From Candidatus Poseidoniaceae archaeon (GTDB taxonomy: Archaea > Thermoplasmatota > Poseidoniia > Poseidoniales > Poseidoniaceae): a DNA stretch of 64,000 bases. Shown here in pieces: positions 1 through 64,000 of this stretch. The translations under genes were made by a program, and so were the position numbers. Each line of letters starts with the position of its first letter. The first letter of the stretch is position 1. The stretch covers positions 1 through 64,000 of the forward strand of contig CALJHE010000001.1 of the NCBI GenBank assembly GCA_938075675.1, written 5' to 3'. The notes beneath the pieces are model-generated. The model was not told the DNA's origin. It ran no database searches and saw only the letters and a list, made by a program, of their open reading frames with translations.

Positions 1-57
1 CATACGGTGGGGCTAAATAGAGGACGATAGTCGCAAGGGCGTTCTTGAAGTGATATT

Positions 58-546
58 ATGGCTGTTGGACAACAAGGAGAATTCGTCGCAGTAGTGAATG
101 ACACCGACCCAAAGAACGGCGGTAAGTCCTATTCACTCAAAATTAGTGGAAACAATCACGCCCAATTATTGGGTAAGAAAATAGGAGATACCGTTGACGG
201 AATCTTCGTTGGAGAAGGTGAACAAACTCTTTCCGGATACAAACTCCAAATCACTGGAGGTTCTGACAAAACTGGAACTCCTCTCCGCCGTGACCTCGAA
301 GGCGGTCGCCGGCAAGCAATTCTCGTAACCCGTTCAACTGGATTCAAGGGACATAGTCTCGTGTTCAAGAACAAAGGTGGAGAAAAGAAGCGATTCCGCT
401 ACAAGCCTGATGGACTACGCAAGCGACGTTTCTTCCGTGGCAACACCATCAGCCAAGACACCCGCCAAATCAATCTCAAGGTCATCGAAGCTGGTAAGAA
501 ATCACTCGGCGACATCCTCGCAAAGCCAGAGGAAGCATCGGAGTGA
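58..546 (+). CDS. rps6e: Ribosomal protein S6e
   Basis: This is the archaeal/eukaryotic small-subunit ribosomal protein S6e, an rRNA-binding component of the 30S subunit. The S6e core covers roughly residues 5-125, with the LLGKKIGDTVDG stretch and the basic DLEGGRRQAILV region typical of the family. At 162 residues it is longer than the usual archaeal form of about 125; the extra C-terminus is first basic (RKRRFFRGNTISQ) and then ends acidic. The ATG at 58 gives the normal family N-terminus. A TATA-like CTAAATAG lies at bases 13-20. aIF2-gamma follows after 38 bases, and S6e next to aIF2-gamma is a familiar archaeal arrangement, so the two are probably co-transcribed. Confidence 0.93.
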   Translation: MAVGQQGEFVAVVNDTDPKNGGKSYSLKISGNNHAQLLGKKIGDTVDGIFVGEGEQTLSGYKLQITGGSDKTGTPLRRDLEGGRRQAILVTRSTGFKGHSLVFKNKGGEKKRFRYKPDGLRKRRFFRGNTISQDTRQINLKVIEAGKKSLGDILAKPEEASE

Positions 547-584
547 AACCCGAGAGGGCTTTCGTAGAACAGGAGTGAGGAAGC

Positions 585-1823
585 ATGGCACGAAAGCTTC
601 CCGCACAACCTGAAATAAACATCGGTCTTGTCGGTCACGTCGACCACGGTAAAACGACCCTAACACAAGCATTGTCAGGGATTTGGACGGATACACACTC
701 CGAAGAAAGAAAGCGTGGTATTTCGATTAAACTCGGCTACGCTGACACTGCTTTTTACAAAACCAAGGATGGGCGATACTACGCTACTGGCCGACACCCA
801 GATGGTAAAGCAGATGACCCAAAGGAACTGGAACGAGTGATTTCCTTTGTCGACGCACCTGGTCACGAGACCTTGATGGCCATCATGATAACTGGCGCAT
901 CGATTATGGATGGCGCAATGCTGATGGTTGCTGCGAACGAAACATGCCCGCAACCACAAACACGAGAACATTTGATGGCCCTTGAAATTGCTGGAATCAA
1001 AAACATCGTTATCGTTCAAAACAAAATCGACTTGGTGACAAAAGAGCGGGCTTTGGAATCCTATACTGAAGTGAAGGAGTTCCTCAAAGGTACCATCGCA
1101 GAGAATGCACCGGTCATACCTGTTTCCGCTCATCACGATGTCAACTTAGATATTCTCATCGACGCCATCGAAAAGACCATTCCAACCCCTGATCGCTCAC
1201 AGCACAAGCGTTCAATCATGCATGTTGCTCGCTCGTTCGACATCAACAGGCCGGGTACACGGCCGACAAAACTCAGAGGAGGTGTCATTGGCGGTAGTAT
1301 CATCGAAGGAAAATTCGACATCGGCGATGAAATCATCATCGGTCCAGGACGTAGAATCGAAAACGGTTCCAAAACAACATGGGAGCCCATCGAAGCAACC
1401 GTGAAAAGCATGCAAGGTGGAGGACTTGACCTTGAAAGCATGCACTCTGGCGGTCTATGTGGCATGGCAACTATGCTCGACCCATCGATTACAACTTCAG
1501 ATAACCTCTCCGGACAAGTCGTTGCACGCAAAGGCGACTTACCAGAAATACGTAATTCCGTATCAATTGACATCAACTTGATGAAAACGATGGTAGCTGG
1601 TGAAGGTGAAGCACCAGAGAAAATCTATCCACTTAGAAACAACGAGATGTTGATGATTAACGTGGCAACCGCAACCTCGGTCGGCGTTACCAAAAATTCA
1701 GAGAAAGGAAAAGCGACCCTCGACTTACGCCTCCCAATTTGTGCAGACACTGGACAACGTGTCTCTCTTTCACGACGTGTGGGCTCTCGCTGGCGCCTCA
1801 TTGGATACGGAACAATTCTATGA
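585..1823 (+). CDS. eif2g: Translation initiation factor aIF2 subunit gamma
   Basis: This is the GTPase subunit of aIF2, which brings initiator Met-tRNA to the 30S subunit. The G domain is complete: GHVDHGKTT (G1), DAPGHE (G3), NKID (G4), followed by two beta-barrel domains to residue 412, a normal length. The switch region HSEERKRGISIKLGYA is well conserved. The unusual point is the stretch between that switch and G3: in most archaeal and eukaryotic homologues it holds a zinc knuckle of two CxxC pairs, but here it reads YKTKDGRYYATGRHPDGK and has no cysteine. The stop overlaps the ATG of the next gene (ATGA), implying translational coupling. Confidence 0.97.
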   Translation: MARKLPAQPEINIGLVGHVDHGKTTLTQALSGIWTDTHSEERKRGISIKLGYADTAFYKTKDGRYYATGRHPDGKADDPKELERVISFVDAPGHETLMAIMITGASIMDGAMLMVAANETCPQPQTREHLMALEIAGIKNIVIVQNKIDLVTKERALESYTEVKEFLKGTIAENAPVIPVSAHHDVNLDILIDAIEKTIPTPDRSQHKRSIMHVARSFDINRPGTRPTKLRGGVIGGSIIEGKFDIGDEIIIGPGRRIENGSKTTWEPIEATVKSMQGGGLDLESMHSGGLCGMATMLDPSITTSDNLSGQVVARKGDLPEIRNSVSIDINLMKTMVAGEGEAPEKIYPLRNNEMLMINVATATSVGVTKNSEKGKATLDLRLPICADTGQRVSLSRRVGSRWRLIGYGTIL

Positions 1824-2233
1824 GCGTGAGCCAATTGAAGGTGGTTCTCTCACAACAGGTTTTAGTCGACGCGTGTGGATGGGCTGCTGTCATTGATTCA
1901 GGAATGAATATTGACACGGAAATGAACCGTGTTTTCGGACCAGGACAACTGCGACTTCTTGACAGCGTCAAACAAGAAATCGAACGATTGAACCAAGAGC
2001 GACCGCGAAAAAAGAATCTACTTCTCCCTCTCCTTGAACAAAAATCCGAATTCATAGAGCCATTAAGCACCGGCTCTGAACATCCTGACGACCAGTTGTT
2101 TGAACTGGCGTGTGAAATGAAAATACCCGTTCTTACCGTTGATGTAGATCTAAAGCGAAGACTCTACGAAGCAGATTTGCCAATTCTCGAAGTGAGTAAA
2201 AACCAGCGACTTCAATTGGTGGAATCTCTATAG
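1820..2233 (+). CDS. PIN-domain protein, Fcf1/Utp24-like nuclease family
   Basis: A 137-residue PIN-domain protein of the archaeal Fcf1/Utp24-like group, which contains candidate rRNA-processing endonucleases. The acidic residues expected of the fold are visible: an early Asp in VLVDACGW, the pair in HPDDQLFELA, and VDVDLKRRL near the C-terminus. The ORF track extends it upstream to 1739 inside aIF2-gamma, but the ATG at 1820 overlaps the aIF2-gamma stop by 4 bases and starts a normal PIN protein, so I use 1820. Pairing with translation genes fits a role in ribosome biogenesis. Nuclease activity is inferred from the family only. Confidence 0.85.
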   Translation: MSVSQLKVVLSQQVLVDACGWAAVIDSGMNIDTEMNRVFGPGQLRLLDSVKQEIERLNQERPRKKNLLLPLLEQKSEFIEPLSTGSEHPDDQLFELACEMKIPVLTVDVDLKRRLYEADLPILEVSKNQRLQLVESL

Positions 2234-2252
2234 AACAGTAATTACACAACCA

Positions 2253-2552
2253 TCACGGCAAAGTGAACAGGACATCGTCGCCGTGCCCGTCCAAGAAACC
2301 AATCTTTACTCCTGCGTCAATCCAAGCATGTGCATAGTTGATGGCTCCAAAAGCACGGACATGATCGCCTATTGATAAAAAATGTGCAGCATCAGAGGCG
2401 TAGTCATCTGCCATTCGCATCATGATAGCGAGTTTTTGTGCATCAGCGCTGCCTTCTTCACAAAGTGAAGTTGCCTTTGCTCGCGCTCTTTTGGTAATCT
2501 CAAGGTATTTTTCAACACGCTCTGTTGTGACTGATTTCATGTCTTCACTCAT
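2253..2552 (-). CDS. DUF357 family protein
   Basis: A 99-residue all-helical protein matching the archaeal DUF357 family; the hallmark is the C-terminal stretch SIGDHVRAFGAINYAHAWID, close to the 'GDYVRAFGAVNYAHGWLDAG' pattern I associate with it. No function is established for the family. It is the last gene of a minus-strand trio: its ATG overlaps the stop of the beta-propeller gene by 4 bases (ATGA), with a GGTGGAG Shine-Dalgarno just upstream. It converges on the PIN-domain gene with a 19-base gap. The tight coupling suggests it works with the propeller and AAA proteins, but there is no direct evidence of what it does. Confidence 0.8.
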   Translation of the reverse strand: MSEDMKSVTTERVEKYLEITKRARAKATSLCEEGSADAQKLAIMMRMADDYASDAAHFLSIGDHVRAFGAINYAHAWIDAGVKIGFLDGHGDDVLFTLP

Positions 2553-3598
2553 TCTCCACCCTCCTTTTGGCGTTTCAGAAGACGGCGTACATCCTCGGAA
2601 CGCCCGAGTGCACCGTAGAGTTCGACTGCACGCGAAAGGCGGCCTTCGTCTTCAGCAGTTTGTGCTCGCAAGAACAATGCCTTACGCTCCTCCCAATTCT
2701 TAGCCAAAGCGGCCTCGGCAGCCGCTTGATAACGGCCTTGACGCTCGGCTTGAGCAAGATGAGGCGCTGACCAGCGGCGAACCAATCCGGACCGTGTAGC
2801 GGTAACCATCGTATCAGGCGTCAGTCCAATAAGCAAATCGCCAAGATTCATCGATTCTCCGAGCAGCGTCAAGGCTTCGTTGTCTTCATGTGCTGAAAGG
2901 TGATGCAGATGGCCTTCAATTCCGAGCACCCACCAACCGTCAGCACTCCGAACGCCTTCCATCGGTTCCAATGACTCGTATTCAATCCGTTCCAATGCAT
3001 CCCAGCCGAACGGATGAGGGACCCCCTCCCAAATTCCACCGTCGCTTGACTGCATCAGCAAACGGCCGTTCATGAGTGGTGTAACCCAACTCCAAACACG
3101 CTCTTCAAGCACACGTTTCTGGTCGCTTTGGGCTAAGCGAGCGCACCAAAGTTTGCCTTCAGCATCTTGCCACATCATGTGTTCCCGGTCAAGCCATCCA
3201 AGCAATCGGCGAACTTTACCGCTATCGAGCCGACGAATGCCTGTTCCTTCGTGTGTAAACAAATGCAGGTGTCCTTCACGCCCAGATAGAATCCAACCGC
3301 CTCCAGGCCGTGCTAGAAGCTCAGCAAAGCCGCCCGGTGTTGAACGACCTTCGTGGAGCAAAGAACCATCCGATGTTGAAAGAACATAGAACCCGTGCGC
3401 TGCTAAGATACCGAGAACTCCATTGTTGGCCTGCGCACAATGTGCTTTGAATGGCAATTCTACCTTCCATCTTACAGACCCGTCAGCCTCTATCATGAAC
3501 AAATCCAATCCACTGCTAACGATCATGCCGCCTTCGACCGGCGCAAGCGCTGCAATACGTTGAGGTGCTTGCCACGACCACGTGATTGACCATGACAT
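2549..3598 (-). CDS. Beta-propeller (WD40/PQQ-like) protein with helical C-terminus
   Basis: A 349-residue protein without signal peptide or membrane segment. Repeating beta-strand units (for example GMIVSSGLDLFMIEADGSVRWK, GWILSGREGHLHLFTHEG, GWWVLGIEGHLHHLSAHE), each about 40 residues, indicate a propeller of the WD40 or PQQ type over residues 10-280. The last 70 residues are Ala/Arg/Glu-rich helices resembling tetratricopeptide repeats. Such architecture usually means a scaffold for a complex. Its start codon shares one base with the stop of the upstream AAA-like gene (TGATG), and its stop overlaps DUF357. I do not recognise a named family; the specific role is unknown. Confidence 0.75.
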   Translation of the reverse strand: MSWSITWSWQAPQRIAALAPVEGGMIVSSGLDLFMIEADGSVRWKVELPFKAHCAQANNGVLGILAAHGFYVLSTSDGSLLHEGRSTPGGFAELLARPGGGWILSGREGHLHLFTHEGTGIRRLDSGKVRRLLGWLDREHMMWQDAEGKLWCARLAQSDQKRVLEERVWSWVTPLMNGRLLMQSSDGGIWEGVPHPFGWDALERIEYESLEPMEGVRSADGWWVLGIEGHLHHLSAHEDNEALTLLGESMNLGDLLIGLTPDTMVTATRSGLVRRWSAPHLAQAERQGRYQAAAEAALAKNWEERKALFLRAQTAEDEGRLSRAVELYGALGRSEDVRRLLKRQKEGGE

Positions 3599-5460
3599 CA
3601 GACATCACCTCCAAGTACATTCCACGCAATCAACTGGGCTCGTGCGGCCTGCGTCAATTCATAGTATCTGTTACGGCCAAGTGTCCGAACACTTAGAACA
3701 CCGCCTTTGAGGAGGCGGTTACTGATTTGCGAAAGACGAGCCCGTTTAATGTTCAGTTGTCCGAGTATCTCCTCATCTGACGGCGAATAACGGCGATCGT
3801 TGGCAATGGAAATGATTACCATCTCATGACCGGTAAGCGTGGAAAGAAGCGATGGATTTAGAGCATAATCTTGCCTTACTCCGACTGGTTTTCGTTGCAA
3901 AGACTCCAGTGCGTCGACTAATTTACGCCGATTCACGCCCGTGTCAAGGCCGTCAGAGGCTTGGAGAGCGTTTTGCAATGCCTTCATCACTGGCACCATC
4001 CCGGCAAGTTCGCTCAATAGGCCGTTGGACGGCAAAACAACTTGTTCAATGTCCTCTCTTGGGAGAGAAACTGGTTCTTCCGCTGATTCAATGGGTGTAA
4101 AATCCGGTTCTTCATGCTCAAACAGGCCGATTTCATCGTGCAGCATAAATGCAGATTCGTCGGCTGAAATCACTTCTTCAATAGGTTTAGGCGGTCTGAG
4201 AGAAGGGTCTTCCCACAGTTCTGCACCCTCGTCAAAGTCAACCATTTCGTCTTCGAATCCCTCTGTGCTTGGGATTTCGGCATACGATAAGTCGGTGTAT
4301 TCTCTGTTTCGAGTGAATAAACCCGTCATGCCCTTGGTTGCAATTGGATCCAGAGGTGGTCTTTGCATAGGTTCTGGTTTGGCTTTAGGAGGCGTTGCAG
4401 GGTAGCCATCGCGGTAATTGTCTACCGCTTCTAATTCCTTCAGGGCTTCTTGATTTTCTTGGTCAACAGTAAGTTGGTCAAGATTCAAATCAAAACTGTT
4501 GTTGATATCCTCGATGCTTTCCATGATTTTTGCATCTTGTACATCTTCCAAGGATGGTGTTGGTTCCTCAATAAGCGCACTTAACGGTTCAATCGAAGGC
4601 TCTTGTTCATCATTAAAGACGGACTCAAAACTCGAATGAATGTGTGGGTCAACCACTACTGGCGTAAATTGTGATTCGGAAACAGGGGTCTTCGAATCAT
4701 ACTGTGGGTCAACATAGGTGTATTGTGACATCTTTGAACTGTCAATGGCATCACGCATGACACGAATAACCTCAGCAGGAAGCCCGTTGGTTTGCTCAAG
4801 CAAATGTTGTGCATCTTCAAGTGCGAACGAAAACGTTTGGTTGGTCGACTTTTCTATGCGGCGTTCAACAAGCAATTGTATTTCTTCCGCCGTCAAGTTC
4901 GGCAGTGGGTTCATTTGCTCAAGGCGTTGTAAAATCGAAGCGGGAAGCATGTTCTTGTCCTTTGTTTCCACAACGACCACAACAACTGCTTGCAGCCGTT
5001 CAAGGAGAGGGAGAGTGTCTCGCAAGGCAACGTTCAGTGCAGATATATCAACGGTTGAGGCATCGAGTACAATCAAAGGTAGTGCATGTGGAAAGTTGTG
5101 GGTTGCGGCCATGATCTGGTCAATCAGTTCGCTACGGTTCTCAGGCGGATTGATGTGAACAAATTGGGCATAGATTTCTTTGAGCAGGTTCAATCCTGCT
5201 TGCGAATGTGAAATGTGGTCGATGTAAATCGAGAGAGGAGCTGTTTTCGAGGCGCAGCGAAGCAATGAAGTGCGGCCAGAACCATGCTCTCCGAGCAAAA
5301 GAATACGGCGAGGCGAGCGGAATTTCATGTATTGTGAAAGGACCGTTAACATATGATTACGCCCAACAAGGAGATTTGAATCACTCGCTTCCAAAGACAC
5401 GGTCGAGAATGGATTTGAGTCCATAGGGGGCAGAGTCATTTCCTTGCCAACTATTCGCAT
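3598..5460 (-). CDS. AAA-like P-loop protein with acidic linker and C-terminal winged helix
   Basis: A 620-residue protein in three parts. Residues about 30-240 are an Orc/Cdc6- or STAND-like AAA domain: RILLLGEHGSGRTSLLR is the Walker A region, but the usual Lys is Arg, and the Walker B region HALPLIVLDAST has Asp but not the following Glu. Residues about 250-490 are an acidic, low-complexity linker. Residues about 520-620 form a winged helix (SPSDEEILGQLNIKRARLSQISNRLLKGG then LGRNRYYELT), pointing to DNA binding. ATPase activity is doubtful because of the substitutions. The ATG at 5439 is an alternative start. It heads the trio with the propeller and DUF357 genes and faces an AT-rich repeat region. 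Confidence 0.78.
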   Translation of the reverse strand: MRIVGKEMTLPPMDSNPFSTVSLEASDSNLLVGRNHMLTVLSQYMKFRSPRRILLLGEHGSGRTSLLRCASKTAPLSIYIDHISHSQAGLNLLKEIYAQFVHINPPENRSELIDQIMAATHNFPHALPLIVLDASTVDISALNVALRDTLPLLERLQAVVVVVVETKDKNMLPASILQRLEQMNPLPNLTAEEIQLLVERRIEKSTNQTFSFALEDAQHLLEQTNGLPAEVIRVMRDAIDSSKMSQYTYVDPQYDSKTPVSESQFTPVVVDPHIHSSFESVFNDEQEPSIEPLSALIEEPTPSLEDVQDAKIMESIEDINNSFDLNLDQLTVDQENQEALKELEAVDNYRDGYPATPPKAKPEPMQRPPLDPIATKGMTGLFTRNREYTDLSYAEIPSTEGFEDEMVDFDEGAELWEDPSLRPPKPIEEVISADESAFMLHDEIGLFEHEEPDFTPIESAEEPVSLPREDIEQVVLPSNGLLSELAGMVPVMKALQNALQASDGLDTGVNRRKLVDALESLQRKPVGVRQDYALNPSLLSTLTGHEMVIISIANDRRYSPSDEEILGQLNIKRARLSQISNRLLKGGVLSVRTLGRNRYYELTQAARAQLIAWNVLGGDV

Positions 5461-5733
5461 GAAAGGCCCAATCTACTTTGAGTATTTCATGTTTCACTCT
5501 CAGAAGGCAGTGAGGAGACCTGTTAGAACATGTTAATCCCGATACCGTCGTCATAAAATCACTTCAATTAACACATAATTAACGGCCCTCTAACGCGTTA
5601 ATTAAACCGTTAAACCCGTTAAGAATCAGAGGGGTTCGCCAAAGTTCTAAACCGAAGGAAACGAGCCATCGATACCATAAATGCCGATTGCTTGATGGGG
5701 TAAAGGCCCTTGGAGAGAAATGGACGTGACGTT
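5461..5733. other. AT-rich divergent intergenic region with GTTAA repeats
   Basis: This spacer separates the divergent AAA-like gene and HMG-CoA reductase. It contains no plausible gene. Six copies of GTTAA or its complement TTAAC lie at 5532, 5568, 5579, 5597, 5609 and 5618, three within the longer CCGTTAA form or its complement, plus the 10-bp palindrome TAACGCGTTA at 5591-5600. A TATA-like CATAAATG sits at about 5677-5684, well placed for transcription of the HMG-CoA reductase gene. Regulator binding sites are the simplest reading; an origin-like element is a less likely alternative. Confidence 0.6.
5532..5622. repeat. Cluster of six GTTAA/TTAAC boxes
   Basis: Direct copies GTTAA start at 5532, 5597, 5609 and 5618; inverted copies TTAAC at 5568 and 5579. 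The right-hand three are spaced 12 and 9 bases apart, and the left inverted pair 11 apart, close to one helical turn. The copy at 5579 (TTAACGG) is the exact complement of CCGTTAA at 5607. Spacing near a helical turn favours cooperative binding of one protein face. Function is inferred, not shown. Confidence 0.6.
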
Positions 5734-7032
5734 ATGGCAGTGGAGAACAGTCGCTTGAGTGGTTTTTTCCGACACAGTGTCGCAGAACGCCGAGCAATAG
5801 TTGCAAAAATGGCAAACCTCAAACAAGAACAAATCGATGCATTGGAAGCCTGCGGCGCACTAAGCGAAGACTCTGCAGACCGTATGATTGAGAACGTTAT
5901 TGGCACAATGTCGCTGCCAGTCGGTATTGCAACCAATTTTGTCATTGATGGAAAGCATTACCTCATCCCATTCTGCCTTGAAGAATCAAGTGTGGTTGCT
6001 GCCGCATCAAACATGGCGAAGCGGTGTTTGAAAAACGGTGGATTCAGTACCAATTCCGATGCCCCGTTGATGATTGCTCAACTCCAAGTCTTAGACTGTG
6101 ATGACTGGAAAAAGGCAGAATCCAAGATTCTGGCTGCTTCGGACGAACTTATGGCCCTGTGCAACAGCCTTCCTTCAACCATGATTCGCCTTGGAGGCGG
6201 GTGCAAGCGAATTGAAACACGTCTTCTCGATACAATAAGCGGACCGATGCTTATTGCACACATCATTGTCGACTGCAGAGACGCTATGGGTGCAAACGCC
6301 GTCAATACCATGGCAGAGTTAATTGCACCTCGAATCGAACAAATCACCGGTGGACGGGTTCATCTCCGAATCCTCTCCAATCTAGCAGCACACCGTTTGG
6401 CACGGGTACAGGCTGTATTTACTCCAGAAGAAATCTCCGAAGATGGTACGCATGAAAATGGAGTTTCCGTTATTGAAGGTATCCTTGAAGCACAACACTT
6501 TGCGATGGCAGATCCTTTCCGTGCTGCAACGCATAACAAGGGAGTAATGAACGCCATCAGCAGCGTAGGGGTTGCTTGTGGACAAGATTGGCGAGCAATA
6601 GAAGCAGGTTGCCACGCTTGGGCAGCATACAGTAACGGAACATACGGTTCTATGACTTCATGGGAAAAGGACAGCAACGGGAACTTGGTGGGTACCATCG
6701 AGACGCCAATGGCCGTAGGCATCGTTGGAGGCGCCTCCAAGGTCCATCCAGTAGCTCAAGCCAACTTGGCTATACTTGGAGTCGAATCAGCCCAGGAACT
6801 GGCCGGAATCATCGCTGCTGCAGGATTGTCGCAAAACCTTGGAGCATTACGAGCGCTTTCCACCAAAGGCATCCAAGCGGGTCACATGAAGTTGCACGCA
6901 CGAAACATGGCCGTTTCCGCTGGCGCTCAAGGCGAAGAGATAGAGATTGTCGCCGCACGGCTTCAAGAAGCAACGGGACCTAAAACTCAAACGCTTGTTG
7001 GAGAATTACTCGAGGCTCTAAGGAACGAGTGA
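5734..7032 (+). CDS. mvaA: Hydroxymethylglutaryl-CoA reductase, class II
   Basis: This enzyme reduces HMG-CoA to mevalonate, the committed step to archaeal isoprenoid lipids. Class II features are clear: the ENVIGTMSLPVGIATNF region with the catalytic Glu, NKGVMNAI with the catalytic Lys, GQDWRAIEAG with the Asp, and GHMKLHARN near the C-terminus with the catalytic His. Length is 432 residues from the ATG at 5734, matching class II enzymes; the ORF track's TTG at 5710 adds eight residues and is possible if the transcript is leaderless. Class II enzymes also occur in Thermoplasmata and Archaeoglobus. The gene converges on scpB, and the two stop codons lie within one palindrome (GAGTGA-G-TCACTC). 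Confidence 0.93.
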   Translation: MAVENSRLSGFFRHSVAERRAIVAKMANLKQEQIDALEACGALSEDSADRMIENVIGTMSLPVGIATNFVIDGKHYLIPFCLEESSVVAAASNMAKRCLKNGGFSTNSDAPLMIAQLQVLDCDDWKKAESKILAASDELMALCNSLPSTMIRLGGGCKRIETRLLDTISGPMLIAHIIVDCRDAMGANAVNTMAELIAPRIEQITGGRVHLRILSNLAAHRLARVQAVFTPEEISEDGTHENGVSVIEGILEAQHFAMADPFRAATHNKGVMNAISSVGVACGQDWRAIEAGCHAWAAYSNGTYGSMTSWEKDSNGNLVGTIETPMAVGIVGGASKVHPVAQANLAILGVESAQELAGIIAAAGLSQNLGALRALSTKGIQAGHMKLHARNMAVSAGAQGEEIEIVAARLQEATGPKTQTLVGELLEALRNE

Positions 7033-7033
7033 G

Positions 7034-7657
7034 TCACTCTTCTTCTCCAAGCGGAAGCGTAGATTGTATCAGTCCGTCTATTTCAGACTCTTCCTTCAGT
7101 ACAGCGGCATCTTCCATTCCATCAAACATGCCAGTGGTCTTCACTTGCTCCCTAAACCATTTCTTGACTTTCTTGCGGTCTGTATAAGGGCAACCAAAGG
7201 TTTCGGAGAAACGACGGGTAGTAGACAGGCGCCGAGTGTTACCATCCTTACGTCGGTCAACCATGCCCAATTGGGCGAGTTCTCGAACATAGTCGTAGGC
7301 CTTCTGACCCAACAATTCAACCAACCGTGATTGAGGCATGGGTTGATGATAAGCGATAAGTGCAGCAGCCTTAAGCAATTTTTGTGGAATTTCGGTTTTG
7401 GTCTCTTTAGGCAGATGGCTGGCGATGTCTGGCTTGACCTCAATGGCCCATCGATCGCCAACTTCCGCAACCTGCAAGGCACCTCCACGGCGACGCTTCA
7501 ACGTGGAGCGCAATGAATAGAGTGAATCGAGCATCTCATCCTCATCGTAGCCCAGAGCAGTGGACAATTCAGAAACACTCATCGAACGGCCGGCTCCAAA
7601 AAGAGTTGCTTCGAGTAGAGTATCGATTGGGACTTCTGTCATTTGCTTCACCTTCAT
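7034..7657 (-). CDS. scpB: Segregation and condensation protein ScpB
   Basis: ScpB is the paired winged-helix (kite) subunit that bridges the ScpA kleisin to the SMC head in chromosome condensation. The 207-residue protein has the typical opening IDTLLEATLFGAGRSMSVSELS, the central ALIAYHQPMPQSRLVELLG winged helix, and RRLSTTRRFSETFGCP near the position where bacterial ScpB has its YxTTxxFLxxFGL motif. The tail is an acidic extension. Its ATG overlaps the scpA stop by 4 bases, and the order smc-scpA-scpB on the minus strand makes a condensin operon. Confidence 0.92.
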   Translation of the reverse strand: MKVKQMTEVPIDTLLEATLFGAGRSMSVSELSTALGYDEDEMLDSLYSLRSTLKRRRGGALQVAEVGDRWAIEVKPDIASHLPKETKTEIPQKLLKAAALIAYHQPMPQSRLVELLGQKAYDYVRELAQLGMVDRRKDGNTRRLSTTRRFSETFGCPYTDRKKVKKWFREQVKTTGMFDGMEDAAVLKEESEIDGLIQSTLPLGEEE

Positions 7658-8868
7658 TCAACCAGCCATTCATGCTCATCGTACGACTGTTCTTCAACTC
7701 CAGTCGGTTCTTTCGTCTCGACAACTGGCTGCTCCTTTTGCTGTTTGGCAAGGGCCCGTTCGTGCTTACGGGCAGATTCCTCTTCAGCCAAACGCGCTTT
7801 TTCGGCTCGTAATTTGGCATGTCGAACCGAACCCGTGTCCTGTTCCTGAATTCGTTCATTTTCTGCATCTTGTTGGCCTTCAATCAACAGACTAACTTCC
7901 TCAAAAGTTTCTATTTGAGGCCACATATCTTCCAAATAAATGACCCCATCTGGCACGCTGTCTTGAGTTATTGAAGCAAAACCTCGATGGGTGAGGAATA
8001 GTCCTGCAATAAAAGAAGCCACTTTCGCCTCGTCATCGTAGCCTTCCGGGACAGAGCCAAAGGTTTGTTCTAAAATTGGTTTCAACGAATCCATGACCAC
8101 CAAAACGGGAACTTTTGACGAGCCCGAATCAATACAAGAGGACCTCAACGCTTGCCAGCAGCGTTTGATATCGCCTTCAAGGTCTTCGTTGTGCATACGC
8201 CCCCCGACATCGGAAAGATACTCTTGCAGTTCTGCTTCGTGTGCAAGTCGATTTTCCTCTCTTAGTCGGAGCGATTCTGCGTCGTCAGAAGCATCCTTGA
8301 AAGCTGAAAGTAATTCTACCAAAGTCACAGGTCGACCTTCATCACGTCGAACACGGTTCTCTAACAAATCCGGAAGGAACTCATCAGCAGTGCCTTGAAG
8401 AATGGAATTGGTGAAGAAAAAGTCTTCATCGTTGTAATCTGCTTCCCATCCGAATCCGAGACCATCGTCCCATTCGTCTTCCACATCAATGTGTTGAACA
8501 CGGTCAAACAAATCTTCTGCTTGGTGATGAAGAACTTCCCATGACATACGTATGAGACGGCCGCATGCAGGAAGGTCAAGGGTGGCTGCGTCTGATTTAA
8601 CACGGCTGGTGAAGACTTTGAGAAAGTTCGACAGGTCAATGTTCCAAGCATCGAGCCCCTCGTCACGGACCAAGGACAGAACAAGAGCGACAGAACGGTC
8701 AAATGGATCAACGAGCGTTTGATGCTCTGCCTCTTCACGTTCTGCAATCGCCATGATTTTGTCACCGAACAGAGCTGCTTCTTGCGATTCTTCACCCGAC
8801 GCCAACAATTGATCGATAACATCCTGCCTCAGGAACCATTTATCCAATCCAGACTGTTGTTCACTCAT
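7654..8868 (-). CDS. scpA: Segregation and condensation protein ScpA (kleisin)
   Basis: ScpA is the kleisin that closes the SMC ring. The N-terminal half has the family core around DPFDRSVALVLSLVRDEGLDAWNIDLSNFLKVF, close to the bacterial 'LLxLIxKxxLDIxDIPIxxIxxQY' region. At 404 residues it is much longer than the usual 250 or so: residues 110-260 are highly acidic, and the last 80 residues are a charged predicted helix rich in Ala, Arg, Glu and Lys. Fold and SMC contact are inferred from family and context. A GAGGTGA Shine-Dalgarno lies 6 bases before the ATG, and the gene follows smc by 9 bases. Confidence 0.92.
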   Translation of the reverse strand: MSEQQSGLDKWFLRQDVIDQLLASGEESQEAALFGDKIMAIAEREEAEHQTLVDPFDRSVALVLSLVRDEGLDAWNIDLSNFLKVFTSRVKSDAATLDLPACGRLIRMSWEVLHHQAEDLFDRVQHIDVEDEWDDGLGFGWEADYNDEDFFFTNSILQGTADEFLPDLLENRVRRDEGRPVTLVELLSAFKDASDDAESLRLREENRLAHEAELQEYLSDVGGRMHNEDLEGDIKRCWQALRSSCIDSGSSKVPVLVVMDSLKPILEQTFGSVPEGYDDEAKVASFIAGLFLTHRGFASITQDSVPDGVIYLEDMWPQIETFEEVSLLIEGQQDAENERIQEQDTGSVRHAKLRAEKARLAEEESARKHERALAKQQKEQPVVETKEPTGVEEQSYDEHEWLVE

Positions 8869-8877
8869 GTGTTCACC

Positions 8878-11800
8878 TCAAACTGTTTCTTCTTCAATGT
8901 CAGTCGATTCAATTGCTAACTCTTCTTCAGCCTCGGCAGCCTTGACTGCATGAGCGACCTCTGCGTATTCTTCGATATCTTCGGTCAAATCCACAGTTCG
9001 TTCAGCAAGCGCTTCGAGTCCCGTTGTTGAATGCTCATCGGATTGAATGGTTGGCATGTGATTGAGCAGTCCACCAAGGCTGCTTGGTGTGGCCAGAGGC
9101 TCAGGGACGATTGGCATTTCATGGGTAGCTGCTGATGCTTCTTCGATACGAGAATTGTTCTTTTCATTGTCCTTTTCAGCCTCAGCAAGGGCTCTTTCAC
9201 CCAAAGCAATCGCCTTTTCACGGTCAAAGTCAACGATTCTTCTGCTGCAACCGTCTCCACCGTGCGTAATGCCGATGTGATGGTCAGCAAGCCGAAGTGA
9301 AACTTTGCGCAATGTGACCATGATGAACTGAGCACGCTTACTGCGTTCACGGCACATCAATGCAATGCGTTCAGCGTTGTACCCATCGAGGTTCTGGTCG
9401 ACTTCATCGAAATAATAGAACGGACTTGGATCGTAATCTTGGATGGCGAAAATGAGTGCTAATGCGGCCATAGATTGCTCTCCACCCGATAATTGGTGTC
9501 GAGTAACCTTAGCGGATTTGCCGCGAGGCTGTGCCCATAGTTCGAGACCACCTTTGAACGGTTCATCTTCGTTTTCGAGGAACAGTTCTCCACGGCCACC
9601 ATCACTCAGTGACTTGTAAGCGACCTTGAAGTTTTCATTGACCTTTTCCAAGACCTTAATCAGGCGTTCTTTGCGCTGTTCTTCGAGTTTTCCGGTGACG
9701 TCAATGAGATGTTTTCGACGTTGCTGCAAGACCTTGAAATCACCTTTCATTTCAGAAAGTCTCGCTTCACAAGCATCGTATTGCTCGATAGCGAGCATGT
9801 TGACAGGGCCATGGAAATCGAGGCGACGCTGAAGTGCACGCTCATTTCGCTCAGCATCCCCTACGCTTGGTAGAGACACGCCTTCGGCAGCAGGCTCGAT
9901 GTTGTTTTCAGACATCTCGAGTCGGTTTTCACGAATTGATTCATCTTTGAGTAGAAGCGCACGCCCCATCTCTTCAACCATACCTCGTCGGGAACGAGCA
10001 TCAAGGGCTTTTTGTTGGAGTTTGACCTGAAGACTGGTTCGTTCTTCGATAAGTTCCAACCGTTCGTCCTCAAGTCCTTGGTTTTCTTCAAGGTACTGTG
10101 AACGCTCCTCTTCCTTTGCCCTTAACTCTATAGAATCAGTGGCAACACCTGCTTGCAGGGAATCAATTCGTTCACTTCGAGTGATTGCATTGCCCTCAAG
10201 CAAGAGGATACGCTTGTTAATTTCATCGACTCTATTTTTCAAAAGTGATTGGTGGTTCGCATCGCCGTTGAGTGAAATTTGTGCTTGTGCTTTCGTACTT
10301 TCAGCCTCGATACGTTTCACCTTCGCTGCATGTAGGCGATCTTTGAGGTGAACTGGACTGGCTTCTTCAAGTTGGTTTTGAGCAGTAGAGCGTACTTCAT
10401 TCATTGCAGCGAGGTGTTGTTGCGCACCGTCAAGTTCACGCAATTTTGTTGAACCTTCCAGTCGCAATTCACCGAGCCGCTTCTCAAGTGTGGCAACATT
10501 ACCAAGAGCGGTGATGTGATTACTTTTCACTTGCTTGTGTTCAGCCCTCCATTCTTGGAAGCGAACAGCGTGTTCGCCATCGGTAAGATCATTTATTTTC
10601 GAACGAAGTTCGGTTTGAACTCTTCGGGCGTCTGCGAGAGCTCCGTTGACAGTATCCGACATTATTCGGAATCGTTCTACATCGGCTGAGAGGGTTTCAA
10701 CTTCGCTGGCACCCTGAATATTACCTCCGAAGGCGACCATGGATTTTCTCTTCGACCCTCCAACCATTGCACCACCGGCTTCGGTAACATCTCCTCGAAG
10801 CGTTACGAGTCGGACACCACCCATGTTGGCACGGGCGGTAGACATGTTGTCGACAATCAATGTATTGCGGAGAACAAAGCGCACTGCCACATCAATTCGA
10901 GGATCATAATCTAATAATTCACTGGCGAAACCGATCACACCAGGTTTACGAGAAACCATCAACGCCTTACCTGCTGCACGTGATTGAGTGAGTTTGTTTA
11001 ACGGCAAAAAGGTTGCTCGTCCTGCCTTATTTTGTGACAACCATTGAATGGCACGTGCTGCATCTTCATCGCTGTCAACAACAACGGAAGTCATTCCACC
11101 GCCGACGGCAGTAGCAAGTGCATCGTTGTGAGAAGGGTCTCTCGGTTGACAGAGTTCTGCAACAGTACCGATGACTCCTCGGAGTTCACCGCGGTCTCTT
11201 GCAGCCATAATAGCGGCTGCACCACCGGCCATACCTCTCGCACCACTCTTGTTTTCCAACTCGTTCTTTGCAGTGTTGAGGCGCCGTTCTGTTTCACGTA
11301 GACGTGTTTCAATCGACTGAGATTCCTCAAGTAATTTCGCTTCTGAACGTTGTGCAGTGAGTAGTTTTTCGGCAAGTTGTTTGCGGTTCTGGTCAGGAGC
11401 GTTTGCTCCGAGTTCTTCACCGACGAGTTCGGACTCACCCAATGCGAGACGAGCGGTTTCCGCTGCTTCCTGAGAGGCAGATATTTGTTCATCGAGCATT
11501 TCTGCTTGTGTAGCAACTCGATTCACCTCTTCTTGAGCCAGATTAAGGGCTGCAGTAGCTGATTCAGTATCGGATACTGCTTTCGAAAGAGCACGTGAAA
11601 GTTCAGCATTGGCGGTGCCGGATGACTCGAGCAACTCTTGCACCTCCGACTCTTCTTTCTTAGCCTCAGCAAGTGCTTTCTCTGAATTTTCAAGGTCAGT
11701 GCGAGCGTTCGCTAATCCTTGCTTGAATTCGTCGAGTGAATCGGCAGCCTGTTGCAGAGATGAAGCCAAGTCAACCAATTCTGCTTTATCCTCAATGTCT

Positions 11801-12780
11801 TTTTCTTCAGCCTCGTCGATACGGTCACCGCTGGTCGCAATCCGGATTTGGAGTTGGTTAATAGCGGCAAGAAGGCCATTTGAATCGCCCCCCATGAGGT
11901 CTTCGATTTGCTTCTGCAGCACCCCGATTTGGTCTTCTAATCCGAGAAGAACTTGGGCGCCTTCCTTGACTTCTGCCTCCATCTGTGTGGCTTCACCTTC
12001 GATACGAGAGCGTTCTTCAACCATATAGGTGCGTTCTGAAATTTGACTTGCTAACTTCGATTGAGCGGAAACGATTCGAGCAGTTTGGAGTTCTTTAACC
12101 AAATCTTGAACTTTGAGTGCTAGGTTTTTCTCCTTGGTCAAATCGCGTAGTCGAACTTTTTGTTCTTCCTCCAGTAACCCAATCCGTTCAATGTAGCCCT
12201 CAACCATTTCTTTTTGGCGTTCAGCCTTTCGAATCTCATCATCGTAAGAAGTGACTCCGGCAACGCCATCCAAAACTTTCCTACGCTCCTTTGCGGTCAT
12301 CTTGGCCAGTTTTGTAACGTCGCCTTGGAGAACAATGTTGTAGCCATCTGGCCGAGCATTCGCAGCACCAAGCAAACGGTGGAATGTTTTCTGACTGCTT
12401 TCCTCTCCATCGAGTAAGTAAGTTGTAACAATGTTGTTTGCTTTGGTGAGACGTACAGCGCGTGTCATTCGAACTTCATCTTGTTCAATCGGAAGTCTTC
12501 GGCGGCCGTTGGTCAGCAATGGATTTGCAAAAACGAGCGTTACTTCACACGATCGAGCAGGTTTCGAATTCTTGCCACCGTTGAAGATGAGGTCTTTGGC
12601 GTTTTGAGCGCGAATCACCTTGTTACTCCGAGGTCCGAGAACGAATTGTATGGCGTCACCACAATTCGATTTCCCTGATCCATTCGGACCGGTAATGGCT
12701 GTAAATCCTCGGTCAAGTGGGACGGTAATTTCACCCTTGAACGATTTGAAGTTTGAAATTTCCAGTGCTTGAAGATACAT
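8878..12780 (-). CDS. smc: Chromosome partition protein SMC
   Basis: SMC is the ATPase arm of the condensin ring. Visible parts from the N-terminus: YLQALEISNFKSF, Walker A GPNGSGKSN, a long coiled coil, a hinge at about residues 520-650 (GVIGTVAELC...AVGGGMTSVVVD), a second coiled coil, the ABC signature LSGGEQSM, and Walker B PFYYFDEVDQNLDG. The protein is 1300 residues from the ATG at 12780; the ORF track extends it to 12876, but GAGGG just before 12780 and the canonical MYLQALEISNF start decide the shorter form. Residues after about 1190 form an acidic tail beyond the head domain, absent from typical SMCs. First gene of the smc-scpA-scpB operon. Confidence 0.97.
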   Translation of the reverse strand: MYLQALEISNFKSFKGEITVPLDRGFTAITGPNGSGKSNCGDAIQFVLGPRSNKVIRAQNAKDLIFNGGKNSKPARSCEVTLVFANPLLTNGRRRLPIEQDEVRMTRAVRLTKANNIVTTYLLDGEESSQKTFHRLLGAANARPDGYNIVLQGDVTKLAKMTAKERRKVLDGVAGVTSYDDEIRKAERQKEMVEGYIERIGLLEEEQKVRLRDLTKEKNLALKVQDLVKELQTARIVSAQSKLASQISERTYMVEERSRIEGEATQMEAEVKEGAQVLLGLEDQIGVLQKQIEDLMGGDSNGLLAAINQLQIRIATSGDRIDEAEEKDIEDKAELVDLASSLQQAADSLDEFKQGLANARTDLENSEKALAEAKKEESEVQELLESSGTANAELSRALSKAVSDTESATAALNLAQEEVNRVATQAEMLDEQISASQEAAETARLALGESELVGEELGANAPDQNRKQLAEKLLTAQRSEAKLLEESQSIETRLRETERRLNTAKNELENKSGARGMAGGAAAIMAARDRGELRGVIGTVAELCQPRDPSHNDALATAVGGGMTSVVVDSDEDAARAIQWLSQNKAGRATFLPLNKLTQSRAAGKALMVSRKPGVIGFASELLDYDPRIDVAVRFVLRNTLIVDNMSTARANMGGVRLVTLRGDVTEAGGAMVGGSKRKSMVAFGGNIQGASEVETLSADVERFRIMSDTVNGALADARRVQTELRSKINDLTDGEHAVRFQEWRAEHKQVKSNHITALGNVATLEKRLGELRLEGSTKLRELDGAQQHLAAMNEVRSTAQNQLEEASPVHLKDRLHAAKVKRIEAESTKAQAQISLNGDANHQSLLKNRVDEINKRILLLEGNAITRSERIDSLQAGVATDSIELRAKEEERSQYLEENQGLEDERLELIEERTSLQVKLQQKALDARSRRGMVEEMGRALLLKDESIRENRLEMSENNIEPAAEGVSLPSVGDAERNERALQRRLDFHGPVNMLAIEQYDACEARLSEMKGDFKVLQQRRKHLIDVTGKLEEQRKERLIKVLEKVNENFKVAYKSLSDGGRGELFLENEDEPFKGGLELWAQPRGKSAKVTRHQLSGGEQSMAALALIFAIQDYDPSPFYYFDEVDQNLDGYNAERIALMCRERSKRAQFIMVTLRKVSLRLADHHIGITHGGDGCSRRIVDFDREKAIALGERALAEAEKDNEKNNSRIEEASAATHEMPIVPEPLATPSSLGGLLNHMPTIQSDEHSTTGLEALAERTVDLTEDIEEYAEVAHAVKAAEAEEELAIESTDIEEETV

Positions 12781-12932
12781 CCCTATCCCTCTAATCGAAG
12801 TATGTTGCCTCGACCTTATCCGCGACACCCATCCCCCACGGGTCTTAAACAATGCGAGTGATGAGGGGTCAGTCACGCGCTTTTGACCATAGTAAGTCCG
12901 AAGCCGAAGAGGCGTATTTTCGTCTGGAAAAT

Positions 12933-12949
12933 GTGATAAAAAGAATCAC
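12933..12949 (-). terminator. Short hairpin with T-tract at a gene end
   Basis: GTGAT and ATCAC flank a loop that on the minus strand reads TTCTTTTTA and lies directly at the stop codon of the 12946-13725 gene. A T-tract after the stop is the usual archaeal termination signal, and the flanking dyad would add a small hairpin. It would separate this gene from smc, which has its own Shine-Dalgarno downstream. Confidence 0.4.
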
Positions 12950-13725
12950 AGTGTGCCGGTTTGGTTGCAATCGACGCAACCACCACCTTTGCAATATGGA
13001 CATGTCGCTAAAACCTTGATACTTTTTGAGGCAGTTCGACGCATGTGCAATTGTGAATCTTTCTTGAGTAGACGCGAGCGAGAAATTCGTTGCGTCGCGC
13101 CACTTCGTGAATTGAGTGACATTTTGACTGAGCCAAAGGTTCCACGGAATGTATCGGCTACGGCTCTTCTCTTGTTCAATCGATCACGAGCCTGTTCGAT
13201 GCCCTCTGCTTCCCAGTATTTTGGTCCCGCCATGAGGAATGAGCCGATGGCAGCCATGATGCATTGGACGATGAACGGTGAAACTGCAAAGGGAATCAAT
13301 TCAGCAATTCCTGTCGAACTCGCAGCCCTCGGTAAAAATTCGAGTCGATCCAACACAGCGAGGGTGAAAAGGACAGCACCTGTTCCGAAAAGAATGTGAT
13401 ACCGACGTTGACTACGTCGGCCAACTCGCGTAAATCCGACTCGCCCATAGAGCAAAACGAATAAGCCAAGACAGAGGAACAGAATATCGATACCGTCCCA
13501 CATCCCGGTTGCCTGGAGGCAGTATGATTCATCTCCGTTAGCAAGTTCCGCCTCGATTGTTGGAATTGCACAATGCGGCTCAAACATCCGAGTGATGACC
13601 ATTTTCGAATCAGGAGCACCTTCTATGAAATAAGGAGCCATTTTACCCATGCCAGCATTTCCAATCGAAAAGCCCGCAAGTGAGATTCCAAAGAGGATGC
13701 CGACGAGGTCACGAATACTCGCCAT
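12946..13725 (-). CDS. Membrane protein with C-terminal CxxCxGxGCxxCxxTG zinc motif
   Basis: A 259-residue protein of no family I recognise. Four hydrophobic segments lie at about residues 7-27, 75-95, 105-125 and 145-168, the first followed by an outer loop with two cysteines (EPHCAIP, ESYCLQ) that could form a disulfide. The second half is basic and cytoplasmic by the positive-inside rule. The last 20 residues hold CPYCKGGGCVDCNQTGTL, a single DnaJ-like or rubredoxin-like cysteine cluster able to bind zinc. It lies between smc and the divergent nadB gene, and neither neighbour suggests a role. Confidence 0.7.
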   Translation of the reverse strand: MASIRDLVGILFGISLAGFSIGNAGMGKMAPYFIEGAPDSKMVITRMFEPHCAIPTIEAELANGDESYCLQATGMWDGIDILFLCLGLFVLLYGRVGFTRVGRRSQRRYHILFGTGAVLFTLAVLDRLEFLPRAASSTGIAELIPFAVSPFIVQCIMAAIGSFLMAGPKYWEAEGIEQARDRLNKRRAVADTFRGTFGSVKMSLNSRSGATQRISRSRLLKKDSQLHMRRTASKSIKVLATCPYCKGGGCVDCNQTGTL

Positions 13726-13815
13726 GACACCTGTAGAACTGGGCCGAACATAGCCGTTTCGCTGCCGATGGGGTGAAATGTGTCACCATGCACCCAACAC
13801 CAAGGAGGGCGCTGA

Positions 13816-15441
13816 ATGGCGAAGATTGTCATCATTGGAAGTGGAATTGCGGGATTGTTTGCTGCTTTACGCTTGGCCGATGCCGGTCATACGGTGACCG
13901 TTATCACCAAGCAACGTCCTATCGATTCATCCACAAATTGGGCTCAAGGCGGGATTGCTGCGATTCTGGACAAAACAGACGGAATCGGCTTGGAATCTCA
14001 CATCAAAGACACACTTACCAGCGGCGACGGTTTATGCGACGAGCAGGTGGTTCGGAGTGTCATCGAGGAATCTGGTGAACGCATTCGTGACCTACTCAAT
14101 ATTGGGGTCCAATTTGAGACCGATGAAAACGGAGAGTTCCATTATGCCAAAGAGGGCGGACACTCGGAACGTAGAATCCTCCATGCTAAAGATGCAACAG
14201 GAAAAGAGATTGAGCGGGCATTAAATGACGCTGCGAGCACGCACAACAACATCATACTCAAACCGAATACACTGGCGATGGATTTAATTCAACGGGAACA
14301 CCAAAACCCCGAGAAAGGAATCGCAGGTGTATGGTGTCTCGACCAAGAAAAGAATTCGGTGTTCACGGAGCCTGCCGACGTACTGATGCTCGCTACAGGC
14401 GGCGTGGGACAGTTATGGTCGCAAACGACCAATCCCCCTGTCGCCACTGGTGATGGCCTAGCAATGGCATATAGAGCAGGTGCTGCGGTCAAGGACATGG
14501 CGTTCATTCAATTCCACCCCACTGCATTAGCCATTGACTCCGACCGCCCCTTCCTCATCACAGAGGCTGTTCGTGGCGAAGGAGGCGTAATATTGGACAA
14601 CCAAGGATTTAGCTTATGGCAAACCGATATGAAAAACCAAAAGGATTCTTTCTTGTTGCCTCATTCCTATTCATTCACGCTCAAACATTCACCGCTTGGC
14701 TCGATGGCTACACGAGACATTGTCGCTCGAGCAATTGACCAGCGGTTGAAAGAAACAGGAGAAAACCATGTTTGTCTGGTCACGTCCCACTTAAACCAAG
14801 AGCATCTTGCAGACCATTTCCCAACTGTTCAAGAACGCCTCGATCGACATGGTTTGAAATTAGGAAGGGACCCACTTCCGGTCTCCCCCGCAGCACATTA
14901 CATCGTAGGCGGATTGGCAGTCGACGAATTCGGCCGACCGCACAGCAGAGAATCAGGGAAACCCTTACCCCACCTCTATGCCATCGGAGAAGTTGCCTGC
15001 ACAGGCATGCATGGCGCAAACCGATTGGCATCAAACAGTCTCCTTGAGGCGGTAGTTTACGCCGCACGGGCTGCGAACCACATTATCGGTTCAGAACCAG
15101 AAAGCCTTGATACTCCGTTACCGGAATGGCGTGCAGATGGGCTTGAAGACCTGACTGAACACGTTTCCGTAGCCAACGACCGAGAAGCCCTAACCAACAC
15201 GATGTCAAGAGAAGTCGGCATCGTTCGAAGATTCAATCGACTCCACAGGGCGAAACGCCGATTGCAATTGCTTAGCAAGGAGGTGGACTATATCTGGAGA
15301 AGCGCCTTACCTTCACGTGAAATTGTCGAATTACGAAACCTCATCCTCGTAGGACAACTGGTCACCGAAGATTCACTCGCCAGGCAAGAAAATCGTGGCC
15401 TTCACTTCAACACAGACCTTATTCAGCGTGAAGAGCAGTAA
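13816..15441 (+). CDS. nadB: L-aspartate oxidase
   Basis: NadB oxidises L-aspartate to iminoaspartate, the first step of NAD synthesis by the aspartate route. The FAD-binding GSGIAGLFAALRLADAG opens the protein; SSTNWAQGGIAAI, the NadB/FrdA substrate loop IQFHPTAL, AAHYIVGGLAVD and GMHGANRLASNSLLEA follow in family order, and a helical C-terminal domain runs to residue 541. AAGGAGG lies 8 bases before the ATG at 13816. Succinate dehydrogenase is the main confusable relative, but length, the NWAQGGIA motif and solitary position favour NadB. It overlaps the convergent panE gene by 23 bases. NadA and NadC are not in the window. Confidence 0.92.
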   Translation: MAKIVIIGSGIAGLFAALRLADAGHTVTVITKQRPIDSSTNWAQGGIAAILDKTDGIGLESHIKDTLTSGDGLCDEQVVRSVIEESGERIRDLLNIGVQFETDENGEFHYAKEGGHSERRILHAKDATGKEIERALNDAASTHNNIILKPNTLAMDLIQREHQNPEKGIAGVWCLDQEKNSVFTEPADVLMLATGGVGQLWSQTTNPPVATGDGLAMAYRAGAAVKDMAFIQFHPTALAIDSDRPFLITEAVRGEGGVILDNQGFSLWQTDMKNQKDSFLLPHSYSFTLKHSPLGSMATRDIVARAIDQRLKETGENHVCLVTSHLNQEHLADHFPTVQERLDRHGLKLGRDPLPVSPAAHYIVGGLAVDEFGRPHSRESGKPLPHLYAIGEVACTGMHGANRLASNSLLEAVVYAARAANHIIGSEPESLDTPLPEWRADGLEDLTEHVSVANDREALTNTMSREVGIVRRFNRLHRAKRRLQLLSKEVDYIWRSALPSREIVELRNLILVGQLVTEDSLARQENRGLHFNTDLIQREEQ

Positions 15442-16354
15442 CCATCGCCACCAACATTTGGTTGAGTGGAGTCGCAATCCCTGCACGTTCGCCACGTTCG
15501 ACAATTGCTTGATTGAGCACTGAGATCTCGGTTTTTCTGCCGCTGCGAAGGTCCTGCAACATGCTGCACATGTTGCTTGAAGTTGCCACAAGAACATGAC
15601 GAAGTTGCTCTTCCAATTCGGAATTAGAGGGGAGGGATACTCGTTCTTGGCGAGCGACAGCAGCACCCTCTAACATCGTCGAAAAGGCCGATGAAAAAAG
15701 GTCCGGCCGTAGCAATTCACCGTTTTCGACGCCTGTGAGGGCTGCAATAGGATTGATGGCAATGTTGAGCAATACTTTGCGCCAAACGGTGGCGACTCCA
15801 TCGGAAGACCATTCAGGGCATAGTCCAGCGTGCTGAAGGACATCCAATAGGGGTTGAGCCTCAGATTGCCCAGGCCCACCAGGCAACGCTCCAATCATCG
15901 TTTCCCCTTTTCCAGCCCAGTGAACAGTTCCGGCGGAAGGCCTCCAAGCCCCGTGCGTAGAAGTGGCTGCAAAAACGCGTTGGGGGCCAAGTACCTCTTG
16001 GCATCTCTCAGCGTGACCCAAACCGTTGCTCAAGCACAAAGCATAGCCATCAGATGTGAGCAACCTACGAGCAAGAGATGCAAGAGAGAGAGTCTGGTCG
16101 GCTTTTCCTGTCAAAAGAACATAGTCCATTGATCCCAAAGCCTCCGGTGGCAATCCAACTTCGTCGAGAGAGAAGAAAACATCAGCATTGGATACAAAGT
16201 ATTCAGATTCACCTTCAAGCTGAAGCCCTTCTGCAGCCATGTGAGCACCGTGTGTGCCGCGCCCATGAATAAGTAATTCAACGCCTTCGACTCGAGAGAG
16301 TAACGCAGCATAGAGTGAGCCAAGCGAACCTGACCCAAGAATGGCTACACGCAT
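15419..16354 (-). CDS. panE: 2-dehydropantoate 2-reductase
   Basis: A 311-residue ketopantoate reductase of the ApbA/PanE family, which makes pantoate for coenzyme A using NADPH. The dinucleotide-binding motif is ILGSGSLGSLYAALLS at the N-terminus, and the second domain begins at TVWRKVLLNIAINPIAALTG, containing the expected catalytic Lys and Asn of the family. The conserved acid and Ser in the last third (SSNMCSMLQDLRSGRKTEI) also fit. It ends within the 3' end of nadB, convergent, and its start lies 9 bases after the stop of the large membrane gene upstream, so the two may be co-transcribed. Confidence 0.85.
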   Translation of the reverse strand: MRVAILGSGSLGSLYAALLSRVEGVELLIHGRGTHGAHMAAEGLQLEGESEYFVSNADVFFSLDEVGLPPEALGSMDYVLLTGKADQTLSLASLARRLLTSDGYALCLSNGLGHAERCQEVLGPQRVFAATSTHGAWRPSAGTVHWAGKGETMIGALPGGPGQSEAQPLLDVLQHAGLCPEWSSDGVATVWRKVLLNIAINPIAALTGVENGELLRPDLFSSAFSTMLEGAAVARQERVSLPSNSELEEQLRHVLVATSSNMCSMLQDLRSGRKTEISVLNQAIVERGERAGIATPLNQMLVAMVTALHAE

Positions 16355-16363
16355 AAGAATCCC

Positions 16364-18916
16364 TCAGACGTAACTCGCCAAATGAATCACAAGAGAATCG
16401 TCTTGATGCTCGAACCAGAGCGTAGAAAGCGTCGAATCTGATGGGGCAAATTCAAACGAATTCCATCCATTGGAAAGTGAACTCACCGAACGTACAGTCG
16501 TCCATTGACCCCCATTGCCTTGGTAATTAATTTGAACAGGTATGCTTTGGTTGCTTGAACTATAGAAGGAGAAGTTGGCTCCTTGCGATTGCAGCAAAGT
16601 GCCGTTATATGCAGCCATCCACATGTTCGACCACATACGATGAGATGTGTTGTATCTTTGGAAAATCAACTCTGGACCTTCCTCAACGGTAAAGTTAAAT
16701 TTCGGTTCGACTGAGAGTTGCGGTGAACAAACATGCATGCTCGTACCGTCTGACATCCGAACTGTGAGTGATTGATTTTCGCCTTGTACCGCCGGAATAT
16801 TCGAGATTTTACGTACATCTAAATCCCATATCCATTCACCGGTTATGGGCTTTGGAGGAATGGACAACGATGGGTTAAGTGGACAAACATCATCAATAGA
16901 GCTTAATGCACCGCTTTGATTCAACTCAAAGCCCCAACCGAGTTGTGCTTCACTGGTAATATTCCATCCCTGAGGTGGCACTACTGCAATCAACGGCAAT
17001 TCCGGCATTCCTCCATCGAACAACTCGTCGTTCAACTGAATCGTGTTCAATTCCGATGTTCGGAGGACTACAGGATCTAAGCCCCTCAAGCAGATTTGCT
17101 CTGGAGCAGAATCGTATTGAGCTTCGAGATTGTTTTGACCTTCAATCCATTGCAAACGGGATTGAATCTCCAGCGATTGGTCTGCATTTGGAAAACTCAC
17201 ATTCAACTGCTCGTCAGAAAACGATTCAATGGAGATACAGCGCTTGAGTTCGCCTTCAGAAAGTACAACCTCCCAAGGTGAATCCGGATAGAAAGAAAGG
17301 TCGGGATGGACCGATACAGGAAGATGATTATACGCATCATCCGTAAGCGTGAGGAGAGAAAAATTAGTCAGAGAAGGAGAATGTGTCATATCTGTCCAAG
17401 TGAGGTTGAGAACGACCGTTGTATGAGTTCGAGGTGGTAAAACACTGCCGCATCCGAATCCATCGATGGACAAATCATCTTCTCCATCGCATTCCCAAAC
17501 CTTCGCCCAATTCTCAAGTCCATCAGCGAATTGATCGTAATCAACCGCCCAGTCTCGGTTTATGGAAGATGGGTTAATGATATGCAGAGAAATCTTAGCG
17601 TTCCAGCGTTCGTCGGCTTCCTCCGCACTGAAAATAGTCTTCATATCAAACACAATAGCGGTGTTCCAGTCGTCATCTCGATCAAATGGAACTTGACTTG
17701 GAAGGGCAAACAAAACGGCTACAAGCATAACAATTCCAATGTTTTTCATTGAGGTTAGATCAAGGCCTTTGGACTCGTTAAGCAGAACGGGAGAGGTACG
17801 ATCTGCCCCCATAAACAGCAACAAGGGCAGTATGAGAGTCAAAACGAGAATCCAAATTGTAAAACCATTGAAGGCGTTGAATATCCAAGCAAAGGCAAGA
17901 ATGAGGAAGAACAAAAACATTTGATTTGAACTACTGCGGGCCTCCATGTGTCCTGAACGTGCGACCATGATTCGACCGCCAGGGAATGTAGGAATTGGAA
18001 GCAAAGAAATCCATCCGAAGAAGGTGAGAAGAGCACCAGCTTTGACAAATGGATGAGACCAGATGAGGCGAGTGAGATAATCATCAAGCAGCCACTGGCC
18101 CAATATCTCAATGATGAACGGGCCTTCAGCAACATTCTGTGCCTGTGTAATCTCCACATAGTCAGGGGTCAACCACAAACCGATTGCCCAAAGTGCAAGC
18201 CCCAAAGAAATCAAAGATGCTGGAACCGAAATAGCCACCCAACCCAACACCTTTCGATCCTCCCAAAGTCTTGCATCCATTCGAGGTAAAGTGGGTAAAA
18301 GGAAGAGGCCAAAGGGCCAAATCAAGGCAGTTTGGGAGAATAAGCCAAGGCTCCACAGCGCTATGGTGGGTTCTGGAATTGGGGTAATATGTCCAACTCG
18401 ATGGTTGAAATGTGACGCTGTACGCTTTTGAATGAGTGAAGCGATGAAAATACAAACAAGAACTGGAAGCGTATAGCCAATCAGGACATCCAAAAAAGAC
18501 GATTCAAAAAACCAACCACCTGTTGGTCGAGAACCTTCCATCCAATACGCACCAGCAAGGGTGAGCGTCAGTGCAGAAACCGACCACATCATGAGGGTCA
18601 ATTTGGAAGAGGGGAAAGGCCGCTCTGGAAGCGGTATCATTTGAATAATCCATTCATCAGTACGGGAAATTTTGGCTGCCCAACCTAGTTTCTGGAAGTA
18701 TTTATTCGCTTCAGCCAGGGATTCACTCACATCTTTTCCTTCTTTTGGAGAAACAACCCAAGTGGGTAAAAATCCGCCAGACATGTGCGATGCGACGTAG
18801 AAATACCGACGTAGGATTGTTGCAAGAAGGTCGTGTTGCTTCCAGTCTTCGCGGTGACGAGGCATCGATTCAGGAGATGAATCATCTGCAGTCAAGTCAT
18901 CCGTGTCACTTGGCAT
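16364..18916 (-). CDS. Large S2P/M50-like membrane protein lacking zinc ligands
   Basis: An 850-residue protein with about ten hydrophobic segments over residues 100-420, followed by a 430-residue beta-rich domain that is presumably external. The membrane part resembles site-2 proteases of the EGY type: the region before HITPIPEPT aligns with the one that normally holds HExxH, and WISLLPIPTFPGGRIMVARSG matches the 'LLPxxxLDGG' motif. Both zinc-binding motifs are changed: no HExxH is present, and the Asp before GG is Pro. It is therefore probably an inactive homologue. GAGGAG precedes the ATG. The similarity is motif-level only, and the C-terminal domain is unrecognised. Confidence 0.65.
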   Translation of the reverse strand: MPSDTDDLTADDSSPESMPRHREDWKQHDLLATILRRYFYVASHMSGGFLPTWVVSPKEGKDVSESLAEANKYFQKLGWAAKISRTDEWIIQMIPLPERPFPSSKLTLMMWSVSALTLTLAGAYWMEGSRPTGGWFFESSFLDVLIGYTLPVLVCIFIASLIQKRTASHFNHRVGHITPIPEPTIALWSLGLFSQTALIWPFGLFLLPTLPRMDARLWEDRKVLGWVAISVPASLISLGLALWAIGLWLTPDYVEITQAQNVAEGPFIIEILGQWLLDDYLTRLIWSHPFVKAGALLTFFGWISLLPIPTFPGGRIMVARSGHMEARSSSNQMFLFFLILAFAWIFNAFNGFTIWILVLTLILPLLLFMGADRTSPVLLNESKGLDLTSMKNIGIVMLVAVLFALPSQVPFDRDDDWNTAIVFDMKTIFSAEEADERWNAKISLHIINPSSINRDWAVDYDQFADGLENWAKVWECDGEDDLSIDGFGCGSVLPPRTHTTVVLNLTWTDMTHSPSLTNFSLLTLTDDAYNHLPVSVHPDLSFYPDSPWEVVLSEGELKRCISIESFSDEQLNVSFPNADQSLEIQSRLQWIEGQNNLEAQYDSAPEQICLRGLDPVVLRTSELNTIQLNDELFDGGMPELPLIAVVPPQGWNITSEAQLGWGFELNQSGALSSIDDVCPLNPSLSIPPKPITGEWIWDLDVRKISNIPAVQGENQSLTVRMSDGTSMHVCSPQLSVEPKFNFTVEEGPELIFQRYNTSHRMWSNMWMAAYNGTLLQSQGANFSFYSSSNQSIPVQINYQGNGGQWTTVRSVSSLSNGWNSFEFAPSDSTLSTLWFEHQDDSLVIHLASYV

Positions 18917-18985
18917 ACTTTCTCCTCAAACCTTTGTAATCCTGCTTCCCCTTTGAAGGAATCCCTCACCCTCTTCAGGCAAGAG

Positions 18986-18991
18986 AAAAAA
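18986..18991 (-). terminator. T6 tract after the ATP synthase operon
   Basis: On the minus strand the atpD stop codon is followed at once by TTTTTT then CTC. Oligo-T runs are the main archaeal termination signal, so this is a candidate end of the nine-gene ATP synthase transcript. The next gene in the same direction starts 70 bases further with its own Shine-Dalgarno. Confidence 0.4.
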
Positions 18992-19609
18992 TCACTTGTT
19001 CTTGAAACGCTTGAGACGGAAGGTTTCTTCACGTTCCATCTCTTCAAGTCGAAGTTGAATGAACACTCGTGCCTCTTCCAATTCTGGAATAACTTTGTAC
19101 TCCAAAGCGTTTACACGGCGCTTGGTTGCTTCGATTTCCTGCAGCAAACGCTTGAGTGTTGCTTCCATCTCGGATGCTTTGACAATCTTCTCAATGAGGT
19201 TTCCAAAGGACTCACCTGCTTCATCGATGTATGGAGACGAACCAATGAATCCGACTCCACGTTCCTTGAACGTTGATTTGAGGTTGGTTCCGCTTACGCT
19301 CGGGACGACGACACCCATGATGTTGCGTCGCTCGACTTCAACTTCGGGATGACCGGTGTTCGCAATGGCTGCAGCGCGGACTGCCAATCCACCTTCGATA
19401 GCGTTCGCAAGGTCGATGCGTTGTTTTGCCATACGGTAAGTAGCAGTTAAGTCACGCTTTGCCTCAATCATGTCCGAGAGCAATGAACGGAACTCGTGAA
19501 ATAATCCGTCTCTCTTCATCTTCAGCAATTTGTAACCGTTCTTGGTTTGCTTAATTCTCCCTTTGAGTTTAATCAACTCACTTCGGGTTGGTTTGATGTC
19601 GAGTGCCAT
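18992..19609 (-). CDS. atpD: A-type ATP synthase subunit D
   Basis: Subunit D is the central rotor stalk that turns inside the A3B3 head. The 205-residue protein has the family start IKPTRSELIKLKGRIKQTKNGYKLLKMKRD and two long coiled-coil helices at its ends with a short globular middle (VVPSVSGTNLKS). Its ribosome site is perfect: AAGGAGGTGA at 19616-19625, six bases from the ATG. It is the last gene of the H-I-K-E-C-F-A-B-D operon. Confidence 0.95.
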   Translation of the reverse strand: MALDIKPTRSELIKLKGRIKQTKNGYKLLKMKRDGLFHEFRSLLSDMIEAKRDLTATYRMAKQRIDLANAIEGGLAVRAAAIANTGHPEVEVERRNIMGVVVPSVSGTNLKSTFKERGVGFIGSSPYIDEAGESFGNLIEKIVKASEMEATLKRLLQEIEATKRRVNALEYKVIPELEEARVFIQLRLEEMEREETFRLKRFKNK

Positions 19610-19615
19610 GTTCTT

Positions 19616-19625
19616 TCACCTCCTT
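19616..19625 (-). promoter_or_regulatory. Ten-base perfect Shine-Dalgarno of atpD
   Basis: The minus strand reads AAGGAGGTGA, complementary over ten bases to the usual archaeal 16S rRNA tail, six bases before the atpD ATG. It shows that internal genes of this operon use SD-driven initiation, and it suggests high subunit D output. Confidence 0.8.
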
Positions 19626-19644
19626 TTTTGTCGAAATATTGACT

Positions 19645-21024
19645 TCAAGCCTTGTTCTCTGGGTGGTACTTGTCAATCCATTTCTGGTCGAGACGGACAA
19701 GGTACTTTGTGTCAATAGCAGACATGAGATTCCAGCACAAGTCGAGTGTTTCTTCGATTGAGCGGTCTTCGTCACGGGTTTGGCGAAGGAACTTGTCTTC
19801 GAAAACTCCAGAGAAGTCAAGCAGTTGCTTGTCACGCTCATTCAATGCATCTTCACCAACAATGGCGACAAGCCCACGTAGTTCACGGCCTTGTGCATAT
19901 GCTGCATACATTTGGTCAGAAACCGATTTGTGGTCTTCACGAGTTGTCTTCTCACCAATACATGAACCCATCAATCGAGAGAGAGATGGAAGAACGTTGA
20001 TCGGCGGATAGATTCCTTGTTGGTGCAATTCACGTGAAATAACAATTTGTCCTTCAGTAATGTATCCTGACAAGTCAGGAATTGGGTGCGTGATATCGTC
20101 ACCTGGCATGGTCAGAATTGGGAATTGAGTGATTGAACCTTTCTTGTTCTTGATAATTCCAGCACGTTCGTAGAGCATAGCCAAATCTGTGTACATGTAA
20201 CCTGGGTAACCACGTCGTCCAGGAACTTCTTCACGAGCAGCACCAATTTGACGAAGAGCGTCACAGTAGTTGGTCATGTCCGTATAGATAACCAGAACGT
20301 GGTAATCTTTCTCGAAAGCAAGGTATTCTGCAGCAGTTAAAGCAAGACGAGGCGTAATGATACGCTCGACAGCTGGGTCGTCAGCAAGGTTGACGAACAG
20401 AACCGCATTTTCTAGAGCACCTGTTCGCTCCAAATCAGAACGGAAGAAATTGTATTCTTCAGCGGTGATACCCATTGCACAGAACACAACGACGAATTCT
20501 TCATCTGAATCCTTGAGTTTCGCCTGTCGGGCAATTTGCAGTGCAATGTCATTGTGAGGTAGACCAGATGCCGAGAAAATCGGCAACTTTTGTCCACGAA
20601 CGAGACTCGTACAAAGGTCAATTGCAGAAACACCGGTTTGAATGAAATCGTTCGGGCTCTGTCGACTGTATGGATTGATAGCAGCACCGATGATGTCTGC
20701 CTTCTCTTCAGCGACAATCTCCGGTCCACCGTCACGAGGGCGTCCAGCACCATCGAGAATTCGACCAACGAGGTCGGTACTCACTGGGAGTTTGAAGACA
20801 TCACCCATGAAAGTGACACCAGATTCTCGATCAATCTTCGAAGTTCCTTCGAAAACTTGGACGATAACGAGGTCATCCGAAGTATCGAGAACTTGTCCGT
20901 TCTTGATGGTCCCGTTGGAAAGTCGTAGAGTTACGATTTCTCCAAAAGCAACAGGTTCAGTTTTATTCAAAAAGACCAGAGGTCCTTTCACGTCAGTAAT
21001 GGTTCGGTATTCTTTTCCAGTCAT
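19645..21024 (-). CDS. atpB: A-type ATP synthase subunit B
   Basis: Subunit B is the non-catalytic nucleotide-binding subunit of the A3B3 hexamer. It begins [19 protein letters not shown], has [19 protein letters not shown] where catalytic subunits have a P-loop, and [22 protein letters not shown] and [29 protein letters not shown] further on, all typical. The ORF track starts at 21069 inside the atpA end; the ATG at 21024 is the normal family start and gives 459 residues. It follows atpA by 13 bases. Confidence 0.96.
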
Positions 21025-21037
21025 GATATTCCTCTCC

Positions 21038-22777
21038 TCAGTTTTCCTCCACCGTATCGGCAATTTCATCGGTCATTTTCTTGACCATTCCATCAATAAC
21101 GTCGATGTATCCCTTTTCGAAGCGACCACGCATGAGGTCGGAACGAGCAGGAACGTTGACAACATCGTTGAGAAGAGCGCCGCCTGCCATAGCAGACTTT
21201 GCAGCATCTTGGAACGATAGAATAGCTTTGGCCATTTGGTATTGTAGGTGAATGTCACAGTAAGCGTCGACATCGTGGAATCCATTTTGTTGCAAGAAGA
21301 ATTCTCGAATCATTCGAGCGACTTCAAGCGTGAGTTGTTGGTCCACAGGTAGAGCATCGGAACCAACAAGTTGGACAATTTCTTGCAACTCAGACTCAAT
21401 CTGAAGCAAACCACTGATTTGAGTTCGGATTTCAGGGAAATCTTGAGCGATGTTATCTCGGAACCATTGATCCAAACTTTGTGGATACAATGAATACGAG
21501 TTCAACCAGTTGATTGCAGGGAAGTGGCGTTGACGAGCAAGACCAGCATCTAATCCCCAGAAAACCTTGACAATTCGAAGTGTTCCTTGAGAAACTGGCT
21601 CGGAAATGTCTCCACCAGGTGGCGAAACTGCGCCGATAACGGTAACAGAGCCGTCATCACCGTTTAGTGTCTCAACACGGCCAGCACGTTCGTAGAACTC
21701 AGCAATACGAGATGAAAGGTAAGCAGGATATCCTTCTTCACCGGGCATTTCTTCAAGACGAGATGAGATTTCACGCATTGCTTCTGCCCAGCGAGAAGTT
21801 GAGTCAGCCATCAAAGCGACGTCATAGCCCATGTCTCGGAAGTATTCTGCGATGGTAATTCCGGTGTACACGGATGCTTCACGAGCAGCCACTGGCATGT
21901 TTGAAGTGTTTGCAATCATGACGGTTCGTTCCATCAATGGTTTTCCGGTGTTCGGGTCAATCAAGTGAGGGAATTCATCCAGCACTTCAGTCATTTCATT
22001 TCCACGCTCACCGCATCCGATGTAAACAACGAGTTGAGCATCGGAATACTTTGCGAGTGATTGTTGAGTAACGGTCTTTCCGGAACCGAACGGCCCAGGA
22101 ATCCCAGCTGCTCCACCCTTAGCAAGTGGGAATAAGAAATCGAGGATTCTCATACCGGTGATAAGAGGGGTTTCAGGTGCATACTTCTGTTGGAAAGGTC
22201 GTGGGGTTCGAACAGGCCACTTTTGCATCATCTGCATTTCAGTTCCGTTTTCGAGCACACAAACGGTTTGAGTGACATTGAAATCGCCGGATTCAATCGA
22301 TTTTACAACACCACTGGCGGTAGGAGGAACCATGATTTTGTGAACGATTGTTTCGGTTTCTTGAACGTGACCGATAACTTGTCCGCCGACGACAGAGTCA
22401 CCGACTGCGACTTGAGGCTCAAAGGTCCAAATTTTCTCAAGGTCAAAAGCATCTGCGTCAACACCACGGGTGATGAACACGCCCATTTCCTCTTCCAGAG
22501 TAGGAAGGGGTCGTTGGATACCGTCGTAAATCTGAGTCAAGAGACCTGGCCCCAAGGAAACAGAAAGAGTCTCTTGTGTATTCAACACTGGTTCACCAGG
22601 ACGAATACCAGAGGTATCTTCGTAGACTTGGATAACAGACTTGTCACCGTGCAGTTCAATCACTTCGCCCATCAGACCTTCTTCGCCTACGCGAACAACG
22701 TCGTACATTGCGGCTTTCATACCAGTTGCAGTTACAACCGGCCCGGATATTCGGTAAATTACTCCTTCATTGCTCAT
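21038..22777 (-). CDS. atpA: A-type ATP synthase subunit A (catalytic)
   Basis: The catalytic subunit of the A1 head, 579 residues. The P-loop is [19 protein letters not shown], followed by [19 protein letters not shown] and the [28 protein letters not shown] region near the catalytic site. The non-homologous region insert typical of A subunits (residues about 110-190) is present. The ORF track's extra five residues overlap a clear GGAGGAAAT site at 22782-22790, so the ATG at 22777 is the start. Flanked by atpF upstream and atpB downstream. Confidence 0.97.
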
Positions 22778-22805
22778 TTTTATTTCCTCCATTTGGTTTG
22801 GAATC

Positions 22806-23105
22806 TTACTTCCACAGGTCGACTCCTATAGCCTTGCGAATTGTGTCTCGCAAGGTGGTGTCTTCTTCCGTACCGATACCAAGAACGGTAGGAGAGACGG
22901 ATGCCGAGAGTTGGTCACGAAGACGCTCTGGCAGCGTTGATAGGATTGTGGAGTCGACCACAACAATCCCAACGCTCTTTGAATTGAGTAGAGATTTGAA
23001 GACGGAAATCATTTCCTCTTCGCCTTCTGGGTTAAACAGGGAATCAATGCCTGCAAGTTGGAATCCAAGGGTGAATTCTGGTGTCCCTACGATTGCAATA
23101 TCCAT
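22806..23105 (-). CDS. atpF: A-type ATP synthase subunit F
   Basis: A 99-residue subunit F, a small Rossmann-like protein of the central stalk that modulates the head. The start [19 protein letters not shown] and the [10 protein letters not shown] strand match the family. A GAGGTGA site stands before the ATG at 23105, so the track's GTG start at 23114 is rejected. It sits between atpC and atpA, its usual place. Confidence 0.92.
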
Positions 23106-23115
23106 TCTTTTCACC

Positions 23116-24159
23116 TCACAATATGTGTGCTTCGATTACTTCATTCGAAAGACCTGCTAAACGGCCACGTACGATAAAGCGCAAGTCATTCACTTCTTGG
23201 ACCTTCATGGCCACATAGTGGATCACTGGTAATGCTGAGACTGGGTGGAGATAGCTCATGCGCTTCATGATGTTGTGTTCGCGTTCTTTGAACCAAGTAA
23301 CAACTGGGTCCAAACTGTTCACCTCTTTCGATTGGGAAAGAGCTGCTTCAAATGCTGGGAAATCAAAACGGTTGGAGCCTCGTAGCAGAGCCATAGCAGC
23401 CTCTTGGCCGCCAGCCGCAATCGAGGAGAATGCACGCCGTGGAATAAGTCGTCCGCCAGGAATAAGCATCGATACAACATCCTCAAAGGAGATACCGACA
23501 TGTTCGGCTTCTAGTATATTCACGAGATTTCGGTGATCGATTTCCGCACCAATAAGTTCCTTGAGGAATCGACTGACTGGACTGTTCCCACCAATTGAGT
23601 TCAAAGCGTGTTTGAAATAATGGCGGTCAAGCGCATCCTCGTAATCGCTCAAGCGACCGTCTTCTGAAACGGCGTTCAAATCAGAGCCAAACGATTTACG
23701 GCGCATCTGAACAACTGCGGAACGCAAATCATCTGAGTTCTCGATAATCTTCAACCAAGGAGTGTTAATGTCGTTCAACTCAGGAAGAATTGAATGAGCC
23801 ACTTTTTCGAGTTCCACTTGATTAACGACTGAACGAAGTACGACCTTTGCGTTGTAGTACTCAAATCTCGAGGTGTACGTCTCAACTATGCCTCGGATTT
23901 TACCGCTGCAGAGAGAAAGCATCTTTTCGAGTTCATGCTCTAAGTTGTGGGTTAATGCTGCTTCAACCAAATCTCCGCCGGACATTTGACCTGCATAGAG
24001 GTCTATTTCCGAGCGGTAACCGATCTCTCCGACTGCAACAGTCAGTTGTTCGGGCGATTGGCTGATGAGTTGGCGTAGCCTGGCACGGTCCGCAAGTTTC
24101 TGCCGGCGTGACTTTGCACGAGCAGCAACATAAGGTGTGTTTCCAAGCATTACCATCAT
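23116..24159 (-). CDS. atpC: A-type ATP synthase subunit C
   Basis: Subunit C (AC39-like) is the socket connecting the central stalk to the membrane ring. The 347-residue helical protein begins NTPYVAARAKSRRQKLADRARLRQLI and has the family's repeated bundles, including YEDALDRHYFKHALNSI and a C-terminal ALPVIHYVAMKVQEVNDLRFIVRGR, the motif shared by AC39 proteins. GAGGG lies just before two adjacent in-frame ATGs; the first (24159) is used. It is 6 bases after atpE and 10 before atpF. Confidence 0.94.
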   Translation of the reverse strand: MMVMLGNTPYVAARAKSRRQKLADRARLRQLISQSPEQLTVAVGEIGYRSEIDLYAGQMSGGDLVEAALTHNLEHELEKMLSLCSGKIRGIVETYTSRFEYYNAKVVLRSVVNQVELEKVAHSILPELNDINTPWLKIIENSDDLRSAVVQMRRKSFGSDLNAVSEDGRLSDYEDALDRHYFKHALNSIGGNSPVSRFLKELIGAEIDHRNLVNILEAEHVGISFEDVVSMLIPGGRLIPRRAFSSIAAGGQEAAMALLRGSNRFDFPAFEAALSQSKEVNSLDPVVTWFKEREHNIMKRMSYLHPVSALPVIHYVAMKVQEVNDLRFIVRGRLAGLSNEVIEAHIL

Positions 24160-24165
24160 TATCCC

Positions 24166-24729
24166 TCAGTCAAAAAGTATTGAATTAATTTCAGCGAGTT
24201 GATCGTTCCAAGAAGATTCGAGGAGTGTATCAAAGCGCATGTCGTACGATACCGAACCATCGGGTGATTCGAGAACAAAGCCTCCAAGTCCTTCAATTGC
24301 GTCACCAACCTTTCGCTTCCCAGCAAGTTCTGAGAGAGCTTTACGGTCGATTTCAACTGGACGGACCGAATAGTCATCGCCACCAATCTTGTCAGCCTTT
24401 GCCATCAGAGACTTGAGCAGACTTGCTCGTCCTGAGAGTTTTGGGCTTCCAAGAGTGTCACTGGCCGATTGTAAGGTCTCATCGAGTACCTTGCGTCGAG
24501 CAATGAGTATTTCTTTCTGGTTCGCTTGGCGAGCGCTAGCTACGACTTCACGGGCAATTTGAGTTGCTTCACGTTCAGTACGGCTGGATGCTTCCGAGCG
24601 GATGGCGTCAGATTTTGAGTTTGCTTCAGCAAGTATTGCCTTTGCTTCCTCATTAGCTGCTTTTACCATAGCCGAGGCTTCAGCCTCAGCAGATTTTGCG
24701 ATGTCCTTTGCGAGTGTTTCAAGCGTCAT
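24166..24729 (-). CDS. atpE: A-type ATP synthase subunit E
   Basis: Subunit E forms, with subunit H, the peripheral stalks of the enzyme. The first 100 residues are a single Ala/Glu/Lys-rich coiled coil (EAEASAMVKAANEEAKAILAEA), and the rest is the globular head that binds subunit B, ending in VSYDMRFDTLLE and ILFD. Length 187 is normal. AAGGAGA precedes the ATG. A 62-base spacer separates it from atpK. Confidence 0.93.
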   Translation of the reverse strand: MTLETLAKDIAKSAEAEASAMVKAANEEAKAILAEANSKSDAIRSEASSRTEREATQIAREVVASARQANQKEILIARRKVLDETLQSASDTLGSPKLSGRASLLKSLMAKADKIGGDDYSVRPVEIDRKALSELAGKRKVGDAIEGLGGFVLESPDGSVSYDMRFDTLLESSWNDQLAEINSILFD

Positions 24730-24791
24730 AGTGATTTCTCCTTGTTAATTTCAATTGGCCAGCGAACCGGCCCTTCCATCATTGATGCCCC

Positions 24792-25103
24792 TCATCCTTG
24801 TAGGAAAAGTGGCAGTGCACCGAGAATGACGATAGATTCAGGCAAAGCAGTGAAAATCAATGCTTGGCTGAACTTGCTTCCGTCTTCTGCGAGCATACCG
24901 ACAGCTGCGCTGCCGATTGCGGATTGTGACCATCCAGCACCGATTGCGGCGAGCCCGAGGGCGATACCGTGTCCGATTGCTGTGTAACCGTCACCATCAC
25001 TGGCTGCTGTTGCTTCTTGTGCTGCTGCTCCTTGAGCAACCAAAGTGATGGCTGCGAGTAGGATCAATGTTCTTAGGCTCGTTTTTAGGGTGTTTGCGTT
25101 CAT
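24792..25103 (-). CDS. atpK: A-type ATP synthase subunit K (proteolipid ring)
   Basis: The 103-residue proteolipid forms the rotating membrane ring. An N-terminal segment (residues 1-29, ending AQGAAAQEA) looks like a cleavable signal, then a two-helix hairpin follows: YTAIGHGIALGLAAIGAGWSQSAIGS, a polar loop AEDGSKFSQ, and ALIFTALPESIVILGALPLFL with the ion-binding Glu in PES. A Gln in the first helix (WSQS) together with Glu-Ser in the second resembles the ligand set of sodium-coupled rings, though helix alignment by eye is uncertain. GGAGGTAG lies 7 bases before the ATG. Confidence 0.94.
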   Translation of the reverse strand: MNANTLKTSLRTLILLAAITLVAQGAAAQEATAASDGDGYTAIGHGIALGLAAIGAGWSQSAIGSAAVGMLAEDGSKFSQALIFTALPESIVILGALPLFLQG

Positions 25104-25137
25104 ATTTGCTACCTCCGATTTATTTAGTGTCCGTGGA

Positions 25138-27486
25138 CTATGATTGACCCTCTACATGGAGGGAACGGCCACCGAGCGGTGCGAATGCACGGCCGGATCC
25201 GTCGTAGAATTTGCCCATCCATTCCACAAAGTGGAGACGGGCTGCGTGAATTGTAGGGGAAAGGATTCCCAATGCGATGGCGAACAATTGAACGAAGAGG
25301 AAAAGGATGAGGCAGAAGATTCCAACAAGGACGCCAGAAAGTCCACCGCTCGAGAAAGCGTTAACCATCGGCTCGAATCCCATGGTAATGGATACTTCTG
25401 CAATCTTGACACCTGCCACACCGACGCCCATAATCCGCAGATATGAGAGCGTGTTCGCAAGCAGCCCGAAAGTTTCGATTGGACCCATGATAATGCCGCC
25501 TGCCCATCCGAATTTTTCATAAACAGCCAATCCAATGATGAGACTAACAAGACCAATGAAAAGCAATGCGGTCCAGATTTGGAACTCGAACAAAGCGTTG
25601 TATCCTGAAACCATATTGCGGCCTTGCATGAAGCCTCCAATGAGAATGAGAAGCCAAGAGCCTTTCTCAAAGTATGCAGCAGCAGCGCCATGTGCCTTGA
25701 AGACGTTGATGAGACCGAGAACGTAGCCAACAAAGATGTGAGCCGCCCCCAGGTAGATGGAAAGTATAACGTATTCTTGCAATCCATGGCCGGCTGAAGC
25801 ACGGTGGAAAGGCATGTGAAGGCCTCCAAGATTGAGCACGTCAGCGATTGCGCCTGGAACATGGACGTTATGGTACGTCCAATCATAGAAGGCATAGAAC
25901 GGTGAATCGTTACCCATTTGGCCTGTTTCATCCCAAACGAATCCGAAGCCTTCTGCGAAAATAACGCCCCAGACGATACACGAAACGCCCATCCAGCGAA
26001 GAATAGTCAAGCCTTTTTGAGCCAGAGGGTCTGCTGCGAATGCCTTCGAACCGAGCCAGTAAGAGAGCGCAAGCAGAACAAGTCCGTATCCCCAATCACC
26101 CAAAATCATACCGTAAACGAGCGGGAATGTCATCATGATGAGCATGGAGGGGTCGAATGTGCCGTACTTAGGGCGTCCAACCAAGTCCACCATCAATTCA
26201 AACGGTTCAGTAATTGAGCCGTTTGAGAACTGGATAGGCGGTTCAACATCGTGGCTTCCGTCGTCGTGAGAAGGCGTATTACGAATACGTGTGAGCGTGA
26301 TGTCAAGTTCAGGTAGGTTGATTTTCCCATCGCCATCGAGGTCGACTGCAGATACAAGTTTACCCATTTCCCAAGGCGGGAGGTTCGCGATGTTTGCGTT
26401 CTTCAAAGCTGATTGAAACTCATAACAATCGATGAGTCCGGATTCATCCAAATCGATAGCGTTGAAAAACTGGAATACGGTCTGGTCGGACTTGGTAAGG
26501 TAGTTTGAAAGCATCAAAAGTTCTTCAGGGTCAGAAGGACCGTGATTTTCATGCTCATCATGGTGGTGGTGCCCTCCTTCGAACGCTTCTATTGTAACGT
26601 GAGAAGCAACCTTCGCCAATTCTGCTTCAACCATAGAGGCTTGTGATGTAGGAACCCAGCCATCAAGGGCAAAAGCTTGGTTGCTGACTGCGACCAATGT
26701 TGGAGCAGTATACACAGCAGCCTCACGAGTGAGGTATTCTTTGGCGGCTACCAAATTACGGCCGTTTCGAATCGCCCAAGCATCAAGTGCTGATTGAGCG
26801 TCGGTTATTTTCGATTCAAGTTGCATTATTTCTTCGAGAAGTTTTTTTGACTTCTCACCGGGTGAACCTTCGCCTGCTGGGATTTGAACAGGTTTTGAAC
26901 CGATTTCAGCAAGACAGATTTGAACTTCTGCGGAATGTTTTGAGCGGCATGCAACTGCGACCAGCCCACCTTCAGCATGAAGTTCAATCTTGTCACGAAT
27001 GTCTGCGAACGCTTCCTTTGCCTTTGAAGCGCGTCGAACTTCGCCCACGAAGACTTCAAGATCACCGTATCCAGCCATCAATTCGAGAGGGATATCCAAC
27101 GGTGCAAGACGTTGCAAGAGTTGTTGTTGCTCCTTCGAAGATGAAATCTTAACTTCAGAGTCTCGAATGGTGTCGATGTAACCAAGGGCAGCAGTAATCT
27201 TCTCTTCAAATCCGGCTACCATCTTAGATGCCTCTTTGCGAGACATTGGGCCGTCGGAATTGACGGCTTGAACGGCTGAGGAGACCGCTTGAACTTTGAC
27301 CAAGAGATTACTTATTGCGTTTGCTTCGTCAGAATCCATTGAGGAACCAACGCCAATACCGTCTTCAAAACGACCGTATTCTTCAATGTGTACGCATGAA
27401 AGGTCGGTGCAGAGCCGTAGAATTTCTTCTATCTTCTCTACAGGAGCCGCTACTGTAAGACGAGACATGTCGGTAGTAGCAAACAT
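25138..27486 (-). CDS. atpI: A-type ATP synthase subunit I with an inserted EF-hand pair
   Basis: Subunit I (subunit a) is the membrane stator holding the ion half-channels and the peripheral stalks. The N-terminal cytoplasmic domain starts MSRLTVAAPVEKIEEILRLC, and the C-terminal domain has seven or eight hydrophobic segments from about residue 445 (MILGDWGYGLVLL onward, then LGAAHIFVGYVLGLIN and TLSYLRIMGVGVAG). Between them, after a His-rich stretch (residues about 304-318), lie two EF-hand loops: DLDESGLIDCYEF near 344 and DLDGDGKINLPEL near 381, both with the acidic ligands and the 12th-position Glu. Spacing of 37 residues is typical of a paired EF-hand. The total of 782 residues exceeds the usual 620-680. 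I know of no precedent in this family. Confidence 0.95.
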   Translation of the reverse strand: MFATTDMSRLTVAAPVEKIEEILRLCTDLSCVHIEEYGRFEDGIGVGSSMDSDEANAISNLLVKVQAVSSAVQAVNSDGPMSRKEASKMVAGFEEKITAALGYIDTIRDSEVKISSSKEQQQLLQRLAPLDIPLELMAGYGDLEVFVGEVRRASKAKEAFADIRDKIELHAEGGLVAVACRSKHSAEVQICLAEIGSKPVQIPAGEGSPGEKSKKLLEEIMQLESKITDAQSALDAWAIRNGRNLVAAKEYLTREAAVYTAPTLVAVSNQAFALDGWVPTSQASMVEAELAKVASHVTIEAFEGGHHHHDEHENHGPSDPEELLMLSNYLTKSDQTVFQFFNAIDLDESGLIDCYEFQSALKNANIANLPPWEMGKLVSAVDLDGDGKINLPELDITLTRIRNTPSHDDGSHDVEPPIQFSNGSITEPFELMVDLVGRPKYGTFDPSMLIMMTFPLVYGMILGDWGYGLVLLALSYWLGSKAFAADPLAQKGLTILRWMGVSCIVWGVIFAEGFGFVWDETGQMGNDSPFYAFYDWTYHNVHVPGAIADVLNLGGLHMPFHRASAGHGLQEYVILSIYLGAAHIFVGYVLGLINVFKAHGAAAAYFEKGSWLLILIGGFMQGRNMVSGYNALFEFQIWTALLFIGLVSLIIGLAVYEKFGWAGGIIMGPIETFGLLANTLSYLRIMGVGVAGVKIAEVSITMGFEPMVNAFSSGGLSGVLVGIFCLILFLFVQLFAIALGILSPTIHAARLHFVEWMGKFYDGSGRAFAPLGGRSLHVEGQS

Positions 27487-27496
27487 TGGGAACGCC

Positions 27497-27808
27497 TCAC
27501 TGTGATGTTACGGAGTCAAGAAGACTCTTGAGTGCCTTTTCTTTTCGGCTGGATGCAGATGATTCAATGCTTTCGACAACGGATGCGCCTTCTTTGAGAA
27601 CTGCATCTGCTTCTTTCCCGGCTTTTGAACGGGCAGCCTCAAGCGTAGCCTGAGTTTCGCTCACAGACTCTTCAGTAGCATTTGAAACGAGTGCTGCAGC
27701 CTCACGTCGAGCGTCGGCCGTAATTTTGCTGGACTCAGTTTGAGCCGAGGAAAGTCGCTTTTCAGCGGACTGCTCAGCCTCTTTGATTTTTCGGAGGACA
27801 TCTTTCAT
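27497..27808 (-). CDS. atpH: A-type ATP synthase subunit H
   Basis: A 103-residue coiled-coil protein, MKDVLRKIKEAEQSAEKRLSSA, that pairs with subunit E in the peripheral stalks. Low complexity in Ala, Glu, Lys and Ser is normal for this family. The track starts at a GTG at 27823; I use the ATG at 27808, which gives the family start. It is the first gene of the ATP synthase operon, 10 bases before atpI and 90 bases after the methyltransferase gene. Confidence 0.88.
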   Translation of the reverse strand: MKDVLRKIKEAEQSAEKRLSSAQTESSKITADARREAAALVSNATEESVSETQATLEAARSKAGKEADAVLKEGASVVESIESSASSRKEKALKSLLDSVTSQ

Positions 27809-27898
27809 ACCCAAGTAAATCACCAGTGTTCCGCCGTATGTACTGAGGTTTATGAGGCTAATGGGCGATAAGAACGGAGAATCGACCGCAGGAAGTCG

Positions 27899-28648
27899 TC
27901 ATTCAGCCTTAGGTTTGGTCGCCCGAAATCGGCTTGACATCATGAAAGGCATCAAGAGACGACCCTGTACATCGTCAAAACCCACTTCTTTCATCATTGC
28001 GCGATAGTATCCATTTGTGCCGTATTGAGTATACGTGTTGGCAAGACCTTTCCAGGGGTGATTCTTTTCTCGTGTAACATATCGAGCAATCCACTGAACG
28101 ACTGTCGCCATCCAAATTCGGCCGCCAAGACCGTGGAACCAATTGGCTTTCCCAGCATCGCATATTACCAGTCTACCGCCGGGTTTTAGAACGCGATAAA
28201 TCTCACTCAATCCCTTTTTTTTGTCCTGAAAATCACGGAAAGAAAACAGGCAGAACACCATATCGAATGTGTTGTCATCCAATGGGATTGATTCTGCGAT
28301 AGCTTCGACGTATTGAGCGGGAGATTCGCCGCGCGACTCCCGAGCAGAATCGACGCGGTTTTTCGCTACCTTGAGCATCTCTGCTGAAGGGTCAAGACAT
28401 GTCACATCGAGTCCGACAAGGTCTTCGGCAAAAGAGCCAGGTCCGCATCCAACTTCGAGAACTTTCATGCCCGGAGTAGCGTGGTTGCGCACATTACGCC
28501 TCCATCTTTTGTCCTGACCAAAAGTCATCAAACGGTTTACTCTATCGTAATTTGGAATGGTTTCTTCAAGTTGTAACTCGAGTTTCTCCCATGCATCGAT
28601 ATCGATGCCAGAAGGGTCGTAACCACCTGTAGCCGATCGGTCGCCCAT
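27899..28648 (-). CDS. UbiE/MenG-like SAM-dependent methyltransferase
   Basis: A 249-residue class I methyltransferase. Motif I is VLEVGCGPGSFAEDL, followed by VTCLDPSAEMLKVAKNR, then IPLDDNTFDMVFCLFSFRDFQDKKKGLSEIYRVLKPGGRLVICD, which closely follows the UbiE/MenG pattern. Such enzymes methylate the menaquinone or ubiquinone ring; a quinone role would fit the aerobic chain in this window, but the substrate is not shown by sequence. GAGG lies 9 bases before the ATG. It precedes the ATP synthase operon on the same strand by 90 bases and may share its transcript. Confidence 0.8.
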   Translation of the reverse strand: MGDRSATGGYDPSGIDIDAWEKLELQLEETIPNYDRVNRLMTFGQDKRWRRNVRNHATPGMKVLEVGCGPGSFAEDLVGLDVTCLDPSAEMLKVAKNRVDSARESRGESPAQYVEAIAESIPLDDNTFDMVFCLFSFRDFQDKKKGLSEIYRVLKPGGRLVICDAGKANWFHGLGGRIWMATVVQWIARYVTREKNHPWKGLANTYTQYGTNGYYRAMMKEVGFDDVQGRLLMPFMMSSRFRATKPKAE

Positions 28649-28733
28649 GGCTGTTCCTCACGCCCGACCTCTTTGGATATGTCGCCCAAAACAAACCGCC
28701 ATAATGAACGGGAAAGGGGTCGGAAAACCGCCC

Positions 28734-29537
28734 TCAAGCGATACGTTCGACGGTTTCCGGAGTAATTCCTTCTTCTGGAGTTACACGGAAAACGAGAATC
28801 TTGAGATTCTCTGGAGCGTTTCGGAATTTTGAGACGATCATCGAGGTTTCAAAGTCAGTACCAATGGTTCGAACTTGGAACGAGAGAACCATGTCTGCAA
28901 TCGAAGCAAGTTCTTGTTTGACCGTAGGATCAAGACCATTGGTAGAGACCGATACAAGAAGGAGGCCTCGGTTCAACTGAACATGCGCTTGAAGCATACG
29001 CACCATTGCGATGACACGTGAAGGGTCTTCACGCTGCAAGAAGAAATCGAGACTGTCAATAACCGCTCTAAAATAAGGACCAAGGGCCATAACCTCATTG
29101 GTGACTTCGGTCAAGTAATCTTGAGTATTGTCATCGACGAAACGTGTTTGGGCAAGACGGCGAATGTCGTCAAGTCGGAAACCTTCGAGACGATATCGGC
29201 TTGCAAGCAACTCTCTTTCGAGGACGGTTGTATTGTATTCTTCGCCAATCGTACGGACACTGATGTCAAGCGGCCAGTCGTACTTCTGGAAAATACGAAT
29301 GATTTCTTGTTGACCTTCGTTGGTTGAAATGTAAAGTGTGTTTTCCGCTTCTTCGGCCGGAGACGTGAATTGCTTCGCAAACAATTCACTGCCAGACCCG
29401 GTATCCGTGAAAGCAACCATCATGAATCCACGGGGAACTCCACCGTGCATTTCGTTGTCGAACTTTGGGACTCCAAAGGAGCCTACTTTACCGAAGAACT
29501 CTTCATCCTCTGGGTCAAATTCAATTTTTCTTGCCAT
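28734..29537 (-). CDS. KaiC/RadA-like protein with degenerate P-loop (third of trio)
   Basis: A 267-residue RecA-fold protein. It aligns with KaiC-type ATPases: KFDNEMHGGVPRGFMMVAF, TDTGSGSELFAKQF at the Walker A position, TLYISTNEGQQEIIRIFQKY, and AVIDSLDFFLQ at the Walker B position. The Walker A Lys is missing (SGSELF instead of SGKT), so ATP hydrolysis is unlikely. It is the last of three linked KaiC-like genes, 10 bases after the second. An acidic N-terminus (EFDPEDEEF) is added. Partner proteins are unknown; KaiC-like proteins act in clocks, archaellum assembly (FlaH) and signalling. Confidence 0.8.
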   Translation of the reverse strand: MARKIEFDPEDEEFFGKVGSFGVPKFDNEMHGGVPRGFMMVAFTDTGSGSELFAKQFTSPAEEAENTLYISTNEGQQEIIRIFQKYDWPLDISVRTIGEEYNTTVLERELLASRYRLEGFRLDDIRRLAQTRFVDDNTQDYLTEVTNEVMALGPYFRAVIDSLDFFLQREDPSRVIAMVRMLQAHVQLNRGLLLVSVSTNGLDPTVKQELASIADMVLSFQVRTIGTDFETSMIVSKFRNAPENLKILVFRVTPEEGITPETVERIA

Positions 29538-29547
29538 AACAATAACC

Positions 29548-30159
29548 TCAGTTGATGAGTACTTGACCTCTGTCGATTAAATCTGTACAATACAAGTCAA
29601 GATTTGCGAGAACAAGTGGAGGCGTTTGGTCTGGAACGTTGAGAATCACAGACAAAACTTCTCTCTGCCGGAAGGTGTTGATGAAGGTGTGAAGGTATTC
29701 AGCAAGCATTCGATCATCGTTGTAGATTGCAAGGGCATTAACGCTGTCCAAGAATACAAAGTTACGAGCTGCGGTGGTCATTCTTAGAATATACAGTGTT
29801 CTCAAGAGAACGGACTCGAGCATAATTGGGCTGTCGACAAAATGGATGTTGGTGTAGGCAACGTCAGTGCCTCCAAGGATGCCAGAGGACACCAAATCAA
29901 CGAACTGGATCCGAGAAATGTCTTCGTCAGTGAGTCCAATTGCCTTGAATTCTTCAATACGTTCTGCTGCACCGACGCTGGCACAAATGTATACGCCACC
30001 CATTTCAAACATCTGCATTAGCGGGATGAGAGTGCTTGCAGTGACGTTGAATGCGTTTGAATTACCACAGCGAACCTGAATCGAACTGTTGAGGCTAACA
30101 TCCTGAGCAAGTTGCTCAGCAATACGGTCATCGAGTACGAGATTCGTGTACATTATCAT
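29548..30159 (-). CDS. KaiC-like protein without Walker A (second of trio)
   Basis: A 203-residue protein that resembles the RecA-like core of its neighbours but lacks a P-loop; the region where it would lie reads NAFNVTASTLIPLMQMFEMGG. The later part is recognisable: IQFVDLVSSGILG, FVFLDSVNALAIYNDDRMLAEYLHTFINTFRQR and a terminal DLIDRGQVLIN parallel the Walker B strand and following helix of the third gene. Its start overlaps the stop of the first KaiC-like gene by 4 bases. It probably forms a structural partner in a hetero-oligomer; this is inference. Confidence 0.7.
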   Translation of the reverse strand: MIMYTNLVLDDRIAEQLAQDVSLNSSIQVRCGNSNAFNVTASTLIPLMQMFEMGGVYICASVGAAERIEEFKAIGLTDEDISRIQFVDLVSSGILGGTDVAYTNIHFVDSPIMLESVLLRTLYILRMTTAARNFVFLDSVNALAIYNDDRMLAEYLHTFINTFRQREVLSVILNVPDQTPPLVLANLDLYCTDLIDRGQVLIN

Positions 30160-30944
30160 CCACCTACCTTGTTGGTTTTATCGTGTTGAGCGCCCCATTT
30201 GAGCATTGGAGTAAGCATTACTCCGAGAGGAGTCAGTTCGATAGCGTGTTTCGCTCGACTGTGGGAAGTGCCTCGCATCTTTACCACCTGCAGGAAACGA
30301 AGAAGGTGGCCCATGCGTTCAACATCGCCCATGACGATAATCCCGTCGGCAATTGCCTCCTCCACACCGAAGGAAGACCAATGAGCGTTTTCTGTGGCAG
30401 AAGTAATCTCTGAAATCAGGATGGTCGTGCAACCAAGTGAGGCAAGTTTCTTACCGAGAGTGAAAAGGAAGTCACGAATCAATTGCTCGGATTTAATCTT
30501 GTAACAAAGTGTAGTCACCGAATCAATCACAAGCCGTGTAGCACCGATTTCGTGAACGATGTTGATAATCGCTTTAATCAATGCGTGAACATCGTCAAGG
30601 TCGAAAGACGCCTTGTCAAGACCGAGCCAAGAATACAACACGTCCATGTCAAAAACATTGATTTTGCCAGAGTCAACCATTTTCATATCGAAAAAAGCGT
30701 ATTGCCGGATGTTTTCGAGGAGTTTAATCGAAGGTTCAGTTGCAGTAAAGTGCGCACATGATTCCGGGAGCTTTGCAAGAGCACCACGGACAAGGAACTC
30801 CATGGCAAGTGTGGTCTTTCCTGAGCCACAAGTACCTGCAGCAAGAACGGTCGAGCCGTGAGGTATACCGCCCCGAAGGATTTCGTCCAAGCCGTGAATA
30901 CCCGTAATACAGCGGTCACGGGTGTAATTAGAGGTTGACTGCAT
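30156..30944 (-). CDS. KaiC/RadA-like ATPase with intact P-loop (first of trio)
   Basis: A 262-residue ATPase of the KaiC/RAD55 type. GIHGLDEILRGGIPHGSTVLAAGTCGSGKTT holds an intact Walker A, and TRLVIDSVTTLCYK the Walker B strand; LGCTTILISEIT follows as in KaiC proteins. It has a single RecA domain, so it is closer to archaeal KaiC-like or FlaH proteins than to clock KaiC. The ORF track starts 4 codons upstream at GTG 30956; I take the ATG at 30944. It is the only member of the three-gene set likely to hydrolyse ATP. Confidence 0.85.
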   Translation of the reverse strand: MQSTSNYTRDRCITGIHGLDEILRGGIPHGSTVLAAGTCGSGKTTLAMEFLVRGALAKLPESCAHFTATEPSIKLLENIRQYAFFDMKMVDSGKINVFDMDVLYSWLGLDKASFDLDDVHALIKAIINIVHEIGATRLVIDSVTTLCYKIKSEQLIRDFLFTLGKKLASLGCTTILISEITSATENAHWSSFGVEEAIADGIIVMGDVERMGHLLRFLQVVKMRGTSHSRAKHAIELTPLGVMLTPMLKWGAQHDKTNKVGG

Positions 30945-31017
30945 GGGATTCAACACACACCAGTGGCTTTGGGTTCATGAAGCATCCGCTGATTAGCGTT
31001 CAAACGGGCATCGGATA

Positions 31018-32139
31018 TCACGAACTTGAGATTGTCCCTGGAGTTGGCGAAGTTTGGACCGCCCAAGAGGCTTGAGTGCCGTTGAAAGTCGCCTCCATTG
31101 ATTGACCCAAAGAGGTGAATAAACCGTCCTCACCGCCCCACTGAACGGTCATCACATCATACGGCCTTGCTTGGTCAAGTTGCGTGTAACGCAGGGAAAG
31201 AACACCCTTTCCGTCGTTGAGCAAGTTAATTGACCCCACGCCAAGGAACGATTCCTGTGACAAATCAATGATCTGTGAAGCACCATCGCTGGCTTGTGAG
31301 CTTTCATCTCCGGTAAAGAGTACAGTCGAGTGTCCAGAAATTACACCATCTTGGAACAACAGATTCGTCCCCCCATCTGCAGAGGTGTGATTTAGAGACC
31401 ATCCTCGTAAAGAAAGGGCGAAGTCATTCGGATTATAGATTTCAATCCACTCAGGTCCAAGGGATATCGGCCTTAGCATAACTTCGCTCAAATAGAGGTC
31501 ATTGTCTTTTTGACCTCCACGATGAACTTCAAGAATGACACGGAGGATTTCTCCGTTTTGTGAGAATTGACGGTTGGCCGAAGAAGAGGCTGTAGCCGTA
31601 GAACGTTCTGTACCTCCGGAAAACAAATCCACGCCTACACGAGAAGCGTTGTGTGATTCAATCACAGAAATCGACAAATAAAGCGAAAAACCAATATCCA
31701 ACCCGAGCCCCAGCGCCATGTTTTCTTCGGACACATTACGCAGCGCTTCAATACGTTGTTCATCCAATATGCCGCCACTCACAAGGCCAGTCTGCACGCG
31801 CCCGTTGTCCAAAGATACTGCATCCAATAAATGCCATTCGGATGTCGAATTATTGTAGTCGAGGCTGTCCGGGCCCATCGGTACAAACCATCCACCGTCT
31901 GAAGTCAAACGATCCATACCTTGTACAGCAGCACGGTCGATTCGGTCTACATCTGGGTCGTTCGATCCCATCTGAAGTTGTGCAAGTGAAAGAAAGGCGG
32001 TAAGAATCATGAGAAACAACGCAAATGCTGAAAGAAATTCAATGACTGCCGTGAGAGCATTGTTGTCTCTTTCAAGAGAGCAAACCTCCACACCGCGCAT
32101 GAAGTTGCTACTGTTCGGCGATTGAAGAGGTTGCCGCAT
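31018..32139 (-). CDS. Membrane-anchored surface protein with lamin-tail domain
   Basis: A protein of about 373 residues. An N-terminal hydrophobic helix (ALTAVIEFLSAFALFLMILTAFLSL) resembles archaeal pilin-like or type I anchors. The C-terminal part contains a lamin-tail (LTD) domain: DLYLSEVMLRPISLGPEWIEIYNPNDFALSLRGWSLNH, a fold found on secreted proteins. The track starts at 32220; I use the ATG at 32139 because a TATA-like AATAATT lies about 25 bases upstream, consistent with a leaderless transcript. The ATG at 32100 is also possible. It is divergent from the large secreted gene at 32227. Function unknown, likely at the cell surface. Confidence 0.72.
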   Translation of the reverse strand: MRQPLQSPNSSNFMRGVEVCSLERDNNALTAVIEFLSAFALFLMILTAFLSLAQLQMGSNDPDVDRIDRAAVQGMDRLTSDGGWFVPMGPDSLDYNNSTSEWHLLDAVSLDNGRVQTGLVSGGILDEQRIEALRNVSEENMALGLGLDIGFSLYLSISVIESHNASRVGVDLFSGGTERSTATASSSANRQFSQNGEILRVILEVHRGGQKDNDLYLSEVMLRPISLGPEWIEIYNPNDFALSLRGWSLNHTSADGGTNLLFQDGVISGHSTVLFTGDESSQASDGASQIIDLSQESFLGVGSINLLNDGKGVLSLRYTQLDQARPYDVMTVQWGGEDGLFTSLGQSMEATFNGTQASWAVQTSPTPGTISSS

Positions 32140-32174
32140 GGAGTGAATGCAAATCATCGAATTATTGCGCCTAT

Positions 32175-32189
32175 GCCCCCTTCGGGGGC
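32175..32189. other. GC-rich hairpin between divergent surface-protein genes
   Basis: GCCCCC-TTC-GGGGGC is a perfect six-base-pair hairpin with a three-base loop in the 87-base space between two divergent surface-protein genes. It could be a transcription block, a protein site or a stabilising 5' element. Which gene it serves is not clear. Confidence 0.5.
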
Positions 32190-32226
32190 GATGAGTCTTT
32201 GAAGCCCCGCTGTGAGGCACCTGTCA

Positions 32227-35178
32227 ATGTCGCGCCGTGCAGTACGTGAATCTGGCCGTAAAAGCGGGAGTATCTGCTTTGTTCTTCTTCTCCTCTTGGC
32301 ATCACTCACTGGTCTGATATCGCTACCTGGCGCATCTGCAAATGTGAGCGGTGACCTCGCACTTATCGACACCAATTCACCCGTCGAAGACTCATGGAGT
32401 TCTTCTTGGGAGAACATAAATTTCAATGTCACCATCACCAATGAAGGATTACAATCAATCACAAGTAGAGACCTACGGTGGTATGCATGCGAGGGTGAAG
32501 TCGATGTGAACAGCTGTAAATCGAATTATGTGGAATTTGGAAGCTTTTCCCTCCCGACAATTTACTCTGGGACTACTTCAGATTATCAATCATCGAACCC
32601 ATGGAATCCGTCTGGAGATGAAGGGGTCTTTACAATCGTCTACGCATTTACTCTCACAGACCAAGATCCATCAGATGATGAATTAATGTTCAGAATTAAT
32701 CTCACTCGGTCGTTCGTCGACCTCAGCGTTGATTCCAATTTCGACCCAACTACCACCTTAGCGAACCTTGGATTCGATGGTTCACAGGCTATTTTGAACA
32801 CTGGAACTGACTACACTATGAACGCGAAAGGCTCAGTAACAGCGTGCGGTACATGCAACTTCGTCGCCGACATTGGATGGCAACTTTGGTCCAGTGACGG
32901 CGTTGTTCTGATTTCTGAATCTTCAAACAGTGTTACGAATCTTCCGTCATGGGGTGGAGTATCCCCCTTCACACAGGTCATGCCCGCACTCAACCACGAC
33001 GATGAGGGAACTTTCCTGTTAAAGTGGGGACTGCTTAGTAGCTCCGGAACGCCATACGGGGATTTGGAACCATCAAATGATTTATCAGAACTCATTGTCG
33101 TTTTTGACGACACAATCGACCTCCAAGCAACTTCGATGATTCCGGGTCACGACCCCACTTCAGTGAATTACTACTATGGAGAGGAGATGGTGGAAACGGT
33201 AATCACCAACAACGGGTATGTCAGCATCTCATCCACGAATGTCGTGTTCCAAGTTTACGATCAACTCGGCGGACTTGAGGACGAAGCACAATGCCCACTC
33301 ATCGATTTCCACCCAGGTCAAGAGCAGACTTGCATGTTCAATGTCACCTTGATAGGGACGGATAAAATAGTGACAATCAGTATACCCTCTGTATTCGCTG
33401 AAGGCTCGGATTCAACGCCGGGTGACAACAGTTTGACCGAAACAACGGATTTCATCGCCGGCGACATTGACGCTACCATCACCCAAAGCAACTCTCAAGG
33501 CATTTACACAACCGGTGACCAGATTATCATGGTTGCTCGAACGGGGGATACTGCAGCGGCACCTCTCAACTATTCCTGGTTCAAAGCAGGCATAATCAAC
33601 ATTGGATACGGCAACATCCTAAACATATCCGGCTCAGTTCTTGGACTCGGCGACCATACTGTAACTCTGCGTGTCACGGATGCCTTTGGAGTTCTTGAAT
33701 CCGCTCACGTCGAGGTTACTCTGTTCAACTATGTCTCGCTCGACAACGGCGACCTGTTTTCAGGAGAAGCCGTCACGCGCTCACTTTCTTACTTTGAACA
33801 TGAGTCGATTTTACCTGTTCTCGGCACACAATACGGTATTGGAGAAGGGAGAGAACCCCTGCTCTTGCTGTCGTTCAATATTTTATCTGTTGCGGACGAT
33901 TCCGACAACACTGGACTCGACAGAATGAACATACACCTCAACACTTCAAACATACTTCCAAGCAACATTCCATTGGAAACCGTTGAATTGAGATACCTTC
34001 CATCCCTTGAGGACAATATATGGACATATCTTGATGAATACACGAAGAACATCGACAACACGTTCGACGTTACCCTGTATGGGAATGGTGTCTTGATGAT
34101 CATTGGCGTAGCGCCGCCTGCAAATATCTCCAGTGGCCCACTGGACTACAAACAACTCAAGGCAGGCAGTATTGAACTGAACTGGACGCCTGAAGGTGAT
34201 GTGAGCAATCCGTATGTTGGATCTTGGAACATCTACAAACTTACCGTATCCAACAATGCAGGAACAATATTCCCAAATCCATACCCTGATTTCAATTCAA
34301 TTGTGTGGGATCAACTTACGTCAACGACGATGGTAACTTCACTTTCACCGAACATGAATTCATGGACTGACCCAACCCCATTGCAAGACGGAATTTGTGC
34401 ATCCTATGCCATCATGCCTGCTGACCGGGAAGGCTCGCCTGATTTCCTTCACATTGAGATTTCAAGAGACAACTCTGGACAGCCTGTGGCATTCTGTGGC
34501 GATGCTGTTGCCCCAGACAAAGTGGTCACAAACCTGCGAGTTACATCATCATTCACAAACGATACAGACTGCTACAAAATCATGAACGATTGGTCAATGT
34601 GTTACGATGTCAACATGTCATGGACATGGCCAGACCATGAAGAAACTGGCAACGTCACTTGGAACCTCTATCGTACCGATCAAAGGCCCGATGAAATCGA
34701 CATCACCTTCTTGACTCCAATTGAAGAAGGTTTGACGGGTATTTCTGGCGAAAAGGGATACTATAACCAAAGCGGCATCTCAGATGATAACATACGCCCA
34801 TACCGAACGTTCTACTACATATTGGCTCCAGTCGACTCCGTTGGAAACCAATTGAACGAAGCGAACTACCCGACGAACTCAATCCGTGTGAGCATCGAAG
34901 ATGAATGGTGGGACTACAATCAACACCTCATACCTGAACCAGCACCTGAGCCTGAGCCGCCGTTGGGCGTAGAATGGTTAGGAACGCTCACAGACTACAT
35001 GGGGGTTCAAGAGTTCCAATTGACCGGTGCTGCAGCACTTCTTACGCTCGTAACGAGCATGATTTTCTTACCTCTTATCATCAAGAAAAGAAAGCGGTTG
35101 GCAAGGGTCATGAATGCTCGTAAAAACCGAGCAAACTCTCAATTGACTGCACAGGACCTTGAAGACTTCTTCGATTGA
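32227..35178 (+). CDS. Large secreted, C-terminally membrane-anchored beta-sandwich protein
   Basis: A 983-residue exported protein. It begins with a basic stretch and signal peptide (CFVLLLLLASLTGLISLPGASA), continues through several beta-sandwich domains of the CARDB/PKD-like kind (for example NVTITNEGLQSITS and MVETVITNNGYVSISS), and ends in a proline-rich stalk (EPAPEPEPP), a membrane helix (AALLTLVTSMIFLPLII) and a basic cytoplasmic tail. Such proteins form archaeal cell-surface structures. The track starts at a GTG at 32212; GAGG before the ATG at 32227 decides the start. It ends 7 bases before the tRNA-Ser gene. Ligand and role are unknown. Confidence 0.85.
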   Translation: MSRRAVRESGRKSGSICFVLLLLLASLTGLISLPGASANVSGDLALIDTNSPVEDSWSSSWENINFNVTITNEGLQSITSRDLRWYACEGEVDVNSCKSNYVEFGSFSLPTIYSGTTSDYQSSNPWNPSGDEGVFTIVYAFTLTDQDPSDDELMFRINLTRSFVDLSVDSNFDPTTTLANLGFDGSQAILNTGTDYTMNAKGSVTACGTCNFVADIGWQLWSSDGVVLISESSNSVTNLPSWGGVSPFTQVMPALNHDDEGTFLLKWGLLSSSGTPYGDLEPSNDLSELIVVFDDTIDLQATSMIPGHDPTSVNYYYGEEMVETVITNNGYVSISSTNVVFQVYDQLGGLEDEAQCPLIDFHPGQEQTCMFNVTLIGTDKIVTISIPSVFAEGSDSTPGDNSLTETTDFIAGDIDATITQSNSQGIYTTGDQIIMVARTGDTAAAPLNYSWFKAGIINIGYGNILNISGSVLGLGDHTVTLRVTDAFGVLESAHVEVTLFNYVSLDNGDLFSGEAVTRSLSYFEHESILPVLGTQYGIGEGREPLLLLSFNILSVADDSDNTGLDRMNIHLNTSNILPSNIPLETVELRYLPSLEDNIWTYLDEYTKNIDNTFDVTLYGNGVLMIIGVAPPANISSGPLDYKQLKAGSIELNWTPEGDVSNPYVGSWNIYKLTVSNNAGTIFPNPYPDFNSIVWDQLTSTTMVTSLSPNMNSWTDPTPLQDGICASYAIMPADREGSPDFLHIEISRDNSGQPVAFCGDAVAPDKVVTNLRVTSSFTNDTDCYKIMNDWSMCYDVNMSWTWPDHEETGNVTWNLYRTDQRPDEIDITFLTPIEEGLTGISGEKGYYNQSGISDDNIRPYRTFYYILAPVDSVGNQLNEANYPTNSIRVSIEDEWWDYNQHLIPEPAPEPEPPLGVEWLGTLTDYMGVQEFQLTGAAALLTLVTSMIFLPLIIKKRKRLARVMNARKNRANSQLTAQDLEDFFD

Positions 35179-35185
35179 CGAGATA

Positions 35186-35272
35186 TGGCGCGGCAGGGGA
35201 GATTCGAACTCCCGAGGTGAGACACCACTGGATTAGCAATCCAGCGCAATGGCCAGGCTATGCGACTGCCGC
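35186..35272 (-). tRNA. tRNA-Ser (anticodon GCU), CCA encoded
   Basis: The minus strand folds as a class II tRNA. Acceptor GCGGCAG pairs with CTGCCGC, a D-arm follows, and the anticodon stem CTGGA/TCCAG encloses loop TTGCTAA, giving anticodon GCU (Ser, AGC/AGU codons). The long variable arm GGTG-TCT-CACC and the T-arm GGGAG-TTCGAAT-CTCCC are complete. Discriminator G and an encoded CCA finish it. No intron is visible. The long variable arm supports serine. Confidence 0.95.
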
Positions 35273-35284
35273 AGTAACTCGGCG

Positions 35285-35313
35285 ACCGTCGAAGCAGTCA
35301 TGAACATGACGGT
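35285..35313. other. Nested inverted repeat upstream of tRNA-Ser
   Basis: ACCGTC at 35285 pairs with GACGGT at 35308; inside it the stretch GTCATG-AA-CATGAC at 35297-35310 is itself an inverted repeat, overlapping the outer right arm. This lies just downstream of the ctaB stop and upstream of the tRNA on the same strand. A terminator for ctaA-ctaB, or a boundary between the two transcripts, are the simplest readings; no T-run follows it, so it is not a standard terminator. Confidence 0.45.
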
Positions 35314-35350
35314 TGGCACCGCACTCCAATTCATTCAAAAAACGCATGAC

Positions 35351-36373
35351 TCAGGCTAATGGACCCAAGAATCCGAGCCATGTAGGAGGGACGGTGCATA
35401 CGGCCACGAGAGCGACATGCATCCAACCAAGATAGTATAACGAGCGGATGAATGATTTAGCGGCTTTAGGCATTCTTCCATTCTCATCAAGTTCTTCCAA
35501 TGGGTCGATGTCCCAAACGGATTTCGCATACCAAATTGTAAGGCCACCGGCTAAAAATGCCCAGAGCAGTGGCAAGCCGCTTTCTGGCCAAAAAATTGGT
35601 ACAAGTCCGAGAAGAAGGAGAAGAACACAGTAAACCTTGGATTCCAAAACCGTTCGTTCAGGGCCCTTCACTTCGTTCAACATAGGGATGTTCACCTTGC
35701 CATATTCGCCTGAACGGTACAGTGCAAGTGCCCAGAAATGAGGCGGAGTCCAAAGGAAAATGAGCATGAAAAACACCCATGGGATAGGTGATCCAAGGTC
35801 AAACGGATTCATTGAGTCAATAGATGAAGATGCCGCCGCAGCCCAGCCAATCAAAGGAGGAGTAGCACCAGCAATCCCGCCTATGACAATGTTTTGTGGT
35901 GTCCGACGTTTCAACCACATGGAATAGACGAGAACATAGAAGGCGACAGAGAAAAAGGACCAAAAGGCTGCCTTCCAATGTACGAGGAAAAACATTGATG
36001 AGCCAAGAACAGCAATCAACAGACCAAACACCAGTGCACCACGCGCTGAAATGTGCCCTTGAGGCACAGGCCTGTTCTTCGTACGACGCATGTGTGGGTC
36101 AATATCTGCATCGTACCACATGTTGATTGAATTAGAACCTCCAGCAGATAATGTACCAGCAACAACGGTCAAAGCAACAGTGTAAACGGTATCCATCCAA
36201 GAGCGTTGGACATCCAAAAGTCCGTGTCTCGCAAGCAGGTCATGAACGAATATTGCACAAACGGCCGTTACTTGGAGCAAAACGATGACTCGAAGTTTCA
36301 TCAATCGCATGAAGACGGTCGGCCATCCCGGGTGAGGCAAAGACTCCTCAACAGGTTGTTCGTCCACCTTCAT
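35351..36373 (-). CDS. ctaB: Protoheme IX farnesyltransferase (heme O synthase)
   Basis: A 340-residue UbiA-type prenyltransferase that turns haem B into haem O. The prenyl diphosphate motif is NMWYDADID with the two Asp residues, followed by MRRTKNRPVPQGHIS, a CtaB signature; FLWTPPHFWALALY is another. About nine membrane segments fit the family. Its start overlaps the ctaA stop by 4 bases (ATGA). Together with ctaA it supplies haem A to a terminal oxidase, whose subunits are not in the window. Confidence 0.95.
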   Translation of the reverse strand: MKVDEQPVEESLPHPGWPTVFMRLMKLRVIVLLQVTAVCAIFVHDLLARHGLLDVQRSWMDTVYTVALTVVAGTLSAGGSNSINMWYDADIDPHMRRTKNRPVPQGHISARGALVFGLLIAVLGSSMFFLVHWKAAFWSFFSVAFYVLVYSMWLKRRTPQNIVIGGIAGATPPLIGWAAAASSSIDSMNPFDLGSPIPWVFFMLIFLWTPPHFWALALYRSGEYGKVNIPMLNEVKGPERTVLESKVYCVLLLLLGLVPIFWPESGLPLLWAFLAGGLTIWYAKSVWDIDPLEELDENGRMPKAAKSFIRSLYYLGWMHVALVAVCTVPPTWLGFLGPLA

Positions 36374-37470
36374 TCCTCCTCATGTGACGAGAGGCCACTC
36401 GAAAGTCGCATAAAGAACGAGGCAGACACGGCGACTAAGAAACAACAGACGCCGAAAACGAGATGCAACAATGAGACCCACTCAGGGAACTGTTCCATGT
36501 CGGCAAGTACAATGTAAGAGCCGCCAACAAGAACATTGAGAATCCACAGACCGGCTGCAAAGTCCGTAATTCGACCAATCGCAGGCGTCACTTCGTGTTC
36601 TCGTGAATCAAGACGAAGTCGGGCAGAGCCGGATACCAACACGAGACCAACCAGAATTGCACCAAACCTGTGAATCATCTGAATGATGACTCCTGGCCCG
36701 TCAAACGATGGCAAAAGAGAACCATTACACTTCGGCCAGCCGTTGGGGAATCCAACCGAACAACCCTGGTTGTATTGTCCACCCGCAGTTGAGGAGACCC
36801 ATGCACCAAGTATGAGGAGTGTGAAGACTGCGCCAACCATCGAATCAACTCGAGTTTTGTTGGCAGCAACAAATTCTGGATTCATCGAAAAGATGTCCCA
36901 TCCGGACTGCTCTTGACGACGCATCGCAAAGTGTTGGAATAAGAATGTCGAAGTGAAAATACTGGCAAGAGAGAGATGTAATGCCACGGACCAATCTACG
37001 TTGTCCAACGATACAGTTAGAGCTCCGACAAGGGCTTGAACAATGAGCAGTATACCAGATAAGATTGTTGTCCTAAACACTGTTTTGCCGTAAGTCTCAA
37101 TCATTCGATAGGCAAGAACGGCGTTCAATAATACTGGTACTGCGATGACGCCTACGAGCATTCGATGAAACCATTCCGAAAAAATTTCAAACGTTGTGTA
37201 ACGATGGTCAGCCCCACGAGAGTCAATCTCTTCAGGGTACTCATCCCAGTAAGCGCCTTGTTCATCGGGGGAGATATCAAATCCCCATGTGCCAAAGCAC
37301 TGAGGCCAATCGGGGCACGACTCGCCCGCATCGTTGATTCGAATGGTGCCGCCTGCAATAATAATGCATAACGCCATCCCGAGGAGAATCAAAGGAAGAG
37401 TCGACGGTCGTCGCCACCACGCCTGCCCCATGTGTAATGGTGAGAGCAGACCCCTTTTGAACACATTCAT
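36370..37470 (-). CDS. ctaA: Heme A synthase
   Basis: A Cox15/CtaA-type enzyme that oxidises haem O to haem A. Eight membrane segments in two halves are visible with the four axial His residues: EWFHRMLVGV, VALHLSLASI, QMIHRFGAILVG and SLLHLVFGVCC. Cysteines in the outer loops (ESCPDWPQC, GCSVGFPNGWPKC) also fit. I use the ATG at 37470 (366 residues); the track starts at 37503, overlapping the divergent thioredoxin-like gene. It indicates aerobic life with an aa3-type oxidase. Confidence 0.93.
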   Translation of the reverse strand: MNVFKRGLLSPLHMGQAWWRRPSTLPLILLGMALCIIIAGGTIRINDAGESCPDWPQCFGTWGFDISPDEQGAYWDEYPEEIDSRGADHRYTTFEIFSEWFHRMLVGVIAVPVLLNAVLAYRMIETYGKTVFRTTILSGILLIVQALVGALTVSLDNVDWSVALHLSLASIFTSTFLFQHFAMRRQEQSGWDIFSMNPEFVAANKTRVDSMVGAVFTLLILGAWVSSTAGGQYNQGCSVGFPNGWPKCNGSLLPSFDGPGVIIQMIHRFGAILVGLVLVSGSARLRLDSREHEVTPAIGRITDFAAGLWILNVLVGGSYIVLADMEQFPEWVSLLHLVFGVCCFLVAVSASFFMRLSSGLSSHEEE

Positions 37471-37482
37471 GCACCCATAACT

Positions 37483-38385
37483 GTGTCGAGAACTCGCATC
37501 CACCTTTTCTCACTGCTGCTCATAGCATTGATTATGGCGACTCAGATCCCAGCAACAACCTCTTCCTCCACCGTTGAAGACGAATTTGCAGGACTTTTGG
37601 ACGTCGTGATTTTTGATGCTTCATGCATGCATTCTTCGGACCCGTGTGATGCAGAACATGTTGTGCATCTGGTCGAATATTATGGTGCAGATTGGTGCGA
37701 ACCTTGCGAATTGATTGAAGATGAAATGGATGCACTGAACAGAAGCGACACTTTCGTGCTCCAGCATCACCCATCGGTTGTCGATGAATCCTTTCTTAGC
37801 GCCTCAAAATTGCGGTTTGAGTATGAACATCGACTTCTCTTCATACCAAGTATTGTCATTGATGGACAAGGCCTGCTTACCGGTTCCAGCCAAGGCTTAG
37901 AATTGTCAAACGCATTAAGCCTCCGTGAAACAAACTTCAGCGGTTTGAATAATGTATCACTCAGTAGCGGTAACCTCTCATGGACCGCTTCACGAGGAGA
38001 TTCAGTCAGTGTTTGGATGACTGAAGCAACACCACACTCCACTCGAAACAGAACGCATCCAACTTTAGCAACGGGAATGATGCAATTCAATGCCTCGGAT
38101 GAAGTCGCTAATATCTCAGCCATGAAAGGTGAAACTGGAGGGAAAGTTGTTGTCCTTCTCGAGAAAACCGGCGTATACCGTTTGGTAACGGATTCTGAAA
38201 ACCCTACCGGTGGAATGGATGTTTACGATGGCAACACAACCGGTTTTGAAACAAAAAATAATCGAGCCTCACCAGGCACTGAAGCAGCGGTTTGGACCGT
38301 AGTTCTGATCGTATCTCTTCTACCTGCAATGTACATGCGGTGGTCGATTTCTAAACAAGCCCCAAGAACCGAAGAAGAGGAGTAA
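37483..38385 (+). CDS. Exported thioredoxin-like protein, membrane anchored
   Basis: A 300-residue protein starting at GTG 37483 with a signal-like helix (HLFSLLLIALIMATQIPAT). The middle holds a thioredoxin-type redox motif YYGADWCEPCELIEDEM (CxxC), followed by LLFIPSIVIDGQG with the expected cis-Pro region. A C-terminal membrane helix is TVVLIVSLLPAMY. It could be a thiol-disulfide protein for maturation of extracellular cysteines, such as those of CtaA or of a CuA centre; this is inferred from the divergent position beside ctaA. Only 12 bases separate its start from the ctaA start. Confidence 0.75.
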   Translation: MSRTRIHLFSLLLIALIMATQIPATTSSSTVEDEFAGLLDVVIFDASCMHSSDPCDAEHVVHLVEYYGADWCEPCELIEDEMDALNRSDTFVLQHHPSVVDESFLSASKLRFEYEHRLLFIPSIVIDGQGLLTGSSQGLELSNALSLRETNFSGLNNVSLSSGNLSWTASRGDSVSVWMTEATPHSTRNRTHPTLATGMMQFNASDEVANISAMKGETGGKVVVLLEKTGVYRLVTDSENPTGGMDVYDGNTTGFETKNNRASPGTEAAVWTVVLIVSLLPAMYMRWSISKQAPRTEEEE

Positions 38386-38393
38386 TTCTCCGA

Positions 38394-38415
38394 TTGAACC
38401 TTGGGGTAGGTTCAA
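38394..38415. other. Inverted repeat between thioredoxin-like gene and rpoK
   Basis: TTGAACC and GGTTCAA flank an 8-base loop. This seven-base-pair dyad lies just after the stop of the thioredoxin-like gene and 50 bases before rpoK. A further small hairpin CGGG-TGTT-CCCG sits at 38441-38452. They may terminate the upstream transcript or act in the rpoK leader. Confidence 0.4.
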
Positions 38416-38464
38416 GAAGAGTAGGCAGGTCGCCAAACTGCGGGTGTTCCCGTAAGTGAATCTC

Positions 38465-38719
38465 ATGGTTAAGCCAGCACGACTCCACACACGATTTGAA
38501 AGAGCTCGAATTATCGGTGCACGCGCACTCCAAATCGGAATGGGCGCTCCACTCTACGCAAACGAAGAAGTCCTACGTGAGGCATTTAGAGAAGAACTTA
38601 TTTCCCTCTACGGTCTTGAAGAGGCATCGGTACGCTTCGTTCTCGACCCACTCAAGATTGCGTTGTATGAGTACGAACACGAACTCATACCAATCGATAT
38701 CGACCCTCACGAAGACTAA
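38465..38719 (+). CDS. rpoK: DNA-directed RNA polymerase subunit K
   Basis: RpoK (the archaeal Rpb6/omega homologue) stabilises the large RNA polymerase subunits. The signature [21 protein letters not shown] is clear, and the protein ends with an acidic tail (PIDIDPHED). At 84 residues it is somewhat longer than typical forms of 55-60. The track's GTG at 38456 adds three residues; ATG 38465 is used. Its 3' end overlaps the convergent tryptophan dioxygenase gene by 4 bases. Confidence 0.93.
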
Positions 38720-39816
38720 TCTTCGTTTCGTGCAGCAAAGCCGTAGAATGCGGCTTGTTTGACGTCTGGTAATGCATCTCTTTTTACAAGCAATGTGCGT
38801 ACAGCCCACAAATCAACGAAGACCCTGTACTTTGTTGTAGCATCGAGGTAATCAACACCGCTCGAACCGCCTGTACCCATGCGGCGTCCAATCATTCGCT
38901 CAACCATTCTGGCATGAGCTGAACGGAACAAGATCATGGATTGCTCCAGTCCGACAAAAGAGTCAATAAGTTTTCGAGGCCATGAAAGCAAAGGCAATTC
39001 ACGGTAAGATTCGATGAACAAAAGACCCGCTCTTGAACGAGAAACTACGCCGTCCGGCCTCAAGAAGTGTTCAGCCTGTTCTGTTGATGCCTCTATTCGG
39101 GCACGTACAGGCGCTTCCTCCCCGTGGCCTATAGCCACGATGTGTGCTATCACTTCCTCGCCGTGTGACCTCATGGCTTCCAAATGCCGGTCAACAAATG
39201 CAGTGAGCACATCTGCGTCGTCTTTTGAGCCTGCAAGAGAACCGTTTATCGGCGTTCGAGCGAGCCAAGCAGAGAGTGCTTCGCGCAACGACGGTTGGTT
39301 TGATGTTGCTTCAAAGTCTGACAGAACTTGAGCAGTTACTTTCCCTTCTTGAGCCAACTTCTTCATGTGCAGCAAAGGGTCCATGCCACCCATCCGTTGT
39401 GAATTGTCAAGACCAAGCAAGACTTCGAGTTCTCGCATTTGCCACGATTCAAATCCGGATGAGGTCCCAAGTTTATCCCGGAAGGCAAGGAAACCTTGAG
39501 GCGTAAGTGTTTCCATCACTTTCCATTGGTTGGAAAGTAACCGGAAGATTTCGGTGACTCGGTCTAAATGATGGACCATTTGCGGCAAGATTTCTTCAGG
39601 AACGTGCTCCTGATTAAGCAAGAGATGGGTTTCTTTCAATTCCCGAAGAATCAATTTGAACCACAATTCAAACGCTTGATGAACCACGATGAAATGTTGT
39701 TCGTCGTTTGAAGGCGCAGGACTGTATCCTTCGGGCCCATCTTGCAGAGAGAGCAACTCATTCAATTGAAGATACCCTCCGTAAGTCATGCGGTGTGATG
39801 GTGCGCCTTCGGCCAT
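38716..39816 (-). CDS. kynA: Tryptophan 2,3-dioxygenase
   Basis: This haem enzyme opens the indole ring of tryptophan to N-formylkynurenine, the start of the kynurenine pathway. Family motifs are visible: [38 protein letters not shown] containing the substrate-binding Phe/His region, [16 protein letters not shown], and a late [29 protein letters not shown] with the haem-ligand His zone and the GTGGSxG loop. At 366 residues it is closer to animal than bacterial length. Stand-alone gene. The other kynurenine enzymes are not in the window. Confidence 0.93.
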
Positions 39817-40212
39817 GATGTAGGATAGGAGTCAAGCCCTTGAACTCTTCACTCTAATTTAGTCGAATGTACTCCTCCTCACAAACAAGTATCTTGGCCA
39901 AAGAAGAGGCGAAGACCGAGCCAATATCCGACAACGAGCAGCGTTAATGCAATGCTAAACGAGGGTCAAAACTCAAGGCCATTGCGCATGAGAAGTGGCA
40001 TAGAAATAAAAAAACAGCAAAGAGGGGAAGTCAATCCAAAAAATATGTTGTTGAAAATAGCCATTTTGGGGAATTTGAGCAGAGGGTTAGTCTTTCTTTT
40101 GGAAGCGAGTGGCCGATTTGAATAAAATGAAGTCGTTTTGTAAAAGCGAAAAGATTGCTCTACAATAGAAACCCATGAGAACACTCATATCACACATACT
40201 TGACCCCTCGAC
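39817..40212. other. 396-base intergenic region, no gene seen
   Basis: The longest gap in the window, between divergent kynA and purP. It is AT-rich with A-tracts (ATAAAAAAACAG near 40006). The track offers only a 72-residue minus-strand ORF at 39966-40184 with no recognisable features, which I do not accept. No tRNA or stable long hairpin is evident. A TATA-like TCATATCA at about 40185-40192 is placed some 25 bases before the purP ATG and suggests a leaderless purP transcript. Confidence 0.6.
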
Positions 40213-41325
40213 ATGGGCGTAGATTCAGATACACTGGCGGAGTGGCTCGCAGACTACGACCGTGACAACATCACTATTGGTGTCGTTGCATCTCACTCAT
40301 CGTTGCAGATCTTGCATGGAGCCCGAAAGGAAGGTTTCCGCACACTAGGAATCGCAGTTGGTGAAAACCGCAGGCGTTTTTACAAGGCATTCCCAGGCGC
40401 AGAACCTGACGAATGGTTAATGTTGGAAAACTACAGAGAAATGCTCGACCATGCCGAGTGGTTCCGAGAACGTAATGTCGTTATTATCCCTCACGGCTCG
40501 TTGGTGGAGTACCTTGGTTCTTCGAATTTCCGTGAACTTCAAGTTCCAACTTTTGGCAACAGAGGAATCTTGCACTGGGAAAGCAGCAGGGAACGTCAAC
40601 GCCAGTGGCTCGAAGCCGGCGGATGTACAATGCCAAAAGTTCTCGAAGACCCTCACGACATCGACGGCCCTGTCATCGTGAAGTATGCAGGCGCAAAGGG
40701 TGGTCGTGGATACTTTATTGCTAGGAATTACCGTGACTTCCGCAGAAATGTCGACATTGAAGAAGAGTTTACGATTCAAGAGTATGTTCTTGGTTGCAGA
40801 TACTATCTTCACTTCTTTTTCGACCCTACAGCTACCGATGGATTCCAGGTCCAAGGCAAAGGTAGCCGTGCTGGAACGAACCTAGGGCGCCTCGAATTGC
40901 TTTCAATGGACAGAAGAGACGAGTCAAACGTCGATGAGTTCTACAAACTCGGATCACTGCGTGATTTGCGTGAGATGGAACTTGAACCATCGTTTGTGGT
41001 CACAGGCAACCAACCTGTGGTCATCCGCGAATCACTCCTGCCTCGCGCATTCGAGATGGCAGAAGGTACCGTCGCAGAGTCATTCGAACTTGAAGAAGGA
41101 AGCCGTGGTATGATTGGACCTTTCTGCCTTGAGACCATTGTCACCGATGCTCTTGAGTTCAAAGTGTTCGAAATTAGCGCACGAATCGTTGCTGGTTCAA
41201 ACCCCTTCGTCGGAGGCTCTCCTTATTCAGACATCAATGAAGAAAGAATGTCCACCGGTCGACGCATTGCTCGGTCCATCCGCAAAGCGAGCGAAAACGA
41301 TTGCCTCATTGACATTCTCTCCTGA
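40213..41325 (+). CDS. purP: FAICAR synthetase PurP (formate-dependent)
   Basis: PurP is the archaeal ATP-grasp enzyme that formylates AICAR with formate and ATP in purine synthesis, replacing the folate-dependent PurH step. The 370-residue protein contains ASHSSLQILHGARKEGF (the N-terminal nucleotide domain), PVIVKYAGAKGGRGYFIA (ATP-grasp loop), EYVLGCRYYLHFFFDP and VFEISARIVAGSNPFVGGSPYS, all in family order. It converges on an EF-hand protein gene with dyads between them. Confidence 0.93.
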   Translation: MGVDSDTLAEWLADYDRDNITIGVVASHSSLQILHGARKEGFRTLGIAVGENRRRFYKAFPGAEPDEWLMLENYREMLDHAEWFRERNVVIIPHGSLVEYLGSSNFRELQVPTFGNRGILHWESSRERQRQWLEAGGCTMPKVLEDPHDIDGPVIVKYAGAKGGRGYFIARNYRDFRRNVDIEEEFTIQEYVLGCRYYLHFFFDPTATDGFQVQGKGSRAGTNLGRLELLSMDRRDESNVDEFYKLGSLRDLREMELEPSFVVTGNQPVVIRESLLPRAFEMAEGTVAESFELEEGSRGMIGPFCLETIVTDALEFKVFEISARIVAGSNPFVGGSPYSDINEERMSTGRRIARSIRKASENDCLIDILS

Positions 41326-41337
41326 GAATAGATGGTG

Positions 41338-41381
41338 TCCCGTGGCGGGATGTGTAGAGCCTTCACATCACATCGGTGAAG
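41338..41381. terminator. Two hairpins between convergent genes
   Basis: TCCCG-TGG-CGGGA at 41338-41350 and CTTCAC-N9-GTGAAG at 41361-41381 lie in the 60-base gap between the convergent purP and EF-hand genes. Positions favour two-way termination or transcript-end protection. Neither is followed by a clear T-run. Confidence 0.4.
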
Positions 41382-41385
41382 TATT

Positions 41386-42630
41386 TCAGTCGGAGTCACT
41401 GTTCGATAATGACTCCAAATCTGGAGCGTTTGGAAGGCTGTTCACGGCTTCTAGGTATTCTTCAAGAGAAACGGCACCATCACCGTCTTTGTCCGCCTGC
41501 TTGTGTATGACTTCAGCTTCTTCGACTGACATACCGGTAGCAGAGGCGAGTTCTTCGATTGATAGGAGAGCGCTTCCGTCCATGTCTGCAGAGGCAAAAC
41601 GATTTGTGAGTGATTCAAGTTCTGATTCGAGTTCACGCTTGATTCGTTCTCTTTCTGCTTGGGAAGAGACCTCAAAGGAACAAACCTGCATGATTGGGTC
41701 GCCGGCGCTCAACTCAGCGGAGAACTCGGTTGTTTCACCGCCGTTATTCACCATGATTTGGAACTTTGTTGGGTCTTTCGAGCGGCGCTTCTTGTGCTTC
41801 TTGTAATAGTGAACATAAACATGATACTGCCCGCCAGGAGCAGTACCCTCTGGCCAAAATACATTTTCTACGGGCTTACGGGTTTCAGCCCTCACATTAG
41901 CGTCAACATCCAGTTCGCCACCGCAAGCCGAAATTTTGTTTCCTCCGTGAATACGTTCACCAGAAGGGCACACAATGTGCAGATCGAGATCGTTGTAATT
42001 GTTCCACATCAATGAAACCTGAACATCGGATGATTTTGCCCCTTCACGCTCTAGGCGAGCCTGAAGTTCTTTGATGGCCTTCGAATTGGCGTTATTTGAT
42101 GCAACTTGTTCCTGTTGAGCATTTGCAATCTCTGCGAGACGAGCCTCTTCAGAAGCCAAAAGGTCCTCTTGGCGTTTCAACTCGCGTTCTGCTGCAAGAC
42201 GAGCCTCTTCTTGTTCTCGACGACGCGCCTCATCTTCTTCATCACGGATTTTTTGAGCGGCTTCGTTCGCCAAACGGGACTCCTCAAGGGCCGCCTGACG
42301 GGCATCTTCAGCGATTTGCTGGCGTTCTGCTTCTTGTTGTGCCCGTGTTTGATAGAGTTGCTCACGTGCCAAACGCTCTGCATCTTCAAGCGCAAGACGG
42401 CTTGAAATTGCTTCTTGCCGTCGACGGCGGTTTTCGACAATCGCGAGTTTGCGGTCAATCTCTTTCTTTGCATTTCCGAAACCAGGTGCTCGAGTTCCGT
42501 AGCGAAGACCTTCAGGATTCATACCTTGACGCACTGATACAGTGATGTCTTTTCGGGTGTAAATGTACCATAAACCATAACAGAATCCACCACCAAGGAC
42601 GAAGGATGCCACCAGATACGTTATCTCCAT
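41386..42630 (-). CDS. Membrane coiled-coil protein with DUF2135-like domain and EF-hand pair
   Basis: A 414-residue protein. Residues 5-25 are a membrane helix (VASFVLGGGFCYGLWYIY); residues 45-190 are a long charged coiled coil; residues 200-320 are a beta domain with MWNNYNDLDLHIVCPSGERI, GGELDVDAN and GGQYHVYVHYYK, which resembles DUF2135/YfaP-type domains; residues 345-400 hold two EF-hand loops, DMDGSALLSIEE and DKDGDGAVSLEE, with the required acidic ligands. The ORF track adds one TTG codon; the ATG at 42630 is used. The family domains suggest a calcium-responsive envelope or surface-linked protein; orientation across the membrane is unknown. Confidence 0.8.
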   Translation of the reverse strand: MEITYLVASFVLGGGFCYGLWYIYTRKDITVSVRQGMNPEGLRYGTRAPGFGNAKKEIDRKLAIVENRRRRQEAISSRLALEDAERLAREQLYQTRAQQEAERQQIAEDARQAALEESRLANEAAQKIRDEEDEARRREQEEARLAAERELKRQEDLLASEEARLAEIANAQQEQVASNNANSKAIKELQARLEREGAKSSDVQVSLMWNNYNDLDLHIVCPSGERIHGGNKISACGGELDVDANVRAETRKPVENVFWPEGTAPGGQYHVYVHYYKKHKKRRSKDPTKFQIMVNNGGETTEFSAELSAGDPIMQVCSFEVSSQAERERIKRELESELESLTNRFASADMDGSALLSIEELASATGMSVEEAEVIHKQADKDGDGAVSLEEYLEAVNSLPNAPDLESLSNSDSD

Positions 42631-42741
42631 CAAGGAGTCCTAGGCGGTGCTAGTCTTTGGTAGCATCGGTTGATTGGCGATGAATAAAATCATCATCAAG
42701 TCATGAATCTGCATTTCCCGGGACACATTCTTGGTTGCCTG

Positions 42742-42748
42742 TTTATAA
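42742..42748 (+). promoter_or_regulatory. TATA box of the HTH_10 regulator
   Basis: TTTATAA is centred 26 bases before the GTG at 42771. That is the archaeal TATA-to-start distance, so the transcript is predicted to begin at or next to the start codon (leaderless). This supports the GTG as the true start. Confidence 0.65.
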
Positions 42749-42749
42749 T

Positions 42750-42767
42750 CTACCCATGTTTAGGTAG
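42750..42767 (+). promoter_or_regulatory. Candidate operator, CTACC-N8-GGTAG dyad
   Basis: CTACC and GGTAG are inverted with an 8-base spacer and fill the space between the TATA box and the predicted transcription start of the HTH_10 gene. A protein bound here would block RNA polymerase, so autoregulation by the encoded regulator is the obvious hypothesis. Confidence 0.5.
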
Positions 42768-42770
42768 TTT

Positions 42771-43412
42771 GTGCGAGAAATACACTTGCGATGGACTGCA
42801 CAGACAGTGGCGAATTCAGAATATGCCCCAATTGCTAAAATTGCACATTCTCTTGAGGTCGTCGGCCACCTTGACATCGGAGAGAAGGGTATTCGACAAC
42901 TCATTTTCCCTCATTTCTGCGAAGGGAAAGGTCCCAAGGACTTGAATGAAGTACCCTTCCTTAATGTTGAATCAGAACTTGATGGGGGACAAAGTGGCTA
43001 CCTCGTAGTTTGGAACTCACACCCGTTATCAATCGCAGCGATTCGTTTCTCGAACATACATATCCTCCCACCGTACAAATACGGCGGAGAAGGCATTGAA
43101 ATCACTGTAAGAGGCGTTCCATCTGGCGTTTCTCAATTCTTGAAAACTTGCCGTGCTTGGCTTCCACCTGATACAGTAAAAGTGGTAGAAATGGCAGACA
43201 ATCAAAGCATCATTGAGAGTACGCTTACTCCGCGCCAAATAGAATGCGTAAAGGTTGCTGCATCCTCTGGGTATTACGATCATCCTAAGCAAATCAAATT
43301 GCGGGAACTTTCTGAACTGATGGACATTCCTCGTTCAACCCTTCAAGAACACTTGAATCGAGCTGAATTGGCCATGATGAAATGGGCAAGCGAACAAATC
43401 AATTCGCAGTAA
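42771..43412 (+). CDS. HTH_10 family transcription regulator
   Basis: A 213-residue regulator of the bacterio-opsin-activator type. The C-terminal HTH_10 domain is TLTPRQIECVKVAASSGYYDHPKQIKLRELSELMDIPRSTLQEHLNRAE, a textbook match in layout; the N-terminal 150 residues are an alpha/beta sensor-like region with no recognised ligand site. It starts at GTG 42771, supported by a TATA box at -26. It lies 40 bases before the aromatic operon on the same strand, so it may control or be co-transcribed with it; this is inference. Confidence 0.88.
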   Translation: MREIHLRWTAQTVANSEYAPIAKIAHSLEVVGHLDIGEKGIRQLIFPHFCEGKGPKDLNEVPFLNVESELDGGQSGYLVVWNSHPLSIAAIRFSNIHILPPYKYGGEGIEITVRGVPSGVSQFLKTCRAWLPPDTVKVVEMADNQSIIESTLTPRQIECVKVAASSGYYDHPKQIKLRELSELMDIPRSTLQEHLNRAELAMMKWASEQINSQ

Positions 43413-43416
43413 GAGT

Positions 43417-43445
43417 GCAAAACCTTGAGAACAAGCGGGTTTTGC
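43417..43445 (+). promoter_or_regulatory. Eight-base-pair hairpin before the aromatic operon
   Basis: GCAAAACC and GGTTTTGC form a perfect 8-bp dyad around a 13-base loop, between the HTH_10 stop (43412) and the ATG of the first aromatic gene (43453). It could end the regulator transcript, or sit in the leader of the operon and act as an attenuator or protein site. Confidence 0.5.
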
Positions 43446-43452
43446 GAAAGGC

Positions 43453-44250
43453 ATGGACAAAGCCAGTCGTCTACAGAAAATACTCCCAAATGGTAGAGGC
43501 GTTTGGATTCCAATCGACCATGGTGCATCGGATTTCCCTGTAGAAGGCCTAACTGATACAGACCATGTCATCCGTTCATTGATTCGAGCAGGGGTTGATG
43601 TCATCCTTGCGCAAAAAGGAGTCGTCAGCCATTACAATCACCTGTGCGAGAACTCAGAGACGAGCATGGTCATCCATTTTTCAGTATCAACGCGTCATGC
43701 TGGCTCAGACAGTTCAAACAAGGTATTGGTTGGAAACGCAGACGAAGTGCTTCCCAGAGGCGGAATGGGCGTCTCGTGTCAAGTCAACATGGGCAGTCCG
43801 AATGAAGCAGCAATGGTCGAGCGTATGGGCCAAATGAGCCGTTCTGCCCTTCATCATCAACTCCCAATGTTCGGAATGGTGTATGCACGTGGAGAAAATC
43901 TTTCCATCATGGAGGGGGACACAACCAATGCGAATGCCCACGCAGTGCGCCTTGCATTTGAACTTGGCTGTGACGCTGCAAAGACCACTTGGACTGGCGA
44001 TAAAACAAGTTTCGAAAAGGTTGCTGCAGCCGCTCCAATACCAGTCCTCGTTGCCGGGGGACCCGCTACAGGCGACTCCAAAGGAATTCTGACCATGGTC
44101 CGAGACGCCTTAGATGCCGGTGCATCAGGTATTTGCATGGGTCGTCAGGTGTTTGCCCATCCGAACGTCGAAGCAATTGCGAGGGCTATGGTCATGCTTG
44201 TCCATCAAGACTCTACCGTCGAAGATGCAATGAACGCTTGCGAACTGTGA
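43453..44250 (+). CDS. aroA': 2-amino-3,7-dideoxy-D-threo-hept-6-ulosonate (ADH) synthase
   Basis: First enzyme of the archaeal route to dehydroquinate, an aldolase-type condensation of 6-deoxy-5-ketofructose 1-phosphate with L-aspartate semialdehyde. The protein belongs to the DhnA/Fba family: GVWIPIDHGASDFPVEGL, VSCQVNMGSPNE, CDAAKTTWTGD with the expected Schiff-base Lys, and PIPVLVAGGPATGDSKG all fit. A class I fructose-bisphosphate aldolase is the alternative, but the next gene is its pathway partner. It opens a five-gene operon. Confidence 0.92.
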   Translation: MDKASRLQKILPNGRGVWIPIDHGASDFPVEGLTDTDHVIRSLIRAGVDVILAQKGVVSHYNHLCENSETSMVIHFSVSTRHAGSDSSNKVLVGNADEVLPRGGMGVSCQVNMGSPNEAAMVERMGQMSRSALHHQLPMFGMVYARGENLSIMEGDTTNANAHAVRLAFELGCDAAKTTWTGDKTSFEKVAAAAPIPVLVAGGPATGDSKGILTMVRDALDAGASGICMGRQVFAHPNVEAIARAMVMLVHQDSTVEDAMNACEL

Positions 44251-44259
44251 GGCTTTGGA

Positions 44260-45285
44260 ATGGAAATATGGTTCGATGTTCGTCAGTCTATAGAATTGTC
44301 CGAGACTGTTCCAGAAGGCGTAAATTGTCGCTTCGCCTCAAAGCAGACAGCATTTGCAACCGATGCATACCTCGAAAAAGAACATGTTCTTCGTGACGGC
44401 CAACTCATTGGAAGTTTCATCACTGTTCTCGATGAATCATCGCAACAAATTGCCCGTTCTCTCGTCGGAAGTGTCGAATGGCTCGTGCTCGAATTCGAGA
44501 ATTGGTCAATGATTCCAATTGAAAACCTCATCGCAGCATGTGAAGGCACTCCAACCAAAATCGCTGCCGTCATAACCGAAGCAGAACAAGCAAACGGCGC
44601 TGGTTTCGCTCTCGAAAAGGGAGTGGATGCGTTGGTCATCCGACCAGACAAAGAACTTCTCGAAGCCTCACTTATCGTTAAATCTCAACGTTTGGAAAAG
44701 GCGACTGCTGGTGCGATTGCTGATTCGCATACCGTACATACTGGGATTGGAACACATACCATCACATCCATTGAAAATGGAGGCACCTCCGAAAGGTATT
44801 GCATCGATACAACAAGCTTGTTAAATCTCGGCGAAGGTTTGTTGCTCGGCTCCAGCGCATCAAGCCTCGTACTCGTTCATGGAGAAACTGTAGAATCCGA
44901 ATATGTACCACCACGCCCATTCCGAGTAAATGCTGGACCGCCTCATGCCTATGTGTGTATGGCTGACGGCACAACCAAGTATCTCTCGGAATTGAATGCC
45001 GGTGACTGCATCCTACTTACAAACACCAAAGGAATACAACGCAGTGCGACGGTTGGCAGATTGAAAATCGAAATAAGGCCGATGGTGCTGATTCGGTGGA
45101 TTGATGAAAATAATAAAGGAGGAAGCATGTTCTTACAACAAGCGGAGACAGTACGCGTCATCAACCAAGACAATCGCCCAATATCAGTCACATCACTGGA
45201 AAAAGGCGACAAAATTCTTGGATGGTGTCAAAAGGGTGCTCGGCACATAGGTGCCGAAATCTCGAGTACAGTGTCTGAGAGGTGA
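44260..45285 (+). CDS. aroB': 3-dehydroquinate synthase II
   Basis: An archaeal-type DHQ synthase, which deaminates and cyclises the ADH synthase product with NAD. Family features: MEIWFDVRQSIELS start, GVDALVIRPDKE, IGTHTITSIENGGTSERY, NLGEGLLLGSSASSLVLVHGETVESEYVPPRPFRVNAGPPHAYV and a beta-rich end. Length 341 is normal. It is 9 bases after ADH synthase. The pair bypasses DAHP synthesis, as in methanogens and many other Euryarchaeota. Confidence 0.94.
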   Translation: MEIWFDVRQSIELSETVPEGVNCRFASKQTAFATDAYLEKEHVLRDGQLIGSFITVLDESSQQIARSLVGSVEWLVLEFENWSMIPIENLIAACEGTPTKIAAVITEAEQANGAGFALEKGVDALVIRPDKELLEASLIVKSQRLEKATAGAIADSHTVHTGIGTHTITSIENGGTSERYCIDTTSLLNLGEGLLLGSSASSLVLVHGETVESEYVPPRPFRVNAGPPHAYVCMADGTTKYLSELNAGDCILLTNTKGIQRSATVGRLKIEIRPMVLIRWIDENNKGGSMFLQQAETVRVINQDNRPISVTSLEKGDKILGWCQKGARHIGAEISSTVSER

Positions 45286-45289
45286 AACT

Positions 45290-46177
45290 ATGGCAGTACT
45301 CGGCGCAGGTAAGGCAAACGGTGGATGCAGTCTCTTGCATGCAGCAGGTCTTGGCTATGGCGCAAGCATCGGACTCGATATCCCGATAGCGGTCCGTCTA
45401 CTCGACAAACCAAGTAAGCGGGAGGCGAATGACCCCGACGGACTACTACCTGCAATCGTTGATGCATGGTTGGAGGCCGGTTTTGAGTTACCAAATAAAC
45501 TCGAAAAAGGCGACCTACACTGGGCTGTGATCAGTAAAATACCACCTCGTCAGGGCCTCAAATCCAGTGCAGCAACATCCATTGCGGCATTAAAGGCACT
45601 CGCCGATGCCACCGACGCTGAAGTTTCAGATGAGATGTTTGTTGCCATGGCTGCACAAGCGCAAATCTCTTGTGGCATATCCCTTACTGGCTCTATTGAC
45701 GATGCATGGGCTTGCCTAAAGCCAGGATGGAAACTCATAGACCCACAAGCAGACAGTATAGCCGAGGGTGTGCTTTTCGAAGGAAATGGACCAAGTAATG
45801 ACGATTGGCTGGTTATGGTTGTCTGCAGAGGAGAACGTACACACCGTCCACAATTGGAAGATTTCCCTCCACACGGCGCTGCATTCCAAAAAGCCCTCAC
45901 TGCTTTACAAGAAGAAAACGAATTGGTAGCCATTACCTGGAATGGCCGAGCAATCGTCGCTGTTATGAACGATGTCCAAGGACGGAAAATCACCAACGAC
46001 GCCATGCTCAATGGCGCACGTGCTGCTGGTATGTCCGGCTCAGGTAACGCAATCATTGTCCTAGCACCGAAGGTCAGTAAGCCAAGTTGTGATCGATTGA
46101 GAGCCTTGTTTGAAAACAATAAAGACATCGTGAAAGTAATAGAAACATCATTCATAACGGCTGATACTGAACCTTAG
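45290..46177 (+). CDS. aroK: Shikimate kinase, archaeal GHMP type
   Basis: A GHMP-superfamily shikimate kinase, unrelated to the bacterial P-loop AroK. The ATP motif is PPRQGLKSSAATSIAALKAL, the N-terminal HAAGLGYGASIGLD region matches the family, and MSGSGNAIIVL is the third motif. 295 residues. The track starts at 45251 inside the previous gene; GGTGA right before the ATG at 45290 decides the start. Gap to the DHQ synthase stop is 4 bases. Confidence 0.92.
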   Translation: MAVLGAGKANGGCSLLHAAGLGYGASIGLDIPIAVRLLDKPSKREANDPDGLLPAIVDAWLEAGFELPNKLEKGDLHWAVISKIPPRQGLKSSAATSIAALKALADATDAEVSDEMFVAMAAQAQISCGISLTGSIDDAWACLKPGWKLIDPQADSIAEGVLFEGNGPSNDDWLVMVVCRGERTHRPQLEDFPPHGAAFQKALTALQEENELVAITWNGRAIVAVMNDVQGRKITNDAMLNGARAAGMSGSGNAIIVLAPKVSKPSCDRLRALFENNKDIVKVIETSFITADTEP

Positions 46178-46227
46178 GGTGAAGACGCAACTTCTTGAAG
46201 GAAGGGCCACTCGAACAGACGAATCCA

Positions 46228-47310
46228 ATGCACATGCACCTCGGAGAACGTATCCGGCTGAGCCTGTTTGGCACCAGTCATGGCCCTCGCGTTGGTGCTT
46301 TGCTTACCGGAGTCCCTAAGGGCATCCTATTGGATACACATGCGATTCAACGAGCCATGGACGCCCGACGTCCGGGTGGACGTTATGCCAGCAAACGAAA
46401 AGAACCTGATATTGTCGAATTTCGCAGCGGCATCGAAGATGGAAAAACAACTGGCGGCGAGATTGAAATCTCAATCGCCAACACCGATGCAAAATCGAGA
46501 GACTACAGTTTTCTCCCAGACCACCCTCGTCCAGGCCACCAAGATATGGTCATGCACAAACGCACCAACGGCGAGGCCGATTTACGCGGTGGAGGTTCTT
46601 CCAGTGCTCGACTCACCGCCGCTCTTGTAGCATCTGCAGCCGTGCTTTCACCGCTGTTGAAATCTCTCGGCATCCAATGCGAAGCGCAGGTAGGGGCTAT
46701 CGGCACTGTTGAAGCGCTCTCGATGGATGATTGCCCACCACGTTGGGAAAACGAAGATTGTCAAGAGATGCGATGCAGAGACCCTGCAGCCGCTTCGAAA
46801 ATGGTGGAGACCGTTGAACAACATCGCATGGGTCGGAACTCAATAGGAAGTCGCGTTGATTTACGGGTTACTGGCGTACCCCTTGGGTTAGGAGAGCCGT
46901 GGTTCGATGGTCTTGAACCCGCTCTGGCACGAGCCATGATGTCGATTCCTGCTGCCAGAGGCGTAGTATTCGGTAGGGGGTTCGATGTTGTCCAGATGAC
47001 TGGACTCGAGCACAACGATGCATGGGGTGGTTCAAGTGAGCGTCCTGAATTAATTGGCGATAATCCTGACGGAGTGATCGCAGGCCTTGCTACCGGCTCG
47101 CCAATACACGTCTCTATCGCTTTCAAACCTCCTTCATCCATAGCCACTGAACAACATACTCTCAACTTGGCGTCAGGGATTGTGGAGCCGCTCGTTGTCG
47201 GTGGACGACATGACCCTGTTCTTGGCCCGCGTGCCGTTGCCGTTGTCGAAGCGATGGCTCAACTCGTGCTGGCTGACCTTGCTGTACGTGGAGGTTTTAT
47301 CGATGCGTAA
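46228..47310 (+). CDS. aroC: Chorismate synthase
   Basis: Last enzyme of the shikimate pathway, an FMN-dependent 1,4-elimination giving chorismate. Family motifs: RLSLFGTSHGPRVGALLTGVP, RRPGGRYASKRKEPDIVEF, DHPRPGHQDMV, ADLRGGGSSSARLTAA, and GIVEPLVVGGRHDPVLGPRAVAVVEAM near the C-terminus. I use the ATG at 46228 (360 residues). A TTG at 46195 with GGTGA 12 bases upstream is the alternative. EPSP synthase, shikimate dehydrogenase and dehydroquinase are not in the window. Confidence 0.94.
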   Translation: MHMHLGERIRLSLFGTSHGPRVGALLTGVPKGILLDTHAIQRAMDARRPGGRYASKRKEPDIVEFRSGIEDGKTTGGEIEISIANTDAKSRDYSFLPDHPRPGHQDMVMHKRTNGEADLRGGGSSSARLTAALVASAAVLSPLLKSLGIQCEAQVGAIGTVEALSMDDCPPRWENEDCQEMRCRDPAAASKMVETVEQHRMGRNSIGSRVDLRVTGVPLGLGEPWFDGLEPALARAMMSIPAARGVVFGRGFDVVQMTGLEHNDAWGGSSERPELIGDNPDGVIAGLATGSPIHVSIAFKPPSSIATEQHTLNLASGIVEPLVVGGRHDPVLGPRAVAVVEAMAQLVLADLAVRGGFIDA

Positions 47311-48625
47311 GACCATTACAGTTCACAAGTTCGGTGGTTCGTGCCTGAGAGACAGATCAGATCTCAACAGGATTGCTGAAGTGATTCAACACTGGCCAGG
47401 CCAATCCTTGATTGTCGTCTCCGCATTGTGGGGGACAACCGACCGGCTCATGCGAGCGAGCCAAGAACCGAGGTATGCAAGCCGATTAGTAAGCGACCTC
47501 TCACGGCAACATCTTCGCTTTGCACCATCGCTCATTGAGGGTGAAAACGGCCATCTTTTCCGTTCTGTACTAAAAGGAATTGAACAATCTTTGAACGAGT
47601 TGGCACAGTCCCCAAACAATTGGATTGCAATCAATCGATTGCTGGCCGCAGGTGAACGGCTATCCGCTCTGGTTGTTGCTCAGCACCTGAAAGAAAACGG
47701 AGTTGATGCACATCCAGTGGGCGCTGAAGACATTGGGCTCAAACTGAAAGGTATCAATCGCGCACCGGTAGTCGACCTTGAAACTTCGATGGTAGAACTC
47801 GACCGCTCAGCGTTTTTCGGCACTCCTGTAATCACAGGGTGGTTCGGGGAAGGAGATGACGGAGAACTCGCCTTACTCGGCCGAGGAGGATGCGACCACT
47901 CTGCGACATCAATAGCAAGGCTCGTGGATGCTGACAAAGTGATTCTTTGGAAAGACGTCGATGGCGTGCTTCCTCTCAATCCGAGATGGGGGTTGGATTC
48001 TTCTCCGATCCCTTACCTTGGTTACAGTGAAGCTGTTGAACTTGCAAGGCTCGACACCCCCGTCCTCCACCCTGCAACAGTTGAGCCTCTTAGGGGAATT
48101 GGAATCCCGTTGGAAATTCGAGACTTACGCAGTATCGTAAAGGAACAAGCGGCTTCCATCATCGGACCGGATTTGATTCAAACGCATAAAGTCAAAGCAA
48201 TTGGCTGCCTACCAAATGTGACAAGGCTAACCGTCAGTTCCTCGTCCCTTGAAGTCCAAAGCGAACACCTTGGGCGAGTTCTTATTGATTTAGCAAGTGA
48301 AAACATTGCCTGTTGGAATCTCGACTCCATACCGGGCCAGATTTCATGGATTGTATCGCAACACGACCTGCAAAAAGCAACCCAAATTGTAACGAACCAC
48401 TTCTCTACACCAGACATAACTGAGTATGGTGTGATGTTCTCACTCGTTGGCAACAAACTGCCAAATGAAGAAAACGCACTCTTATCATCGGAAATGATTT
48501 CATTGCTGGGACTGGAAATTGTATCGGTGACCGATCATGCAGTACGTGTCATCTCATCACGTCACGATGTTTCATCAATGCTGGACACATTAGCCAATCA
48601 TCTGGGCTTGGCCGCAATGGTCTAA
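47303..48625 (+). CDS. lysC: Aspartate kinase
   Basis: Phosphorylates L-aspartate, the first step toward aspartate semialdehyde. VHKFGGSCLRD at the start is the kinase motif, NRLLAAGERLSALVVA and LLGRGGCDHSATSIARLVDADKVILWKDVDGV follow, and the last 130 residues look like paired ACT regulatory domains. 440 residues. The track starts at 47180 inside aroC; a GGAGG site precedes the ATG at 47303, which overlaps the aroC stop. Its product leads to the co-substrate of the first enzyme of the same operon. Confidence 0.93.
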   Translation: MRKTITVHKFGGSCLRDRSDLNRIAEVIQHWPGQSLIVVSALWGTTDRLMRASQEPRYASRLVSDLSRQHLRFAPSLIEGENGHLFRSVLKGIEQSLNELAQSPNNWIAINRLLAAGERLSALVVAQHLKENGVDAHPVGAEDIGLKLKGINRAPVVDLETSMVELDRSAFFGTPVITGWFGEGDDGELALLGRGGCDHSATSIARLVDADKVILWKDVDGVLPLNPRWGLDSSPIPYLGYSEAVELARLDTPVLHPATVEPLRGIGIPLEIRDLRSIVKEQAASIIGPDLIQTHKVKAIGCLPNVTRLTVSSSSLEVQSEHLGRVLIDLASENIACWNLDSIPGQISWIVSQHDLQKATQIVTNHFSTPDITEYGVMFSLVGNKLPNEENALLSSEMISLLGLEIVSVTDHAVRVISSRHDVSSMLDTLANHLGLAAMV

Positions 48626-48627
48626 GT

Positions 48628-49554
48628 TCAGTCTTCAGCACGCTTCTCTCGGTAGCTTTGCAAATGAGTTGGGAGATTGAGCGCAAACAATCCACCGACG
48701 ACACTGAAAACAAAGAATGTGCCAAGAGCAACACCGTAAACTGAAATCAATTCAACAGATTCTTCCATTCGAGTAGCCGTATCTTTGGAAAAGATTCCAA
48801 CGAAGAACGGTAGGATGGAGTTTGCAGAAAGAACGATGGTTGCAAGGATGGTTGCGATAATGGGGTTGATGAGAAGAGAGCGGTGATACTTGCCGACAAT
48901 CTTCTTTGGATTCATGACATAAACTTCGTTGGTCCGGATGCTGGTATCGAGCATTGAGTAACGCAGAACACCGTTGGACAACTCGAAGTACATGATGAGA
49001 AGAACGGCGTAAACGACAACCAGACCTGAGAGCAGGAAAGGCTTGTCTTGCAAACCAAACATATCGCTCGAAAGCGTAACTTTCGATGATGCGAATCTCA
49101 AAATGGCAAGAATGAACAGAAGATTACTAACGAGGGTGAATCGTCCATCTCGTTGGAAAGTTCCCCAGAACCCGGTTCCTGTAGCGCCTGCAATGATCAC
49201 CAATTGGAGTATCGTTGCAAGTCCAAGGCTTCCGGTGAGCATGTACCAAATCGTACCGTCTGGCGGAGAAATGATGTAAGTCATCAATGAAAGCGCTACG
49301 AGAACTCCGTAAACACCGAGTTGAAGGTTCTGAACCATTTTGTCTGGTGGTAAGAACTTCGTTTTAGGGACGAGAGGGCCACCGAGAAGACTTTCGATGA
49401 ATGTAGGAATTTCGACTTGAGGAATTGCGTCTTTCGGGATTTCACTCCCAACGCCGACTTGTCCTGCTGCCTTCTTACGTGACGGAGCAGATGAACGTAC
49501 AGTTTTACCGTCGTACAGATGAGCAGTGTCGCTGGATGGTCGTGATACGGTCAT
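48628..49554 (-). CDS. Polytopic membrane protein of the MoxR cluster
   Basis: A 308-residue protein with a soluble 70-residue N-terminus and about seven hydrophobic segments (YGVLVALSLMTYII, GLATILQLVIIAGATG and others). No family recognised. GAGGTGA precedes the ATG. It follows the DUF58 gene by 9 bases and ends the four-gene DUF4350-MoxR-DUF58-membrane cluster, so it probably works in that complex. It converges on lysC with a 2-base gap. Confidence 0.75.
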   Translation of the reverse strand: MTVSRPSSDTAHLYDGKTVRSSAPSRKKAAGQVGVGSEIPKDAIPQVEIPTFIESLLGGPLVPKTKFLPPDKMVQNLQLGVYGVLVALSLMTYIISPPDGTIWYMLTGSLGLATILQLVIIAGATGTGFWGTFQRDGRFTLVSNLLFILAILRFASSKVTLSSDMFGLQDKPFLLSGLVVVYAVLLIMYFELSNGVLRYSMLDTSIRTNEVYVMNPKKIVGKYHRSLLINPIIATILATIVLSANSILPFFVGIFSKDTATRMEESVELISVYGVALGTFFVFSVVGGLFALNLPTHLQSYREKRAED

Positions 49555-49563
49555 GTTCTCACC

Positions 49564-50877
49564 TCAGAATCCTCTTGCCCCGGCAAGTGCGGTTGAAAGG
49601 AGCATGTCAGGCTCCCAATCCATAATATTGACACCAAGTCCGCGAAGTTCACTGATGAGAACGTCACGTTCTGTTTTCATAACTTCGTATCCAGTTCGGT
49701 CAATGCGTCGGGCATCGAATTCAAACTCGAGAGAAGATGGAGTCAATACTGTGACATCGAAGTCACGAGCTCGGAAGTCACGCAACGCATTGACGATGGT
49801 TGGGTCATCTTCTAAATTGGACAAGAAGATGATTGGACTACCTTTGTTGATGTGCGGCATGATTCTGTTCACAACAACCTGCAGCGGTATGTTTCCACGT
49901 GCGACTGCACCTGCAAGTTTGGTTAGAATCACGTACAATTGCTTTTTACCCGTATCTCTGTCAACGCTCACGACTTCATCGCCGTACACAATGACACCTA
50001 CGGAGTCACGCCGGCCGAGGAAGTATTTGGCAAGTGATGCAGCGGCCCGAGTTGAGTAAACCAATGCATTACGAGACACCGGGCCTGTTTCAGCAACAGA
50101 CCGCGAATCCACAATAATGATGATATCAGAAACAGCGTCACGTTCACGTTCATTGACCATGAGTTTTCCAGATCGAGCGTATGCAGACCAGTTGATGGCA
50201 CGGAAAGAGTCGCCTTCGAAGTATTCTCTCAATGAGTAAAACTCGGAACCAGGACCTGGTTGTCGAATGTTAACAGCACCCGTGAAAATCTTAGGAACAC
50301 GGGATTTTACGAAGGTCTCTTTGAGGTCTTCCATTTTCGGGAACACGAGGAAATCATTGTAGACATGCAATTCTTTTTCCTTGTGGAACAATCCGAATGG
50401 GTCTTGAATCCTGACAGCCACAGGACCAACACTGTAGAAACCTCTCAGAGGACATTCAACGGTGTATTCAATCAACGTTTCACGGCGTGGACCAAGTTCC
50501 ATCAAAATATAATTTGCACCGTCTTTGATGCGCATAACTTCAGGAACGCGGTCTCGAACTTCCAAAATTTTAGCGAGCGATGAATGATTTTGCATTCTCA
50601 GCGTGATGTTTAATTCCCCGTCTTCGAAGATACGAGCACTCGACATTTTCCGCATTGCGGTTACGCTGTTGAGTGCCGCACCCTCTTCACCTGACCATTC
50701 TTCTGCGCGTCGGCCAGTAGCCGCAACGTCAGCGTGACCACCGAAAAGGGCAGCCCACGTCAGGAAGACAAAGATGACAACTGCAATCGTAACGAGCTGG
50801 GAGTTTCGCAGGGTTAGACCGAGCAAGTACATGGCAATAGCCAAGCTACCGAGCATAGCAGATTTACGACTCCACAT
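49564..50877 (-). CDS. DUF58 family protein
   Basis: A 437-residue protein with two N-terminal membrane helices followed by a domain of von Willebrand A type. The DUF58 motif REYFEGDSFRAINWSAYARSGKLMVNERERD is clear, and DIIIIVDSRSV holds the metal-site-like DxS. GAGGTGA before the ATG at 50877 decides the start over the track's GTG at 50886. DUF58 proteins are usual partners of MoxR ATPases in assembly or maturation complexes; the client here is unknown. Confidence 0.9.
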   Translation of the reverse strand: MWSRKSAMLGSLAIAMYLLGLTLRNSQLVTIAVVIFVFLTWAALFGGHADVAATGRRAEEWSGEEGAALNSVTAMRKMSSARIFEDGELNITLRMQNHSSLAKILEVRDRVPEVMRIKDGANYILMELGPRRETLIEYTVECPLRGFYSVGPVAVRIQDPFGLFHKEKELHVYNDFLVFPKMEDLKETFVKSRVPKIFTGAVNIRQPGPGSEFYSLREYFEGDSFRAINWSAYARSGKLMVNERERDAVSDIIIIVDSRSVAETGPVSRNALVYSTRAAASLAKYFLGRRDSVGVIVYGDEVVSVDRDTGKKQLYVILTKLAGAVARGNIPLQVVVNRIMPHINKGSPIIFLSNLEDDPTIVNALRDFRARDFDVTVLTPSSLEFEFDARRIDRTGYEVMKTERDVLISELRGLGVNIMDWEPDMLLSTALAGARGF

Positions 50878-50910
50878 CACATTCACCTCAAATTCAGTTT
50901 AGAACTGTAA

Positions 50911-52086
50911 TCAAACAGTTGGTACAGGAACTTCTCGTAGAATCGCTTGAATCACTTCACCGGATTCTAGACCTTTGATTTGATGCTCAGGCTTGAGAAT
51001 AATTCGGTGTGCGAGTGCGAGTTCGGCAATTGCTTTGATGTCATCAGGAGTGACGAAGTCACGACCACGAAGTGCTGCAGCAGCACGGGATGTCTTCAGC
51101 AATGCTTGGGAACCACGAGGTGAAGCGCCGACCAAAACACGAGGATCTTCACGTGTTCGGGATACAACTTCGACCATGTACATTCGGAGAGCAGGGTCTA
51201 CATAGACGAATTCACATGCTTGTTGCATGTTAATCACCATTTCTGGATGAGTAATAACTTCGACTTCGACAGCGTCCTTTCCACGAGAAATACGACGGGA
51301 TAGAATCTCGTCTTCATCTGCGCGGTCAGGGTATCCGACGGACATCTTGAACATGAAACGGTCAAGTTGTGCTTCAGGAAGCGGGTATGTACCTTCTTGT
51401 TCGACAGGGTTTTGAGTTGCCATAACAATGAACGGAGCTGGGAGCTTGTGAGTCACTGTACCAATGGTGACTTGCTTCTCTTGCATAGCCTCAAGCAAAG
51501 CAGCTTGAGTCTTTGGAGGAGCACGGTTAATCTCGTCAGCAAGCAGAAGGTTACAGAACAATGGTCCTGGCTTGAATGTAAATTCACCCTTCTTTGCGTC
51601 ATAGATGTTCGTACCTGTGATGTCAGCAGGGAGCAAGTCAGGCGTAAATTGTACACGCTTGAAGTCGCAACCTAGCGCATCAGCGAAGGTGTTGGTCATC
51701 AGTGTCTTAGCCAGACCTGGGTAATCTTCGAACAGAAGGTTACCGTTGGAAAGGATGTTGATCAGAACATTATCGATAACGTGTGCTTTACCGATAATTA
51801 CTTTCTGGACTTCGGCGCTGATTGCACTTGCAATCGAACCGACGGCCTTCAACTTCTCTTTGTTTTCTGGGCTGGTTTGGTGCTTCGGTTGAACCGGAGC
51901 GGCCGGTGCTGGCGCTGCTGGGGCTGGTGCTGGTGCTGCTGGTGCTGCTGGCATAGGCGCTGGTGCTGCTGGCATAGGTGCCGCAGGCATTGGCGCTGCT
52001 GGTGCAGGCATTGCAGGTGCTGCTGGGGCCACAGGAGCTGCTGGCGCTGGCGCGGGCGGGGCTGCTGGGGGGGCGGGGGGTTGCAT
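50911..52086 (-). CDS. moxR: MoxR-type AAA ATPase with Ala/Pro-rich N-terminus
   Basis: A 391-residue MoxR-family AAA+ ATPase. The ATPase core begins at about residue 80 (EVQKVIIGKAHVIDNVLINILSNG). Walker A is altered: the position reads GNLLFEDYPGLAKTLM, with GLAKT replacing the usual GxGKT, which is common in MoxR proteins. Walker B is LLLADEINRAPPKTQAALLEAMQE, and sensor 1 VMATQNPVEQEGTYPLPEAQLDRFMF. The first 65 residues are almost wholly Ala and Pro with interspersed Met, likely a flexible linker. It sits between DUF4350 and DUF58 genes, the typical MoxR arrangement. Confidence 0.95.
   Translation of the reverse strand: MQPPAPPAAPPAPAPAAPVAPAAPAMPAPAAPMPAAPMPAAPAPMPAAPAAPAPAPAAPAPAAPVQPKHQTSPENKEKLKAVGSIASAISAEVQKVIIGKAHVIDNVLINILSNGNLLFEDYPGLAKTLMTNTFADALGCDFKRVQFTPDLLPADITGTNIYDAKKGEFTFKPGPLFCNLLLADEINRAPPKTQAALLEAMQEKQVTIGTVTHKLPAPFIVMATQNPVEQEGTYPLPEAQLDRFMFKMSVGYPDRADEDEILSRRISRGKDAVEVEVITHPEMVINMQQACEFVYVDPALRMYMVEVVSRTREDPRVLVGASPRGSQALLKTSRAAAALRGRDFVTPDDIKAIAELALAHRIILKPEHQIKGLESGEVIQAILREVPVPTV
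51895..52086 (-). repeat. Ala/Pro low-complexity repeat region in moxR
   Basis: The 5' end of moxR is built from imperfect short repeats (plus strand GGTGCTGCTGG, GGCGCTGGTG and similar) encoding PAAPAPAAP-type protein. Such tracts expand and shrink by slippage, so length probably varies between strains. It is coding sequence, not an independent element. Confidence 0.8.
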
Positions 52087-52105
52087 GTCTATTTTCCTCC
52101 AATTA

Positions 52106-53686
52106 TCAATTTCCCCAACGACGTATTTGTGGGATAATTTCCCTCAATTCTTCGTTGGAGTAGGAACGGTTGGAGCTGATGAGCTCAACCAAGCGCGGGT
52201 CACGAACCATTTGCATGATTTCCGCAGGCGTCTTGCGCATGAATTCATCACGCGTCAAATCATTAAACTGTCGAACCTTCGAAAGCAACGCTTCTCTGGT
52301 TCGCATTTGGTATTGAGATGCATCCAATTTCTTTGGACGTTCTCTAAAGCGAGTAAGGTCGAATACATGGCGCCAATTTTCTTTTTCTGGAACCACCATG
52401 ATTGCAATGGCAAGCAGTGCGAAGAGATTGAGAATAATGAGCCACTTGAGGACAACATCGCTGGTCAGGAGTACGACTGCACCCATTGCTTCGGTGAATG
52501 GAGATGAAAGAGCGCTGGAGACGTGACGGCTTTCGTCAAAGACAACGTAATGCTCCGAAGGTGACCGGCGGATGGTGTTCGAAAGTTCTGCGTTGTCAAA
52601 TTCCATCATGTCGTAAATCAGCGCGCTGAAATATTTGCTGTTTCCGCCCCAATTCGTGTCTCCTTGTGCCGAGGAGAGTCCGTTCGGGTCGGTATCCCAA
52701 CAGTTATGGCCATTTTCGAGGTATGCGGGGGAAGTACATTGGAGATAGCCGTTTTCTTGAGCCAAGTCTGCATCCCAAAGGTGGTTTGCAAGAACCGAGT
52801 GGTCTGATACGAAAACGATTGAACCTGTGACATCAACTTCCCCGATGTCGTTGTTAGGCATCTTGTCAAGGACGTTCTTAACAGGGTAATCTATTCGAAT
52901 AATGAGCCCGGTCATTCCTTCACCAAGGGTGGGGTTGAGATCGCTGTCGATGTTATCTGGGAATTTTGCAACGCGAGCAGATGTTGATGCTGCTGCAAGG
53001 ATGTTCACTTCACGGTTTGAATCGGTTTGTTCATCGAGAACTTGGATTGCGGTAGGCCGATGGAAGAGAACGGGCATTCGGCAGTTGTCAATTTGAGCGT
53101 TCGCAACTGCTTCATCAGAACAGGGGATGAGTTTTTCATCACCCATTTCACTAATGTTTTGGTTGACACTGGCAGCAGACCAAAGACGACGGTAATCTGC
53201 AGGCTGGATCGCACCAACTGAATCCTCAACTTCGTAGTATCGCTGGTCGTCATAGACCGGAGCGTCGAAATATTTTACGCCAAACTCTTCCGCAACAAGT
53301 TGAGCGTTGGTCGAACTAGCAGCCAAGATGACCTTGCCACCTTTTTCGGTGACGAAATCGTGAAGTGCTGATGCTTCTGCAGCATCGAATGGCTTTTCTG
53401 GGCCTGCAATAATGAGCATGCTTCGGTGAGGATCGTTCCAGTCGTTCACTAACATTGGCGTTGACATGGTGTTTGCGATGCTGTAATCTTTGCCTTCGAG
53501 GACTTCTCTCATCTCAGTCAACTGTTGCATCGAATACTCGTCGGCAGCGTTGTTGTAAGGGGAGAGAACTGTTGTCTTGTCCCAACTTACCGCAGTAACA
53601 ACGATGATTGACAAAAACAGGGATGCGACAAAGCCGACTTTGAGCCAAGTTTCAATAGAAATCTTGCCTGAATCTTCTTCTGCCAT
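52106..53686 (-). CDS. DUF4350-like membrane protein of the MoxR cluster
   Basis: A 526-residue protein with a membrane helix near residues 14-35 (VGFVASLFLSIIVVTAVSW), a large extracellular part containing a GATase/DUF4350-like Rossmann region (SMLIIAGPEKPFDAAEASALHDFVTEKGGKVILAA), a second helix near 425-445, and a cytoplasmic tail. AAGGAGTGA six bases before the ATG at 53686 decides the start; the track begins at a GTG at 53755. First gene of the DUF4350-MoxR-DUF58 cluster, with a promoter at 53725-53730. Confidence 0.85.
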   Translation of the reverse strand: MAEEDSGKISIETWLKVGFVASLFLSIIVVTAVSWDKTTVLSPYNNAADEYSMQQLTEMREVLEGKDYSIANTMSTPMLVNDWNDPHRSMLIIAGPEKPFDAAEASALHDFVTEKGGKVILAASSTNAQLVAEEFGVKYFDAPVYDDQRYYEVEDSVGAIQPADYRRLWSAASVNQNISEMGDEKLIPCSDEAVANAQIDNCRMPVLFHRPTAIQVLDEQTDSNREVNILAAASTSARVAKFPDNIDSDLNPTLGEGMTGLIIRIDYPVKNVLDKMPNNDIGEVDVTGSIVFVSDHSVLANHLWDADLAQENGYLQCTSPAYLENGHNCWDTDPNGLSSAQGDTNWGGNSKYFSALIYDMMEFDNAELSNTIRRSPSEHYVVFDESRHVSSALSSPFTEAMGAVVLLTSDVVLKWLIILNLFALLAIAIMVVPEKENWRHVFDLTRFRERPKKLDASQYQMRTREALLSKVRQFNDLTRDEFMRKTPAEIMQMVRDPRLVELISSNRSYSNEELREIIPQIRRWGN

Positions 53687-53720
53687 TTCTATCACTCCTT
53701 GTGCGATTGCCGTAGTCTCA

Positions 53721-53737
53721 ACGGTATAAACAACCGT
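53721..53737 (-). promoter_or_regulatory. TATA box within an inverted repeat, MoxR-cluster promoter
   Basis: On the minus strand ACGGT-TGTTTAT-ACCGT is a dyad with five-base arms whose centre contains TTTATA. A start about 26 bases downstream would leave a roughly 16-base leader holding AAGGAGTGA before the DUF4350 gene ATG. A regulator bound to the dyad would hide the TATA box. Confidence 0.55.
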
Positions 53738-53889
53738 CGGAACATTGCTCCACACTTAATGCTTGTTCATGCGTGATTTGAAGCCACAGGTTAATAGGAG
53801 AGGAAAAAGATCTAACTAAGGAGTGTTCAGTTGAGTAAAAACATGCCAAAAATGAGGAAAATAACACCAAAAAACGGCAATATAGCATT

Positions 53890-54858
53890 TTATGACGATT
53901 TACGAAGAACAGAAACGAAACCCAGCAGCATGAGCAACTCTATGCCGCCAACCCACGGTACGGAATTGGACTCTTCGCGCAAGAGAACCTCGTCACCGTC
54001 TTGGTCTTCGTTGTTTGAAGATGTATCGTCATCATCATCAGCCTGGATAGCCTCGACATCCACCTCAAAGGTTATGCTTCGAGATGCTTCATCACCTTCT
54101 GACTCGAGAGATAATGTCACCTCACAAACGCGGGTTGGTTGGCTTGTTGAGGCTTCAAGAGTAAGCGTCACAAATGTATCCTTACCGCTTTGAGCACCAG
54201 TCGGGTCAACCACGGTATTGGCAAGTTCTTCGACGCCAACCATCGAGAGGTGGGGGCAACTCCTGAACTGTACTGTGGCTTCTTTGATGGCATCCTTGGT
54301 GTTTCCATTGTTGATAATTTGGGTTGTGAATTCGATCGACGAACCAGCAAACAATTGTTCCTCTGGCAGCGTCACAGTGGGTCGCAAGTCGAATATTTTC
54401 GGGACGCTGACATCCCCTTCAATTTCTTGCGTACTGGCGGTTGTGTCGCCAACCTTTTCCTCGGCGGTGACCGTCAACAGAGATGTGTTGTCAGGGTTGT
54501 ATTCACGTGCAGCATCATCATCCACAGAATCAAATTGAATACTGAATGTTTCGTTTCCATTGGCAGCAACTGAAAATGTATCGGGCCCTGAAAAGGTGAA
54601 CGGCACCCAAGAATCAAACTCATACTCAAGAGCGATTTCCAGTTGCGCCATTCTGTTGTTTTCAACATATACCACGATTTCACCTTCAGCATCCCAGTCG
54701 ATATCCATGTCTACAATATACGTTGAATCCATGTCTGTAGCCCATCCAAGAGACCATGATGGACCTTCGATGGGTGATTGCGCTTCAACAGAAACTCCAC
54801 CTAAAACGGACAGTCCAAGCAAGAAAGTCGCTAGCATGACAAGTACTTTCTGTTGCAT
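53890..54858 (-). CDS. Secreted protein with acidic stalk and sorting-tail-like C-terminus
   Basis: A 322-residue exported protein: signal peptide (VLVMLATFLLGLSVLGGVSVEA), two beta-sandwich domains (one of CARDB type, IEFTTQIINNGNTKD), an acidic stretch (QADDDDDTSSNNEDQDGDE), then PWVGGIELLMLLGFVSVLRKSS at the very end. The order Pro-Gly-rich, hydrophobic helix, basic cluster resembles archaeal PGF-CTERM tails recognised by archaeosortase, but the exact motif differs. It precedes the MoxR cluster on the same strand. Function unknown; a surface-anchored protein is likely. Confidence 0.8.
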   Translation of the reverse strand: MQQKVLVMLATFLLGLSVLGGVSVEAQSPIEGPSWSLGWATDMDSTYIVDMDIDWDAEGEIVVYVENNRMAQLEIALEYEFDSWVPFTFSGPDTFSVAANGNETFSIQFDSVDDDAAREYNPDNTSLLTVTAEEKVGDTTASTQEIEGDVSVPKIFDLRPTVTLPEEQLFAGSSIEFTTQIINNGNTKDAIKEATVQFRSCPHLSMVGVEELANTVVDPTGAQSGKDTFVTLTLEASTSQPTRVCEVTLSLESEGDEASRSITFEVDVEAIQADDDDDTSSNNEDQDGDEVLLREESNSVPWVGGIELLMLLGFVSVLRKSS

Positions 54859-54867
54859 GATTCCACC

Positions 54868-55842
54868 TCATTCAATCATTTTTTCGACCGCTCGCTTGGT
54901 CAGCACTCGCACCATTGATTTACGGTAACGAGGTGGAAGTGAGGTGTTGTTCACTGGTTTGACACTCTTTCGAACCGCTGCAGCAAGGGCCTTGACGGAG
55001 TTCATCCCATCCCAACCTGCTTCGAGAACCGAGGTAACTTCCTCTGGGTGGCATCGTGGAATCGACTCGAGTGCAGTCGTTGCTACTTTGAGGGATGTGG
55101 CATCGCCAGCAATCCAAGATGCGGCGACTCCCGCCTCAGGGAAATCCCAGGTGTCACGAACTCTGAGTTTCTGGTAAGAACCTGTTCTCGCTGCAGACGC
55201 TTCAGAAAGAGTGATTTTTAGCAGGAACTCTCCCTTTTCAAGAACGTTCTTTTTCATTCCATCAAGTTGGTAAAACTCTTGCAAAGGCATTGTACGCAGT
55301 CCACTAGGACCGATGAGGTGAACCTCTGCATCCAAAACCATGAGGGTTGGAGCAATGTCGCCTTGATAGGTCGCTACGCACAATGTGTTTTGGTTTGGAA
55401 CGACACGGCAATCAGCACCTGTGCCGCAATCTGCCTTGTGGCACCAGTCAATAGAACGGCGCCAGTCTTCACCTTGATTGTACCAGAAACAGCGAGTATC
55501 AAGGCATAAGTTGCCGCCCAATGTAGCATTTCTTCGGATAAGGGAAGACGCTACTTTACTTGCAGCTTCCACAATCAATGGATGAATTCCGTTCTCGACG
55601 GTTAGATCGGCTAGTCGAGCCATACACCCGATTTCATGCAACGATAATGTGTTCACGCCCTCGATTCGAGCAAGTGAAATCACGTGCGGTTTAGGATTCA
55701 GGTGCCATTTGTAATTCGGTAGCAAGTCTGTACCACCAGCAACCCAATCGAAATCTTCACCCTTTTCCATCAGAGAGCCAGCAATTGCGCAGGCTTCTTC
55801 GACGGTTGTTGGATTGTGCAACACAAACGGTGGCATTAGCAT
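54868..55842 (-). CDS. Molybdenum hydroxylase FAD subunit with 4Fe-4S insert (HcrB-like)
   Basis: The FAD-binding subunit (324 residues) of a three-part molybdenum hydroxylase. FAD motif: DWVAGGTDLLPNYKW. In the middle NLCLDTRCFWYNQGEDWRR, then WCHKADCGTGADCRVV and NTLCVATYQGD provide cysteines as in 4-hydroxybenzoyl-CoA reductase beta, where an insert binds an extra 4Fe-4S cluster. That insert is absent from ordinary CO dehydrogenase and xanthine dehydrogenase subunits. The gene overlaps the stop of the large subunit by one base. Confidence 0.85.
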   Translation of the reverse strand: MLMPPFVLHNPTTVEEACAIAGSLMEKGEDFDWVAGGTDLLPNYKWHLNPKPHVISLARIEGVNTLSLHEIGCMARLADLTVENGIHPLIVEAASKVASSLIRRNATLGGNLCLDTRCFWYNQGEDWRRSIDWCHKADCGTGADCRVVPNQNTLCVATYQGDIAPTLMVLDAEVHLIGPSGLRTMPLQEFYQLDGMKKNVLEKGEFLLKITLSEASAARTGSYQKLRVRDTWDFPEAGVAASWIAGDATSLKVATTALESIPRCHPEEVTSVLEAGWDGMNSVKALAAAVRKSVKPVNNTSLPPRYRKSMVRVLTKRAVEKMIE

Positions 55843-58646
55843 CAGTTTTCACCCCCCATCTCTCGTTGTTCCTTTTTCAGCCAAGCTCGGCCTGCAAGGC
55901 CAAGTTCAGCCAGTTGCTCTGGATCGGGTTCAGTTGCTGTACGCCATCCTTCGACTTGGTCTTCCAATGGAATGGTTGGGTCAAACCCAAACAAGACTCC
56001 ATTGACATACGGGCTTGTGTCTTCGGTACGTTGCCGTGCTTTATCACGCAATTTGTGTTCTTGGGCACGTGCCACAAGTGTTGGTTGCAAGGAACTGTGG
56101 GTTAGACGAGGGCTTGGAAGGTCCAATGGATCCTCTACATCCGAATTTTTAAGCGTCTTTTCGATTCCCTTGAATACGACATCAGGGGTAAGGGGTAAGT
56201 CGCGCAAACGGATGCCTATGGCGTCGTAGACTGCATTCACAACAGCAGGAAGAATCGGTAGAAGTGGGCCTTCACCTGCTTCTTTCGCACCGAATGGACC
56301 TTCCGGGTCACAGGATTCAATGATAATCGGTTCGACATGCGGCATTTCGTGTACGGATGGTATCTTGTAATCCAAGAGATTGGCATTCTGCAAGTGGCCA
56401 GTGCGACCATATACCATCTTCTCAGACAACACCTGTCCAAGCCCCATATGGCATGAACCAATTATTTGTCCTTTCACGGCCATTGGATTGAGAGCCTTGC
56501 CACAGTCATGGGCTGCCCAAACGTCGGTACAACGGATCATTCCAGTTTCCACATCCACATCGACTTCAGCCACATAGGCTGAGAAAGAGTATGCGGGAGC
56601 AAGACCGGCAGCAGCACCCTTGTGCACTCCACCCATAGGTGGGGAACGGTAAGCGCCGCTTGCAATCAGCGAGCCTTTGTCTTCCTGTGCTTTGTGCAGT
56701 GCTTTGAGATACGAGACTCCAATTGCTGGGTCGTGCTTGTAGTAGATTCGTCGGTCATTAAGAACCAAATTATCTGGATGGTATCCTAGAATCTCCCAGG
56801 CTGCATTGAGCAATTGTTCTCGAATTTCCAATGCTGCTCGGATTGCGGCATTTGCATTCATGAAGGTGACTCGACTCGAGTATGAGCCTAAATCCACTGG
56901 GGATGTGTCGCTTTCATGGCTTCGAACATGAATCATTTCGATTGGTAAAGCCAACACTTCAGATACCACTTGGGCAACTGCCGTCGTCGAACCCTGACCG
57001 ATATCCGCAGCTCCTGTATGGACCGTTACACCGCCGTCCATATCCACTTGGATGTGTACCGTGGCGTGTGGGAATCGGTTCGGATCCCAATGAATTGGCA
57101 ATCCCGAACCGGAGATGAAGAAGCCACAGCCGATGCCTATTCCTTTACCAAGAGGCATTTGACGGAACTTCTCATCCCAGTTCGAACCTTCACGGACTTT
57201 CTCTAAAGCCTCTCTCATTCCGTTCGAAGTAATACGGAAACCACTGATGGTTCTACTGTGTGGAGGCAAAAGGTTGGCAAGTCTCAAATCGATGGGGTCA
57301 ACTTGCATGGTTTCAGCCATTTCATCGAGTCCAACTTCAACTGCGCATCGAGTGTTGACAGCGCCGTGTCCTCGCATTGCACCAGAAGCCGGTTTGTTGG
57401 TCCAAACACGAGCACCGGTATAATGGAATGAACCCAATTCATAGGGCGCTGTTGCCAATACACCGTTGTAGTACGAAGTGACGTGACCAAAGGATGCAAA
57501 ACCACCACCATCAATCAGAGCATCGATATCAAAGCCAGAAATTCGAGCTTCTTCATCAGCAGTCATCTTGACTTCGATATGGCTCGGGTGTCGGCCTCTG
57601 TTAATCCAGTAGACTTCTTCACGGTCAAAGGTAATTCGAACCGGCCGGCCGGCTTTGCGAGCAAGAATTGCAGCGCACATCTCATGAGGGAAAGGGTCAG
57701 ATTTCCCACCAAACCCTCCGCCAACAAACGTACGAATGACGTTGATTTGATGCATTGGAACATCAAGAACGGTTGAAAGCGCTCGATGCGTATAGTGAGG
57801 AACTTGTTGTGGCGTGTAGAGTTGAAGCCTTCCATTCGGGCCCCAATGGGCAACGACGGCGTGAGGCTCAGTGAACCCGTGATGGACACCAGCCATGCTC
57901 CATTTGCCGTGGGACTCAGCATGAGGTTTATCGACCAAAGAACGGTCTCCGAATTCTTGGAATACTCTCTTTTGAACATTGGTCTTCGACAAATGGTACT
58001 TTCCTCGCCAGTGAATCGGTTCATCTGCGTCTTCAAGACCTTTTTTGGGATCGAATACTGGTTCAAGAACTTCCCATTCAATCTCGAAGAGATTGAGTGC
58101 TTCAAGTGCAGTTGCCTCATCAACAGCGGCTACGCATGCAACAAGGTCGCCAACGTGGCGAACTTTCTCAACGGCCATTGCGTGTTCGTCTTTTGTCACG
58201 GGCAATACGCCAAAACGGTGAGGTGAATCTTCACCGGTAGCTACAGCCAATACTCCTGGAAGAGCTTCGACTCGAGAGGTATCAATCGACTTAATTCTAG
58301 CATAGTGGTGCGGGGAACGAAGAATTTTACCTATAATTTCATTTGGCAAACGAACATCGTCACCGTACCATGCTTGTCCAGTGACTTTGGCATTCGAATC
58401 AACGAGTGGGATTTCCTTACCAACGGTCGTACCGGTTCGAGCCCGGTCGTGTATGTGAGAGCCGGCTGGTTGTTCCTCTTTTCCACCAACAGATTCCGGA
58501 ATGAAATCCAAGTCTCGTGGTTTCATGTGCGGGCGTGAGCCGCCTGAGCCTGGAGGCGGGAACGATTGCTTACCAGCAACACGCTTGCCATCCTTTCGAG
58601 TTGTTGGGCCTGAGCCACCGGGTTGTTGACGATATCCTCCTGACAT
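55842..58646 (-). CDS. Molybdenum hydroxylase large subunit (HcrA/CoxL-like)
   Basis: The molybdopterin-binding catalytic subunit (934 residues). Domain motifs: VTGQAWYGDDVRLPN, VGGGFGGKSDPFPHE, SGAMRGHGAVNTRCAVEVG, AADIGQGSTTAVAQV, and FGAKEAGEGPLLPILPAVVNAV with the catalytic Glu. Features favour the xanthine oxidase/4-hydroxybenzoyl-CoA reductase group; the Cys loop of CO dehydrogenase (AYxCSFR) is not seen at the SGAMRGHGA position. The N-terminal 80 residues are Pro/Gly-rich and the C-terminal 80 extend beyond the core. GGTGA precedes the ATG at 58646. Substrate unknown. Confidence 0.9.
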   Translation of the reverse strand: MSGGYRQQPGGSGPTTRKDGKRVAGKQSFPPPGSGGSRPHMKPRDLDFIPESVGGKEEQPAGSHIHDRARTGTTVGKEIPLVDSNAKVTGQAWYGDDVRLPNEIIGKILRSPHHYARIKSIDTSRVEALPGVLAVATGEDSPHRFGVLPVTKDEHAMAVEKVRHVGDLVACVAAVDEATALEALNLFEIEWEVLEPVFDPKKGLEDADEPIHWRGKYHLSKTNVQKRVFQEFGDRSLVDKPHAESHGKWSMAGVHHGFTEPHAVVAHWGPNGRLQLYTPQQVPHYTHRALSTVLDVPMHQINVIRTFVGGGFGGKSDPFPHEMCAAILARKAGRPVRITFDREEVYWINRGRHPSHIEVKMTADEEARISGFDIDALIDGGGFASFGHVTSYYNGVLATAPYELGSFHYTGARVWTNKPASGAMRGHGAVNTRCAVEVGLDEMAETMQVDPIDLRLANLLPPHSRTISGFRITSNGMREALEKVREGSNWDEKFRQMPLGKGIGIGCGFFISGSGLPIHWDPNRFPHATVHIQVDMDGGVTVHTGAADIGQGSTTAVAQVVSEVLALPIEMIHVRSHESDTSPVDLGSYSSRVTFMNANAAIRAALEIREQLLNAAWEILGYHPDNLVLNDRRIYYKHDPAIGVSYLKALHKAQEDKGSLIASGAYRSPPMGGVHKGAAAGLAPAYSFSAYVAEVDVDVETGMIRCTDVWAAHDCGKALNPMAVKGQIIGSCHMGLGQVLSEKMVYGRTGHLQNANLLDYKIPSVHEMPHVEPIIIESCDPEGPFGAKEAGEGPLLPILPAVVNAVYDAIGIRLRDLPLTPDVVFKGIEKTLKNSDVEDPLDLPSPRLTHSSLQPTLVARAQEHKLRDKARQRTEDTSPYVNGVLFGFDPTIPLEDQVEGWRTATEPDPEQLAELGLAGRAWLKKEQREMGGEN

Positions 58647-58651
58647 AATAA

Positions 58652-59254
58652 TCACCGTGCGTGGCCTGGAGGCATGTTTGGTTCTTCAGGACCCTCTGGG
58701 TGAGGGTCAGGATGTGGGTCGCTTGCAGGTGCTGCAGCCTCGACTTCACCTCTGTGAATAGCCGCTGCGCCTTTGATTGAATCAATGATTTGTTGGTATC
58801 CAGTGCATCGGCAAAGGTTGCCTTCAATTGCACAAGCAATTTCTTTATCGGTCGGCGAATCGTTTTCGTTCAGTAAAGCCTGAGCAGAGATGAGGAATCC
58901 TGGCGTACAAAAACCACACTGCGAACCTCCGTGTTCGGCAAAGCATGATTGGATTGGTGCAAGGTGTGCGCCGTCAGCGAGCCCTTCGACCGTTGTGATG
59001 ACCGAGCCTTCAACCTGTCCGGCTAGGCAGAGGCAAGACAATCGAGGATTGCCATCCACCATCACGGTGCAACATCCACAGGTTCCAAGATCACAACCTC
59101 GCTTTACCCCAAGCGTGCCGACCTTGTCGCGTAGGACATCGAGCAGAACTGCATTGGATGGAACCAAAACTTCAACTGGAGTTCCGTTGACCTGTGCAGA
59201 CCAGACTTTTTTCTTCGGACTTGGTATCATTTCGATATGTTCGCTACCCACCAT
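58652..59254 (-). CDS. Molybdenum hydroxylase 2Fe-2S subunit (HcrC/CoxS-like)
   Basis: The small iron-sulfur subunit carrying two 2Fe-2S clusters. First cluster: RGCDLGTCGCCTVMVDG then CLCLAGQ; second: QCGFCTPGFLIS and EGNLCRCTGYQQI. The track starts at 59332, overlapping the acyltransferase gene by ATGA, but would add 26 residues unlike the family; ATG 59254 (200 residues) is preceded by a GTCGCC-TTT-GGCGAC hairpin and is used here with reservation. The C-terminal tail is rich in Pro, His and Asp (SDPHPDPHPEGPEEP). First gene of the hydroxylase set. Confidence 0.9.
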   Translation of the reverse strand: MVGSEHIEMIPSPKKKVWSAQVNGTPVEVLVPSNAVLLDVLRDKVGTLGVKRGCDLGTCGCCTVMVDGNPRLSCLCLAGQVEGSVITTVEGLADGAHLAPIQSCFAEHGGSQCGFCTPGFLISAQALLNENDSPTDKEIACAIEGNLCRCTGYQQIIDSIKGAAAIHRGEVEAAAPASDPHPDPHPEGPEEPNMPPGHAR

Positions 59255-59259
59255 ATTCT

Positions 59260-59274
59260 GTCGCCAAAGGCGAC
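59260..59274 (-). other. Hairpin just before the 2Fe-2S subunit start
   Basis: GTCGCC-TTT-GGCGAC on the minus strand forms six base pairs and ends 5 bases before ATG 59254. It may hide the start region, or be coding if the longer 59332 start is used. Either way it helps decide which start is real. Confidence 0.4.
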
Positions 59275-59328
59275 GTGGTGGCGCCCGCATATCAACATAG
59301 GGTATGCCGCTGTTGCTGAGGCAACAAC

Positions 59329-60942
59329 TCATGAATTTACAGAGGGGGCTGGAGTGGAGCGTTTCTTTACCGAGACGACATCATCACTGCCGGTTGGAGG
59401 GTCTACCCAATCTGGATCGCCGGGGAGAACAAGCCCTTCGCCTAAACCGACCAATCGCCCGGCTAACTGCCTTTGTTGTTTAACGAGTAAATCCCAATTG
59501 TATTCATCGTCCTTCCACGCCTTCCATCTTCTCATCGCCCTTGAACTGATCACCAATCGAGCGTACAATCGCAAGTGCAGTTTGGCAGATGCCGGCCACC
59601 ATATGAACAGGAGAGAGAAAACCAGTAGAGGCGGAAGGAATGTTAGCAGTTCCAACAACCAATGCTTGACCAAAATCTCATTCACTGGACTTGCAGTCGC
59701 AAGCAGCATCCATGTGAGAGCAGCAGATGCTATGATCCACCAGAGGGGGAAGAAAATAACCGCAGTCAGTACTTTGAGAGTTCCAATGATGGATTGGTCA
59801 GCACCTCGTTTTTTCATGAGTTTTACCGCTGTAGCGTTGCCTCGATAGGGAACGAGATTGCCAAAAACTGCACTCCAAGTAATGAGTCCAAGCATCCAAA
59901 CGCCTGCCCAAAGCCATGAAAACATCACTTTGGCAGAATCCTTACGAGTGAGGTTCTCCGGTCGTGCATCGACATCAATTGGAGTAATGTTGCGTTCTTC
60001 CAACTGTTCGAAATGATGTTCGCAATCTTCAACCAATTTTCCGGTAAGAGATGGGTCGTGTTCAGCAAGATATTCCCATCCTGCACGAACTCTTCGCGCT
60101 CCCATCACCGATTCTGCATAACTCGGTTTGATTAATTTTCCACCGCTCTGGCGGGCTTTTTCAGCATAAGCCAAACTCCTTGCTTTCCAAATCAGCGTAC
60201 GCTCCCTCCATGTCGTCTTTGACAGGCTAGCACGATTCAACTCCACACCGATTAAACTGGTGACCTCAGAGACCCATTCTCTATCCATTTCATCCTGTTC
60301 CTCAGGATTCTCAACCAAATCTGGAATGGGTGCGAATTTCATAATCCGTTCAACAATGACTGCTGCCCTCTCACGGAAAGTGTGTGATTCCGAGTAATGC
60401 AGCCCAATGGGCACGAGTTGAGGTTCAGCTTGGCCTTCTACCAGTGCTTTTCTTCGTGCAGCAAGTAAAATTCGTGCAGCGCCTGAACGAGCGCGCTTCA
60501 CTGAAGATTCTGTGTGCGTTGTGCCCTCCGGGAAAATAATCAGACGACCTCCATCAGCTACAACTGAAGCCACATTGTCCAACTGATCTCGGTTACGGGC
60601 TTTGGCACCTTCCACATCGTCTGAATCCTGCGCCCTTTCGATAGGAACTGCTCCTGCGCCTCGGATGAGGCGTCCAAGGAGTGGAATCTTGAACAGCGTA
60701 TGCTTTGCAATCATTGAAAGTCGTCCAGGGAGCGATGCATGCATGAGCATAGGGTCAATGAGGCCACTGGGATGCCATGCGATGAAAATGATACCACCTT
60801 CCTGAGGAAGATTTTCGTCATCGACAATGTTGATTTCTCGGAACCAAATACTGACAAGCGACCTCGACATACGGCGAACCCAGCGATAGATTCTGTTGAT
60901 GCGTGGATGACCATCACCTTGTGGGTCTTTCGGCCAGCGCAT
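59329..60942 (-). CDS. PlsC-like acyltransferase with C-terminal membrane region
   Basis: A 537-residue protein. Residues 35-220 are a glycerolipid acyltransferase domain: AWHPSGLIDPML is the catalytic His motif (with five residues between His and Asp, a variant seen in some subfamilies), IERAQDSD the second block, and LIIFPEGTTHTES the third. Residues about 330-470 contain three or four membrane helices (for example GVWMLGLITWSAVFGNL). Acyltransferases of this type make phosphatidic acid or acylate other lipids. Archaea normally use ether lipids, so its substrate is unclear. Stop overlaps a possible start of the next gene. Confidence 0.85.
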   Translation of the reverse strand: MRWPKDPQGDGHPRINRIYRWVRRMSRSLVSIWFREINIVDDENLPQEGGIIFIAWHPSGLIDPMLMHASLPGRLSMIAKHTLFKIPLLGRLIRGAGAVPIERAQDSDDVEGAKARNRDQLDNVASVVADGGRLIIFPEGTTHTESSVKRARSGAARILLAARRKALVEGQAEPQLVPIGLHYSESHTFRERAAVIVERIMKFAPIPDLVENPEEQDEMDREWVSEVTSLIGVELNRASLSKTTWRERTLIWKARSLAYAEKARQSGGKLIKPSYAESVMGARRVRAGWEYLAEHDPSLTGKLVEDCEHHFEQLEERNITPIDVDARPENLTRKDSAKVMFSWLWAGVWMLGLITWSAVFGNLVPYRGNATAVKLMKKRGADQSIIGTLKVLTAVIFFPLWWIIASAALTWMLLATASPVNEILVKHWLLELLTFLPPLLVFSLLFIWWPASAKLHLRLYARLVISSRAMRRWKAWKDDEYNWDLLVKQQRQLAGRLVGLGEGLVLPGDPDWVDPPTGSDDVVSVKKRSTPAPSVNS

Positions 60943-61000
60943 GCACCAATCACATCGTTCTATCTTTTGAGTTCATCTCCGGCTTGAACGGAAATTATCG

Positions 61001-63013
61001 CTATAATGATTTTTCTTCATCATCGACTTGTTGAGAGATAACATCACTCATCTCTTGGTCACCAAGTGTATTGAAATCAATACCTGCAAGCGTGCCTTCC
61101 TCCTTGTTGGTGATGACGTTAATCACGAGAAGAACAATGAGGAAAAGAACGATGAATGCCCCTACACCGAGAAGCATTGAGGTGCTGGAGACACCATTCT
61201 CTCCAGATTTTGTCTCAAACGCTGATGCAGTGTCCATGAGCATGATGTTCGCTGTAATCAGTGGAGAGGACGTGTGTCCGCCTGAATCGTTTGCTTTGAT
61301 GCCACGGATTGAAATCGTATGGTTTCCTTCCAAATCGATTCCGGGAAGGTGTTCCAGTTGGTGGATAATATCGATTGCAGTTAATGTTCCGGATGTATCG
61401 CCGTGGTCAAAACTGTGAATGTTAGTCCAATCATCACGCAGATGGTTGCTGCGCCATTGGACGGTGTCCACATCGCCTGTTGCGGAGTAGGAAAGAAGTT
61501 CATCAGGGAACATGTGAATTCGGCTATCTGCGCCGGTTTCAGTCAAAAGAAGGACTTCCATTGACGAATCATAGGCGTAATCCCGTTCTGCAGCTTCATA
61601 AACTGCTTCAAGAGCACGAACTTCACCATGGCCGTAAACATTGTTTTGCCGGTTCTTGGTCACCAAGTGTTGAGCATCGTTGTCATCGCATCCGTCAATC
61701 CCGGCTGCATCTCCCATGTAGGTGCATGCGCGGTACTCTGCAGTTTCTTGCATAATGTTACGCACTTCGAACGGCGTTAGGTCTGGGTTCGCTTGAAGCA
61801 TCAAAGCAGCAACACCTGCTGCACCCGGGGTCGCCATTGAAGTGCCGGACATATCGGTATACTGGTCTCCTGAGTTAAATTGAACAGACATGACATTTGA
61901 ACCGACGTAAGCCACGTTAGGTTTGACACGGTTTTCTTCAGTAGGGCCTTGACTCGAATAGATAGCGATACTGGAATCCTTGTCAAGTGCTCCAACGGTA
62001 ATTGCATCTTCTGCGCTACCTGGAGTACCGATTGTTCCGCGCCCTGCAGAGTTTCCAGCAGCGATAAACAGTGCAATGTCGTTGTAGACCATTTCGTTGG
62101 CCATTCGGTTCACACTGTCTTCTTCAGACGAAGTCCATTCGATGAGTCCGAAACCACCGAGAGACATGGAGGCTGCTCGAATGTTGTACTCATAGCGATG
62201 GTCAACGGTCCATTCCATGCCTGCCATTACGGTAGCAAATGAACCGGATCCTGCTGCATCTAGAACTTTTACGCCCACGAGGAAAGCTTGTGGAGCCATA
62301 CCGATGTGGTCATAATTTGGCGCACCGGTTCCCGCAGTTGTTCCAGCACAGTGAGAGCCGTGTCCTTGGTCGTCGTAAGGGAAGACTTCAGTGCCGTTGA
62401 CAAGGCCGGGATTGTTAACCGGGTCATAGAAAGCGATGACTTTAGGATCGTTGGTAGCAGGGTCATCATCCAAGTCATCGAGACTTGTGTGAGCGCCGTC
62501 AATGCCGGTGTCAATGATTGCCACTGTTGTGCCTGAGCCATCGTATCCAGTGTCTGCCCAAACGGTGTCTACACCGTGAAGAACTGCTGCATCGCCGTTG
62601 GTAACTGAGAGAAGTCCGTCGAGTTCGAGCATAACAACTCCGGGAAGAATGGAGGCGTCAAGGATTCGGTCAACTGGGACTCGTCCTGCCAGCGCGTCGA
62701 TTCGGTCGAGAGTCCATTGATGCGTGTATCCGATTTCGCGCTCAAGCATTGCGATTTCTTCATTTCCAGGAGTATGGTCAAAATCGATAATGAGGGGTAG
62801 AGTATTCTGCTCATCAAGGAAATACGGGCTGTCCTTGTGTACCTCGATCATATCACCGATACCGTTTCCGTTTCGGTCAACCGTGGTTTCAACCCACCAT
62901 CCTTCTTCGTCGGATTGTTCTGATGTTTCGGAAACGGGTACAGCCATAGCCAGTGTAGGCAGGACCATGATGCTCAAACAGAGGAAAGTAATTGCTTTTC
63001 GAGTCGCAGACAT
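61001..63013 (-). CDS. Exported subtilisin-like serine protease (S8), membrane anchored
   Basis: A 670-residue subtilase. Signal peptide (AITFLCLSIMVLPTLAMA), a propeptide-like region, then catalytic VAIIDTGIDGAHTS (Asp), DDQGHGSHCAGTTAG (His), FIAAGNSAGRG (oxyanion Asn) and GTSMATPGAAGVAALM (Ser). The remaining 200 residues are a beta domain followed by a membrane helix (MLLGVGAFIVLFLIVLLVI) and an acidic tail. GGTGAAGAAATG gives a good start. All catalytic residues are intact, so it is probably active at the cell surface in nutrition or surface-protein maturation. Confidence 0.95.
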   Translation of the reverse strand: MSATRKAITFLCLSIMVLPTLAMAVPVSETSEQSDEEGWWVETTVDRNGNGIGDMIEVHKDSPYFLDEQNTLPLIIDFDHTPGNEEIAMLEREIGYTHQWTLDRIDALAGRVPVDRILDASILPGVVMLELDGLLSVTNGDAAVLHGVDTVWADTGYDGSGTTVAIIDTGIDGAHTSLDDLDDDPATNDPKVIAFYDPVNNPGLVNGTEVFPYDDQGHGSHCAGTTAGTGAPNYDHIGMAPQAFLVGVKVLDAAGSGSFATVMAGMEWTVDHRYEYNIRAASMSLGGFGLIEWTSSEEDSVNRMANEMVYNDIALFIAAGNSAGRGTIGTPGSAEDAITVGALDKDSSIAIYSSQGPTEENRVKPNVAYVGSNVMSVQFNSGDQYTDMSGTSMATPGAAGVAALMLQANPDLTPFEVRNIMQETAEYRACTYMGDAAGIDGCDDNDAQHLVTKNRQNNVYGHGEVRALEAVYEAAERDYAYDSSMEVLLLTETGADSRIHMFPDELLSYSATGDVDTVQWRSNHLRDDWTNIHSFDHGDTSGTLTAIDIIHQLEHLPGIDLEGNHTISIRGIKANDSGGHTSSPLITANIMLMDTASAFETKSGENGVSSTSMLLGVGAFIVLFLIVLLVINVITNKEEGTLAGIDFNTLGDQEMSDVISQQVDDEEKSL

Positions 63014-63063
63014 TTCTTCACCGTCTTAGCCCAAACCTCTACGACATTTGAACCCATTGAAAG

Positions 63064-63075
63064 ACAGTGTACTGT
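63064..63075. other. ACAGT-GT-ACTGT dyad between divergent genes
   Basis: A five-base-arm inverted repeat in the 156-base gap between the subtilase and the gene cut by the window end. A TATA-like TTTATTTT for the minus-strand gene lies at about 63084-63094. It may be a shared operator. Confidence 0.4.
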
Positions 63076-63169
63076 ATTGCGTACGAAAATAAAGTCCCTG
63101 AACTCCAATATAGCCCAAAAATACGGGTCAACTCTTAAGTGAGGTTTGAATGAATCAATTTCGATTGTC

Positions 63170-64000
63170 ATGCCTGCTCCTCGACGTTCCGCTCCACGAC
63201 GTACCGCTCCTGCACCCGCTGTTGGGTTGCTCGAAAAAACAACAGTTCCGTCATCGAGCGGGATGATTTACAACGATACTTCGCTAGTTGAACAACCAAT
63301 GGTTATACGAAGCCCAGGCAATCCTATTGATTCAACAAGCAGGGACTTAATGAAATTCTCTCAACTTATCATGATGGGTATTGCCCTTGCTGCGATATGG
63401 GGTGGTTTGTTCAGCATCGCCTTTGCCGAGGATGCGTCAAACGATGATTTCCTCATATTGTTCTTGGGGGGATTTCTATCAGCAGGGATTGCCATTGGAT
63501 GGATTGCGGCCCAAAGTAAGAAGAACGACTATGTCCTCTATGAAGTTCAAGATTACATGCTTGGCATAGGCCTCTTCTTTGCCACTATTGGAACCGTTTG
63601 GGGCTCTCGATGGTTGATAGGATTCGTAACTGGAGAGGGATGGACTGAAATCTTTGGTACCGCTGCTGATTTTAATTCTGGCGTGTTGATTGATGCTACT
63701 ACTGGCGAAGAAGTCGAATGGCACCCGAATGCGAAGGCCATCTATGTGCAAACAGCAGCACTCCTAGCCCTCATCTTTGCTGAACTTCAACTCTTCAAGC
63801 GTTTCAAAGGAGCGACTGGATTTGGTAGGGCTGTCTCCGCATACGCTCCTATTCTCGTGTTGGTCGCTGCTGGGATGGGGCCATGGATGCGGTGGACTGA
63901 CAATGTCATTTCTTACGAAATGGGCATATCGCTCATTTTGCTCTGTTTTGCTTCAATGGAACTGGCGCTGCGCTCCAACAAAGCGCTGAATTTCGTGGTC
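63170..64000 (+). CDS. Multi-spanning membrane protein, cut at the window end
   Basis: An open frame from the ATG at 63170 to the last base (277 codons) with no stop, so the ORF track does not list it. The N-terminus is Arg/Pro/Ala-rich (APRRSAPRRTAPAPA). From about residue 65 there are repeated hydrophobic segments (LIMMGIALAAIWGGLFSIAFA, FLILFLGGFLSAGIAIGWIAA, MLGIGLFFATIGTVWGS, AYAPILVLVAAGMGPW). No family recognised. It diverges from the subtilase gene. Confidence 0.75.
   Translation, partial: MPAPRRSAPRRTAPAPAVGLLEKTTVPSSSGMIYNDTSLVEQPMVIRSPGNPIDSTSRDLMKFSQLIMMGIALAAIWGGLFSIAFAEDASNDDFLILFLGGFLSAGIAIGWIAAQSKKNDYVLYEVQDYMLGIGLFFATIGTVWGSRWLIGFVTGEGWTEIFGTAADFNSGVLIDATTGEEVEWHPNAKAIYVQTAALLALIFAELQLFKRFKGATGFGRAVSAYAPILVLVAAGMGPWMRWTDNVISYEMGISLILLCFASMELALRSNKALNFVV

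Follow-up and report, generated by a model that had tools for sequence, protein, structure and literature searches.

An EF-hand module in ATP synthase subunit I and in complex I subunits of Poseidoniales archaea

The A-type ATP synthase subunit I encoded in the 64,000-nucleotide stretch of DNA analysed here (the window) contains a genuine EF-hand pair, inserted in the flexible His/Asp-rich linker that joins the cytosolic domain of this stator subunit to its first membrane helices. On at least three occasions, loops or tails of ion-translocating complexes have acquired the same Poseidoniales-specific module, the hosts being subunit I and the complex I subunits NuoL and NuoJ2. With two complex I subunits among the hosts of the module, the finding goes beyond what was first stated in a preliminary description of the window, which had dealt with subunit I. 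In eukaryotic mitochondria, control of energy conversion by calcium is textbook knowledge; in archaea, calcium signalling has been little explored, and archaea of the Poseidoniales type are abundant in the surface ocean. The positions of the features under discussion are given in Table 1.

Table 1. Positions of the features discussed; coordinates refer to the window unless a locus number precedes them
Feature	Position	Strand	Basis or remarks
A-type ATP synthase subunit I (stator a/I subunit) with EF-hand insert	25138..27486	-	782 aa, ATG start
EF-hand module, residues 320-402	26281..26529	-	Pfam EF-hand families, conservation, dN/dS, domain model
EF loop 1 DLDESGLIDCYE, residues 345-356	26419..26454	-	positions 1, 3, 5, 6, 12 invariant in 45/45; position 9 D/E
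EF loop 2 DLDGDGKINLPE, residues 382-393	26308..26343	-	positions 1, 5, 6, 9, 12 invariant in 45/45; position 3 D/N
His/Asp/Glu-rich linker preceding the module, residues 306-315	26542..26571	-	alignment
Asp/His linker following the module, residues 403-415	26242..26280	-	alignment
ATP synthase operon, in transcription order G/H-like stalk subunit, I, K (c ring), E, C, F, A, B, D	18992..27823	-	Pfam
c-ring subunit K	24792-25103	-	apparent N-terminal signal-like segment and LPESxxI motif
nuoJ2 with C-terminal EF module	L101:2952-3533	-	split NuoJ
nuoJ2 with C-terminal EF module	L168:1171-2220	+	split NuoJ
~656-aa polytopic membrane protein, EF module at C-terminus	L109:7206-9185 and homologues	+	genera g1-g11
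Zinc-ribbon/EF/TM protein, 627 aa, contig C14 of G000	L003:712-2595	+	zinc-ribbon-like cysteine pairs, two EF-hand pairs, acidic stretches, TM segments

The assignment of the open reading frame to subunit I is based on matches to the Pfam family V_ATPase_I (5.5e-27, above the cut-off) and to the NCBIfam model for V-type ATP synthase subunit I (1.6e-111, below the strict equivalog cut-off of that model), and on its position in the operon, in which the G/H-like stalk subunit is recognized by a Pfam match below its cut-off. A full-length AlphaFold2 model computed from 49 sequences is of modest confidence (pLDDT 71, pTM 0.46; 63-76 for pLDDT within the module region). In Foldseek searches it matches subunit I of the T. 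thermophilus V/A-ATPase (6qum_N, E 4.8e-21, TM 0.67 on target length) as well as subunit a of yeast and mammals. The conserved membrane arginine of the ion path, R684 in the SYLR motif, occupies an invariant column of the 49-sequence subunit I alignment, and the reading frame is the sole full-length subunit I match in the MGII (Poseidoniaceae) genome to which the window belongs (G000, 90% complete). The LPESxxI motif of the c subunit has been tied to possible Na+ coupling by Tully 2019 (PMC6336850). Directly upstream of the operon, on the same strand (27899-30956), lie a gene for a UbiE-type methyltransferase and a cluster with a KaiC-like ATPase.

Both loops of the insert comprise 12 residues, with ligands at positions 1, 3, 5, 9 and 12 and a hydrophobic residue at position 8, and the module is matched above the respective cut-offs by Pfam EF-hand_1 (1.6e-7) and by the EF-hand_7 pair (2.9e-7). 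A PROSITE-type EF pattern arose in 0.2% of shuffles of subunit I, and a pair of such patterns 30-45 residues apart in 0 of 20,000. The two canonical loops, 37 residues apart, and the His-rich stretch before the module (residues 306-315), both noted in the preliminary description, are upheld. Its statement that the protein is about 100 residues longer than usual is also correct, as module-free relatives measure 673-692 aa against the 782 aa of the window protein. When the module was modelled in isolation from 27 sequences (pLDDT 85, pTM 0.75), it was predicted to form helix-loop-helix pairs with strands at 36-38 and 73-75 between flanking helices; the model is a paired EF-hand, the absence of which the preliminary description would have counted as a refutation. 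The solved structures nearest to it are EF-hand proteins (ACF7 EF1-EF2, calmodulin, centrin, parvalbumin), with probabilities of up to 1.00 and a best E-value of only 0.017, so that the structure search with the isolated module returned no neighbour with an E-value as low as 0.001. The topology of subunit I/a is known, and from it the insert would follow to face the cytosol.

The insert is found at the same site in 46 of 80 related subunit I loci; nearly all of the non-carriers have a bare His/Asp linker at that point (for example HHHHDDHDDHHHEP), and a few loci are fragments. Among the 45 carriers that could be aligned, with identities to the window protein down to ~60%, Glu occupies position 12 of both loops without exception, the remaining ligand positions alternate between D and E or between D and N, and positions 7, 10 and 11 of loop 1 are variable, a pattern that would be expected for a putative Ca2+ site with Glu at position 12. 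The ligand positions are better conserved than the remainder of the module, which also retains the non-ligand motifs LPP(W) and INLPELD. The ligand conservation on which the preliminary description had made its case depend is thus borne out: no member of the carrying clade is without the insert, the ligands of which are either invariant or subject to D/E and D/N exchanges. With a median dN/dS of 0.053, the module is more tightly constrained than the surrounding N-terminal cytosolic domain (0.094); the membrane half has 0.054 and the linkers ~0.2, and because dS is high these values are to be taken as relative. The EF pair of subunit I is under purifying selection.

These data bear on two further explanations. 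An insertion fixed through recombination at His/Asp codon repeats and kept by chance would agree with the low-complexity His/Asp repeats at the insertion sites in subunit I and NuoL, but is highly improbable in view of invariant ligands and a dN/dS of 0.053 across deep divergence, and of the repeated acquisition of the module on ion-pumping complexes. The probability of an assembly or binning artefact is smaller still and practically negligible: even though most of the sequences are metagenome-assembled, the same site is occupied in 46 independent contigs, including a single-contig MG-II chromosome of 2.06 Mb (L023, CM001443) and a contig titled isolate AG-333-I22 (L009), with an intact reading frame and selection at the codon level. 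Because of this conservation, both explanations are rejected. As separate observations on the public records, two contigs labelled as Flavobacteriales and Rhodobiaceae bins (L027, L082) encode Poseidoniales subunit I, apparently through mis-binning, and two further subunit I genes (L047, L048) have a longer matched span, the reading frame of L048 being broken after 687 residues.

In a subunit I tree from which the insert columns had been left out, a single branch (SH-aLRT 94) separates the carriers from the other sequences. Five genomes of the window's own genus (g1) encode a module-free subunit I of 692-694 aa and fit the module-free sister lineage of the tree (L049-L056), and no module was found on subunit I in the tested genomes of genera g5, g6 and g9. 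A single gain of the insert in subunit I is the simplest reading. Absence of the insert from close relatives, which the preliminary description had counted against a functional site, is indeed seen in these sister lineages, but it reads as one gain rather than as noise. Since the His/Asp/Glu-rich linker is also present in module-free relatives, it is older than the insert, and since sister lineages have a module-free subunit I, the module is dispensable for rotation itself.

Searches with a profile of the module (A3) gave matches in 160 of 171 genomes of the family (E <= 1e-20), and among 390 genomes sampled from the phylum (E <= 1e-14) the module was restricted to Poseidoniales. Its hosts are subunit I in g1, NuoL in g9, NuoJ2 in g6 and in g14 (the latter belonging to a second family of the order), a ~656-aa membrane protein in g1-g11, and a few others, among them a 628-aa protein of g10. 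Among the closely examined genomes, which are few per genus and in many cases incomplete, a given lineage had the module on ATP synthase, NuoL or NuoJ2 or lacked it on all three, and none was seen with two of these hosts. A g3 genome (G026) contains an extra NuoJ2-type module (L181), which may be a binning error.

The NuoL proteins of g9 (L088, L122, L142-L155) have the module within a His/Asp-rich loop (...HEVHHAHHHLHHHDHDDGHH[module]GHHDEFDAQSM.NMGGL...), and both EF loops are canonical in all 15 of 15 modules. A similar His/Asp-rich loop devoid of the module is present in NuoL of the window's genome and of the tested g3, g5, g6, g7 and g11 genomes, with a corresponding difference in length (~750-775 aa in most module-free proteins versus 847-872 aa with the module). 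In a phmmer alignment to 6hum_F, the helix that precedes the insertion loop of g9 NuoL has the conserved LFHL.NHA..KGMLFMASGAVIH motif; given the established 16-helix topology of NuoL, this loop should face the cytosol. The second complex I host arises from a split of NuoJ into nuoJ1 and nuoJ2, the module being attached to the C-terminus of nuoJ2 within the gene orders nuoH-nuoI-nuoJ1-nuoJ2+EF-nuoK-nuoL in g6 and nuoI-nuoJ1-nuoJ2+EF-nuoK in g14. This ~190-aa host is the C-terminal half of NADH dehydrogenase chain 6 (NuoJ), as evident from its position in the nuo operon and from a match to positions 82-146 of the 146 of the Oxidored_q3 profile (1.2e-5, 25.5 bits), which lies below the whole-domain cut-off, the gene being split. 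NuoJ2 of g1, g5, g7 and g9 stops ~86 residues in, without the module. The module tail of NuoJ2 comes after ...YLVRDERMENLLW and is predicted to be cytosolic by the positive-inside rule for membrane protein topology. On such general grounds, subunit I, NuoL and NuoJ2 would all display the module in the cytosol beside ion-translocating machinery. The nuoJ2+EF product of g14 sometimes has an extra helix-hairpin-helix tail, of a kind found on NuoI too.

The family-wide host, the ~656-aa polytopic membrane protein, did not turn up in the incomplete genome to which the window belongs; in some genera it has SAP or helix-hairpin-helix-like tails after the module. Its identification as heme-copper oxidase subunit I, considered on the basis of inspection by eye and one Pfam match, is unsupported by profile-profile and solved-structure searches: the COX1 profile is matched by one of 16 members, a divergent one, barely over the cut-off (4.4e-9), profile-profile comparison of the host family with genuine COX1 proteins from this family of genomes gives a probability of 1.2%, and no invariant His was found in the host family. 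In a tree of the module (87 columns), the modules of subunit I, NuoL, NuoJ2 and most of the membrane proteins group apart from those of zinc-ribbon EF proteins (98/85), with no resolution of donor and recipient; the zinc-ribbon/EF/TM protein of the window's genome is such a more distant EF relative. As the module is also present on proteins not known as bioenergetic, it is not a dedicated energy regulator.

The EF-hand pair of subunit I very probably binds Ca2+, and we are inclined, by a modest preference, to see the role of the module as regulatory rather than purely structural. An unlikely alternative is constitutive binding of Ca2+ (or Mg2+) that would stabilise a loose linker or, jointly with the His/Asp stretches, buffer metal, and would involve no regulation. 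The ancestral His/Asp-rich linkers, which are plausible metal ligands, would suit it, as would the precedent of mEAK-7, whose EF-like domain was found to be structural and not calcium sensing (PMC9263379), but module-free hosts have the same linker and work, the ligand positions are more conserved than the other positions of the module, and the ligands are intact, unlike those of mEAK-7.

For a cytosolic, Ca2+-dependent switch or docking module that was recruited to ion-pumping complexes, we consider the chances to be even. Docking proper, in which the EF pair would not gate its host but bring it together with a common partner or a different complex (a respiratory assembly or a membrane localisation), comparable to dockerin or penta-EF dimerisation, is rather improbable. 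A module common to ATP synthase, complex I, a family-wide polytopic membrane protein and other membrane proteins is compatible with it, as are the conserved motifs outside the ligands, whereas the hosts differ between genera and a fixed assembly would be expected to hold one host. One may propose, with somewhat less than even confidence, that cytosolic Ca2+ directly controls oxidative phosphorylation of Poseidoniales in cis, the module tuning whichever complex carries it. Proteins of the Na_Ca_ex (Na+/Ca2+ exchanger) family are encoded in all six of six genomes tested, with two loci in most. In a scenario that is speculative both as to the sensing of the gradient and as to the sign of the effect, cytosolic Ca2+ would rise if the ion gradient (Na+ or H+) behind Na+/Ca2+ exchange falters in seawater, and the conformation of the module would then change; this could alter contacts at the stator-membrane junction or lead to binding of a partner, and the coupling or activity of the pump or synthase would be adjusted.

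Core subunits of archaeal ATP synthase and complex I bear an intact predicted calcium-sensor domain that is under strong selection and was gained separately in different genera, and the sequences suggest that calcium may have a part in controlling how these ocean archaea make energy. If the proposed control in cis holds true, the stator of a prokaryotic rotary ATP synthase would be Ca2+-gated, and one sensor would have been plugged repeatedly and convergently into different energy complexes. Whether Ca2+ is a switch of the A-type ATP synthase has become a direct, testable question, for which the sister lineages with and without the module, having the same linker, provide a natural experiment.

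In the open-licence literature, no report was found of an EF-hand in subunit I, the A-type ATP synthase or complex I core subunits. Protein families with calcium-binding domains that are specific to Poseidoniaceae and Thalassarchaeaceae have emerged from a large comparison (PMC9258230), the main-text passage on which leaves the hosts unnamed and draws no tie to ATP synthase or complex I. With subunit I/a of A/V-type ATPases (T. thermophilus, yeast Vph1) the window protein has in common the domain order, the fold, the membrane half with the SYLR arginine and the operon context, and it differs by the ~85-residue EF-hand insert between the two halves, none being reported for the matched solved homologues. 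The module resembles the EF pairs of calmodulin, centrin and parvalbumin in its 12-residue loops, ligand pattern, 37-residue spacing and inter-loop strands, whereas here a single pair resides within a membrane enzyme and has the lineage-specific LPP(W) and INLPELD motifs. Calcium-dependent activity in a respiratory chain is known from the external type II NAD(P)H dehydrogenases of plant mitochondria, of which NDB1 belongs to the EF-hand family (PMC4587368); NDB1, however, is a non-pumping, single-polypeptide eukaryotic enzyme, in contrast to the core subunits of archaeal ATP synthase and complex I described here from their sequences. The preliminary description knew of no calcium gating in any rotary enzyme, and this novelty has to be qualified by two EF-like precedents. 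ICAP2, a b subunit of the apicomplexan F-type ATP synthase, has an EF-like domain on the stator, predicted at 74.5% probability (PMC6133553); it shares with subunit I an EF-type domain on a rotary stator, albeit in a eukaryotic F-type enzyme and at another site, and the two are presumably of independent origin. The other, mEAK-7, is a TLDc protein bound to the mammalian V-ATPase, the degenerate EF-like domain of which is devoid of calcium ligands, does not bind calcium and showed no Ca2+ response (PMC9263379). Whereas mEAK-7 is a separate protein from which the ligands are missing, the module of subunit I is present in cis and its ligands are invariant.
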